Program-made: the position numbers and the translations under genes
Shown: positions 1 through 38,157 of the stretch, piece after piece
Layout: each line of letters begins with the position of its first letter
Position numbering within the stretch: position 1 is the first letter of the stretch
Notes under the pieces: generated by a model
What the model was told of the DNA's origin: nothing
Database searches by the model: none
The model's input: the letters and a program-made list of their open reading frames with translations, nothing else
NCBI GenBank assembly: GCA_005786805.1
Contig: SYCV01000228.1
Span: forward strand, 1 to 38,157
Direction: 5' to 3'
Source: Planctomycetia bacterium
Lineage (GTDB): Bacteria > Planctomycetota > Planctomycetia > Gemmatales > Gemmataceae
Length of the DNA stretch: 38,157 nucleotides

Positions 1-306
1 AATAATATCCCCCTTTTCGAGATGCGGTAGAACTTGCTCAATGAAATCATCAACTGCCTGCCCTGCTTTGACGAGCATCATGACTCTTCTTGGTTTTTTT
101 AAGTGCTTGCACATTTCTTCAATGCTATGGGCGCCAATGACTTTTGTACCTTTGGCTTCCTTTGCAAGGAATTCATCAACTTTCGAGGTCGTTCGATTGT
201 AGGCAACCACGGTATAACCATGATCATTCATGTTAAGAATTAAATTCTGGCCCATTACGGCCAACCCAATCAATGCAATGTCGCCTTTTGGTTCAGTGAC
301 GCTCAT
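1..306 (-). CDS. gnd: 6-phosphogluconate dehydrogenase, decarboxylating (N-terminal part)
   Basis: Oxidises and decarboxylates 6-phosphogluconate to ribulose 5-phosphate in the cytosolic pentose phosphate pathway, making NADPH. Only the first 102 codons are present; the gene continues beyond base 1. The protein begins MSVTEPKGDIALIGLAVMGQ, which carries the Rossmann fingerprint GLAVMGxN typical of 6PGDH. This is followed by NMNDHGYTVVAYNRT (strand 2 with the NADP-selecting Asn-Arg-Thr) and MMLVKAGQAVD, which matches the conserved MxLVxAGxxVD of the family. The family is usually about 470-480 residues, so roughly four fifths is missing. It is divergent from the methyltransferase gene at 531, with about 220 bases between them. 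The family call is secure; the substrate call is by motif only. Confidence 0.92.
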   Translation of the reverse strand, partial: MSVTEPKGDIALIGLAVMGQNLILNMNDHGYTVVAYNRTTSKVDEFLAKEAKGTKVIGAHSIEEMCKHLKKPRRVMMLVKAGQAVDDFIEQVLPHLEKGDII

Positions 307-530
307 GGTTTTGTTTCCATTAAAAAATCTGATAAATGTCAATTGATATTTGTTGGCATACAAAAAGATTGCCATCCTTCAATGACCCATAAATGATAAT
401 CTAGGGGTAATTTGCCCGTTTGGCTAGCAAAACCTTGGATTTGGAAAGAAGAAGTTTTTGCTGGCAAGTGTGTCACATGATGAAATAATCGTTGGTGTGA
501 TTTTGTTGTAATCAGTCAGTGGGGTTTGAA

Positions 531-1583
531 ATGGCAAATGAACTTTTTCCTATGGTTTCCCCAAAACATGATCCGGCGCCAATTTTTGAATTGTTCAGGG
601 GAAATTATGCTACAGAGTTATTAACCGTTGCGGTTGTGCATTTGAATGTTTTTGAAGAGATCGGCCTTGGTTCAGTTGAATCCGAAATTTTAAGAGGCAA
701 ATTAGGACTTGAAAAAAGGGCTTGGATTGTCCTTGTCACAGGATTGAAGTCATTTGGATTATTGTTTGAAAAACAAGGGGTCCTTTCTCTTTCTGAAATC
801 GCAAAATCCACCCTATTAAAAAATGCCCGGCACAGCATTGCGGCTTATATCGGTCTTTCGGGTGATTCCCCTGGTGTCATCGGTATGCTTGATCGTTTAA
901 AAGCTTCCACTCCTGTTCATGCGGATAAACCTGATGTCGGCGCAGCGTTTATATTCCGTGAAGGGTTGGAATCCGCGATGGACAAGACTGAAAGTGCAAG
1001 AAATCTTACCTTGTCGCTTTCCGGGCGGGCGATGAATGTCGCACCAGTCCTTGCCGAAAAACTCCCGTTGGATGATAGAAAAGTGATTCTTGATGTTGGG
1101 GCTGGCAGCGGGTTATATTCAATCGCTTTCCTCGAAAAAAATAAAAATTTAAAAGCCATACTGTGGGATGGAACTGAAGTTCTAAAGGTTGCCGACCAGT
1201 TTGTAAATCAGGCTGGCCTAAAATCCCGAGTGACAAATCTGGCGGGAGATATGTTTTCAGACCCGACCCCTATGGGAATTGATGTCGTATTGCTTTCAAA
1301 TATTCTTCATGATTGGGATGAGCCAGAATGCGTAAAACTAGTTAACAAGCTAGTGACAGCACTGCCGAAGGGCGGTTTGTTGTTGGTGCACGATGTTTTT
1401 CTTAATGATGATATGGATGGCCCGTTGGAGATTGCACTTTATTCCGCAGCACTTTTCTCGCTGACCGAAGGTCGAGCGTACAGTAAAAAAGAATATCAAA
1501 CATGGTTAAACAAAGCTGGGATGACCTTTTTAAAAGTCATCCCAACTTTGGCTCATTGTGGTGTTATGGTTTTTTCTAAATGA
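531..1583 (+). CDS. SAM-dependent O-methyltransferase, family 2 (acetylserotonin/hydroxyneurosporene methyltransferase-like)
   Basis: Predicted to transfer a methyl group from S-adenosylmethionine to a small-molecule hydroxyl; the substrate is unknown. An N-terminal winged-helix dimerisation region (about residues 15-100) precedes a Rossmann methyltransferase domain. Motif I is VILDVGAGSGLYS, the acidic end of strand 2 is WDGTEV, and LLSNILHDWDEPEC contains the NILHDW block characteristic of plant-type O-methyltransferases, with the catalytic-base His. ATG at 531 (350 aa) is preferred because GGGG lies 6 bases upstream; an in-frame GTG at 519 is the alternative. It converges with fabI, with 11 bases between the stops. 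Single-gene unit; a role in pigment or secondary metabolism is possible but not shown. Confidence 0.82.
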   Translation: MANELFPMVSPKHDPAPIFELFRGNYATELLTVAVVHLNVFEEIGLGSVESEILRGKLGLEKRAWIVLVTGLKSFGLLFEKQGVLSLSEIAKSTLLKNARHSIAAYIGLSGDSPGVIGMLDRLKASTPVHADKPDVGAAFIFREGLESAMDKTESARNLTLSLSGRAMNVAPVLAEKLPLDDRKVILDVGAGSGLYSIAFLEKNKNLKAILWDGTEVLKVADQFVNQAGLKSRVTNLAGDMFSDPTPMGIDVVLLSNILHDWDEPECVKLVNKLVTALPKGGLLLVHDVFLNDDMDGPLEIALYSAALFSLTEGRAYSKKEYQTWLNKAGMTFLKVIPTLAHCGVMVFSK

Positions 1584-1594
1584 GTTGCCCAGAA

Positions 1595-2476
1595 TCATAC
1601 GCCCATGACATTGTAGCCACAATCCACATAAAGAACCTGCCCTGTGATCGCAGAAGCCAGAGGACTGCATAAAAACGCAGTGGCATTTCCAACTTCATCA
1701 GCCTCTATGGCCCGTGGCAAGGGAGACCTGCTTGAGGCGTGATCAATCATCTGGCCTATGTCGCCTATTGCCCTAGCGGCTCTTGATGCGTATGGACCAG
1801 CGGAAATGATATTAACTCGCACACCTTTGGGGCCTAAGTTGCTGGCAAGTTGTTTAGCGTCAATTTGTAATGCGGATTTGGCGGTAGACATACCCCCTCC
1901 ATAGTGAGGGACAACCCTTTCACCACCAATATAAGAGAGACCAACCACGCTTGCGCCACCCTCCCTGTTTTCCATCAAGGGAAGTGCCGCCCTGCTTAAT
2001 GCGGTAAGGGAATAGGCGCTGACGCTAAGTGCGGTCAAATAAGCAGCCCGTGATGTGCTGATTGCGGGATTTTTTATTTCCGGGCTGAATGCGACAGCAT
2101 GAAGAAGAATATCCACTCCTTTGACATGTTGTGATAGCTGATCAATCATGCCTTTGATGGAAAAATCACCATGTTTGGAAAAACGTTTGTCACCTTTTGT
2201 TTTTTCATCAACATCGTCCATGGTGTCAAAACCAACATCGCATGGAATGATTTTTTCGACTTTAAGTGAACCTTGTCCGAATGGGAGTATGCGACTTTCA
2301 GCGTCGGTGTCGCGTTCCATGATGCTTTCAACAATACCAACAAGCCTAGGGTGAACCGCGAGAAAAAGCGAAGCACCCGCAGCTTGAAGCGTTTTTGCAA
2401 TATGCCATGCAAACCCAACATTATCACCAACGCCTGTAACCAACGCCACTTTGCCTTTTAAATCAATGGGAATCAT
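1595..2476 (-). CDS. fabI: enoyl-[acyl-carrier-protein] reductase (NADH), plant/chlamydial type
   Basis: Catalyses the last reductive step of each fatty-acid elongation cycle, reducing trans-2-enoyl-ACP with NADH. It is a short-chain dehydrogenase fold with the nucleotide-binding GVGDNVGFAWHIAKTL at the N-terminus, the active-site segment YGGGMSTAKSAL (Tyr-x6-Lys) and RVNIISAGPYASRAARAIG, followed by ADEVGNATAFLCSPLASAIT. An insertion around KGDKRFSKHGDFSIKGMIDQ and the A/S-rich SAGPxxSRAA segment match plant MOD1 and chlamydial enzymes rather than short E. coli FabI. The start is fixed at 2476 (293 aa) by AGGAG five bases upstream; the frame stays open 15 codons further, but that extension lacks a ribosome site. 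Stand-alone gene convergent with the methyltransferase. Confidence 0.93.
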   Translation of the reverse strand: MIPIDLKGKVALVTGVGDNVGFAWHIAKTLQAAGASLFLAVHPRLVGIVESIMERDTDAESRILPFGQGSLKVEKIIPCDVGFDTMDDVDEKTKGDKRFSKHGDFSIKGMIDQLSQHVKGVDILLHAVAFSPEIKNPAISTSRAAYLTALSVSAYSLTALSRAALPLMENREGGASVVGLSYIGGERVVPHYGGGMSTAKSALQIDAKQLASNLGPKGVRVNIISAGPYASRAARAIGDIGQMIDHASSRSPLPRAIEADEVGNATAFLCSPLASAITGQVLYVDCGYNVMGV

Positions 2477-2481
2477 GAAAG

Positions 2482-2486
2482 CTCCT
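2482..2486 (-). promoter_or_regulatory. ribosome binding site of fabI
   Basis: AGGAG on the minus strand, five bases before ATG at 2476. It decides the fabI start over the upstream in-frame ATG at 2521. Confidence 0.7.
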
Positions 2487-2529
2487 GCGTTTTCGAACGA
2501 AGCAAAAATAAGCGAAAGCAATCTGGAAT

Positions 2530-4734
2530 TTACCGTTTAAAGGTTGAACCAGCCTGGTGAATTCTATTGCCAGAATCAATCACCCCAGAAGTAAGCTGGA
2601 TAAGGGCCTGATCAGCTTCCATGCGAACCCTGGGGTCCAGATCTGATTTCTTTTCACTGATTACTTCCAACACTTCTATACTATTGATTTTCATGCGACT
2701 AAGCGAGCGTATACATGCCGCACGAACCAAAGGTGCCGGATCCTCTTTTAATGCTGTTGCCAAAGCTTGGGCAGCCTGATTCATATTTGGCCCGCGTATT
2801 TTAGATAGTTGATCGGCGGCGTTTTCCCTTTGTGAGGGCTGGTTGGCATTTTTAAGAACCGCAATATTTTCAACTAAAATCGTGTCAACTTGTGCGATAT
2901 TTTGTTGGCCCGGAATAACAACTATTGTGCCTAGGGGTGTTTGGTCTAATGGGGCGTATTGTTGGATCGTATTTTGATTCGCATATGTGTTGACACCTTG
3001 GTTTTGAATGCCATTTATATTTGCCAAGGGTTGATTGAATGCGTTTTGCATGGCAATGGTAGTTTCAATATCAGAAGGAATTGGCCTTTGATTTGGAACG
3101 GGAGTGAAAGCGTTTGACATGCCTTGGGTTGGATATGCAGGCACCTGTGCCCTCATTGAGGGTATGGATGGATAAAGTTGTGGTGCTTGGGGTGGGGCGT
3201 ACATTGAGGCTGTTGGAGCTGGCCCTGTGGGTTGCCCATTGTTTAAATATTGGACAATCCTCACCGGTTCAGCCCCAGCGGCAATGACGGAACCATTCCC
3301 AGGAGGAATATTATCAGTAGTGGGCTTCTCAGAAGGGCGTCTTGCAAATATTCCGTAAACTCTGCCCATGGTTCTTTCAGCAAAGTCATTGGTTTTTGAA
3401 GTTTCTGAAGAGTTGACCTTTAAAATATTTGCTCTTGGTTGTCTGGGTTCCTTGATAATCAATATTGGATTTGAGGTTTCCAGGGTTTTCTCGGTGGCCT
3501 TATTTGTTGTTTTTGGAAAAGTTTTATTTTTTACCACTGGAGTGGTTTTAGATGTTATTTCCGTCGGTGCTTTTGCTAGTTCTTTTGGGGGAATGCGTGG
3601 GTTGGAATTTTCAGCAAGTTCAGCGGTGGTCTTGGTGGGATTTGCTTTTGATACAATCGCGTTTATTTCTTTATTGGCAGTATCATTTCCTACTGCTTTT
3701 ACTGCTTTTTTCGCGATTTTCTCCTCCAGTTTTGGATTCATAAAATCGACACTTTTTAGTGGATCAGGTTTTGTCTTGTCCGCATGGGGAAGTTCCACAT
3801 CGATTGGCTGGTTTTTAGTCGTGATATTTTTGTCTTGGGTGTTTTCAATCCGGCCCCATGATTTTCGCCAATCCAGTGCCTTTGGTTGTTCAAGCGGTGG
3901 TGATTGATTCGAAATACTAGTTGTATTATTTTCTGTTTTGATATTATCAGATGCTATTTTTGGAGATATTGGTTTTGGTTCAATATTTTTTTCCTTTGGT
4001 GTTGAAAGTGCTGGTGCGTTTTTTTGAATTTCTTTTACAGATATGACTTTTTCAGGTCCGGAATTGGTTGTCACAAGGACTTTTTCTTCTTTTAAAATTA
4101 CTATTTTGTCACTGTTGGGATTAACCTTCTGGAAAGTTATCAATTTTTTGTTTTTCTCTGGTACGACCACAACTTTGTCTGCCCCTGGTTCTGGTATGGT
4201 GATAAATTCAGTGGCAGATTTTTTTTCAGTTGATTGTTCAACCTCTTTTTTAATAGTGGCGGTTTCGATTTTTAACGGTTTGTTATTCTTTTGTATGGCT
4301 GTTTGTGTGGGGGTAACTGAAGAACTATTTACCGCAGTTCTTGCTTCCACCACTTTTGATTCCTTGGGAGTGATGGGAGTTTTTGTAAGCCCTTGATCTG
4401 GCGGTATTGGTGAACCTGCCGGCGGCACATCGTTATTTACCCAATGGTAATTTGTGGTTGTGTTTTTTTCCTTTGAATTTGCCGCATTCTGCACAATGGT
4501 GATTTTTTTTCCTGAATCCAATGCTTCCACCAGGAAGCATTGTTCGCCATTTTTACTGGTCCATGCCAATATTAACTTGCATTTTATTGGTGATTTCCCA
4601 TGCTCACTTAAGGTTAATAATTTTTCTTTGGGCTTTTGCACTTCGGTTACAGAATTTGTTTCTGAAAAGCCCAAACCTATTGTTGTTCCAGAAAGTGCCA
4701 AAAACAGGGAACTAAGCCATAATTTTCGTAGCAT
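2530..4734 (-). CDS. exported HEAT-repeat protein with long Lys/Thr/Pro-rich linker
   Basis: Function not recognised. The 734-residue product starts at ATG 4734, seven bases after GGGGGA; an in-frame ATG at 4752 lies within that ribosome site's upstream region. It has a Sec-type signal peptide (MLRKLWLSSLFLALSGTTIG) and a small N-terminal region with an ILAWTSKNGEQCFLVEALDSG stretch. A low-complexity Lys/Thr/Pro/Glu-rich segment spans about residues 90-480, and a Pro/Gln/Asn/Ala-rich segment about 490-640. At the C-terminus (about 645-725) are two or three HEAT-like repeats such as LVRAACIRSLSRM and DPRVRMEADQALIQL. Its layout suggests a periplasmic or envelope-attached protein with a spacer carrying a protein-binding HEAT module. 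fabI lies downstream on the same strand, 53 bases away, but shares no obvious pathway. The fold call for the C-terminus is good; the biological role is unknown. Confidence 0.72.
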   Translation of the reverse strand: MLRKLWLSSLFLALSGTTIGLGFSETNSVTEVQKPKEKLLTLSEHGKSPIKCKLILAWTSKNGEQCFLVEALDSGKKITIVQNAANSKEKNTTTNYHWVNNDVPPAGSPIPPDQGLTKTPITPKESKVVEARTAVNSSSVTPTQTAIQKNNKPLKIETATIKKEVEQSTEKKSATEFITIPEPGADKVVVVPEKNKKLITFQKVNPNSDKIVILKEEKVLVTTNSGPEKVISVKEIQKNAPALSTPKEKNIEPKPISPKIASDNIKTENNTTSISNQSPPLEQPKALDWRKSWGRIENTQDKNITTKNQPIDVELPHADKTKPDPLKSVDFMNPKLEEKIAKKAVKAVGNDTANKEINAIVSKANPTKTTAELAENSNPRIPPKELAKAPTEITSKTTPVVKNKTFPKTTNKATEKTLETSNPILIIKEPRQPRANILKVNSSETSKTNDFAERTMGRVYGIFARRPSEKPTTDNIPPGNGSVIAAGAEPVRIVQYLNNGQPTGPAPTASMYAPPQAPQLYPSIPSMRAQVPAYPTQGMSNAFTPVPNQRPIPSDIETTIAMQNAFNQPLANINGIQNQGVNTYANQNTIQQYAPLDQTPLGTIVVIPGQQNIAQVDTILVENIAVLKNANQPSQRENAADQLSKIRGPNMNQAAQALATALKEDPAPLVRAACIRSLSRMKINSIEVLEVISEKKSDLDPRVRMEADQALIQLTSGVIDSGNRIHQAGSTFKR

Positions 4735-4871
4735 GATCAAATCCCCCAGCATAGCGATTAAACTATGCCAAAAATGTTAGGTATTCTGTTGTATTTATCG
4801 GTAATGCTTAGAATTAGCTTGAAAGGGAATTTAACGAAAATTCTTAATAATCATGCGGGATGGTAAAATAG

Positions 4872-4904
4872 AAAAGGCCTGGTGCTTTAAGCATCAGGCC
4901 TTTT
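4872..4904 (-). terminator. intrinsic terminator of the exbB-exbD-cyclase-repeat operon
   Basis: Inverted repeat with 10-bp core arms GGCCTGGTGC and GCATCAGGCC (one G-U pair) around a TTTAA loop, flanked by AAAA and TTTT so that it can act in either direction. It starts 19 bases beyond the stop of the minus-strand gene ending at 4924, with a T-rich stretch downstream on the minus strand. Confidence 0.8.
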
Positions 4905-4923
4905 GGAAGTTTGGGAAATGTAA

Positions 4924-6744
4924 TTACTTAGCCCCACCCATTTCGCGGCGATATAAAGGCAAGTGTCTGTAGTAGACTTCCATAGTCAACATTGCCATGG
5001 AGGTTGACATAAGTCTACCACCCGCATCTGTATGCGCACCTATTGGGTCCCAACTACCAGCCAACATGACTTTTTTAGGATCAGTAGCAGGGATTTGTTT
5101 GCCAATTAGGATATCTCTCACACCATTTTTACGCTGGCCGTTAACTTCTGGCCCTAAATTCCAGAAGTCCCATGCTTCGCCACCCATGTGATGCATAACC
5201 TGTGTGGCATAATAGATTTGGTAAAGGTTGTAATTAGCAGGGCTTACAGCGGGATGGACTTTTTTCATAATCTCAACACCTTTTAAAAGCCCAGGGTTTC
5301 TTGGGTTAACACCCATGTATTGCCTGCAAAGCATACCAATAGCAGTCATAGCAGGAGAAGCACCGGGGTCGGTGTATCCATAACCACCCGATTTTGGATC
5401 ATGAACAGCATCAAGGTATTTTTCAACCATCTTATAACGCTCGGTCGGAACTTTAAGCCCAGCCATTTGGCCACTCTTTAAAGCCATTGTACACCAACCA
5501 GTAACAGAAGTATCACCGGGTTGTTTTGGGCCGTATCTCCAACCACCACCATCATGCTGCGCATAAATCAAATAATCCAAGGCTTTTTGAGCTGATATTT
5601 TGATCAGGGGATCTGAGGTCATCCCATAGGCTTCACACATGGCAATTGTTGCCAGGGGATGTGAATAAAGGCCCCCTCCATAATTTCCATCTTTGCCTTG
5701 TTTCTTAATAAGGAAGTTAACACCACCCATCACAGTTTTGCTGTAGTCTTCTTGGGATTTTTTGCCTGAAGGCTTATGGGTTATACCAGCGGCAAGGAAC
5801 GGTAATAAACCAAAACCAGTGCCTGCTATATCATTGCTCTGTGCCTTGTCAGTGTTTCGGTATTTGATCAGTTTGGAGGCAGGGTTTCCGATAGGGTGAG
5901 ATCGATAGTAATCACCATATTTATCAAGTGACCAGTGGCCATCATCAGCCTGATGAAGGGCAAAAAATCTTAAACCACGGGCAACGGCTGCTTCAGAAGC
6001 AGCATTACCGCCTCCCTCAGTCAAAAGTTTTTCACGTGTTGCACCGCTGCGACCTGCGATACCACCAGGCGCATATATTCCACCCATACCACCCAATGAG
6101 CCAACATTACTACCCAATCCAGAGACATCCAAGGAAGGAGCAGCACCAGTGCCACCACCAAAACCTGGAGGCGGAGGAACGTTGGAAGCTACAGTTTCGG
6201 GAGAATTTGGAATTCCAACCGATTGTGATGGGTCTTCGGGTCCGGGAACACTCATTTCATCTTTGCGGTCAACATTATATTGGGTTGGTACCTCGATATC
6301 ATTCCCGATATCGGTCACCGTTAAATCAGGTTCTGGTTCAGACTCCTCAACTTTTGTCGGTTCATCAAGCTTTGCAGCTTGAACTGGAGCGTTTTCAAAA
6401 GGAATTAACATGATCAACAGGATCAATAGACCATGCATTGCTGCACTCACAACACCGGCACCAAGTGCCCATGCAATATTTGCATAACCACCGTTGTCTT
6501 GAAGTGTTTCAGATAGTTCGACCCGTCCGGCTTCGTGTCCAATACCAGCAAAAACCGCTAGCCCCATTGCTGGTTTAGGAGCACTTACAGCAGGCTTAGC
6601 CCCCTCTAGGAGAATTGAAGAAACTTCTATACCCCTGTCACGGGCGATCATTTCAGCATTTTTTTCATTTTGGGCTACAATTTTGGATTCAATAGGCTTG
6701 CCTGTTGCCTTTATTGTGCCTTTAACAATGTAGTTCTGGGACAT
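4924..6744 (-). CDS. membrane-anchored protein with squalene-cyclase/prenyltransferase-like repeats, putative TonB-like partner of ExbBD
   Basis: 606 residues. Residues 1-48 form a small cytosolic domain (YIVKGTIKATGKP...AEMIARDRGIEVSSI) resembling the beta-hairpin modules of GspF-type N-termini. One membrane helix follows at about 89-116 (ALGAGVVSAAMHGLLILLIM). An acidic then Pro/Gly-rich linker (about 120-240; EESEPEPDLT, PPPPGFGGG) leads to repeats of the alpha/alpha-toroid family (about 250-600) with QADDGHWSLD, KQGKDGNYGGG, AQHDGGGWRYGP and SGGYGYTDPG. The repeat region aligns with squalene-hopene cyclases only in these QxxDG-W blocks. The acidic DxDD catalytic motif is absent (GDTSVTGW in its place), so enzyme activity is doubtful. 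AGGAG lies eight bases before the ATG. It is the last gene of an ExbB-ExbD-ExbD operon, and its single N-terminal helix plus Pro-rich linker mimic TonB architecture; I infer an energised envelope function. Fold confidence is high, function is inference. Confidence 0.8.
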   Translation of the reverse strand: MSQNYIVKGTIKATGKPIESKIVAQNEKNAEMIARDRGIEVSSILLEGAKPAVSAPKPAMGLAVFAGIGHEAGRVELSETLQDNGGYANIAWALGAGVVSAAMHGLLILLIMLIPFENAPVQAAKLDEPTKVEESEPEPDLTVTDIGNDIEVPTQYNVDRKDEMSVPGPEDPSQSVGIPNSPETVASNVPPPPGFGGGTGAAPSLDVSGLGSNVGSLGGMGGIYAPGGIAGRSGATREKLLTEGGGNAASEAAVARGLRFFALHQADDGHWSLDKYGDYYRSHPIGNPASKLIKYRNTDKAQSNDIAGTGFGLLPFLAAGITHKPSGKKSQEDYSKTVMGGVNFLIKKQGKDGNYGGGLYSHPLATIAMCEAYGMTSDPLIKISAQKALDYLIYAQHDGGGWRYGPKQPGDTSVTGWCTMALKSGQMAGLKVPTERYKMVEKYLDAVHDPKSGGYGYTDPGASPAMTAIGMLCRQYMGVNPRNPGLLKGVEIMKKVHPAVSPANYNLYQIYYATQVMHHMGGEAWDFWNLGPEVNGQRKNGVRDILIGKQIPATDPKKVMLAGSWDPIGAHTDAGGRLMSTSMAMLTMEVYYRHLPLYRREMGGAK

Positions 6745-6806
6745 TTCTTAAACTCCTAGACTAATAATCATCTAATTATTATCTCATGATTAAGTTAGAA
6801 AATCAA

Positions 6807-8018
6807 TTAAATCCTGTAATTGGGAAATCTTGAGTTTTTAGCATTAGATTCACTTTCTAATATTTTAGACGATGCTAAACCATTTTGGTTCCCAATATTT
6901 GGATCGTAATCCTTGAAAATAGGATCAATTTCGATTTTTCTGTTTCGCAAACGGGTTGAGATTTTCTGGTCTCCCCTTAGAAACCAAATTACCAGACCTA
7001 CAACGACTGATATCACTATCGCAAGGAATCCAACAAATAAGGGGAGCAATCCTTTGGCCCAAGAGGTGGTTTCTTCAGGAGTTATCAGGGATCCCCTTGT
7101 GACTTTCAAGGTTTTGCCAATGACCAAGGGAGTATCTTTCCATGGGTTTTGGCTCTCCGTATTCGCGGTCTTGTACCGGTACTTTTTGAAAAAGTAGCCT
7201 TGGAATTCGATTAGAAAATCATCTTTTTCAAATGGTTGGATGTTGTCTGGAAGTTGTGTCATCAGGATGCAAACCGGATTGGGGCCGTATATGTCTTGAA
7301 AAACCCAGCCTTCATAAAGCTCACTTACTCCCAGGTTGATTAAAGCTGATGGAGGTGTAATTTTTCTAAGACGCCTTAGTCTGCCCTTTATTTCCACAAC
7401 TTCGCCACGATTTGTTTTTGGCTTGGTCATCAGATCTGAAAAAGTTAAGTCTTTTCTTGCAGATTGGGCGAAAGCCTCTTCAGAAGTCTGGTAAGCCATA
7501 AGTACAAATTGAAAATATGCGGATGCTTCCAGGTCGTCATAGGTAGCCCCCAAAATAGGCTTTTCATCTTTGACCCGTTCAAGAAATTCCTCAGGAATAG
7601 GCCTAACCACATTGGAGTTGACAAGCGACCAGAAATCTTCTTCATCACCAATTTTCAATAATTCAATGGATTCAATGCCAATGGTTGGCGAGCCTGCGGG
7701 AAAAAGAATCAACCCACATGTTGCAAGCATGGTCTTTTCTTTTCTGGATGATAAGGGAGTGGAGAAAGACCATAAGTTGAATCCGGTGTCATCGCCGCTA
7801 ACCAAAGTTGAAAGCGTTCCCAATATTCCGATTCCCGGAGAAGTGCCTGACCCGATACATAAAGTTGCGAGATAGCTTGGTTCTGGTTGAAATAATTGGA
7901 ATAAGGGAACTGTTTCGATATCTTGCGAGTAAGATTTTTGTGGTGATAAGATATGAGGAAACAATAAAAGGAATGCTGAGATTAAGGTAATTTTGCAGGC
8001 TTTGAATGGGTTAGCCAT
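6807..8018 (-). CDS. exported single-pass membrane protein of unknown function in the ExbBD operon
   Basis: Not recognised. From ATG 8018 the product is 403 residues: a signal peptide (ITLISAFLLLFPHILS, cleavage near SYSQ), a periplasmic region of about 290 residues, and one transmembrane helix at about 330-352 (LLPLFVGFLAIVISVVVGLV). A positively charged cytosolic tail of about 50 residues follows (WFLRGDQKISTRLRNRK). Around residues 205-290, RGEVVEIKGRLRRLRKI and FLIEFQGYFFKKYRYK suggest paired OB-fold-like beta strands. An in-frame TTG at 8036 directly follows the exbD stop (TAATTG) and could be the start through translational coupling; both starts give a signal sequence. It sits between exbD and the cyclase-repeat gene, so it is probably an accessory subunit of the same machine. 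Confidence 0.68.
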   Translation of the reverse strand: MANPFKACKITLISAFLLLFPHILSPQKSYSQDIETVPLFQLFQPEPSYLATLCIGSGTSPGIGILGTLSTLVSGDDTGFNLWSFSTPLSSRKEKTMLATCGLILFPAGSPTIGIESIELLKIGDEEDFWSLVNSNVVRPIPEEFLERVKDEKPILGATYDDLEASAYFQFVLMAYQTSEEAFAQSARKDLTFSDLMTKPKTNRGEVVEIKGRLRRLRKITPPSALINLGVSELYEGWVFQDIYGPNPVCILMTQLPDNIQPFEKDDFLIEFQGYFFKKYRYKTANTESQNPWKDTPLVIGKTLKVTRGSLITPEETTSWAKGLLPLFVGFLAIVISVVVGLVIWFLRGDQKISTRLRNRKIEIDPIFKDYDPNIGNQNGLASSKILESESNAKNSRFPNYRI

Positions 8019-8036
8019 ATTTCGAGCCCGGAACAA

Positions 8037-8558
8037 TTAATTTACGACACTGATGTTGAATCCAGGTGGTTCAACGAAGCTTACATTTTTGAAACCAGCT
8101 TTGCGGCAGGTATCAGCCACCATGACCACATTGGACCATTTTAATTTGCTGGCAGGCTGGATTTTCACCACTTCTTTTTCGGTGGCGGTTTCATTGGCTA
8201 CTTTAAGCTTGTCAAATAGCTCTTTAAGATCACCCACGATGATAGACCCGGAATTTTGTTTTATGTGTATCTTTGCTATTTCTCCACGATTCACATCGTC
8301 AGTAACAGCTTCCACAACGATGGTGACATCCGCCTCGATCTTGGGGGGAGCATCGGGGTCTGGTGGTGGAGGTGGTTCTTTTGTTTCCTTGGCAGCAGCT
8401 TCATTTTCTGAAGGAAGGCTCAAATCAAACTGTCCTTCCAACCCTGATGGATTATAGGTGAAAATAAAGAATGTCAAAAGCTGGAAAGCCATATCAAGCA
8501 TCGGGGTGATTGGGAGTATGACTTCTGAAGCTGGTTCTTCGTGTTTCTTTTTACTCAT
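8037..8558 (-). CDS. exbD: ExbD/TolR-family biopolymer transport protein (first copy)
   Basis: Plug/stator partner of ExbB in proton-motive-force motors of the inner membrane. 173 residues: a short charged cytosolic N-terminus, then [19 protein letters not shown], the single membrane helix with the essential proton-carrying Asp (Asp22). A Pro-rich spacer ([14 protein letters not shown]) and a periplasmic C-terminal domain ending in a [13 protein letters not shown] strand follow. The spacer is longer than in classical ExbD (about 140 residues). ATG at 8558 overlaps the stop of the upstream exbD by four bases (ATGA), implying translational coupling. Two unequal ExbD copies suggest a heteromeric stator. 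Confidence 0.92.
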
Positions 8559-9082
8559 GTTGGTTGTGCCACACTTTTAGTTACAGCCCTGAGTTTTATT
8601 TGTCTAAATCCTTCAATTTTACACATTTGCAAAACCCGATAGACTTGGTCGTAATCAGTTAACTTATGGGCGCGCATTACGATAGTTGTCTTTACTTTGC
8701 CATCTTTGCTGGTTCGCTTTAGTGTGTTGAATTGGTTTCTGAGCCAAAATTTGAATTCACTGAATTTCATTGGCTCTTCACCGAGAATTATTATGAATGG
8801 GTCACCTTCCTTGAACTTATCAGTAAGTTTTTGAAGGGCTGTCGCGCCCTTTGATTCATAATCCTTCAGGATAAATGGTCTAACATTGATGAAAAGCACA
8901 TCAGTTTCATTTTTATCCATCGGAACGGCAGACATGGATTCTGGAAGTACGATTTCCTCTGAAACTTGGTTTGTAACAAAGTTGACGCACATCATGAAGA
9001 ACATAAGTAACTGCAAAACCACATCCAAGAGAGGAGTGAGGTTTGGTTCCATGTTCCCTTCGCCGGATCCACCATGACTCAT
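8555..9082 (-). CDS. exbD: ExbD/TolR-family biopolymer transport protein (second copy)
   Basis: 175 residues. The N-terminus [20 protein letters not shown] leads into the membrane helix [18 protein letters not shown], with the conserved Asp at residue 20. A periplasmic TolR-like domain follows, including [37 protein letters not shown] and a final strand [16 protein letters not shown] precedes the ATG by about eight bases. It lies 116 bases downstream of exbB and overlaps the next exbD by four bases. It probably works with ExbB and the other ExbD in the same inner-membrane motor; the two copies are clearly different sequences rather than a recent duplication. Confidence 0.92.
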
Positions 9083-9198
9083 GGTTATTGGCCTCTAACT
9101 TTAAATTTTTGCTAGGTTAACCAGTTATGCAGTGCCTAAATCATTGTAACACTGCCAGCTAGCTCTATTTATTTGAAATAAAACCCGTCTGACAAAAA

Positions 9199-10044
9199 TT
9201 ATTTTGCGGCACCAGGGGTGGCAATACTAGGTGATGAAGCCGGATTAGCAACGGCTGGTTGTCCTGCTGCTTTTTTCGTGCTGTGGTACATTTGAGTTAA
9301 TAGATCATCAGCTATCAAGCTGGTATCCATGGAAATTTTAATCAGACGATTTCTGTAAAATGCATGGAAGAAAATTGCAGGAACCGAAAGTCCGATACCA
9401 AGCAGCGTAACAACAAGAGCATGTGAAATACCATCAGCAAGTTTATCTGGCCTTGGGGTGGACCCGGGCTTACCGAGTTCCATGAAGCTAAGAATCATAC
9501 CAAAAACGGTACCAACCAAACCAATAAGGGGCCCAAGGGTTCCGATTGTGGAAAGATAGGTGATGGATTGTTCCTTGCTTGCTTTGATGCTATCAACCAT
9601 ATTGTAAGCGGATTCACGGGCATCCTCGATGCCATATTGCAACCTGGACATCCCCTGACTCATCACTCTTCCGAGAAATGATCCATCTTCCTTGGCGATA
9701 TCAAAAGCTTGTTTGAATTGCTTTTTATTCACAAGATCCGTGAATTCCTCGACAAAATTTGGAGGAATTGAAGTAGCCATTCTAAGTTCCATGGCTAGAA
9801 GGCAGATAAACGCAATCAAAGCGATTGAAATTATGAGAATGAGTGGTCCGAAAACCCAACCAGCAGACTTAATGATGTGCACAAATAAGCTTGTGTTAGC
9901 GGCAGGTTTGCTTTCGCCGCCTTCTTCCTTCTTTTCAGCAGCAGGCGGGGCCCCTTCTTGAAATGCGTACGAGGTATTGGTGTTTAAAAAAAATCCTGCT
10001 ACCACCAGAAACATAAATACAAGTTTTGACAAATTCCCTGCCAT
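9199..10044 (-). CDS. exbB: ExbB/TolQ/MotA-family proton channel protein
   Basis: Pentamer-forming proton channel subunit that couples proton flow to motion of ExbD and a TonB-like partner. The start at 10044 (281 aa) is chosen because AAGGGG lies six bases upstream; an earlier in-frame ATG at 10071 has no such site. An N-terminal signal-like helix (LVFMFLVVAGFFLNT) ends in SYAFQEG and a Lys/Glu-rich spacer. Three membrane helices follow: WVFGPLILIISIALIAFICL, GTLGPLIGLVGTVFGMILSF (the Thr/Gly-rich MotA_ExbB signature) and LVVTLLGIGLSVPAIFFHAF. A cytosolic helical loop lies between the first two (VDLVNKKQFKQAFDIAKEDG-like region). An Ala/Pro-rich tail ends the protein. The cleavable-signal-plus-three-TM arrangement occurs in planctomycete and Bacteroidetes ExbB proteins. 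First gene of the five-gene operon. Confidence 0.93.
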   Translation of the reverse strand: MAGNLSKLVFMFLVVAGFFLNTNTSYAFQEGAPPAAEKKEEGGESKPAANTSLFVHIIKSAGWVFGPLILIISIALIAFICLLAMELRMATSIPPNFVEEFTDLVNKKQFKQAFDIAKEDGSFLGRVMSQGMSRLQYGIEDARESAYNMVDSIKASKEQSITYLSTIGTLGPLIGLVGTVFGMILSFMELGKPGSTPRPDKLADGISHALVVTLLGIGLSVPAIFFHAFYRNRLIKISMDTSLIADDLLTQMYHSTKKAAGQPAVANPASSPSIATPGAAK

Positions 10045-10261
10045 GATATTCCCCTTGTTAAGCTTTAACATACTTGATTACCCATTGAAATTTCAAAAAT
10101 AAGCAAAAGTAAAATCTTTAAATTAAAATCAAACGCTCCAAAATCTCATCAGACTTTAATACCTTTTCACTAGCGATGCAATAATCAATTTACAATTTGA
10201 CGCAAAAGGACAAATTAGTCGCATCAAAGAAATAAGAATCAAGATTTAAATCATATTCTTA

Positions 10262-10290
10262 ATAACACAGGTTGCACCTTGTTTTGTCAA
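10262..10290 (-). promoter_or_regulatory. probable sigma70-type promoter for the exbB operon
   Basis: On the minus strand TTGACA (10290-10285) is followed by a 17-base spacer and TGTTAT (10267-10262; four of six matches to TATAAT). It points toward exbB, begins only 13 bases after the stop of the epimerase gene, and would give a leader of about 210 bases before the exbB start. Motif match only; planctomycete promoter rules are poorly known. Confidence 0.4.
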
Positions 10291-10302
10291 GCAATTATCA
10301 AG

Positions 10303-11241
10303 TTACTTTTCTTTGATTTTTTCCTGAAAGTGCCTAAGTGTTTTTGCCAATCCTTCGGTTCGTTGTATTTTTGGTTCCCAGTCCAATAATTTTTTTGCTC
10401 TTGATATGTCTGGTTTTCTGACCTTGGGGTCATCTTGTGGCAGTGGGTGAAATATTATTTTGCTCTTACTTCCTGAAAGTGCGAGTATTTCTTTCGCAAA
10501 TTCCAGGATTGTGACTTCACTTGGGTTCCCTAGATTTACTGGTTCATGAAAGTTAGTGAAAAGCAATTTTGTGATCCCGTTAACCAAATCGTCCACATGA
10601 CAGAAGCTTCTAGTTTGGGAGCCATCTCCATACACAGTAATAGGTTCACCGCGTAATGCCTGGCCCATGAAGTTTGGCAATACCCGGCCATCGTCAAGTC
10701 TCATACGATTACCGTATGTGTTAAAAATTCTAATTATATGTGTGTTTATGTTGTGGCATCGGTGATATGCCATTACCATGGCTTCTGAAAATCGCTTCGC
10801 CTCATCATAAACGCCCCTTATACCGATCGGATTCACATTTCCCCAGTAATCCTCACTCTGGGGATGTCTTTCGGGGTCCCCATATACTTCGCTGGTGCTT
10901 GCAAGCAGGTAAGATGAGTTTTTGGCTTTAGCCAGTCCAAGAGTATTGTGTGTTCCTAGTGAACCAACTTTTAATGTTGGGATCGGATGCCTGAGATAGT
11001 CAACAGGACTTGCGGGCGATGCAAAATGAAGAATATTGTCAATAGGCCCGTCAATCTCAATGTGGTGACTAATGTCGTGTCGGATAAAGCTGAACTGGGG
11101 GTGGTTCCTAAGGTGTTCAACATTTCCTAATGATCCGGTGATCAAATTATCAACACAAATAACCTCATGGCCCAATTTTAAAAAATTCTCGCAAAGATGA
11201 GATCCTACAAATCCAGCACCACCTGTAACAAGTGTACGCAC
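10303..11241 (-). CDS. UDP-glucuronate decarboxylase (UDP-xylose synthase)-like NAD-dependent epimerase/dehydratase
   Basis: Likely converts UDP-glucuronate to UDP-xylose for envelope polysaccharide or glycan synthesis in the cytosol. It is an extended short-chain dehydrogenase of 312 residues with N-terminal [11 protein letters not shown] (GxxGxxG NAD site), [11 protein letters not shown] and STSEVYGDP. The catalytic YDEAK follows [12 protein letters not shown], a block typical of UXS enzymes (usually NPIGxRxxYDExKR). Further along are [10 protein letters not shown] and [17 protein letters not shown]. The start is GTG at 11241 with AAAGGA seven bases upstream. dTDP-glucose dehydratase or UDP-glucose epimerase are less likely because FASPASPxDY and the NPIGxR block favour UXS. 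No glycosyltransferase genes are adjacent. Confidence 0.85.
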
Positions 11242-11487
11242 TTTAGATTCCTTTCAATCATATTTCCTTGTCAAAATTAAGCCTGACCATCAAATCAAAT
11301 CGACATAGAATTAAATCATAGAATTCTATTTTTTAATAGCCTCTAAACTTGTTATTATGTTATCTAAATGCTTGTTGAATGAATTATTGATGTCTCTGTT
11401 TATTGATCGATGGCTTTTTTTTAATTGTTATGCAAATAGTATTGGTGTTTTTTAGTTCCCACAGTTTTATTTTCACAAGAGAGAAAT

Positions 11488-14049
11488 ATGAATCCTAATC
11501 CCATGAGATTTTACACTGTTGTACCGAGTCTTCCTTCCCGTCTTAATGCGCTTCATAAACTTGCCTTTAATCTTTGGTGGTGTTGGAATCATCAGGCCGT
11601 CGAGCTTTTTAGAAGGATTAATCCAGACCAATTTGAATTGGTTGATCACAGTCCGGTGCGTCTTTTGAACCAACTCTCGCAAAAGCAGACTTCGGATTTG
11701 CTTTCTGATGAGGGATTTCTCAACCATATGGACAGGGTAGAGCAGGATTTTGATCGCTACATGAATTCAACCTCCTGGTTCCAGGAGAATTACTCAAAGA
11801 GCAAAAACATTTGCAAGGTTGCCTACTTTAGCGCCGAGTTTGGAATCCATGAAAGCATTCCGGTTTATTCTGGTGGGCTTGGGGTGCTTGCCGGTGATCA
11901 TTTGAAGGCTGCAAGTGATGTTGGCGTGCCACTCTATGGGGTGGGATTAATGTATAGGGAAGGCTATTTCAGGCAGTATTTGAACGCAGATGGTTGGCAG
12001 CAGGAGCGTTATCCCGAAAATGATTTCTTTGGTCTACCAGCTGTTGAAGTTCATGATAAATCAGGTAAACCCCTGACTGTAACCGTAATGTTTCCCGGTA
12101 GAAATATTTTGGTTAAGGTTTGGCAGATTAATGTTGGACGAATCCCATTGCTGTTGCTGGATACAAACATCCCGGAAAATTCCGTTGAAGATAGAGCCAT
12201 AACCGCAAGATTATACGGTGGCGACACGGAAAATCGAATCAAACAGGAAATAGTTCTGGGTATGGGCGGAGCCAAGGTTTTGCATTCCTTGGGCATCGAC
12301 CCCACTGTTTTTCATATGAATGAGGGGCATAGCGCCTTTTCATGTTTGGAAAGAATTCGATGTTTGATGGAAGAGAAAAAGATTGATTTTTATAAAGCCC
12401 GCGAGGCGGTCGCGGGAGGCACAGTGTTTACAACCCATACACCTGTTCCAGCAGGAAACGATCGGTTTTCTCCAGCACAAATTGAACATTACTTCAGTGA
12501 TTTGTTTTCATATTTTGGGATGACCAAGGAGGACTTCCTCGGGTTAGGGCGCGAAAACCCCTCTGATTCTAATGAGTCCTTTTGCATGACTGTGCTGGCT
12601 GTAAGGCTTTCCAATGTAAGCAATGGTGTGAGCAAGCTTCATGGCGAAGTCAGCCGTAAGATGTGGAAAAACATTTGGAATGGGTTGTTGGACAAGGAAG
12701 TACCGATAACTTCGGTCACCAATGGGGTTCATACGAGCACCTGGGTTTCCCCTGACATGGTTCAACTCTATGATCGATATCTGGGTGCAGGCTGGGGATT
12801 GAAACCTAATGATGAGACTTTGTGGAAGCGCATAGATTCCATTCCCGATGCGGAACTTTGGCGCACGCATGAAAGGCGCAGGGAGAGGTTGGTGGCTTTT
12901 GCCCGGAGAAGGCTGAAAATGCAGCTGAAAAACAGGGCTGCCACTTCTTCTGAGATCTCCCGTGCGGATGAGATTCTTGATCCTGAGGCTTTGACAATCG
13001 GTTTTGCTCGTAGGTTTGCAACTTATAAAAGAGGGAATTTGATTTTCAAACATATCGACAGGCTTGCAGCTCTTGTTAACAACAAAGACAGGCCTGTGCA
13101 GATTTTATTCGCTGGCAAAGCCCATCCCCAAGATAACGGCGGTAAAGAACTTATAGCTGATATCATCCACATGACCAAAAGGCCTGAATTTAAGCACAGG
13201 GTTTTGTTCCTTGAAGATTACGAGATGAATGTCGCCCGTTATCTGGTTCAAGGAGTCGATGTATGGTTGAACAATCCACGAAGGCCTCTTGAGGCATCAG
13301 GTACCAGTGGGATGAAGGTCGCCGTCAATGGTGGTTTAAACCTTAGCATTTTGGATGGGTGGTGGTGTGAAGGATTTAATGGCCAGAATGGATGGGCGAT
13401 TGGTGCCGGGGAGGAATACTCAGACCTGGATTACCAGGATGAAGTTGAGAGCAGGGCGATTTACGATCTGTTAGAGGAGGAGATAGTCCCCCTATTTTAC
13501 AATAGGGGATCAGATGGCCTTCCAAGGGGATGGATCAAAATGATGAAAAATGCCATCAGCACACTTTCGCCCATATTTAGCACTTCGAGAATGGTTGCTG
13601 AATATACCAAAGTTTGCTATTGGCCAAGTTCTGAAAGGTACAATAAGCTTTCGTCAAATAATTTTCATGGTGCTGACAGTCTTGCCAAATGGCGCCATCG
13701 TGTAAATGAGCAGTGGGCTAGTCTTGGAGTTCATGAGATGTCCCACTCTCACAATGATCCGCATAAAGTTGGAAGTAAGTTTAATGTCAAAGCAAAGGTG
13801 CAGCTTGGACAGTTGACTCCCGACGATGTTGATGTCCAGATTTATTATGGCCCCATGGATTCCAATTGGGAGATTCAGGAGATTCATATTGTGTCCATGA
13901 AGCACGATAAGAAAGATCATCAAGATTGGATCTTCACAGGTGAAATTCCATGTAATTCCAGTGGGCAGCATGGCTATAGGATAAGGGTTTTACCTAAGCA
14001 TCCCGATCTGGCGAATCAGCTTGAACCCGGCTTGATTCTTTGGAGTTGA
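11488..14049 (+). CDS. glgP: glycogen/alpha-glucan phosphorylase (GT35, compact family)
   Basis: Releases glucose 1-phosphate from alpha-1,4-glucan using phosphate and pyridoxal phosphate. 853 residues. An N-terminal DUF3417-type domain (LHKLAFNLWWCWNHQAVELF) is characteristic of the second phosphorylase subfamily found in Thermotoga and actinobacteria. It is followed by YFSAEFGIHESIPVYSGGLGVLAGDHLK and VFHMNEGHSAF. The pyridoxal-phosphate lysine is in EASGTSGMKVAVNGGLN, at about residue 610. A C-terminal extension of about 130 residues (QLGQLTPDDVDVQIYYGP onward) looks like a beta-sandwich, as in other long members. AGAGAG precedes the ATG. It converges with the ABC permease with no gap between stop codons. 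No glgA, glgB or glgC lies in the window. Confidence 0.94.
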   Translation: MNPNPMRFYTVVPSLPSRLNALHKLAFNLWWCWNHQAVELFRRINPDQFELVDHSPVRLLNQLSQKQTSDLLSDEGFLNHMDRVEQDFDRYMNSTSWFQENYSKSKNICKVAYFSAEFGIHESIPVYSGGLGVLAGDHLKAASDVGVPLYGVGLMYREGYFRQYLNADGWQQERYPENDFFGLPAVEVHDKSGKPLTVTVMFPGRNILVKVWQINVGRIPLLLLDTNIPENSVEDRAITARLYGGDTENRIKQEIVLGMGGAKVLHSLGIDPTVFHMNEGHSAFSCLERIRCLMEEKKIDFYKAREAVAGGTVFTTHTPVPAGNDRFSPAQIEHYFSDLFSYFGMTKEDFLGLGRENPSDSNESFCMTVLAVRLSNVSNGVSKLHGEVSRKMWKNIWNGLLDKEVPITSVTNGVHTSTWVSPDMVQLYDRYLGAGWGLKPNDETLWKRIDSIPDAELWRTHERRRERLVAFARRRLKMQLKNRAATSSEISRADEILDPEALTIGFARRFATYKRGNLIFKHIDRLAALVNNKDRPVQILFAGKAHPQDNGGKELIADIIHMTKRPEFKHRVLFLEDYEMNVARYLVQGVDVWLNNPRRPLEASGTSGMKVAVNGGLNLSILDGWWCEGFNGQNGWAIGAGEEYSDLDYQDEVESRAIYDLLEEEIVPLFYNRGSDGLPRGWIKMMKNAISTLSPIFSTSRMVAEYTKVCYWPSSERYNKLSSNNFHGADSLAKWRHRVNEQWASLGVHEMSHSHNDPHKVGSKFNVKAKVQLGQLTPDDVDVQIYYGPMDSNWEIQEIHIVSMKHDKKDHQDWIFTGEIPCNSSGQHGYRIRVLPKHPDLANQLEPGLILWS

Positions 14050-14820
14050 TTAAATATCTCGTCGGGCAAACCAAAGCATGCCCACACTCGATATTCCCAA
14101 AGATATGCCAAGTGTCCATACCAGCAATCTTCCAAGTGCTTGTATGTCGTACTCGCCCTTGATCATGTGGGGAAGTGCCTGCAGGGTTAATTCTGGTGAT
14201 AAGTGAACACTTGGAAAATAGCTCAAGCCAAGTGTTACTCCGTATAACAGAACCCAAACGGTGATGATCCCCAAAACGGTGCTGTTTAGTATCGCACTTA
14301 TCGTCACGCAGCATGTCACGACTGTGAAAAGTAATGCGCAAATTGCGGATAATGCGATCAAGCTTCCCTTGAATGACAGATCTTCATGAAGGAAAAAAAT
14401 ACATCCCAAAATCGTGATGGATCCGAGAAGTAAAAAGGTTCCTATGACTGTGACGAGACGGGCATGCCATTTACCCAAAAAGTATTGGTATCTGCTGATG
14501 CCTCTGCTTAGGACGGAATCTGCCATGGTGCCGCGTTCCGATGAGATGCAGCCGGTGGTTAGTACAACCACGAGTGTCATGCTTGCAAGGATTGTCCAAC
14601 GAAGGGATTGCAGGAAAAAAAGTGATCCATGCTGGACGATGCCAGTTTCCTTGTAAACTCCAAAACGGTAGGTGAAGAATCCAGCGAGGACTAAAATTGA
14701 AGCAGTAAGCCAAAGCCTGTAAGTCCAGGTATGAATGGTTTGTTGCATGTCGGTTTGGAAAACAGCCCAGTAGGGGAGCCAGCTTTTGTATTGTTCGGTT
14801 TTTAAAGTTCCTGTGCTCAT
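14050..14820 (-). CDS. ABC-2 type exporter permease
   Basis: Membrane subunit paired with the ATPase gene 35 bases upstream. 256 residues with six predicted helices: LWLTASILVLAGFFTYRFGV, WTILASMTLVVVLTTGCIS, VIGTFLLLGSITILGCIFF, IALSAICALLFTVVTCCVTI, VLGIITVWVLLYGVTLGLSY and VWTLGISLGISSVGMLWFAR. The cytosolic loop SSERGTMADSVLSRGISRYQYFLGKW matches the coupling-helix region of ABC-2/NosY-like permeases (ISxERExGTLxxLLxxPIxRxxxxLGK). AAAGAGA lies before the ATG. The substrate cannot be told from sequence. Its TAA stop directly abuts the glgP TGA stop on the other strand. Confidence 0.85.
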   Translation of the reverse strand: MSTGTLKTEQYKSWLPYWAVFQTDMQQTIHTWTYRLWLTASILVLAGFFTYRFGVYKETGIVQHGSLFFLQSLRWTILASMTLVVVLTTGCISSERGTMADSVLSRGISRYQYFLGKWHARLVTVIGTFLLLGSITILGCIFFLHEDLSFKGSLIALSAICALLFTVVTCCVTISAILNSTVLGIITVWVLLYGVTLGLSYFPSVHLSPELTLQALPHMIKGEYDIQALGRLLVWTLGISLGISSVGMLWFARRDI

Positions 14821-14855
14821 GATTTAAATTCTCTTTGGGCGTTCAATTAAAAGGA

Positions 14856-15860
14856 TCAAGCTGCATCCTGCTTGTAAATCCTTGCAAAACCCCGGGATTC
14901 TTCCTGTTCTACAAGGTCAAGGAAAGCCTCTTCGGTTTGTTGCCCTATGCTCTTGATACTTAGCAGATTTATTTTGCTATCGGTCAAAGTCATGAATAAA
15001 TTCGCCAATGCGGTGGTTGCAATCACATCATCATTGAGGTGTATTTCCAGTTTTTTCTGTTTAACCACGACGGTTTTAAATTCGTTGAGTGTTTTTATTG
15101 TTTGAACAGCCTTGGTTATTGATTTTTGATCCCCTTCGAGATCAAGCTCGAAGTGATTTTTGCGCATTCTTCCCTTTAGGTCCTGCAGCGATCCGTAAAA
15201 AATAAGTTGCCCATGACTTAAAACCGCCGCGTGATCGCAAACTTCATCGATATCACTAAGGTTGTGCGAGGATACAATAAGGGTTTTTTCCCTGCTAAGT
15301 GACTTAATCAATTCCAGCATGCTTCTTCGGGCTTCAGGGTCAAGTCCATGTGTGGGTTCATCCCAGATCAGTAAATCCGGTTCATTGATAAGGCTAGCAG
15401 CCACAGCAAGACGCGCAGTCATGCCATTAGAGAATCCAGAAATGGGATTTCCAGATGCGCCCAACAGGTCAACCGCCCTTATCAAAGATGCGAGTCGTGG
15501 TTTACGGACATCCTCGGGAAGTCCGAAAAGTCTCGCCATGTAATCGAGATAAGTGATCGGGGTCATTCCTTTGGGGAATTGTGGATTGGTGGGGATATAG
15601 CCGATTTTTCTTCTTAAATGCGCGGAGTTAGGGGTCATGTTTTTATCAAACACATTAACCCATCCAGCGGTGGGCCTATGAAGCCCAATGATGAGCCTTA
15701 GCAGAGTTGTTTTCCCTGCACCGTTAGAGCCGAGCAAGCCCAGCACGGTTCCCCGCTCAATACGAATGGAGACATCGTTTAAGGCAATTTGCTTGTTTTG
15801 GTAGATCTTGGTCAACTTGTAGGTTTCTACGACCAGATCTGTGGACTGGTCAGCCGCCAC
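14856..15860 (-). CDS. ABC transporter ATP-binding protein (ABC-2 exporter type)
   Basis: Powers the neighbouring permease. 334 residues: Walker A GLLGSNGAGKTTLLR, Q-loop in YIPTNPQFPKGMTPITYLDY, a signature segment GFSNGMTARLAVAASL (SNGM instead of SGGM/SGGQ), Walker B DLLIWDEPTHGLDP, D-loop and the switch His in LIVSSHNLSDIDEV. A C-terminal domain of about 100 residues (from about 225, HFELDLEGDQKSITK) is typical of CcmA/NatA-like ATPases. The start is GTG at 15860 with AGGAGGG upstream (about eight bases). Likely the first gene of a two-gene operon, divergent from parA. Substrate unknown; drug, lipid or protein export are all possible. Confidence 0.92.
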   Translation of the reverse strand: MAADQSTDLVVETYKLTKIYQNKQIALNDVSIRIERGTVLGLLGSNGAGKTTLLRLIIGLHRPTAGWVNVFDKNMTPNSAHLRRKIGYIPTNPQFPKGMTPITYLDYMARLFGLPEDVRKPRLASLIRAVDLLGASGNPISGFSNGMTARLAVAASLINEPDLLIWDEPTHGLDPEARRSMLELIKSLSREKTLIVSSHNLSDIDEVCDHAAVLSHGQLIFYGSLQDLKGRMRKNHFELDLEGDQKSITKAVQTIKTLNEFKTVVVKQKKLEIHLNDDVIATTALANLFMTLTDSKINLLSIKSIGQQTEEAFLDLVEQEESRGFARIYKQDAA

Positions 15861-15989
15861 GAGGCTCCCTCCTCAGTTACATATAACCACCCTAAAGCGA
15901 GCGGAGTATAAGTAACCACTTAAAATGTTCATAGTCCAATACCAATAATGTTATCGGCATATTTTATCTTTGTGACGCTTTAAACAATC

Positions 15990-16016
15990 TTGTCAGTTTG
16001 TCTAAATTGTTAAAAT
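15990..16016 (+). promoter_or_regulatory. possible promoter for the parA-led gene run
   Basis: TTGTCA (15990-15995) and TAAAAT (16011-16016) in the divergent intergenic region, but with a short 15-base spacer. It faces the ten-gene run that starts with parA. Weak evidence. Confidence 0.25.
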
Positions 16017-16134
16017 GTGACGATTGTGATGGTTTTAGCAGCCTAATTCGCAATGCTTGGGGTTTTCAAAACCCTTGGGAGGAGTTATAGCGCCAACTGT
16101 CTCGCAGGAAATTAATCAAGAAAGTGAAACCAAA

Positions 16135-17007
16135 ATGCGCAAACTGGCAATCTTGAATCAAAAGGGTGGCGTGGGTAAAACTACTACTGCGGTCAACTTG
16201 GCCGCTGCCTTAGCGGGTATGGGTAAAAAGGTTTGCCTGATTGACTTGGACCCGCAGGCTCATGCCAGCGCACACCTTGGAGTTTCTCTGGGGGTTACTT
16301 CAATATATGATGTATTGGTCCAGTCTAAGCCCATTGAACAAGCGCGGATTCAAATTGACAAAAACCTTTTTCTTGTGCCTTCGGACATTAATCTTGCTGC
16401 TGCAGAAGTTGAACTCGCGGGAGTGGTGGGAAGAGAATTACTTTTGCGTGATGCCTTGGAAAATGATCATGATAAATTCGATTATATCATGATTGATTGC
16501 GCCCCATCGCTTGGAGTTTTGAGTTTAAACGCACTTGCTTGTGTTCATGAGATATTGATTCCCTTGCAACCGCATTATTTTGCACTGCATGGCTTGGGTA
16601 AATTGTTTGAAACCACTGGTCTTGTCGCCCGGAGATTGAATTCGGCAGTAAAAGTTTCTGGCATCATCGTCACCATGTATGAATCTAATACAAAACTAGG
16701 CCAGGAGGTGGTGATGGATTTAAGTGAGTTTCTTGAAAAAAGTCATGGTCAAAATGTGCCTTGGGCAAGCGCCAAAATATTTCAATCAAAGATCCGGCGT
16801 AATATAAAGCTGGCGGAATGCCCCAGTTACGGAAAATCGATTTTTTCCTATGCCCCTTCATGTAATGGTGCCGAGGATTATTTGAATCTGGCGCAAGAGA
16901 TTGAAAATAAACAATTTGAATTATATTCCGGTATCGCGCATATCAATCAACGTACTGGGGAGGTGTCTTTGGGCATCAATAATGAAGAATCACTTATAAG
17001 TATGTAA
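16135..17007 (+). CDS. parA: ParA/Soj-family chromosome-partitioning ATPase
   Basis: Walker-type ATPase that positions DNA or cellular cargo. From ATG 16135 (290 aa) the protein starts MRKLAILNQKGGVGKTTTA, with the deviant Walker A KGGVGKTT including the signature Lys. Walker A' is VCLIDLDPQAHASAHLG, Walker B is YIMIDCAPSLGVLSLNAL, and a C-terminal TKLGQEVVMDLSEF...IRRNIKLAECPSYGKSIF follows, as in Soj proteins. The frame stays open to a TTG at 16057, and a strong GGGAGGAG (16077-16084) lies inside that extension, so a longer start is possible. The ATG is preferred because family members start there. No parB gene is in the window. It is the first of ten codirectional genes; ybeY follows after 22 bases. 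Confidence 0.88.
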   Translation: MRKLAILNQKGGVGKTTTAVNLAAALAGMGKKVCLIDLDPQAHASAHLGVSLGVTSIYDVLVQSKPIEQARIQIDKNLFLVPSDINLAAAEVELAGVVGRELLLRDALENDHDKFDYIMIDCAPSLGVLSLNALACVHEILIPLQPHYFALHGLGKLFETTGLVARRLNSAVKVSGIIVTMYESNTKLGQEVVMDLSEFLEKSHGQNVPWASAKIFQSKIRRNIKLAECPSYGKSIFSYAPSCNGAEDYLNLAQEIENKQFELYSGIAHINQRTGEVSLGINNEESLISM

Positions 17008-17029
17008 ATAATCTTCTAATTAAATCTTC

Positions 17030-17485
17030 ATGGAAAAAGTCATGCTGGAGGTATTTGTCGCCCGGAAGGTAAGAACATCTGTTTTAACAAACAAGAGAAT
17101 CTTTGAAGTTTGTAAGGCTGTTCTCGCGGAGGAAGCTGTTAAAAATGCGAGTATCAGCGTGGCCTTGCTTAATGATCAAGATATGCACATTGCCAATAAA
17201 AATTTTTTAAATCACGATGAGACAACGGATGTTATCACTTTTCCATTTGAACAGAAAAAAAACAAGTTGACGGGCGAGATATTGATCGGCGTGGATGTTG
17301 CTCGAAAGCACTCAAAGTCCGCCGGGCACCTTCTAGCATTCGAGTTGACACTCTATTTGATACATGGATTGCTTCATTTGTGTGGATTTGATGATTTGGA
17401 TCCTGTATCAAGAAAAAAGATGCGCAAGCGTGAGCGGTTTCATCTCTCTAGATTGGGTTTGCCTGACATCGCACCTTCAGAATAA
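17030..17485 (+). CDS. ybeY: endoribonuclease YbeY / rRNA maturation factor, with altered metal motif
   Basis: Metal-dependent RNase involved in 16S rRNA 3'-end maturation and ribosome quality control. 151 residues, the normal size. The core carries SVALLNDQDMHIANKNFL, HDETTDVITFPF (family LNxxxxxxDxxTDVLSFP) and GEILIGVDVARKHS. The metal site reads HGLLHLCGFDD, whereas the family signature is HGxLHLxGYDH: the third metal-binding His is Asp (residue 122). ATG at 17030 or 17042 could be the start; GGAAAAAG precedes the second. It lies between parA and recO with 14 bases to recO. The identification is firm; whether Asp still binds the metal is open. Confidence 0.9.
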   Translation: MEKVMLEVFVARKVRTSVLTNKRIFEVCKAVLAEEAVKNASISVALLNDQDMHIANKNFLNHDETTDVITFPFEQKKNKLTGEILIGVDVARKHSKSAGHLLAFELTLYLIHGLLHLCGFDDLDPVSRKKMRKRERFHLSRLGLPDIAPSE

Positions 17486-17490
17486 TTATC

Positions 17491-17494
17491 GAGG
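17491..17494 (+). promoter_or_regulatory. ribosome binding site of recO (supports TTG start)
   Basis: GAGG five bases before TTG at 17500. No in-frame ATG lies near the N-terminal end of the conserved region, so this supports the TTG start. Confidence 0.55.
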
Positions 17495-17499
17495 TCTTT

Positions 17500-18285
17500 T
17501 TGTCTCTTGAAAAGACGGAATCATTGGTATTGAGAACGGTCGATTGGAGCGAAACCAGTCGCATTTCAACATTGTGGACCAGGGATTTTGGCAAGGTGAG
17601 GGCTTTGGCCAAAGGCGGTCGAAGGCTGAAATCATCCTTTGAGAATGCCCTTGACTTGCTTACATATTGCAGTATCGTTCTGCTCCGCAAGACTTCCGGT
17701 ACCTTGGATTTGTTGACTGAGGCCCAGGTATTAGATGGGTTTTCCGGATTGAGAAAAGATTTGAATGCTTTGCATGCGTCTTATTATCTTGCAGAATTGC
17801 TCTCGGATTGGACCGAGGATTACGACCCGAATCCGGTTATTTTTGATCAGGCATTGGTTGCTTTGAAGACCTGGAGTGATTTGGGGGACGGAAAATCAGG
17901 GTTGGACCAGGAGGAAAGACGGGCATGGATATCCCTGGTGCTTTTTCGCTTTGAATTTATTTTGCTTTCGGAATTGGGCTTCCGCCCTGAGTTAAAAATG
18001 TGTACGGGCTGTTCTGAGGTGGCTGATGTTTCGAATTGTGCATTCAGTCCTGCTGGAGGCGGCGTAAAATGTCCAACTTGTTCTGTTGCAGACAGGACTT
18101 CCTTCAAAATTTCAAGCGAAAGCTTGGGCATTCTTGGTTCATTGGGGAGCGAGACCTTGGAAACCCACAAAATCATACCCCTGCAACAAAGAAAAGAATT
18201 AAGAAAGATTTTCGGCCGCTATGTCACTTATCTGATGGGGCGAAGACCGAAGCTTCTAACTTATCTGGAGGCTGGATGCATTTGA
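17500..18285 (+). CDS. recO: DNA repair protein RecO
   Basis: Recombination mediator that loads RecA onto SSB-coated DNA in the RecFOR pathway. 261 residues. The N-terminal OB fold begins KTESLVLRTVDWSETSRIST and includes DFGKVRALAKGGRRLKSSF, which matches the RecO signature (xxGxxxxxAKGxRRxxS). A helical middle region contains HASYYLAELLSDW. A C-terminal four-Cys zinc site (CTGCSEV and KCPTC) is followed by a helical tail. It starts at TTG with GAGG upstream. Its last ten bases overlap the next gene, whose ribosome site and ATG lie inside recO. Part of the parA-to-HEAT gene run. Confidence 0.92.
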   Translation: MSLEKTESLVLRTVDWSETSRISTLWTRDFGKVRALAKGGRRLKSSFENALDLLTYCSIVLLRKTSGTLDLLTEAQVLDGFSGLRKDLNALHASYYLAELLSDWTEDYDPNPVIFDQALVALKTWSDLGDGKSGLDQEERRAWISLVLFRFEFILLSELGFRPELKMCTGCSEVADVSNCAFSPAGGGVKCPTCSVADRTSFKISSESLGILGSLGSETLETHKIIPLQQRKELRKIFGRYVTYLMGRRPKLLTYLEAGCI

Positions 18286-19595
18286 ATATTCCAGAAAAAA
18301 TCAGGCGTTCCAAAAATATGGTCATCTCTAAATTGGCGGGATTGTTATTTCCGGGGTTCTTTCTATTTGCGTCCACTGGTTGTGTGACGGATGGCCTGCC
18401 ATTGATCGGTCTGCCAAGCGCTCCTCCACCCCCAAGGGAAAGTTTTGTTCTTGGTGCTGATGGTGTTGTCTTGGACAAACCGGTTGATCCTGCAAGCCCG
18501 GAGGGAAAACTTGCTGGTGCCAAGGAATTATTCAGGAATAAAGAGTATTCCAAGGCTGAAAAAATATTTCACAGGCTGGCAGATGATAAAAAAAATCCCC
18601 AGACTGCTGAGGAAGGGACTTATTACGAAGCTGAATGTCTACGGCTTCAAGGGCATTATCCAAAAGCCGCTGATACCTATGTGAAATTACTCAAAAATTT
18701 TGAAAGAACCGCCTTCAGGGAACAGGCTGTTCAGCATATGTATGATATCGCGAATTACTGGCTTGATGATACTCGTGAGCAAATGCGTGAGACCAAGGAA
18801 TACCGAGAGGGAAAACGTTGGTTTGTGGCCCCGAGATTCATAAGTTTCGACAAGACAAAGCCCTTGATTGATCGTGAAGGTCGTGCGATTGAAAAACTGG
18901 AACAGGTTCGATGGAATGATATTAGTGGGCCCCTGGCGGACAAGGCTTTATTCTTGGCGGGCAGCGTGAAGTTCTTTAATGAAGACTATCGTGAGGCAGA
19001 CCACTATTTCACCCAACTTGTGGAGAGGCATTCTAACAGTGAACTCGCGCCCCAAGCTGTTGAGCTTGCGATCATATCCAAGCATATGAGCACGGGTGGC
19101 TCGGATTATGACGGGCGGAAAGTGGCCGAGGCCAGACAGATGGTGCATTCCGCATTGCAGAATTTTCCCGTTCTGGCAGAAAAGAAAAAAGATTTTCTAT
19201 CCAGGCAACTTGTGGGCATCACATTCCAACAGGCGGAAAAAGATTTCAAGATGGCGGAATTTTACAAGAGGACCGGGCATCCGGGGTCGGCATACTTTTA
19301 TTATGAACTTGTGCGCCGTAGATACCCGAACACGAAATTTGCCGAGGAATCTGAAAAAAAGATGGCGGAGCTGAAATCTAAAGCTGAAAAAGATCATGGT
19401 TATCTGCCGGGTGGGCCTGACCAACCTGTAGAGCAACCTTTGGTTCCAGAAATCGCACCAGCGCCCAAGCAGGTTGATAAGCCAATGGAAGAAGGGCCTG
19501 TGCCTCTGCAAAGTCAGCAGGGACTTCCTCCTCACCCGGATGCGAAGCCTGCCAAGGATTCCAAGCCGGTTACATTGCCAAAATCTCTGAATTAA
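18276..19595 (+). CDS. BamD/YbgF-like tetratricopeptide lipoprotein
   Basis: Probable outer-membrane assembly lipoprotein. 439 residues from ATG 18276, chosen because GGAG lies five bases upstream; the frame is open further back into recO but that part is a shadow. A signal segment (AGLLFPGFFLFASTGC) ends in a lipobox-like STGC, predicting lipidation at Cys. Tetratricopeptide pairs follow: AKELFRNKEYSKAEKIFHRL, AECLRLQGHYPKAADTYVKL, ALFLAGSVKFFNEDYREADH and a late MAEFYKRTGHPGSAYFYYEL(V)RRRYPNT, the last being very BamD-like. A Pro-rich tail closes it. It is longer than E. coli BamD (about 245 residues). It overlaps recO by ten bases and is followed by lptE after 11 bases, which supports an outer-membrane biogenesis role. 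Confidence 0.82.
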   Translation: MHLNIPEKIRRSKNMVISKLAGLLFPGFFLFASTGCVTDGLPLIGLPSAPPPPRESFVLGADGVVLDKPVDPASPEGKLAGAKELFRNKEYSKAEKIFHRLADDKKNPQTAEEGTYYEAECLRLQGHYPKAADTYVKLLKNFERTAFREQAVQHMYDIANYWLDDTREQMRETKEYREGKRWFVAPRFISFDKTKPLIDREGRAIEKLEQVRWNDISGPLADKALFLAGSVKFFNEDYREADHYFTQLVERHSNSELAPQAVELAIISKHMSTGGSDYDGRKVAEARQMVHSALQNFPVLAEKKKDFLSRQLVGITFQQAEKDFKMAEFYKRTGHPGSAYFYYELVRRRYPNTKFAEESEKKMAELKSKAEKDHGYLPGGPDQPVEQPLVPEIAPAPKQVDKPMEEGPVPLQSQQGLPPHPDAKPAKDSKPVTLPKSLN

Positions 19596-19606
19596 CGGTG
19601 AAAATC

Positions 19607-20248
19607 ATGAAAATGCCTAATTCAGCCAAGGGTATTAAGTCTTTATTGATGGTTTTGTTCGCAAGCATGATAGGGCTTGTTTGCCCTGCCTGCATGCAGG
19701 ATGGCCATCTGAAAATTTTCAGATACACAACTAAAACCAATTTTGATTCCAACATTCGAACAGTGCGAGTGCCATTATTCAAGAACAACACTTTCACGCC
19801 CGGAGGTGGGGCGGGGCAGAGTTTGGAAAACGAACTTACCCTCGCGGTAATTCGTGAAATTGAATCGAAAACCCCTTATAAAGTTGTCAATGGGAATACT
19901 CCAGCCGATACTGAGTTGACTGGCAGCATAGTTAACTTCTCAAAAAATATCATCAATCGAAACCAACTCAATGAAATAAGGGAGGCTGAAACAAACCTGG
20001 GTGTGCAGGTTGTGTGGAAGGATTTGCGAACTGGCGAAATTCTATCCCGACCCAAGGCGGATCCCAATAAGGGTACCCCAGTTGCACTGGGAGGTGACCC
20101 GAATTCTCAACCCGACACAACTCCTGTATTGGTAACCTCTCTCACCAGTTTTATTCCTGAACTGGGGCAATCCATAACCTCCGCAAGAAAAACAAATGTT
20201 GATTTACTGGCGACACAAATAGTCGCTATGATGGAGACTCCCTGGTAA
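19607..20248 (+). CDS. lptE: LptE-family LPS-assembly lipoprotein
   Basis: Plug component of the LptD/E outer-membrane lipopolysaccharide translocon. ATG 19607 (213 aa) has GGTGA five bases upstream; GTG 19598 and ATG 19613 are alternatives. A signal peptide LLMVLFASMIGLVCPAC contains a lipobox-like sequence before Cys. The LptE fold is suggested by IRTVRVPLFKNNTF (family IPxFxNxTxxPGLE-like), LENELTLAVIREIESKTPYKVV, ADTELTGSIVNFSKNI and VQVVWKDLRTGEIL. This order (an early 'N-T', then 'L-G-I') is typical of the LptE/DUF799-like family in planctomycetes. Length is near normal (about 190 in E. coli). Between the BamD-like gene and folP with spacings of 11 and 12 bases. Confidence 0.8.
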   Translation: MKMPNSAKGIKSLLMVLFASMIGLVCPACMQDGHLKIFRYTTKTNFDSNIRTVRVPLFKNNTFTPGGGAGQSLENELTLAVIREIESKTPYKVVNGNTPADTELTGSIVNFSKNIINRNQLNEIREAETNLGVQVVWKDLRTGEILSRPKADPNKGTPVALGGDPNSQPDTTPVLVTSLTSFIPELGQSITSARKTNVDLLATQIVAMMETPW

Positions 20249-20260
20249 CGGAGTCTTTGA

Positions 20261-21121
20261 ATGATTTGGAAAATTAAAGACCAGCAGATTGATCTTATGG
20301 GGCGCCCATTGGTAATGGGCATTCTTAATGTCACGCCTGATAGCTTTTCGGATGGTGGTTACCACCTTGATTCCTCGAATGCAATTGACCACGCCCTGCG
20401 CATGGAAGACCAGGGGGCAGATTTGATAGATATTGGTGGTGAATCTACCAGGCCGGGGGCTATTCCGGTTTCGATTGAAGAGGAAAAAAGAAGAGTTCTT
20501 CCAGTGGTCGAGAAGCTGGCTGGCAGGCTCAAGGCTTTTATTTCAATCGACACGACTAAAAGCCAGGTTGCAGCGGCAGCTTTGGACCTCGGAGCCCATG
20601 TTATTAATGATATAAGCGCATTGACTTTTGATCCTTTGATGTTGGAACTTGCTGCCCGGGCAAACTGCGCTTGGGTTATAATGCATATCAAGGGTGTTCC
20701 TGCAAATATGCAGCAAAATCCGATGTACGATGATGTTGTCAAAGAAGTCACTGAATTTTTAAGTCACCGGTACCAAGCCATGGTCAAAGTTGGTGTTGAC
20801 CCGATGGCAGTATGCCTGGACCCTGGTATTGGATTTGGAAAAACTTATGACCATAATATGGAATTGTTGGCTGGTTTTGGTCCCTTGAAAAAATTAGGAC
20901 TGCCAGTGTGCCTAGGGGTTTCCAGAAAAAAATTCCTCCAGACCTTGTTGGGAAGAAAGATGGAGGAACGATTGGCTGGCACGCTCGCGGTTTTGGCTTA
21001 TTCTTTATTACATGGCTCAGCCCAAGTTTTCAGGGTTCATGATGTAGTCCAAGCCAGGGACTTGGTAACCACCATAAAAGCACTGCAGTCTTTATCAGCC
21101 GGGCAAACTTTCGCGACTTGA
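20261..21121 (+). CDS. folP: dihydropteroate synthase
   Basis: Condenses p-aminobenzoate with dihydropterin pyrophosphate in folate synthesis; the target of sulfonamides. 286 residues, usual length. Signature blocks are visible: MGILNVTPDSFSDGG, GADLIDIGGESTRPGA, FISIDTTKSQVA, VINDISALTFDP and a late DPGIGFGKTYDHNMELL, plus SRKKFLQTLLGR near the C-terminus (pterin/PABA-binding Ser-Arg-Lys). ACGGAG lies about eight bases before the ATG. It is followed after 20 bases by cdaA; this neighbourhood is one I recall from other phyla, so co-expression of folate and c-di-AMP genes may be ancient. Confidence 0.96.
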   Translation: MIWKIKDQQIDLMGRPLVMGILNVTPDSFSDGGYHLDSSNAIDHALRMEDQGADLIDIGGESTRPGAIPVSIEEEKRRVLPVVEKLAGRLKAFISIDTTKSQVAAAALDLGAHVINDISALTFDPLMLELAARANCAWVIMHIKGVPANMQQNPMYDDVVKEVTEFLSHRYQAMVKVGVDPMAVCLDPGIGFGKTYDHNMELLAGFGPLKKLGLPVCLGVSRKKFLQTLLGRKMEERLAGTLAVLAYSLLHGSAQVFRVHDVVQARDLVTTIKALQSLSAGQTFAT

Positions 21122-21131
21122 TTGCATAAAA

Positions 21132-21138
21132 AAGAGGG
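21132..21138 (+). promoter_or_regulatory. ribosome binding site of cdaA (supports TTG start)
   Basis: AAGAGGG just before TTG at 21142 (three bases from the site) with a second in-frame TTG at 21148 (nine bases). It supports a non-ATG start; the first in-frame ATG lies only at 21178, inside the conserved N-terminus. Confidence 0.55.
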
Positions 21139-21141
21139 CAT

Positions 21142-21993
21142 TTGATTTTGTATGAGAGAATTCTTCACACTTGGGAAATGCTAGACGCCAGCGCCGTTGT
21201 GCAAATTGCAATTCTGGCAGCGGCAATTTTCCTCTTGCTTCAATTTCTTGGGCGAAGCAGGGGTATGGGTGTTGTTCGGGCGTTTGGGTTGGTGGTGGTT
21301 GGTATTTTTCTTTCCGCTCAAATTCTCGTTAGTTTTTTCAACCTGACAGTGGTTGGTAGAATTTTGGATTATCTTTTAGCCACTATGCTTCTCGCATTGT
21401 TGGTGATTTTTCAGCCTGAATTAAGAAGGGGCCTGATGTGGTTGGGTAAATATGGTGTTTTATACGCTATAACCTCATCTGGAAAGCGTCCCATAGTTGA
21501 TAAGTTATCCGATGCCGCCACAGTCCTTTCCGGTCAATTTGTCGGAGCATTGATTGCTATTGAAAGGGAGGTTCCCCTTACGGTTTATATTGAGACAGGA
21601 ACCCGTATCGATGCTCAAATAAGTCCTTTATTAATCCAGGCTGTTTTTCAAAAGCAAAGCCCCCTTCATGATGGTGCCATGATTATTAGTAATGGAAGGA
21701 TTGTGGCGGCGGGGTGCCAATTGCCTTTGTCACCTATTGAAGTAAGTTCTAAAAATTCACATGGTATGAGACACCGTGCTGCTCTGGGGACAAGTGAGGA
21801 AACAGACTCAATTCTGATCGTTGTAAGTGAGGAGACTGGAAGAATCAGTTTGGCATCTGCTGGACAACTGGAGGTCGTTCCAAGGGAAAGTCTTTTTAGG
21901 CGATTGGCTGAATTACTTGAGTCCGAATCGTCTGGGGAGCGGTCCAACAAGGAGACCAAGCAAAAAATCCAGGAAACCGACAGGGTTGCATGA
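21142..21993 (+). CDS. cdaA: membrane diadenylate cyclase CdaA (DisA_N/DAC domain)
   Basis: Makes the second messenger cyclic di-AMP from two ATP. 283 residues with three N-terminal helices (VVQIAILAAAIFLLLQFL, VVRAFGLVVVGIFLSAQIL and ILDYLLATMLLALLVIFQPE). The DAC domain carries the two hallmark motifs, SPLHDGAMII (DGA) and SHGMRHRAALGTSEETDS (RHR). Downstream are VVSEETGRISLAS and a charged C-terminal tail of about 30 residues. The start is TTG at 21142 or 21148, with AAGAGGG upstream. cdaR follows after 21 bases, as in Firmicutes, but here folP precedes and no glmM is seen within the next two genes. Enzymatic assignment is strong. Confidence 0.95.
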   Translation: MILYERILHTWEMLDASAVVQIAILAAAIFLLLQFLGRSRGMGVVRAFGLVVVGIFLSAQILVSFFNLTVVGRILDYLLATMLLALLVIFQPELRRGLMWLGKYGVLYAITSSGKRPIVDKLSDAATVLSGQFVGALIAIEREVPLTVYIETGTRIDAQISPLLIQAVFQKQSPLHDGAMIISNGRIVAAGCQLPLSPIEVSSKNSHGMRHRAALGTSEETDSILIVVSEETGRISLASAGQLEVVPRESLFRRLAELLESESSGERSNKETKQKIQETDRVA

Positions 21994-22000
21994 TCAGTCT

Positions 22001-22007
22001 GGAGGAA
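22001..22007 (+). promoter_or_regulatory. ribosome binding site of cdaR (supports GTG start)
   Basis: GGAGGAA seven bases before GTG at 22015. This is a strong Shine-Dalgarno match combined with a weak start codon. Confidence 0.6.
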
Positions 22008-22014
22008 TATGTAG

Positions 22015-23043
22015 GTGGTATACAAAAATTTGACAAGCTGGCTTAAGTTGAAATGGGTTGATAGATTCAGTTCACTTGCAGTTGCGTTTGCGCTCGCTCT
22101 TATGGCTTGGCTTTATGGCAGTAACCGAGACCAGGAAATCATTGAGAATGTGACCATACCAGTGGTGGTATCATTGAATTCCATCCAGCAGGAACATTTT
22201 ATGTTGGATGTTGTTCCAAACATGAAGGTTCATGTTTCTTTTTCAGGTTCACCCTTGAAAATCAGGGAATTTAGAAGAACCCTTGAACATGACGAATGTG
22301 TCTCAAAAATTGAGTATAGTGTGACCGAGGATCGCCTTGGAGAATTTAAATTCGGTGACAATGTTGTGATATCTGAAAGTGATATCCCGGTTCCGCAAGG
22401 TGTTCGTGCAAGGCTGGTTGAAGGAAAGAATAAAATACCAGTAACAGTATATCGGTTGGGCGAAAAACTGATTCCGGTGCGCTTGGAGAGTGGCATGGAA
22501 GGCAGTTTGTTCAGCCAGGTTTTAATTGAACCAGCATCAGTCTTGGTCAAGGGACCTTTGGAGATATTGGATAGAACAAAAACTATCCCGACTCATTTCA
22601 CATCAGTTCCGTTTGGTTCAATGGCGTTTCATAATAATGTTTCCCAGTCAGTAAGGGTTGCAATCGTGGATGAATTGGAGGGTAAACCTGTCCGTGTTTT
22701 GCCTTCCAAGGTTGTTGTTAAATCAATACCCGAACCTAAAAAAGTGTATGAACTTTCGGATATATCCATTCGATTCCTTTGCCCGTCTAATTTTGCCTTT
22801 AAGCCAAAGTTCACTGATGAGAGGTCTGCCAAGTTGGATGTTAAAATTCAAGGACCGGTGCTGAATGATTTACCCAAGGTCCTCGCTTATATTGATCTTA
22901 CTGCCCGGCCAGGGACAGCAGGATTGAATGTTGAATCGGTTAAGATACAACTTCCAAGAGAATTTTTGCTGTTGGAGGAGATTGCAAGAGAAAGAACCAT
23001 AGAATTAATACCATTGGAGACTGTCAAGAAAACTGCTCCATAG
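22015..23043 (+). CDS. cdaR: YbbR-domain regulator of diadenylate cyclase (CdaR-like)
   Basis: Membrane-anchored extracytoplasmic regulator thought to bind and modulate CdaA. 342 residues: one N-terminal helix (RFSSLAVAFALALMAWLYGS), then YbbR-type beta domains. Diagnostic pieces are NVTIPVVVSLNSIQQ, VRARLVEGKNKIPVTVYRLGEKLIPVRLESG, and ASVLVKGPLEILDRTKTIPTHF (family 'P..V.V.G p...l..i..v...id'). The third repeat includes RVLPSKVVVKSIPE. GTG start with GGAGGAA. It lies directly after cdaA and before proA (36-base gap). Sequence divergence between YbbR repeats is normal. The call rests on repeat pattern and position next to cdaA. Confidence 0.85.
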   Translation: MVYKNLTSWLKLKWVDRFSSLAVAFALALMAWLYGSNRDQEIIENVTIPVVVSLNSIQQEHFMLDVVPNMKVHVSFSGSPLKIREFRRTLEHDECVSKIEYSVTEDRLGEFKFGDNVVISESDIPVPQGVRARLVEGKNKIPVTVYRLGEKLIPVRLESGMEGSLFSQVLIEPASVLVKGPLEILDRTKTIPTHFTSVPFGSMAFHNNVSQSVRVAIVDELEGKPVRVLPSKVVVKSIPEPKKVYELSDISIRFLCPSNFAFKPKFTDERSAKLDVKIQGPVLNDLPKVLAYIDLTARPGTAGLNVESVKIQLPREFLLLEEIARERTIELIPLETVKKTAP

Positions 23044-23079
23044 GGGCACCTCCCTTAATGTGCTTTAAATTGGAACTTC

Positions 23080-24342
23080 ATGATGGATATTAAAAGCTAC
23101 GCCCAAGAAATAGCATTTAAGGCCAGGACTGTTGCCGGGGTGCTGGCAACAATTAATACTCAACGGAAGAATGACTGGTTGTTGGCCTCGGCGGCACGAT
23201 TGCTGGACAACTCCAGTAAAATTATTGATGCAAACCACCTAGATCTGGAAAATGCATCGAGTTTTTCATTAAGTTCATCTCAGATTGACCGGCTGACCAT
23301 AACTCCAAAAAGACTTGCCGACATGTCCCGGTCCTTGGTTGAAATTGCCGGCCTTAAAGACCCTATTGGCAGGGTTCTAGAAGGAGGATTTCGGCCAAAT
23401 GGATTGCAGGTTCTCAAGGTTGGCGTCCCTTTGGGGGTGTTGTTTTTTATCTATGAATCTAGGCCAAATGTTACCACCGATGCCGCAGCATTGAGTTTCA
23501 AGAGTGGAAATGCGATAATATTAAGAGGTGGTAAGGAGGCATTGAACACCAACAAAGTTCTTGTTGAGATTCTTCAGGACGAACTTTTGAAATTGGGATT
23601 GCCATTGGATGCTGTTCAAATTGTTCAAATTCCGGACCGTGAAGTAGTTGGGGAATTACTGCAAAAATCACATTTGATTGATTTGGTTATTCCAAGGGGA
23701 GGCAAAGACTTGATTAAGCGGGTTTCCGCTGAGGCAAAAATGCCAGTTATGAAGCATTATGATGGTAATTGTCATGTTTATGTTGAATCTTCTGCGGATT
23801 TGGAAATGGCAGTTAAAATACTGGTGAATTCAAAGTGTCAGAGACCAGGGGTTTGTAATGCTGCAGAGAGTCTACTGGTTGATGAGAAAATCGCAAAAGT
23901 CGCGTTACCAATTTTTTACAAGGCCCTCTCGGAAAAAGGGGTTGAAGTAAGGGGATGTCCCTTAAGTTGTGCGATTGTGCCAGAACTCAAGAAAGCGACT
24001 GAAAATGATTATTATGAAGAGTTTCTTGAGTTGATCATTTCTGTAAAAGTGGTCTCTGATACAACCGCTGCTATTTGCCATATAAATCAATTTGGTTCGA
24101 GGCACACGGATGTTATTGTGACCTCCAGGTTGGATGTTTCAGAGCAATTTATCAAAGGGGTTGATTCCTCCGCGGTAATAGTAAATGCGAGTTCGAGGTT
24201 TAATGATGGCGGGCAACTTGGACTGGGCGCGGAGATAGGTATCAGCACTGACAAGTATCATGCCAGGGGACCTTGTGGATTAAATGAGCTGACATCTTAT
24301 AAATATGTTATACTAGGCAACGGTGAAATTCGGTTGGATTGA
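23080..24342 (+). CDS. proA: gamma-glutamyl phosphate reductase
   Basis: Second step of proline synthesis: NADPH-dependent reduction of glutamyl 5-phosphate to glutamate semialdehyde. 420 residues, close to the usual 415. Visible blocks are LKVGVPLGVLFFIYESRPNVTTDAA, SGNAIILRGGKEALNTN, LVIPRGGKDLI, and the active-site Cys in NSKCQRPGVCNAAESLLV. SRFNDGGQLGLGAEIGISTDKYHARGP near the C-terminus is typical of ProA. Two adjacent ATGs (23080 and 23083) are possible starts. It sits 36 bases after cdaR. No proB is in the window, so glutamate kinase must be encoded elsewhere. Osmolyte synthesis next to c-di-AMP genes is suggestive but unproven. Confidence 0.96.
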   Translation: MMDIKSYAQEIAFKARTVAGVLATINTQRKNDWLLASAARLLDNSSKIIDANHLDLENASSFSLSSSQIDRLTITPKRLADMSRSLVEIAGLKDPIGRVLEGGFRPNGLQVLKVGVPLGVLFFIYESRPNVTTDAAALSFKSGNAIILRGGKEALNTNKVLVEILQDELLKLGLPLDAVQIVQIPDREVVGELLQKSHLIDLVIPRGGKDLIKRVSAEAKMPVMKHYDGNCHVYVESSADLEMAVKILVNSKCQRPGVCNAAESLLVDEKIAKVALPIFYKALSEKGVEVRGCPLSCAIVPELKKATENDYYEEFLELIISVKVVSDTTAAICHINQFGSRHTDVIVTSRLDVSEQFIKGVDSSAVIVNASSRFNDGGQLGLGAEIGISTDKYHARGPCGLNELTSYKYVILGNGEIRLD

Positions 24343-24381
24343 TTTACATTACCCAAAGTTTAACCTTGAACAGGAGGAATC

Positions 24382-25920
24382 ATGGAACCGATGTTTATCA
24401 TGACAATCCTGTTTGTTGTGATCGCAATTTTGTTTTTTATAATCTTGAATTTCCGTGGAGATAAAGAGAGACAACAAATCACAGGGCTTTCACCGGTTTC
24501 GAGACAGCATCTTGAGATTTATCAGGGGCAGGATCTGCCATCATGGTTGATGGAAAAAACCAAGGTGAAGATCAAGAATTATTTGGATCGGGGGATGCAT
24601 AGTCATGTTGAAGGGTTGCTGAGACCCGGACTTGACTATGTTGTGGTTGTAAAAGCGCTCCTGGAAATTGGAACTCCGCAGTCTTTTGACATATTGCAAA
24701 AATCGTTTGGTAAAACCCATTCCAAAGATCCAATGGAGGATTTGTGGTATGCCATCGATATAACAAATGCGCTTCGCCAGGTTAACAGGGATGAAATATT
24801 ACCTGAAATTGTAACTTATCTTTGTAAACACCGTGGGCTTGCAATAGCGCCTTTATTCGCCGCGGAAGTGATAAGCTTTGATTCTTTTCCGGAATTACTA
24901 AAGTCGCCGATTCCCGAAGAGAGAAATTTTGCCGTGATAGCTTTGTCCCTGGCTATGGATGGCTTGCAATCGGGTATTTCCCTTGAGGTTTTTGCAGAGT
25001 CAAAAATTGGGAGCCTTTATGAACTTATATGGGAAAATAGGATTCAATACAATTGTGCGGTTTTAGTGGTTCTTTTTCAAAACGGTATCAGATTTTTAAG
25101 GCGTTATCATGGGATGAACGAGATACTGGACCGTGAATTGCAAAGTCCGGACGATTTCCGCTGGCAGATCATGCGCTTAGATTCACTTGAGCAGTCATTG
25201 AAATTTTATCTCGTTAATGCGCGCGCCTCTTTGTTTCAATTGCTTGAAAATTCATCCTGGAGCGAGCATGTCGAGGTTTTTCGCGCCTTATATTCATTAA
25301 AATGTGCCCCTCCGGTTTCTGCTTGGGATTGGCTTGCTGATCCAGGTTATCCGCACAAGTCTTTCGTCTGGGAATTATTTGCATTCGAAAAGGTCAACAA
25401 AGGGGCTGCCCTTGTGACCACCTATAAATCAGCTTTCCGTTTTAAGAATTTTAGTTGGCTCTACGCCAACGCAAATGCCAAGAAAATCGAGAAAATCGCA
25501 TTGGCTAAATGTCTTCGGTTTCATCCTGGTGCTGACACGGAAGGTTGTCTTTTGGAACTTGCAAATAGTGGTGATACCGCGGTAGCCCAGGAGGCATTGA
25601 CTAGCTTGGGTTGGTGGGAGCCAGTCAATAGGTCGGAAGTTCTTAAGACTCTTCACAGAATGCAAAAAGAAACAAAGACTGAGATAAACCTCGCAGCCAC
25701 AGCGGCACTTGCCCGATTGGGGGAGCGTAAATCACTTCAGTCGATTGCCAAAAATCTTATGAGCGAGGATCCATTAACCATTCATCAGGCAATACATACA
25801 ATTTCCACCCAGGGAATATCGCTACTTTGGCCGGATTTGGACCAATTGGCTGATTCATCAGATGCTGATGTCGCAATTCATGCCCGGGAAGCAATTGCTC
25901 ATCTTAGCGAACAAATGTAA
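24382..25920 (+). CDS. membrane-anchored HEAT-repeat protein of unknown function
   Basis: 512 residues. It has an N-terminal helix (MFIMTILFVVIAILFFIILN) followed by a positively charged segment (RGDKERQ), so the body probably faces the cytosol. The rest is helical. Clear HEAT-like repeats occur at the C-terminus: TAVAQEALTSLGWW, TEINLAATAALARLGERKSL and DADVAIHAREAIAHLSEQM. The middle (about 100-400) is poorly recognisable helical sequence. AGGAGGAATC before ATG is a strong ribosome site. Last gene of the ten-gene run, 39 bases after proA; its role there is unknown. Confidence 0.72.
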   Translation: MEPMFIMTILFVVIAILFFIILNFRGDKERQQITGLSPVSRQHLEIYQGQDLPSWLMEKTKVKIKNYLDRGMHSHVEGLLRPGLDYVVVVKALLEIGTPQSFDILQKSFGKTHSKDPMEDLWYAIDITNALRQVNRDEILPEIVTYLCKHRGLAIAPLFAAEVISFDSFPELLKSPIPEERNFAVIALSLAMDGLQSGISLEVFAESKIGSLYELIWENRIQYNCAVLVVLFQNGIRFLRRYHGMNEILDRELQSPDDFRWQIMRLDSLEQSLKFYLVNARASLFQLLENSSWSEHVEVFRALYSLKCAPPVSAWDWLADPGYPHKSFVWELFAFEKVNKGAALVTTYKSAFRFKNFSWLYANANAKKIEKIALAKCLRFHPGADTEGCLLELANSGDTAVAQEALTSLGWWEPVNRSEVLKTLHRMQKETKTEINLAATAALARLGERKSLQSIAKNLMSEDPLTIHQAIHTISTQGISLLWPDLDQLADSSDADVAIHAREAIAHLSEQM

Positions 25921-26110
25921 TCCTAATATCAATATTTTTCCTTGATCAAAACGATCAGTAGAATAATCGGTATATTTGCTTCATTTGATTCTTAAGTTTC
26001 AAAAAAAGTGTGAAATTTTCAAAATTTAATCAGGAACAATCATGCGACCTCACATTTTGTAGTAGGTTTCAATGTTGATAGCGTTAACAGGTTTTGATTG
26101 TGGGGAAACC

Positions 26111-26302
26111 ATGAAAATTTATATCAAAATGCTATACCCAACTTTAGCCGCATTTGCGCTGACATTATTGATCATAGGTTGTAAAGGGAGCGGTGGCATC
26201 ACCCATGCCCCAAAAGACCCTGGTGTTTCAGATCCGTTGTTGGTTTCCCAAAAGTTGGGAAACTCCCCTTATTCAGCACCTGTTTCAAATGAAAGTAAAT
26301 AA
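26111..26302 (+). CDS. small predicted lipoprotein
   Basis: 63 residues from ATG 26111, with GGGGAAAC just upstream (the frame is open further, to 26072, but without a ribosome site). The sequence MKIYIKMLYPTLAAFALTLL continues to IIGC, a lipobox-like end, predicting a lipidated Cys. The mature part is about 40 residues, Ser/Pro/Gly-rich (KGSGGITHAPKDPGVSDPLL) with no known domain. It converges with the WD40 gene; the stops are 13 bases apart. Function unknown. Confidence 0.6.
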   Translation: MKIYIKMLYPTLAAFALTLLIIGCKGSGGITHAPKDPGVSDPLLVSQKLGNSPYSAPVSNESK

Positions 26303-26315
26303 GTGCTGTAATAAA

Positions 26316-27257
26316 TTATTTAATTGGCGTGAACAATATAAAACTTGAATCATGGCCTGTAATGAGGGATTTTTCATCGGGTGAGAAGGCAATGCAATAA
26401 GCACCGAATAACTTTAGTTTTTTGTTGAAGGTGGCTTTTCCATCACCGATGTTCCAAACGGAAACATTTCCACCATATCCGCTAGTTGCCAAACTTTTTG
26501 AATCTTTGGATAGCGCCAATCCATATAAATCATCCGCAGTAGGCCCCAATTTTTTTGTCTCAGTTCCTGCTTGGGCATTCCAAAGTCTAACAAAGCGATC
26601 TTGGCCTATGGAGACAATGGAATTGTTGTCAGTGAAGACTAAACCTGTTATTGCTGCAGTCGGGCCTTTTAGAGATTTTGTTTCTTTTTGAGTTGCAACA
26701 TCCCATAGTTTGATGGTCATGTCCGCACTGCCTGACGCTAAAGTTTTTCCATCCGGTGAAAATGCCACGCTGTACACTGAGTTTGCGTGTGAACCCAGAG
26801 TCTTGAGCTCTTTGCCATCTGCAAGATTCCAAAGCTTGACGGATTTGTCGGAACTACATGAGGCAAGGGTTTTTCCATCGGGACTTATTGCGATTCCATC
26901 AACAATTCCCGTGTGCCCTTTGAGTTCCAAGGTCATTTTGCCATCCGCTGTATTCCATCGCTTAATAGTGGTATCAAGGCTTGAGGAAAATATTGAGGAA
27001 CCATCCTTTGTGAAACTAACCGCATAGACGGGACCGGTGTGGCCGGAGATGACACGAATTTCTTTTCCAGTTGCGTAATCCCAAAGCTTGACATTATTGT
27101 CAAAGCCCGCAGTTGCGATTGTTTTACCATCCGGGCTAAAAGCAACGGAATAAACCAGGGCGTTATGAGCTTTGATTTCTTCTGGTGGATAAGCCGTGGC
27201 AAAGCTGATGCCGATGATAAACGCCAAGCTAAATGCGGAAATTTTTCTAATTATCAT
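26316..27257 (-). CDS. exported WD40-repeat protein
   Basis: 313 residues from ATG 27257; TTG at 27263 is an alternative start. A signal peptide (ISAFSLAFIIGISFATAYP) is followed directly by WD40 repeats that fill the protein, about seven, enough for one closed propeller. Characteristic units include LVYSVAFSPDGKTIATAGFD with VKLWDYATGKE, PVYAVSFTKDGSSIFSSSLD with IKRWNTADGK, and SVYSVAFSPDGKTLASGSAD with IKLWDVATQKE. There is no enzymatic domain. Exported stand-alone WD40 proteins with this SPDGKTLAS style are frequent in planctomycetes. It probably acts as a periplasmic interaction scaffold; partner unknown. Divergent from the kinase gene across a long non-coding gap. Confidence 0.85.
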   Translation of the reverse strand: MIIRKISAFSLAFIIGISFATAYPPEEIKAHNALVYSVAFSPDGKTIATAGFDNNVKLWDYATGKEIRVISGHTGPVYAVSFTKDGSSIFSSSLDTTIKRWNTADGKMTLELKGHTGIVDGIAISPDGKTLASCSSDKSVKLWNLADGKELKTLGSHANSVYSVAFSPDGKTLASGSADMTIKLWDVATQKETKSLKGPTAAITGLVFTDNNSIVSIGQDRFVRLWNAQAGTETKKLGPTADDLYGLALSKDSKSLATSGYGGNVSVWNIGDGKATFNKKLKLFGAYCIAFSPDEKSLITGHDSSFILFTPIK

Positions 27258-27263
27258 GTTCAA

Positions 27264-27864
27264 ATACCTGTCTGGTGGGTTCTGGGGATTATCTGGATAA
27301 AACCTCTGGTGGGTAATTCAGGCGCAATCAATACCTGAGAATATTTCATGTATTAGTATATTTGGGACAAATTGCAACAATTTAATCGTCACCTTTGCAT
27401 TGATGTAATGCTGTCATGTTCCTAGACGCCAATTGGATGACTTTGGCTCATTACAACAGTTTTCTACCATTTAATATAAAGCTTTTATGCTTCAAAGTAA
27501 CTTGAAATGATGTTGATTTATTCTTGATTTTTTAAATAAATTTAGTGTGGCAAATTTGTTTCTTCTTCTATGCCATGTAAAAACTAGCACAGATTTTTTT
27601 GAATGGGCCTTTTATAAAATAAACATTGTTTGATTGTTTTTAGGGTGGGTTGTTTTGTGGGTTTTAATAAGAGAATGTCACCAATCAAAGGTGCGCTAGC
27701 GGATATCTTCAGGAGTTATCGCGTATTTTAAAACCAAAGATTGAAAAGAGTGATGTCTCATTCGTTTGGTAATTGACTGGAATTCTAATAAAAAAAATTC
27801 AATGTTGAGTAGATCCATAAAGCCGGTAGTATAAAGTGATTAAATTTTATTATGGAGTCGGGCA
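27264..27864. other. long non-coding intergenic region between the WD40 and kinase genes
   Basis: About 600 AT-rich bases between two divergent genes. I see no open frame with a ribosome site beyond a few dozen codons (one 18-codon frame begins at 27675), no tRNA-like cloverleaf and no long repeat. It holds a possible kinase promoter near its right end and short AT-rich inverted repeats of no clear meaning. Confidence 0.5.
27805..27835 (+). promoter_or_regulatory. possible promoter of the kinase operon
   Basis: TTGAGT (27805-27810) with TAGTAT at 27827-27832 (16-base spacer) or the overlapping TATAAA at 27830-27835 (19-base spacer), about 30 bases before the kinase ATG. Motif match only. Confidence 0.3.
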
Positions 27865-28713
27865 ATGAAAATTAATAAGTTCGCAGTTGTTGGGCCTTTG
27901 GGAAATGGAGCGCAAAGTGCGATTCTCCAAATCCGAATGGTTGATACTGCTGAAAATTTCGCTTTAAAAGTTGTTCCATTGGAATCGCCCGAAGACCTCA
28001 AATTCAAGGACCAAGCCGAGCATGAATTTAAAGTTGCCCAAATGTTCGATCACCCAAATCTTATCAAGATATTTGCCTTGGAGCCTGTGAAGGATTGGTT
28101 GTTCAGGGTGAAAAAAATGCATATGCTCATCGAGTTTGTTGATGGAAAAACAATCGATGAGGCTCCAAGGCTTTCTCCCATACGCGTCATGCAAGTATTC
28201 GAGCAAGTTGCTTCGGCTCTTGTCCATATGCATAAAAAAGGTGTGTTTCATGCTGATATAAAGCCCAACAACATCATGCTAAGTAAAGAAGGTGTGGTGA
28301 AAGTAATCGATTTTGGCCTTTCTTGGATCAGGGATGAGCCCAAGGACCGAATTCAAGGCACGCCTGAGTATATGGCTCCAGAGCAGGCTAAGCACAAAAT
28401 GGTCAATGAAAGGACGGATATTTATTCGCTTGGGGCCGCCATGTACAAAATGATTACTGGAAAACTTCCCCCGCCGTCCTTGAATGATGAAAACAAGCCT
28501 ATTGAATTAAAGACCTGGCAAAAGCAATTCAAGCCCGTTGATTTGCTGATACCGACTTTAAACAAGAGTCTTGCTGAACTTATAAATAGGTGCCTGTCTT
28601 TTCAGGCCACCGCGAGGCCAGAAAGAATGAGCGAGGTCCAGGGAACCCTGGACAGATTAGTTGAAGAGCAACTCAAAAACCCGAATGATGGGCTTGCAGG
28701 TTTGGAGTGGTAG
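27865..28713 (+). CDS. soluble serine/threonine protein kinase (PknB-like), HAD-type catalytic loop
   Basis: 282 residues that comprise a single kinase domain with no membrane helix or sensor region. Visible elements are the glycine loop GPLGNGAQSAI, the ATP-binding Lys35 in NFALKVVPLE, the helix-C Glu in AEHEFKVAQMFDHPNLI, and the catalytic loop HADIKPNN (Asp131, Lys133, Asn136). The usual Arg of HRD is Ala130. DFG is intact (IDFGLSW, Asp149), the activation-segment end is GTPEYMAPEQ, and the C-lobe motif is TDIYSLGAAMYKMITGKLP. All phosphotransfer residues are present, so it should be active; an HAD loop suggests activation-segment phosphorylation is not needed. GGAG lies upstream of ATG. 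DUF3754 and aminotransferase genes follow closely (36 and 24 bases). Its substrates are unknown. Confidence 0.93.
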   Translation: MKINKFAVVGPLGNGAQSAILQIRMVDTAENFALKVVPLESPEDLKFKDQAEHEFKVAQMFDHPNLIKIFALEPVKDWLFRVKKMHMLIEFVDGKTIDEAPRLSPIRVMQVFEQVASALVHMHKKGVFHADIKPNNIMLSKEGVVKVIDFGLSWIRDEPKDRIQGTPEYMAPEQAKHKMVNERTDIYSLGAAMYKMITGKLPPPSLNDENKPIELKTWQKQFKPVDLLIPTLNKSLAELINRCLSFQATARPERMSEVQGTLDRLVEEQLKNPNDGLAGLEW

Positions 28714-28749
28714 TTGATTTTTCAGGGTGGCAGATTGGAAATTTGACCT

Positions 28750-29973
28750 ATGGCCAACCATCGCCATCTTGAAAATTCGATACTGGTCAGGAAGGGCGAT
28801 CTTGTCCGGCTTATAATTGATGATTGTGGATTTGACCATAAAGACAAGGAAAAGTTGATTTTATTACTTGAGGCCATTTGCTCGCTTATCTTCATGGAAT
28901 TTGTAGAGCCCCTTGAGGCGATGAAGTCTGCTTATTATTTTTTTGATCCTGATTCCGATCATTTGGTAATAAAAAAAACGATCAATAATAATCCCCCTGA
29001 CACATCGATTGATATTTTGGAATCAGGTTTTGTAAAATTGATTGAACACGCCAATTTTAAAAAACTAACATGGGAAAATGTGCATCAGTGGGAACAGGAG
29101 TCTTCCAAGTCCTGGGGGCTGAATGTTCAGATTCAGCAGGAGGAATTTGACAGGCTTCTGATGTACTACAGGGGTGATACATATCTCCTCAGGCGGTCAT
29201 CGAAATGGTGGAAGCCTTGGAAAAAAGAAAAAATCCCAACACCTGGTTTTTCCCGCTTTGCCATTTTTGTAAAAATGAAGCCTCGCATGAAGGATGATTC
29301 TTCCACTTTTTCAAATCATGTGATCCTCAAACTATTCAAGGATATTGCTAAAAATGAAATTCCCATGATTTTCCCTGGTGCAAAGGTGCGTCTTAATCGA
29401 ATTGATCAAAGTATGATTGGATACCCCATCATCACGGGGTTAGGTTTGTTGCTTTATAATGTGATCGTGGGCATTTTGAAGTTGGGTCTTAGCGCATTGA
29501 TGGGGATTACAATATGGCCTTTGGCCTTGGCCTTTGGAGGTTATGGATATCGTAGTTACTATAACTATGTGACCAAAAGGCAAAATTATGACTTGAGAAT
29601 GACTAAGACCCTTTATTTTCAATCGCTTGATAGTAATTCAGGGGTAATAACCAGGCTATTGGATGAGGCTGAGGAACAGCAAAGCCGTGAAGCATTACTG
29701 GGATATTACTGCCTTCTTAAATATGCGCCTGATTCCGGTTGGACTACGACCCAGCTTGATGATTTTATTGAGCTCTTCTTTAACCAGCATTTTGAAAAAA
29801 AGATAGACTATGATGTTGTGGATTGTGTTAAAAAGCTTCAATCATTCGGGTTGGTTGAAACTTCCAATGAAAGATTGAAAGCTGTTCCTGTTGGGGAAGC
29901 CCTGACGAAATTGCAATCCCAATGGCCTCAAAGATTATTCGGAAAAAATTTGTTTTCCCGGTTTTTAAAATGA
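28750..29973 (+). CDS. DUF3754 (TMEM143-like) membrane protein
   Basis: 407 residues. The middle contains LLRRSSKWWKPWKKEKIPTP and FVKMKPRMKDDS, a hydrophobic segment with two helices (YPIITGLGLLLYNVIVGILK and LGLSALMGITIWPLALAFGG), then KRQNYDLRMTKTLYFQSLDSN and GVITRLLDEAEEQQSREALLGYYCLL. These are the hallmark blocks of DUF3754, a family shared with mitochondrial TMEM143. The N- and C-terminal parts are soluble. The family has no assigned biochemical activity. It follows the kinase gene by 36 bases, so it may be its substrate or partner, but this is inference. ATG 28750 is the first start in frame; the ribosome site is weak. Confidence 0.8.
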   Translation: MANHRHLENSILVRKGDLVRLIIDDCGFDHKDKEKLILLLEAICSLIFMEFVEPLEAMKSAYYFFDPDSDHLVIKKTINNNPPDTSIDILESGFVKLIEHANFKKLTWENVHQWEQESSKSWGLNVQIQQEEFDRLLMYYRGDTYLLRRSSKWWKPWKKEKIPTPGFSRFAIFVKMKPRMKDDSSTFSNHVILKLFKDIAKNEIPMIFPGAKVRLNRIDQSMIGYPIITGLGLLLYNVIVGILKLGLSALMGITIWPLALAFGGYGYRSYYNYVTKRQNYDLRMTKTLYFQSLDSNSGVITRLLDEAEEQQSREALLGYYCLLKYAPDSGWTTTQLDDFIELFFNQHFEKKIDYDVVDCVKKLQSFGLVETSNERLKAVPVGEALTKLQSQWPQRLFGKNLFSRFLK

Positions 29974-29997
29974 TTTTTTGTTCATGAAAGGCTGGAA

Positions 29998-31134
29998 ATG
30001 AAAAATCAAGACAGCGTGGTGGAAGATTGGATTTCGGAACGAATGTATCACATTGAATCATCAGGAATAAGAAAAGTCTTTGAGTTGGCTAAATCAATCA
30101 AAGATCCAATAAATTTGAGCATTGGGCAGCCAGATTTTGATGTCCCTGAGGAAGTTAAAAAATCCGCCAAGGATGCGATTGATTCTGGAAAGAATTCGTA
30201 CACACTTACCCAGGGAATTCCGGAACTTAGGAGCCTGTTGCTGGGAAGGGTTAATAATCAGTTTCAAGGGGACAATCGAGATTTAATAATCACAAGTGGC
30301 ACCAGCGGCGCGTTGGTTCTCGCTTTATGCTGCGTGGTTGACCCAGGGGACGAAGTTATTATTTTTGATCCGTATTTTGTCATGTACCCTCACCTTGTTT
30401 CACTTGCTGGTGGTAAATCAGTTTTTATTGACACTTATCCGGATTTTGAAATTGATATTAAGAAGGTTGAAAAAGCTATTACAAAGAAAACCAAGGTGAT
30501 TCTCTTTAATAACCCTGCGAACCCCACAGGAAAAACTTATTCTCTTGAAACAGTCAAGTCGCTTGCAGAACTTGCTGAAAAGCATGGGATACTTTTGATC
30601 TCAGACGAAATATATAGTGTTTTTAACTATGATGGTGCGTTTCAGACTCCGGCACAATTTAATCGAAATGTATTGGTTTTGGATGGTTTTAGTAAATCCT
30701 ATGGAATGACAGGTTGGCGAATGGGATATGCTCACGGCCCGATTAAATTAATCCAGGAAATGATTAAATTGCAGCAGTTTACATTCGTATGCGCCCCAAG
30801 TATGGTTCAGTATGCGGGAATCACTGCCCTTCAACAGGATATGTCCGGCTTTATCGAGGAATACAAACAAAAGCGGGATTTTCTGTTGAATGGTATTAAG
30901 GATTATTATGAAATTCCAAACGCAGGCGGAGCTTTTTATCTTTTTCCCAGAGCCCCGGGTGGAAATAGCACGGTTTTTGTGGAAAAAGCCATTCAGCACG
31001 ACTTATTAATTATTCCAGGCAAAACTTTTAGTTCCGTTGACACCAACTTCAGGATAAGTTTTGCCGCAAAAAAGCATGTTTTAGAGAGGGGCGTTGAAGT
31101 GCTTCGTAAACTCTCAAAACTTTTTAATGATTAA
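29998..31134 (+). CDS. pyridoxal-phosphate-dependent aminotransferase, class I/II
   Basis: 378 residues, the size of aspartate/LL-diaminopimelate-type fold-I aminotransferases. Motifs: NLSIGQPDFDVPEEVKKSA at the N-terminus, TSGTSGALVLALCCVVDPGDEV, LFNNPANPTGKTYS (Asn for the cofactor), LISDEIYSVFNYDG, DGFSKSYGMTGWRMGY with the Schiff-base Lys, and FRISFAAKKHVLERG with the carboxylate-binding Arg. The substrate amino acid cannot be fixed from sequence; aspartate or aromatic/branched-chain aminotransferase are all possible. It is 24 bases after the DUF3754 gene on the same strand and probably cotranscribed, though a metabolic link to the kinase is unclear. Confidence 0.9.
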   Translation: MKNQDSVVEDWISERMYHIESSGIRKVFELAKSIKDPINLSIGQPDFDVPEEVKKSAKDAIDSGKNSYTLTQGIPELRSLLLGRVNNQFQGDNRDLIITSGTSGALVLALCCVVDPGDEVIIFDPYFVMYPHLVSLAGGKSVFIDTYPDFEIDIKKVEKAITKKTKVILFNNPANPTGKTYSLETVKSLAELAEKHGILLISDEIYSVFNYDGAFQTPAQFNRNVLVLDGFSKSYGMTGWRMGYAHGPIKLIQEMIKLQQFTFVCAPSMVQYAGITALQQDMSGFIEEYKQKRDFLLNGIKDYYEIPNAGGAFYLFPRAPGGNSTVFVEKAIQHDLLIIPGKTFSSVDTNFRISFAAKKHVLERGVEVLRKLSKLFND

Positions 31135-31160
31135 AATCTAGGATTGTTTTCAGAGAAGTG

Positions 31161-31190
31161 TTGACTTATTGTGGTTGAACCCGCCAAAAT
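31161..31190 (+). promoter_or_regulatory. possible promoter of the pseudo-caspase/S41 gene
   Basis: TTGACT (31161-31166), 18-base spacer, CAAAAT (31185-31190; four of six matches). Lies about 66 bases before the ATG at 31257. Weak motif evidence only. Confidence 0.25.
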
Positions 31191-31256
31191 GAATTAAGTC
31201 CTGATAATTTTTGGATTTAAAGATAACTTGCTAGGATATCGAAAGGAATTTGGATT

Positions 31257-33866
31257 ATGTCAAGGTTGCTTTTAAAACTCGCTTTAGCCTCTTTGTTTTT
31301 AATATCCTTTACTTCCTTTGTTTCTTCGGCAGAAAACAAGCAAAATGTTTACACCGTGATTGTGGGTGTTAGCAAATATAAAGATGCTCAGATTAAAGAA
31401 AAACCAAAAGCTGAAGCTGATGCGATTGCTTTGTTTAAATTGCTAGCAGACAAAAACATTCTTGGTTTGACAAAAGACAATGGGAAGTTATTGCTTGGTG
31501 AGCCTTCAAAAGCAAAAGACTTGTCTGATTACACCTCTGAGGCTACTCGGGAAAATGTTATCGCAGCTTTGAAGTGGGTTTCTTCTAAAGCCACGCCTGA
31601 TGACATGGTCATCTTTGGCTTTTTTGGCCAGGGTGGTCCAATGGGTGATAGTGGGGATCGTCGTTGTTATTTCACAAGTGACTCCACTTTTTTGGGCCGA
31701 GACAAAAACGCATTAGCTAGTAGCGACCTTGCTGACACACTTAAGACATTAAAGGCCGGCAAATTTTGTTCTTTTGTTGATATAAATTTCAAGGGATTTC
31801 AAGCGGGGCAGGGCAAAGCTGTTGCCGAGGCATCCCTTGGTGCCAATCCATATCAGGAATTTCTCGGAGAAGATGCCTCTGAAGACCATCTACCTCTTCC
31901 TGGGAGGGTTGTTTTTCTTGCTACCAATGGTTTATATCCCTCGGTGGAAGCGGACGACCATGGTGTATTTGCCAAGGCTGTCATTGAGGGGCTGTCGGGT
32001 GAAGCCGACAAAGAGGGTTATGAACCTGATGGCATGGTCACGGTAGACGAACTTGCTGAGTTTCTTGATAAAAAAATGACAGATTTGACAAAGCAATACG
32101 GCAAAACCAAGGAAGAAAAAAATCAGCCACATTGGGTTCTGGGCGGGAGAACAAATCATTTTGTCCTGACTCATAATCCTAAGGAGTTTGCAAAGGCAAA
32201 GGATCGTCTCGAAAAATTTGAAAAGATTGTCGCATCAAAAAAGATTCCTGAGGAGTTGAAATCTGAAGGAGTACTTTTACTTTCAAAAATGCCTAAACTT
32301 GAGGCTCAAAGAAATTTGAGAAGGGAATATCAAAATCTTGTGGACGGAAAGGTTGATGGTCCCGGATTTGAAGCTAAAAGAAACGAAATACTTGAACAAA
32401 CAAAACTAAGCAAAGATAAAGCGGATGCTTTTGCCAAAAAGGTTCAACAAGCTATAGAGGTGATTCGTAAAGGTTATGTAAAGGATGTGAATCCGGGTGA
32501 AATGACTGCATGGGCGATCAAGGGTTTATATCGAAGAATTGAAGAAAAAATTCCTGATGGGCTCGCAGCAAAAATTAAGAATCCCAAGGATTTGCGTGAG
32601 CCTGATATTGTAAAAGTCCTTTCTGAAGCCCGTCTTCATCTTGGTAAAAGGGAAGATCTAGAAAATGGCAAGGATGTTGACATAACCCTGCAAAGGATGC
32701 TTGGTAATCTCGATCCGTACACAACCTATATCGATGGCGAAACCAAGGCTAATTTTGACAGAGATGTTCAGGGCAATTTCACCGGAATCGGGGTCCAAAT
32801 TCGCAAGGATGCCGTATCTGAGATGCTATTGGTTGTCACGCCGATTAAAAATAGTCCTGCCTACAAGGCTGGAGTTATGGCTGGAGATATCATTTCCACA
32901 GTTATTCGTGAAGTAGACAGCGAGGGGAAACCATTGCCCAAACCTGAGGTTATATCGACAAAAGGAATGCAACTTTCTGATGCGGTTAAAAAGATCCTTG
33001 GAAAGCCAAATACAAAAGTGAAAATTGTTGTTCAACGCGAGGGGGTTGAAAAACCCATTGAATTTGAAATAAGCAGAGGGCGGGTTGAAGTTGAAACAGT
33101 ATTGGGTTTTAAACGAAAAGATAATGATGATTGGGACTTCATGATTGATCCAACTTCAAAAATTGGATACGCCCGAGTCACAAGTTTTTCTAGAAATACC
33201 GCAAGAGACCTTTTGAAAGTCATGCGTGAACTTGTTTCCAAGGGGATCAAGGGTTTTGTTCTTGATCTTAGATTTAATCCGGGTGGATTGCTTGATAGTG
33301 CGGTTGATATTTCTGATTTATTCATAGGGGATGGGCTGATCGTTAGCATCAGGCCTCGTCAGGGAAGAGAGCAAAAGCATACTGGTGTTCTGGATGGAAG
33401 TCTTCTTGATTTTCCGATGGCCTGTCTTGTGAATGGCGGAAGTGCAAGTGGAAGTGAGATTGTTTCTGCCGCTGTCCAAGATCATCATCGTGCAATTATC
33501 ATTGGGGAGAGAAGTTATGGCAAAGGTAGTGTTCAAAACATCCAGGCTTTTGGTGATGGTGAGTTAAAACTTACCATAGCCTCATTCTGGAGACCAAGTG
33601 GCAAGAACCTCAATAAATCCAGCACTGGTGGTAAGGATGAAGACGAGTGGGGTGTAAAGCCAGATATTGAGATCAAGCTCTCACGCAAGGAACGGGATGA
33701 CTTGATGGATCATCAAAGAGATATCGAGGTTATCCAAAGAAAAGATAAACCGAGTCCGCCAGCCAGCAAAGATTTCAAAGATCGCCAGTTAGATGAGGCT
33801 TTGAAATATATCAAGGGCTTAATCTCTACAGTCAGTAATGAACCAGCCACTAAAAAGGCAAGCTAG
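31257..33866 (+). CDS. exported fusion of a degenerate caspase-like domain with a PDZ/S41 C-terminal-processing protease
   Basis: 869 residues. Signal peptide LALASLFLISFTSFVSSA (about 1-25). Residues 30-310 form a peptidase C14 caspase-like domain: VYTVIVGVSKYKDAQ, FGFFGQGGPMG and FCSFVDINFKG; the catalytic His of the FFSGHG motif is Gln125 and the catalytic Cys of the DxCHSG motif is Asn177. A helical linker (about 310-500) is followed by a PDZ domain (about 500-615; FTGIGVQIRKDAVSEMLLVV, SPAYKAGVMAGDIIS) and an S41 peptidase domain. The latter has GFVLDLRFNPGGLLDSAVDI, NGGSASGSEIVSA with nucleophile Ser731, and RSYGKGSVQ with Lys756. The 25-residue Ser-Lys spacing matches CtpA. So the protease half looks active and the caspase half inactive. 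The ATG is first in frame. A terminator follows. Periplasmic proteolysis of unknown substrates is likely. Confidence 0.9.
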   Translation: MSRLLLKLALASLFLISFTSFVSSAENKQNVYTVIVGVSKYKDAQIKEKPKAEADAIALFKLLADKNILGLTKDNGKLLLGEPSKAKDLSDYTSEATRENVIAALKWVSSKATPDDMVIFGFFGQGGPMGDSGDRRCYFTSDSTFLGRDKNALASSDLADTLKTLKAGKFCSFVDINFKGFQAGQGKAVAEASLGANPYQEFLGEDASEDHLPLPGRVVFLATNGLYPSVEADDHGVFAKAVIEGLSGEADKEGYEPDGMVTVDELAEFLDKKMTDLTKQYGKTKEEKNQPHWVLGGRTNHFVLTHNPKEFAKAKDRLEKFEKIVASKKIPEELKSEGVLLLSKMPKLEAQRNLRREYQNLVDGKVDGPGFEAKRNEILEQTKLSKDKADAFAKKVQQAIEVIRKGYVKDVNPGEMTAWAIKGLYRRIEEKIPDGLAAKIKNPKDLREPDIVKVLSEARLHLGKREDLENGKDVDITLQRMLGNLDPYTTYIDGETKANFDRDVQGNFTGIGVQIRKDAVSEMLLVVTPIKNSPAYKAGVMAGDIISTVIREVDSEGKPLPKPEVISTKGMQLSDAVKKILGKPNTKVKIVVQREGVEKPIEFEISRGRVEVETVLGFKRKDNDDWDFMIDPTSKIGYARVTSFSRNTARDLLKVMRELVSKGIKGFVLDLRFNPGGLLDSAVDISDLFIGDGLIVSIRPRQGREQKHTGVLDGSLLDFPMACLVNGGSASGSEIVSAAVQDHHRAIIIGERSYGKGSVQNIQAFGDGELKLTIASFWRPSGKNLNKSSTGGKDEDEWGVKPDIEIKLSRKERDDLMDHQRDIEVIQRKDKPSPPASKDFKDRQLDEALKYIKGLISTVSNEPATKKAS

Positions 33867-33902
33867 ATCTTAAACCTTTAGGTTTAATCTGTTTTTAACG
33901 AG

Positions 33903-33938
33903 AAAGCGTGATGATCCTTCAAAGGTTTATCACGCTTT
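33903..33938 (+). terminator. intrinsic terminator of the pseudo-caspase/S41 gene
   Basis: Perfect 10-bp inverted repeat AAAGCGTGAT ... ATCACGCTTT with a 16-base loop, ending in a T-rich run (TTTTATTTTATTT). Starts 36 bases after the stop at 33866. Confidence 0.8.
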
Positions 33939-34055
33939 TATTTTATTTGCTCCTGTTATTTGCCGACAGACTATTTTTGTTGCATGATCCTAATGTAGAA
34001 AGTGATCTTGGAATTCTTTAAAAGTTTTGTCCTTATTTTCATTTGGGGCACGGAT

Positions 34056-34436
34056 ATGAAAACGAAAATTATGGGTGTATCGATTTTAATGGCTTCAATT
34101 CTAGGCTTGGGAGGGTGTACCTGGGGAGATGGCAATGGTGGGTTCTTAAGGGGTGGGCATTCTAAAAAAACAGAAAATGCTTTTCCCGAAACTTATAACG
34201 GTGGAGAGGTGATTGTTCAGCAGGGAACTCCTGTTATTGAAGAAAGCGCACCTTATGTGATTAGCCAACAAGTTGCGCCAACTGCACCCGGCGTGTCTAC
34301 TCAAACCGCGCCTCCACCACTAAATCCGCAAAATACTTTGCCACTGAGCCCAACTCCAAATAATGCTCCCGCTCCAAAACTTGTGCCTCAGGCTCAACCA
34401 ACTCCAGCGAATCCAACCTCTAGAATAATCAATTAA
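34056..34436 (+). CDS. proline-rich predicted lipoprotein
   Basis: 126 residues from ATG 34056 (frame open to 34002, where no ribosome site is seen). The signal sequence MKTKIMGVSILMASILGLGGC carries a lipobox LGGC, so Cys21 is likely lipidated. After a Gly-rich start (TWGDGNGGFLRGG) the rest is low complexity: Pro/Gln/Ala-rich stretches such as APTAPGVSTQTAPPPLNPQN and TPNNAPAPKLVPQAQPTPAN. No fold is recognisable; it is probably a disordered, envelope-attached protein. Between a terminator upstream and a terminator downstream, hence likely monocistronic. Function unknown. Confidence 0.65.
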   Translation: MKTKIMGVSILMASILGLGGCTWGDGNGGFLRGGHSKKTENAFPETYNGGEVIVQQGTPVIEESAPYVISQQVAPTAPGVSTQTAPPPLNPQNTLPLSPTPNNAPAPKLVPQAQPTPANPTSRIIN

Positions 34437-34488
34437 TTTGTTGGTTTTAAAGGAGTCAAGTTCATAAAACTTGGCGAAATCAAAATTT

Positions 34489-34518
34489 AAACCCAATCTT
34501 TGAAAGAAGATTGGGTTT
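34489..34518. terminator. bidirectional intrinsic terminator between convergent genes
   Basis: Perfect 12-bp inverted repeat (AAACCCAATCTT / AAGATTGGGTTT) around a six-base loop, flanked by A- and T-rich sequence on both sides. It lies 52 bases after the lipoprotein stop (34436) and 47 bases before the end of the ceramidase-like gene on the other strand, so it can serve both. Confidence 0.8.
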
Positions 34519-34565
34519 ATGGTTTTTCTCAGACTTATATCAAATGTCTAATTTTTGTTGATAAA

Positions 34566-35984
34566 TTATTTGGAAATCAAATCCTCAAATGCCTTGGAGA
34601 TTAAAAATGCTGTATCTGGCCCAAGACTATTAATTTCTCCGTAAGGGGCTTTTTTGTTTCCATATGCAAACGGTGCCTTTTCATCCCACTGTTTTTTTGG
34701 AATTATGTACCCGATTTCATCATTTGCCAGTCCGATTACGGTCTTATATGGGATGTTCCATTTTTGAAACCATTCAAATTCTGTGGGCGCATCTTCATAA
34801 TCTGCTTCTTTTTCGGCAATTTTGGCAACTTTACCCAGAAGAAGTTCAGGATATATTTCACCCGGTATACACCCAATCCCAAGTTCTCCCAAGGTGATGG
34901 TACTTACTTCCGTTTTAGCTGCGGGGTGTTTTTCCTCACGCTTATTTAAATTAGGTGAACTGTTAAGTTTTAAATCCCAATCATATATCTCCCTTTTGAA
35001 CACTCCCATTTGTTTCGCCAATCTGTAAATGGGATTATCAACAGGTAGTAAAATCTCTTTTTTGCGGATTGTTATCGGGGTTAGGGCGACTGGCTTTGCC
35101 TTTTTGAGGGAATTTATGCTGGCATCAGCCAATAAATGCCCGTATCTTTCTGTTTTTTCGAAGGTACCATCTTTTAATTCCACTCCCTGTTCATTTTTGA
35201 TGGATAATTTCAATGATGTCATTAGTCCGCCTACAGCTCCCGTGAAAATTATGGCTTCACCTTTCGTCTTTTTTTTAATTTCCTTGATCGCATAACCAAC
35301 GAAATCTGATGATATTTTTTTATTTCCACTTCCGAGGGTTTCAGGATGGCAATGCCAGAATAGAATAGTACCAAGAGGATTCTGGGTGTTTGCTTTGTTA
35401 AATCTTAATGTGACTAATTCATCCATCTTTACAAACGGTGGCCTTCCGTCATGAAGAAGGTCAGGTAATGAGACTTTTGCGATTGATGTGTCACATGGGG
35501 TAAGGTTTTTTTCAGCATTTCTAATGGTGTTAATTGTGATGTTTTTTATCGAATTCATGTAATCAGGGTCAGTGCCCGATTGAAAAGGGGTTTGTCCCCA
35601 AAGCCCCAGTGTATCCGGCCCCTCATGTGAATGTGTGCAGGAGAACATGACATTTTCATAATCCTTTAATTCCTTGCGCATCTCATCAACTTGGTCTTTA
35701 AACAAACCAATTAAATCCGCGCACACAAAAGCATATTTTTTCCCGTCCGCTCGGAGTACAAACACTCGGGTAAAAATTGGGTCAGATACCCCCTCCGCTT
35801 TACGGTTGTGGCCGAACCCTGCTATGTAAACCGGTTTTATTCCCAAGTTTGGGGTTATGTCCCCATCGGAAAATCCAATCGAAAGTTTTGAAACGGAATT
35901 GTTTTCAGAATATGAATTAAATGGGAATGATAAAATTATCATTAAAACTGTAAACGAAAAAACTATCCTTATGTTAAATGGCAT
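34566..35984 (-). CDS. exported neutral/alkaline ceramidase-like protein (N-terminal domain)
   Basis: 472 residues. Signal peptide VFSFTVLMIILSFPFNSYS. The mature start LSIGFSDGDITPNLGIKPVYIAGFGHN matches the N-terminus of the neutral/alkaline ceramidase family (xGxGxxDITxP...GYG). VFVLRADGKKYAFVCADLIG is followed by MFSCTHSHEGPDTLG, the His-rich metal motif (family STHTHSGPG), and LFWHCHPETLGSGNKKISSDF corresponds to the second His region. GELGIGCIPGEIYPELLLG is the block before the fourth ligand region. It is shorter than characterised ceramidases (about 650-750 residues) and lacks the C-terminal Ig-like domain. Such short homologues are common in planctomycetes, and the substrate may not be ceramide. 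Divergent from the HEAT/TPR gene at 36165. Confidence 0.75.
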   Translation of the reverse strand: MPFNIRIVFSFTVLMIILSFPFNSYSENNSVSKLSIGFSDGDITPNLGIKPVYIAGFGHNRKAEGVSDPIFTRVFVLRADGKKYAFVCADLIGLFKDQVDEMRKELKDYENVMFSCTHSHEGPDTLGLWGQTPFQSGTDPDYMNSIKNITINTIRNAEKNLTPCDTSIAKVSLPDLLHDGRPPFVKMDELVTLRFNKANTQNPLGTILFWHCHPETLGSGNKKISSDFVGYAIKEIKKKTKGEAIIFTGAVGGLMTSLKLSIKNEQGVELKDGTFEKTERYGHLLADASINSLKKAKPVALTPITIRKKEILLPVDNPIYRLAKQMGVFKREIYDWDLKLNSSPNLNKREEKHPAAKTEVSTITLGELGIGCIPGEIYPELLLGKVAKIAEKEADYEDAPTEFEWFQKWNIPYKTVIGLANDEIGYIIPKKQWDEKAPFAYGNKKAPYGEINSLGPDTAFLISKAFEDLISK

Positions 35985-36164
35985 CCGCTTATATCTCCGT
36001 GATTTCTCAAAGCAAATGTTCCTAATGATTATTTGTTATTTCATAGTTTTGATTATTTTGCAACGGATTATATCGATTACTCTTGTTGCTTCAGGTAAAC
36101 AAAGAATAGGATTAAGTAGTCGATGCTTCGTTAATTAGTCAAATGGTCAGGGCGAGGACTGCCA

Positions 36165-38157
36165 ATGTTTTGCAATTTAAGGCTTCTTCAAGTTGTTATG
36201 CTTTGCCTGATCTGGGGTTCAGTTTATGGATTCCAGGATTCAAAACAGGTTCAAATAAAAAAGTGGATTGAGGAACTTGGTGATGGGGATTTTAAAACCC
36301 GCGAAACTGCCCATAAGAATTTATGGAAAGCTGGAAGTGACGCTGAGGAACAATTAAAAGCCGCTTTGAAAGCTGAAGATGCTGAGATTCGAAAACGATC
36401 CTTGGAATTATTGGAGAAATTTAAATGGGGTATTTATCATGATTCGCCAATAGCCATCGTAGATTTAATCAACGCATATCAAGCCGGGAATTTGCAGGAA
36501 AAAGAAAAGTCAATTGCCAAGCTTATTGAAATGGGTGGCCAAGGTGTCAAGTCCGCCATTAAGATCATAAACGCCGAGGAACAGGAGGAGGTAAGGAATT
36601 CCGTTTTATCATACGCTTCCAAAGTGGTTAATAAAGTGGTTCCTTATTTGATTGAAAAAAACGAGTTTAAATTTCTTGATCAAGTTTTACAGATGATGCT
36701 GGAGAATAGGGCTGAAGGCGTTTTTTCTAATTATGCGGTTTATTCCCTGCTTACATCCTCAACCGACAAATCAATCAATCTGCTGTCCAAAAATAAATCC
36801 CCCAAGGTTACTGAGGAAATAAACAATGAGATTCTTGCTTATTTGCATCGAAGTAAAGGGAACGGTGAAGACGCGATTAAATTTGCAAAGGCTTCCAAGA
36901 ATCCGGAGTTATACACCCAGTTGCTGTTAGAGGGTTCTAAATGGAAAAATGTATTGGAAACAGATCATTTTCCAGACGACTTGCTTCTGGGAAAGCTTGG
37001 GTACAAAATTGCCATGCATCGCCTGGCAAATGACAGGGCTCAATTTGATAAAGAGTGCAAAAACCTTGCTGAAATCGCGGATGAGCTTTCAGGAAAAGAC
37101 AAGAACATTGTGGAATCAACGGAGCAGCTTTTTCAGGCTGCCAAAATCGCCTTGTTGAATTATAAATTGCCCGAAGGCCTTGATTATCTTTTAAAAAACA
37201 AAAAAAGAATGATGATGGTGGAGCTTTATGCAAGTCGTTTTGAGTTCGAGAAAATCAAGTCATTGGTCAGCGAAGCCAAATCTCAAAACTCCAAGGATGC
37301 GCCTTCCCTCGAGATTTATTGGGCAAAACTCCTTCATGGATTGGGTGAAAAGGAGCAGGCAATAAAAATAATGGATCATTACAGTTCCCGGTTGGCAGAT
37401 AATGCCGAGGGTGATTGGCCATTAAAGTTGGTGAATACTTGGGTGCTTCTTAAAAAAAAGGACCGTGCATTTGAAGATGCCTCCAGGTATTTGCAAAAGA
37501 TGGAGCATCGTGAGGCTTCCGGAAGGATGTTAAACAAGATTTTTGGTGATGATTCTGAGTATTATGATCCACTTTTTCGATACTATTTTAAAAGAAATAA
37601 CAATGAAACCGCGCGGAATGTGATTGCCAAGCTGAATGACTTGCACGAAAAAAAAATCGACCCCAAGGAAGTTGAAAAGCTCGTTGATGATTTTTTGGAT
37701 CATGCTTCAACTGTGACGTCCGAGGAAAGCTTGAGTTTGAAAAATTCCTCGTACGCCATTCTTAAAAAATATGGTTTGACTGAAAAACTCAAGGGGTTGG
37801 TGGAAAAGTTTGGCAGTGAGAGCGGATTGGTTTTTCTTGGTGATTTATATGCGGAAAATAAGGATTGGGTTAGGGCTCGTGATGCTTACAAGCTCGCTTG
37901 GGAAAAAGAAAAATCCAAGCCTTTGATAGCATTTTTGATTTCAAAAATGGAAGAAAAGATGGGTGATAAAACCCAATCTTCCAAATGGGGTGATCTGGCT
38001 AATTGGATTCCACTTGGAAATGATCAGGTGAGGCTTGAATATGCTTATGCCTTGGGGAAAAGAAGTTTTTCTGATGAGGCTTACTCCCAATTTGATTTGA
38101 TTTCCAAGACAGGTGAACCTGGTTCCTATGCTGTTGGAGCTTCTTCTCGAGCTTTGG
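36165..38157 (+). CDS. exported HEAT/TPR repeat protein (incomplete at the 3' end)
   Basis: Open frame of 664 codons from ATG 36165 running off the window with no stop. GAGG lies seven bases upstream. A signal segment LRLLQVVMLCLIWGSVYGFQ is followed by IEELGDGDFKTRETAHKNLW and KAALKAEDAEIRKRSLELLEKF, the repeat-like DxDFxxRExAxxxL-x-K block common in planctomycete exported proteins. Alpha-helical tetratricopeptide-like repeats follow, e.g. LEIYWAKLLHGLGEKEQAIKIM and LVFLGDLYAENKDWVRARDAYKLA near the C-terminal end of what is present. No catalytic motif is seen. Probably a large periplasmic scaffold; function unknown. Confidence 0.75.
   Translation, partial: MFCNLRLLQVVMLCLIWGSVYGFQDSKQVQIKKWIEELGDGDFKTRETAHKNLWKAGSDAEEQLKAALKAEDAEIRKRSLELLEKFKWGIYHDSPIAIVDLINAYQAGNLQEKEKSIAKLIEMGGQGVKSAIKIINAEEQEEVRNSVLSYASKVVNKVVPYLIEKNEFKFLDQVLQMMLENRAEGVFSNYAVYSLLTSSTDKSINLLSKNKSPKVTEEINNEILAYLHRSKGNGEDAIKFAKASKNPELYTQLLLEGSKWKNVLETDHFPDDLLLGKLGYKIAMHRLANDRAQFDKECKNLAEIADELSGKDKNIVESTEQLFQAAKIALLNYKLPEGLDYLLKNKKRMMMVELYASRFEFEKIKSLVSEAKSQNSKDAPSLEIYWAKLLHGLGEKEQAIKIMDHYSSRLADNAEGDWPLKLVNTWVLLKKKDRAFEDASRYLQKMEHREASGRMLNKIFGDDSEYYDPLFRYYFKRNNNETARNVIAKLNDLHEKKIDPKEVEKLVDDFLDHASTVTSEESLSLKNSSYAILKKYGLTEKLKGLVEKFGSESGLVFLGDLYAENKDWVRARDAYKLAWEKEKSKPLIAFLISKMEEKMGDKTQSSKWGDLANWIPLGNDQVRLEYAYALGKRSFSDEAYSQFDLISKTGEPGSYAVGASSRAL

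Follow-up and report, generated by a model that had tools for sequence, protein, structure and literature searches.

A putative ExbB-ExbD-driven envelope transducer with a squalene-cyclase-type toroid head in Planctomycetota

The stretch of DNA analysed here (the window) comprises positions 1 to 38,157 of contig SYCV01000228.1 in the planctomycete assembly GCA_005786805.1. On its minus strand, reading from 10071 down to 4924, lie five codirectional genes: exbB, exbD1, exbD2, a gene encoding a 409-aa protein, and a gene encoding a protein with a C-terminal alpha/alpha-toroid. The ExbB-ExbD-ExbD set was already recognized in the original prediction, made from the sequence alone, and the Pfam matches exceed the curated cut-offs (81.7 bits versus 22.9 for MotA_ExbB; 61.3 and 53.3 bits versus 25.4 for the ExbD domains of exbD1 and exbD2, respectively). 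The features of the locus are as follows:

10262..10290, minus strand: promoter-like TTGACA-17-TGTTAT, spotted by eye; weak
9199..10071, minus strand: exbB, 290 aa; MotA_ExbB 5e-23 (Pfam)
8555..9082, minus strand: exbD1, 175 aa; ExbD 1.3e-16 (Pfam), transmembrane (TM) Asp in PLLD
8037..8558, minus strand: exbD2, 173 aa; ExbD 3.8e-14 (Pfam), TM Asp in PMLD
6807..8036, minus strand: 409-aa protein gene; signal-like N-terminus, OB-fold core and C-terminal TM, from a structure model and fold search
4924..6744, minus strand: toroid gene, 606 aa; putative TonB-like transducer
6409..6489, minus strand: TM helix of the toroid protein, residues 86-112, from the structure model; contains Ser100-x3-His104
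6049..6393, minus strand: disordered acidic/Pro/Gly linker of the toroid protein, residues 118-232; pLDDT <50, contains LTVTDIG (140-146)
4978..6045, minus strand: squalene-cyclase-type alpha/alpha-toroid, residues 234-589, from the model, fold search and profile
4863..4904, minus strand: intrinsic terminator, -19.6 kcal/mol, z -5.25, T-rich run after it

The exbD1 and exbD2 genes overlap by 4 nt, the 409-aa gene directly abuts exbD2, and 62 bases separate it from the start of the toroid gene. An alternative exbB start at 10044, behind AAGGGG, is as plausible as 10071 and agrees with the original prediction. All five genes are under purifying selection, with pN/pS values of 0.04-0.21 against one genome of the same genus. 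Of the two flanks first proposed for the operon, the terminator downstream of the toroid gene is real and strong, but the site upstream of exbB is only plausible as a promoter; promoter-like sites in the operon region are not in excess over chance expectation. Just past the terminator, at 2530-4752, the window encodes a large low-complexity protein, rich in Pro and Thr, that has a HEAT repeat at its C-terminus. Further along, a RecO-like open reading frame (17500-18285) overlaps a TPR open reading frame (18036-19595) by about 250 bases, and their starts are provisional.

The ExbB proteins of toroid operons were aligned to an E. coli ExbB sequence consistent with the published numbering. The TM1 serine is kept, as are the equivalents of Thr148, Thr181, and Pro190. 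The TM1 register was set by eye, automatic alignment having displaced the invariant serine by about ten columns, and the equivalence to Ser34 rests on equal spacing to an acidic residue at +13. Trp38 is not conserved: no Trp lies four residues past the TM1 serine in the aligned ExbBs.

The structure predicted for the 409-aa protein comprises a signal-like N-terminus, a confident core, and a C-terminal TM helix. The best structural matches of the core are OB-folds, at a weak E of 4e-4; an SSB-like match was also weak, and it was taken to indicate an OB-fold only, not DNA binding. The protein was found in 41 of 50 relatives and often adjoins ExbD pairs, and it is therefore more readily seen as an accessory of the motor than as a partner of the toroid protein. 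In some genomes, the ExbD pair and the OB-fold gene occur together and the toroid genes lie elsewhere. ExbD pairs that keep the OB-fold gene without an adjacent toroid gene include G029:C1, G091:C32, and G103:C2.

The AlphaFold2 model of the toroid protein begins with a beta-beta-alpha-beta mini-domain (residues 3-46), followed by a helix (86-112), a disordered segment (118-232) of acidic/Pro/Gly composition, and an all-helical domain (234-589) with pLDDT of about 90. The single membrane helix and the acidic, Pro-rich linker were thus correctly anticipated. The cytosolic N-terminal mini-domain proposed at the same time is present in the model, but it occurs only within the genus and in a single close relative, whereas conservation of the SxxxH helix and of the toroid holds throughout. 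The helical domain superposes on squalene-hopene cyclase (2sqc) with Z 26.7 and an rmsd of 2.7 Å over 280 residues, and the family profile reaches the same enzyme at E 8e-13. Sugar epimerases and GH76 toroids were the runners-up in the fold search. Squalene-cyclase Pfam matches to the protein are all sub-threshold, and Pfam returned no TonB match; the C-terminal domain is a toroid, not a TonB_C or TolA C-terminal domain.

The QW motif is kept in 157 of 160 toroid relatives (QADDGHW at residue 265 of the window protein), and the toroid alignment contains many invariant polar and aromatic residues. By pattern search, the catalytic DxDD motif is missing from the window protein; it matches 5 of the 160 relatives and is absent from the other 155. 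An alpha/alpha-toroid without DxDD had been expected at this position, and that description stands. The absence of DxDD led us to discard an active terpene cyclase as the principal interpretation. The protein further differs from squalene-hopene cyclases and other class II terpene cyclases in carrying a single toroid on a TM-linker stalk and in falling below the curated family cut-offs. Foldseek matches to C4, C5, and A2ML1 raised the possibility of a complement-type thioester domain, which was dropped because no CxEQ occurs in the 160 toroids. In the window's own genome, the best-scoring other toroid paralogues are three stalkless proteins of 372-385 aa, apparently exported (L203-L205; G000:C2:2470-3396, C236:4678-5637, and C174:17186-18208).

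It is the TM helix that suggests a connection of this protein to the motor. TonB and TolA bind their motors via an SHLS motif (PMC12204202), and in a cryo-EM structure Ser16 and His20 of TonB contact Ser34 and Trp38 of ExbB, linked to Pro190 (PMC12215075). The helix of the window protein carries S100-AAM-H104, that is, Ser-x3-His, and at the level of sequence these two residues correspond to the TonB/TolA motor-docking pair Ser16/His20. Ser100 is invariant in 41/41 and 36/36 aligned toroid homologues. In a set of 120 distinct toroid proteins, all with an N-terminal TM, that TM contains S-x3-H in 100 and S-x3-[HN] in 116, with Asn replacing His in some operon-linked members. The background is 11 of 329 control single-TM ORFs (3%) and 7% of shuffled TM segments; the controls are ORFs rather than curated genes, which makes the ratio approximate, though the gap is very large. 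The same motif is found in the TM helix of three of the four canonical planctomycete TonB proteins (with TonB_C) that were recovered in full. The remaining SHLS positions are not kept in the window protein, where the Leu position is Ile111 and the second Ser position is Pro115.

Some toroid proteins have additional TMs or a PD40 propeller; in these, it is the SxxxH helix that stands directly before the linker and toroid, so that helix, linker, and toroid behave as one module. The PD40 beta-propeller lies ahead of the helix in two toroid transducers, L165 (2342-5875) and L148 (5038-8571). S-x3-H is at residue 410 of the former, and the latter shares its N-terminal sequence and length. ExbB and ExbD are preceded at L165 by a TPR gene; L154, which has no propeller, has in this place a gene that matches it in length and start type.

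Linkage to the motor genes recurs among relatives. Within the window's family, 18 of 25 sampled toroid loci have a codirectional exbD no more than 4 kb away; the loci were picked by toroid similarity, so this is a share of the sample and not of all family members. In four further loci of the 25, one of which lies close to the end of a contig, the toroid gene adjoins the 409-aa gene but not exbD. A second arrangement, ExbB-ExbD followed by a long toroid protein (716-1315 aa, usually with S-x3-H), is present in several other families. The ExbB-ExbD-toroid arrangement was seen in 11 of 20 fetched loci, which were partly chosen for it. The expectation that the repeat protein is conserved with exbBD thus holds within the window's family. 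Many S-x3-H toroid paralogues are encoded away from exbBD; we infer that these, too, would pair with a motor. Their position is compatible with several transducers sharing one motor, by analogy with unlinked tonB genes.

The toroid family is present in 147 of 149 relatives and in 177 of 199 sampled Planctomycetota, TonB_C in 23 of 149 relatives, and plug domains of TonB-dependent transporters (TBDTs) in 44 of 149. TolB_N was detected in 0 of 99 relatives. In the seven genomes of the window's genus, TonB_C, plug, and TolB_N were each detected in 0/7, and the separate tonB gene whose search had been suggested is accordingly undetected there. No canonical tonB was found at the toroid locus of relatives either; in the genomes checked, TonB_C matches are on other contigs or, in one genome (G101), about 59 kb away. 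In the window's metagenome-assembled genome (MAG), which is 88.7% complete, ExbD was detected only in this operon. The other six genomes of the genus have four or five ExbD matches each, that is, a second motor. In G004, this second motor (L163, 6599-9450) consists of ExbB and two ExbDs that carry an additional N-terminal domain. Beside it, in the opposite orientation, lies the gene of a 310-aa protein that matches no Pfam domain and has S-x3-H in its TM helix (SFIVH); this protein may be another type of transducer.

Considered together, these observations make it probable that the operon encodes a proton-motive-force-driven trans-envelope motor, with the 606-aa protein as a TonB/TolA-type force transducer bearing a toroid head. 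In the proposed mechanism, the proton-driven motor would consist of ExbB, which is probably pentameric, together with the ExbD1/ExbD2 pair, and the single TM helix would dock on ExbB via its Ser100-x3-His104 face, as TonB does via Ser16/His20. The disordered linker would span part of the periplasm. The toroid, lacking DxDD, would replace the TonB/TolA C-terminal domain and grip a periplasmic, peptidoglycan, or outer-membrane ligand, and the 409-aa protein would act as a motor-associated accessory. Docking and force transmission are suggested by the sequence features described above; ligand binding would be non-catalytic, and the toroid would be pulled and would touch an outer-membrane or periplasmic target. 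At the sequence level, the original proposal of a motor-linked, TonB-like partner is supported by the TonB-type helix, which would dock on the ExbB/ExbD motor; the S-x3-H motif in it was not part of that proposal and thus counts as independent evidence. Several features speak against the force-transducer reading: the strict D-box and ExbB Trp38 are missing, Ile111 and Pro115 depart from SHLS, some operon-linked proteins have Asn for His, many S-x3-H paralogues lie away from exbBD, and in some genomes the ExbD pair and OB-fold gene are separated from the toroid genes.

The likeness to TonB comprises the single TM helix with S-x3-H, the acidic, Pro-rich periplasmic linker, a globular C-terminal domain, and linkage to exbB and exbD. 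The differences are the squalene-cyclase-type toroid in place of TonB_C, the absence of a strict D-box, the two different ExbDs and the OB-fold accessory in the operon, and the lack of detected TBDT plugs in the genus. A direct precedent for an exchanged head is offered by the vWA-tipped SHLS transducers, which share the TolA/TonB layout, the SHLS helix, and a non-homologous C-terminal domain, and whose genes in PVC bacteria adjoin tolQ and two differing tolR genes (PMC12204202). Their head is a vWA domain; the 606-aa protein has no vWA C-terminal domain and ends in the helical toroid instead. In view of this precedent, the toroid version is read as a variant of a known transducer type. The text of PMC12204202 does not mention toroid, squalene, cyclase, or prenyl, and no description of a toroid-tipped ExbBD transducer was found in the open-licence literature.

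A narrower form of the force-transducer explanation, differing in target only, casts the toroid protein as the counterpart of TolA: a proton-motive-force-driven outer-membrane tether or constriction device that replaces Tol-Pal and does not serve Ton-type nutrient uptake. It would resemble TolA in its SHLS-type docking, which TolA uses on the TolQ/R motor, and could serve outer-membrane integrity; it differs in having a toroid where TolA has its own C-terminal domain. TolB_N was not detected in the 99 relatives while the toroid family is nearly universal among the 149; plug domains are absent from the genus, where a Ton role would therefore be without receptors; and PD40, the type of repeat found in TolB, forms the propeller fused to some of the toroid transducers. 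However, the operon contains no Pal or Pal-like partner, and genomes carry many toroid paralogues, which points to several targets more than to a single division function. We regard this version as possible but doubtful.

Alternatively, the toroid protein could be a membrane-tethered periplasmic enzyme, terpene-cyclase-like or glycan-active, with the TM as a mere anchor and the motor used otherwise. Such an enzyme would account for the squalene-hopene cyclase fold with its sugar-epimerase and GH76 runners-up, the retained QW motif, the invariant polar and aromatic residues, which could form an active site, and the many paralogues unlinked to exbBD. Nevertheless, the window protein and nearly all of its relatives lack DxDD, a plain anchor would not be expected to keep S-x3-H so far above the control TMs, and linkage to exbBD recurs in two different arrangements, which makes an enzyme unlikely.

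A bearing on how force might pass comes from the D-box, an ExbD-binding pattern (PMC10907165) of alternating hydrophobic and polar residues. Its strict form is absent from the window linker, where the related LTVTDIG is present, and was found in 1 of 21 operon-linked linkers examined. The ExbD grip that TonB needs may therefore be missing, and together with the unconserved ExbB Trp38 this would suit a partner with a regulatory or sensory role, gating the motor without transmitting force, but the long disordered periplasmic linker with a folded end domain is the layout of a force transducer and the operon holds no other TonB/TolA candidate, so that we consider such a role quite improbable.

The force-transducer reading bears on a wider question. 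ExbBD and TolQR motors are the known means of powering the outer membrane, and the toroid-tipped transducer would be a widespread, apparently undescribed way to pull on the cell envelope. It is relevant to how the outer membrane is powered in lineages with no detectable Tol-Pal and mostly without TonB. A conserved SHLS-type transducer that ends in an unrelated domain points to interchangeable heads. It also gives a named, testable set of genes for work on energised envelopes in Planctomycetota, cultured species included. More speculatively, Planctomycetota may have largely replaced Ton and Tol-Pal with phylum-wide toroid-tipped transducers. A single proton motor, or a small number of them, would then power many different toroid heads, whose genes may or may not adjoin those of the motor and each of which grips an envelope ligand of its own; a lipid or glycan could occupy the cavity of the toroid, giving an energised machine that handles such molecules. 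We offer this joint claim only tentatively.

Members of several Planctomycetota families (f52, f83, f84, and f42) lack the toroid family at the threshold used, many of them near-complete genomes, and they form a natural contrast group. Close planctomycete toroid genes were also found in MAGs titled Candidatus Kuenenia, Bacteroidales, and Candidatus Nealsonbacteria (L086, L109, and L116), which are probably mislabelled or contaminated.

Follow-up and report, generated by a model that had tools for sequence, protein, structure and literature searches.

A small non-RD kinase beside putA and a DUF3754 membrane protein in the Gemmatales, with a possible role in amino-acid use

The closest described system is that of the actinobacterial kinase PknG, which has no membrane or extracellular domains and whose control of glutamate use requires the operon-encoded proteins GlnX and GlnH (PMC6069109, PMC9769921). 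The planctomycete locus described here resembles PknG-GlnX-GlnH in having a soluble, receptor-less kinase in an operon-like arrangement with a membrane protein, and in being linked, by neighbourhood or by role, to the use of glutamate-family amino acids, but each system has its own features. A TPR domain is conserved in all PknG homologues (PMC6069109), while the planctomycete kinase lacks it and has kinase-fold matches only. The PknG system includes a solute-binding lipoprotein, whereas none adjoins the kinase in the window, the whole 38,157-nucleotide stretch of DNA that was analysed. GlnX has a periplasmic domain, which the DUF3754 protein lacks in its structure model. A putA link for PknG is not described in the parts of PMC6069109 consulted, which make no mention of proline. 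PknB-like Hanks kinases (PF00069) share the full set of kinase motifs, and the best solved relatives of the planctomycete kinase include PknB; the planctomycete kinase differs from these kinases in its conserved HAD/HGD/HSD loop, in the replacement of DFG by DYG in 57 of 89 order orthologues and in the absence of any other domain. PutA (proline utilization A) is recognised by its domains in the divergent neighbour of the relatives, but only a decayed 3′ fossil of its gene is present in the window. Among the papers listed for these proteins, judged by titles and abstract openings, none concerns a kinase/putA/DUF3754 module.

The features of the locus are collected in Table 1; by its named relatives, the host belongs to the order Gemmatales. 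The earlier note described a kinase, a DUF3754/TMEM143-like membrane protein and an aminotransferase in an apparent operon, and the open reading frames, strand, 36-nt gap and Pfam matches agree with it. The second gap, between the DUF3754 and aminotransferase genes, is 24 nt. Co-transcription of the three genes is plausible. Promoter- and terminator-like sites between 27260 and 31400 show no excess over shuffles, and none lies in the 36- and 24-nt gaps. The nearest solved chains to the aminotransferase are 1dju and 1gd9. The S41 peptidase gene downstream matches NF047832 at 1.5e-8, below the cut-off for NF047832.

Table 1. Positions of the features in the window
Feature	Position	Strand	Evidence
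WD40 protein	26316..27263	-	Pfam profile search
putA 3′ end, decayed fossil (proline dehydrogenase/P5C dehydrogenase)	27299..27541	-	blastn + tblastn
Kinase/putA intergenic region, conserved bit	27787..27832	.	87.5% over 48 columns, congener L083, E 2e-10
Hanks-type Ser/Thr kinase, cytosolic, non-RD, single domain, 282 aa	27865..28713	+	Pkinase E 1.4e-44
DUF3754 (PF12576) membrane protein, 407 aa	28750..29973	+	PF12576 E 1.8e-22; 81/102 order genomes; model
DUF3754 membrane hairpin (inferred), about residues 222-266	29413..29547	+	hydropathy + model helices
DUF3754 C-terminal winged-helix part (predicted), about residues 297-398	29638..29943	+	model secondary structure + VIA
Class I/II aminotransferase, aspartate-aminotransferase-like, 378 aa	29998..31134	+	PF00155 E 2.3e-64
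S41/CtpA-type peptidase, caspase-like N-terminus, next gene downstream	31257..33866	+	Peptidase_S41 5.6e-46

The kinase had been called sensorless, and Pfam indeed finds no receptor domain, nor any other domain beyond the kinase fold, in its 282 residues. The catalytic Lys, Glu, Asp and Asn and the Mg-binding Asp expected of Hanks-type kinases (PF00069) are all present; all 47 DUF3754-adjacent orthologues keep K35, E54, D131 and D149, and at least 95% of them keep N136. The catalytic loop reads H-A-D. Among 109 aligned orthologues it is HAD in 76, HGD in 30, HSD in three and HRD in none, and the Arg that precedes the catalytic Asp in RD kinases is missing from all 109. All 20 phylum-level homologues that were fetched, out of 29 listed matches other than the kinase itself, also have a non-RD loop. 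The non-RD loop singled out in the earlier note is a conserved trait of these kinases and no oddity. With at most 24 candidates scored per genome, the kinase is found in 91 of 102 order genomes, as a single match in all but three, while the number of kinase-like candidates per genome ranges from 25 to 219. Two further kinase surveys scored at most eight candidates per genome in one case and at most seven in the other, which was at phylum level. Compared with the congener G082, the kinase has a dN of 0.068 and DUF3754 one of 0.196; dS is saturated, so that only dN is usable.

The steadiest genomic neighbour of the kinase is putA. A divergent putA lies within 3 kb of 73 of 89 order kinases, one of the 73 being only a stump; these 89 kinases come from all 91 genomes with a match except G039 and G070. 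In the relatives this neighbour carries PutA_N, Pro_dh and Aldedh domains. In three genomes with a split PutA (G037:C275, G038:C158 and G040:C136), it is the proline dehydrogenase half that adjoins the kinase, and the other half is on another contig. Since the steadiest neighbour is a proline-burning enzyme, the arrangement hints at kinase control over amino-acid use. The association has limits, in that putA is present but away from the kinase in at least seven order genomes (G032, G034, G050, G056, G069, G071 and G098), and outside the order it is beside the kinase at none of the 19 class loci with at least 600 bp upstream and at none of 19 such phylum loci (L339, with 0.3 kb upstream, left out). 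By hand reading, ten order genomes have no PutA or proline dehydrogenase match, and the kinase persists in six of them, the source genome included.

The source lineage has lost putA save for the decayed 3′ fossil, which matches putA in blastn at 74% over 93 nt (E 1.3e-12) and 71% over 93 nt (E 1.9e-4), and the C-terminus of PutA in tblastn (E 1.5e-6) with stops present; the best of 100 letter shuffles reached 0.002 in blastn. The congener G082 keeps an 89-codon putA stump, directly followed on the same strand by the WD40 gene (DNA of L086). With only this fossil left in the window, the stronger neighbour was not visible to the earlier reader.

The window holds the kinase half of a module of this order, in which putA, or its proline dehydrogenase half, is divergent from a small cytosolic non-RD kinase; the kinase is followed by DUF3754 in about half of the loci, and often then by an aspartate-type aminotransferase. 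In G075, proA, HEAT, putA, kinase and DUF3754 genes lie within 10.2 kb, followed downstream by the aminotransferase and S41 genes. An ancestral block that decays gene by gene, in which neighbours are tied in function by a shared promoter region at most, is a possible but somewhat unlikely explanation of this gene arrangement. Around DUF3754 loci at most 45% identical, retention drops with distance from DUF3754, from the kinase (31/52) through the aminotransferase (22/48), the S41 gene (13/48) and the WD40 gene (7/52) to HEAT (2/52), and loss is patchy across the kinase tree. The aminotransferase is within 2.6 kb downstream of DUF3754 in 37 of 72 loci. Conserved adjacency is also not rare in the order, because the control pair proA-HEAT is adjacent in 62 of 69 cases. 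Against simple decay stand the pairing of kinase and putA across both families while DUF3754 and the downstream genes leave (putA is kept beside 34 of 40 kinase loci away from DUF3754), and the retention of the proline dehydrogenase half alone in the three split-PutA genomes.

Direct partnership, in which the kinase phosphorylates DUF3754 or is recruited by it and proline metabolism is incidental, is unlikely. The 36-nt gap speaks for it, as does the recurrence of the pair: an orthologous kinase is directly upstream of DUF3754, on the same strand and within 700 bp, at 47 of the 76 order loci that have 1.2 kb or more of upstream sequence. Seen from the kinase, DUF3754 is adjacent in 48 of 89 loci, or 48 of 83 when six of the 41 DUF3754-less loci, whose contigs stop no more than 1.4 kb from the kinase, are set aside. 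Both families of the order have the pair, tandem DUF3754 copies lie 3′ of the kinase in G040, and both genes are intact after the loss of putA. Against this, DUF3754 linkage needs at least 21 state changes on the kinase tree (18 without the six contig-end loci), compared with 12 for putA linkage. By hand count, the kinase occurs without DUF3754 in 14 of 102 order genomes and DUF3754 without the kinase in four. DUF3754 also has a wider spread without this kinase beside it, by record titles into Alpha- and Gammaproteobacteria. It does not follow the kinase at any of 20 class loci outside the order, nor lie near it at any of 20 further phylum loci (tblastn, one query). The pair is no peculiarity of one genome, the finding that the earlier note had named as a refutation, but the step taken in the earlier note from adjacency to partner or substrate relations is weak, given so unstable a linkage. 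A stand-alone anti-phage role like that of PD-T4-6, which acts in abortive infection through a single kinase gene, is highly improbable: although the best PADLOC match is a PD-T4-6 profile (E 7e-51, covering nearly all of the protein, with mad6 second at 4e-50), these profiles describe the general kinase fold and would probably match most Hanks kinases, and the gene is near-universal in the order, mostly single copy and usually beside putA.

The DUF3754 protein is single copy in the source genome and matches PF12576, a family which we take to include TMEM143, with 80.2 bits (curated cut-off 27) and full profile coverage. Its structure model (pLDDT 87.7, pTM 0.83) predicts an N-terminal domain to which no solved structure could be matched, then a membrane hairpin and, at the C-terminus, a winged helix. 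The 19-residue hydropathy exceeds 1.6 for windows starting within residues 222-245, and the model places helices at 217-244 and 252-290. VIA aligns 98 residues with the HTH proteins 5bpd (rmsd 3.5) and 2d1h (rmsd 4.0) at Z 8.3, the aligned ranges of the model taking in N-terminal helices as well. Foldseek finds nothing at E ≤0.001 for the whole model (best 0.048), and the N-terminal domain alone (model pLDDT 85.5) gives a best Foldseek value of 0.75 and a best VIA Z of 4.1; the lack of a match is no proof that the fold is new. Diguanylate cyclase was rejected as a solved relative, its profile match, the best obtained, being only E 0.0043 and taken as chance. No function for the DUF3754 family was found.

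The mechanism that we favour, at a probability of roughly one in three, is by analogy with PknG: a cytosolic kinase would tune proline and glutamate use, with DUF3754 as a membrane anchor or client. The soluble non-receptor kinase would receive a signal of amino-acid supply and phosphorylate a client in the cytosol, and this client would set how much proline and glutamate nitrogen flows into central metabolism. The role of DUF3754 would be to keep the kinase or its client at the membrane, which is also the site of action of proline dehydrogenase. Since the kinase is intact after putA loss, the client cannot be PutA alone; a client at the glutamate/2-oxoglutarate step is more likely. Ten FHA matches occur in the source genome, and neither of the two FHA proteins inspected (L325 and L329) is convincing as a GarA/OdhI-like client. 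Counted in support of PknG-like tuning are putA proximity, the domain identity of PutA, retention of the split-PutA half, the aspartate-type aminotransferase, the G075 cluster, the near-single-copy kinase, its invariably non-RD loop and the PknG precedent; counted against it are the absence of putA and DUF3754 beside the kinase outside the order, putA lying elsewhere in some order genomes, the kinase persisting without PutA, the lack of a TPR domain in the kinase and of a periplasmic domain in the DUF3754 model, the failure of the two inspected FHA proteins to yield a GarA/OdhI-like client, and the fact that conserved adjacency is not rare in the order.

Members of the Gemmataceae have about a hundred protein kinases (PMC11032199). 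Among so many, a cytosolic kinase that is mostly single copy and stays beside a proline-catabolic gene across the order offers an unusually tractable starting point. The putA neighbourhood names a pathway to examine and places a membrane family of no known function beside the kinase. A bolder reading, which we regard as quite improbable, is that this family of cytosolic non-RD kinases, present throughout the phylum, corresponds in planctomycetes to PknG and in the Gemmatales senses amino-acid supply through a membrane-anchored winged-helix DUF3754 protein, gating proline and glutamate oxidation. If true, this would be the first function assigned to the DUF3754 (TMEM143) family.

The kinase in the window is a single domain of 282 residues in which no sensor or membrane part was found, in agreement with the earlier note, which described a kinase without a receptor domain. 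The three-gene layout described there is also confirmed, including the spacer of 36 nt between the kinase and DUF3754 genes; the spacer between the DUF3754 and aminotransferase genes is 24 nt, and Pfam identifies each of the three. Between 27260 and 31400, promoter-like and terminator-like sites are present at or below the shuffle level, and none was found by the scan within the two spacers. This pattern fits an operon, without being proof of one.

Features of the window discussed in the text
Feature	Position	Strand	Evidence
proA-HEAT control pair	23080-25920		
Decayed putA fossil	27299-27541	-	same piece as the G082 stump; 74% over 93 nt, E 1.3e-12, stops inside
Kinase	27865-28713	+	Pfam Pkinase, far over cut-off
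DUF3754 protein	28750-29973	+	Pfam DUF3754, far over cut-off
Aminotransferase, aspartate-type	29998-31134	+	Pfam Aminotran_1_2, far over cut-off
S41/CtpA-type peptidase	31257-33866		caspase-like N-terminal match NF047832 weak, E 1.5e-8, under its cut-off

With a threshold of E 1e-50, the kinase is matched in 91 of the 102 genomes surveyed in the order Gemmatales, with a single match in all but three, at most 24 of the 25 to 219 kinase-like candidates per genome being scored. It is also present in families f3, f5 and f7 of the class (1e-40) and, in a draw of 343 genomes from the phylum, in 27 more. The unusual catalytic loop that had been pointed out is a family trait: the HRD arginine is missing in all 109 aligned orthologues, which have HAD (76), HGD (30) or HSD (3), and the 20 phylum-level homologues fetched all have HAD or HCD. 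DYG replaces DFG in 57/89 order kinases, and the DFG-to-APE stretch is 25 residues long in 105/109 orthologues. Judged from these sequences, the kinase is a member of a stable non-RD family rather than a degraded kinase. Since the catalytic lysine, glutamate and both aspartates are kept in 47/47 orthologues beside DUF3754, these residues speak for an active enzyme. At three loci outside the order (L308, L309 and L315), an ORF of 589-636 codons lies directly downstream of the kinase on the same strand; that of L308 reads like a helicase.

DUF3754 is found in 81/102 order genomes, in 120/297 genomes of the class (an even draw, order genomes among them) and in none of 14 control genomes; by record titles, among the best 80 of 95 matches, the family extends to Alpha- and Gammaproteobacteria. 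The order loci number 81, one per matching genome (80 fetched plus the window), 76 of them with at least 1.2 kb upstream. In 47 of these 76 the orthologous kinase lies on the same strand no more than 700 bp upstream of DUF3754, and the adjacency is thus not peculiar to one genome. The aminotransferase follows DUF3754 in 37/72 loci with enough downstream DNA. Extra DUF3754 copies were also seen: in G040 the kinase is followed by two DUF3754 genes in tandem (L088, contig G040:C136), and further pieces, one with an internal stop, are present in G039 (L092, G039:C216; L125, G039:C210). Locus L177 is titled Candidatus Kuenenia stuttgartiensis but appears to be misnamed, since its DUF3754 protein shares 70% identity with that of the window and its gene order is that of the window's congeners.

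In the DUF3754 model, built from 69 sequences (pLDDT 87.7, pTM 0.83), helices and long strands at the N-terminus are followed by a membrane hairpin with a short turn near residues 222-266, and the C-terminal part forms a winged helix. The structural match of this last part (VIA, Z 8.3, 98 aligned) is at a level that common arrangements also reach, and no solved match was found for the N-terminal domain alone (model pLDDT 85.5). Given the even number of membrane passes and the basic flanks, both termini should be cytosolic, from which we infer that DUF3754 would not be a periplasmic sensor.

The partner or substrate relation suggested for the kinase and DUF3754 is partly supported: the adjacency recurs in the order, but it changes state more often than adjacency of the kinase to putA. 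On a quick-method tree of 109 kinases, with 44 starred branches among the 106 inner ones, at least 21 state changes are needed to explain adjacency to DUF3754 (48/89 order kinases), against 12 for adjacency to putA, the proline dehydrogenase/P5C dehydrogenase gene (73/89). When six loci with a contig end within 1.4 kb downstream are left out, the figures are 48/83 with 18 changes for DUF3754 and 12, on the same rows, for putA. Co-occurrence counted by hand over 102 genomes, blurred by incomplete assemblies, gives 77 with both genes, 14 with the kinase alone, 4 with DUF3754 alone and 7 with neither. In the subset of order loci whose DUF3754 identity does not exceed 45% and whose flank covers 7.5 kb, retention near DUF3754 is 31/52 for the kinase, 22/48 for the aminotransferase, 13/48 for the S41 peptidase (downstream, within 7.5 kb), 7/52 for WD40 and 2/52 for HEAT. 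For comparison, a control pair from the window, proA and HEAT, is adjacent in 62/69 order genomes with both genes. The pair is therefore retained above its farther neighbours and below a firm pair. In G075, proA and HEAT lie within 10.2 kb of putA, the kinase and DUF3754.

The proline dehydrogenase link is a more informative lead than the DUF3754 partner reading. Clustering of six-frame ORFs around the 40 order kinases away from DUF3754 revealed an oppositely oriented gene of about 1000 codons, which is PutA (PutA_N 1e-24, Pro_dh 2.9e-87, Aldedh 6.4e-136). It lies divergently within 3 kb of the kinase at 34 of these 40 loci and at 39/49 of the DUF3754 set, the total of 73/89 taking in G082, which retains only a stump. 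It was beside the kinase at 0/19 class loci outside the order with enough flank and at 0/19 further phylum loci. In G037, G038 and G040 PutA is split, the proline dehydrogenase half adjoining the kinase and the other half lying on another contig. Counting against the link, putA is present away from the kinase in at least G032, G034, G050, G056, G069, G071 and G098. In G085, which has no kinase match, the contig stops 136 nt upstream of putA, and the absence is likely an assembly artefact.

Neither the window's genome (88.7% complete) nor its congener G082 has a Pro_dh match, which the other five congeners have. All that G082 keeps of PutA is residues 915-1003, at 97% identity, in the space between its kinase and WD40 genes. 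On the kinase tree G082 groups with putA-bearing congeners (support 93), and its loss of putA may thus be a separate event from that in the window's genome. The fossil of this piece in the window was matched at E 1.3e-12, whereas 100 letter shuffles gave 0.002 at best. The window kinase is 88% identical to that of its nearest congener, with dN 0.068 against G082 (dS saturated). Since the kinase is intact after the loss of putA, PutA cannot be its sole client.

PknG is described as a sensor-less kinase whose control of glutamate use requires GlnX and GlnH, both encoded in its operon (PMC6069109, PMC9769921). The likeness is one of logic, not of family membership, and PknG has a TPR domain that the window kinase lacks. 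The gene order, its spread, the catalytic residues and the putA fossil are observed, and all functional steps are inferred. In the favoured PknG-like reading, the soluble kinase would tune proline and glutamate use, DUF3754 may be its client or anchor it at the membrane, and the adjoining aminotransferase, of aspartate type, would belong to the same nitrogen route.
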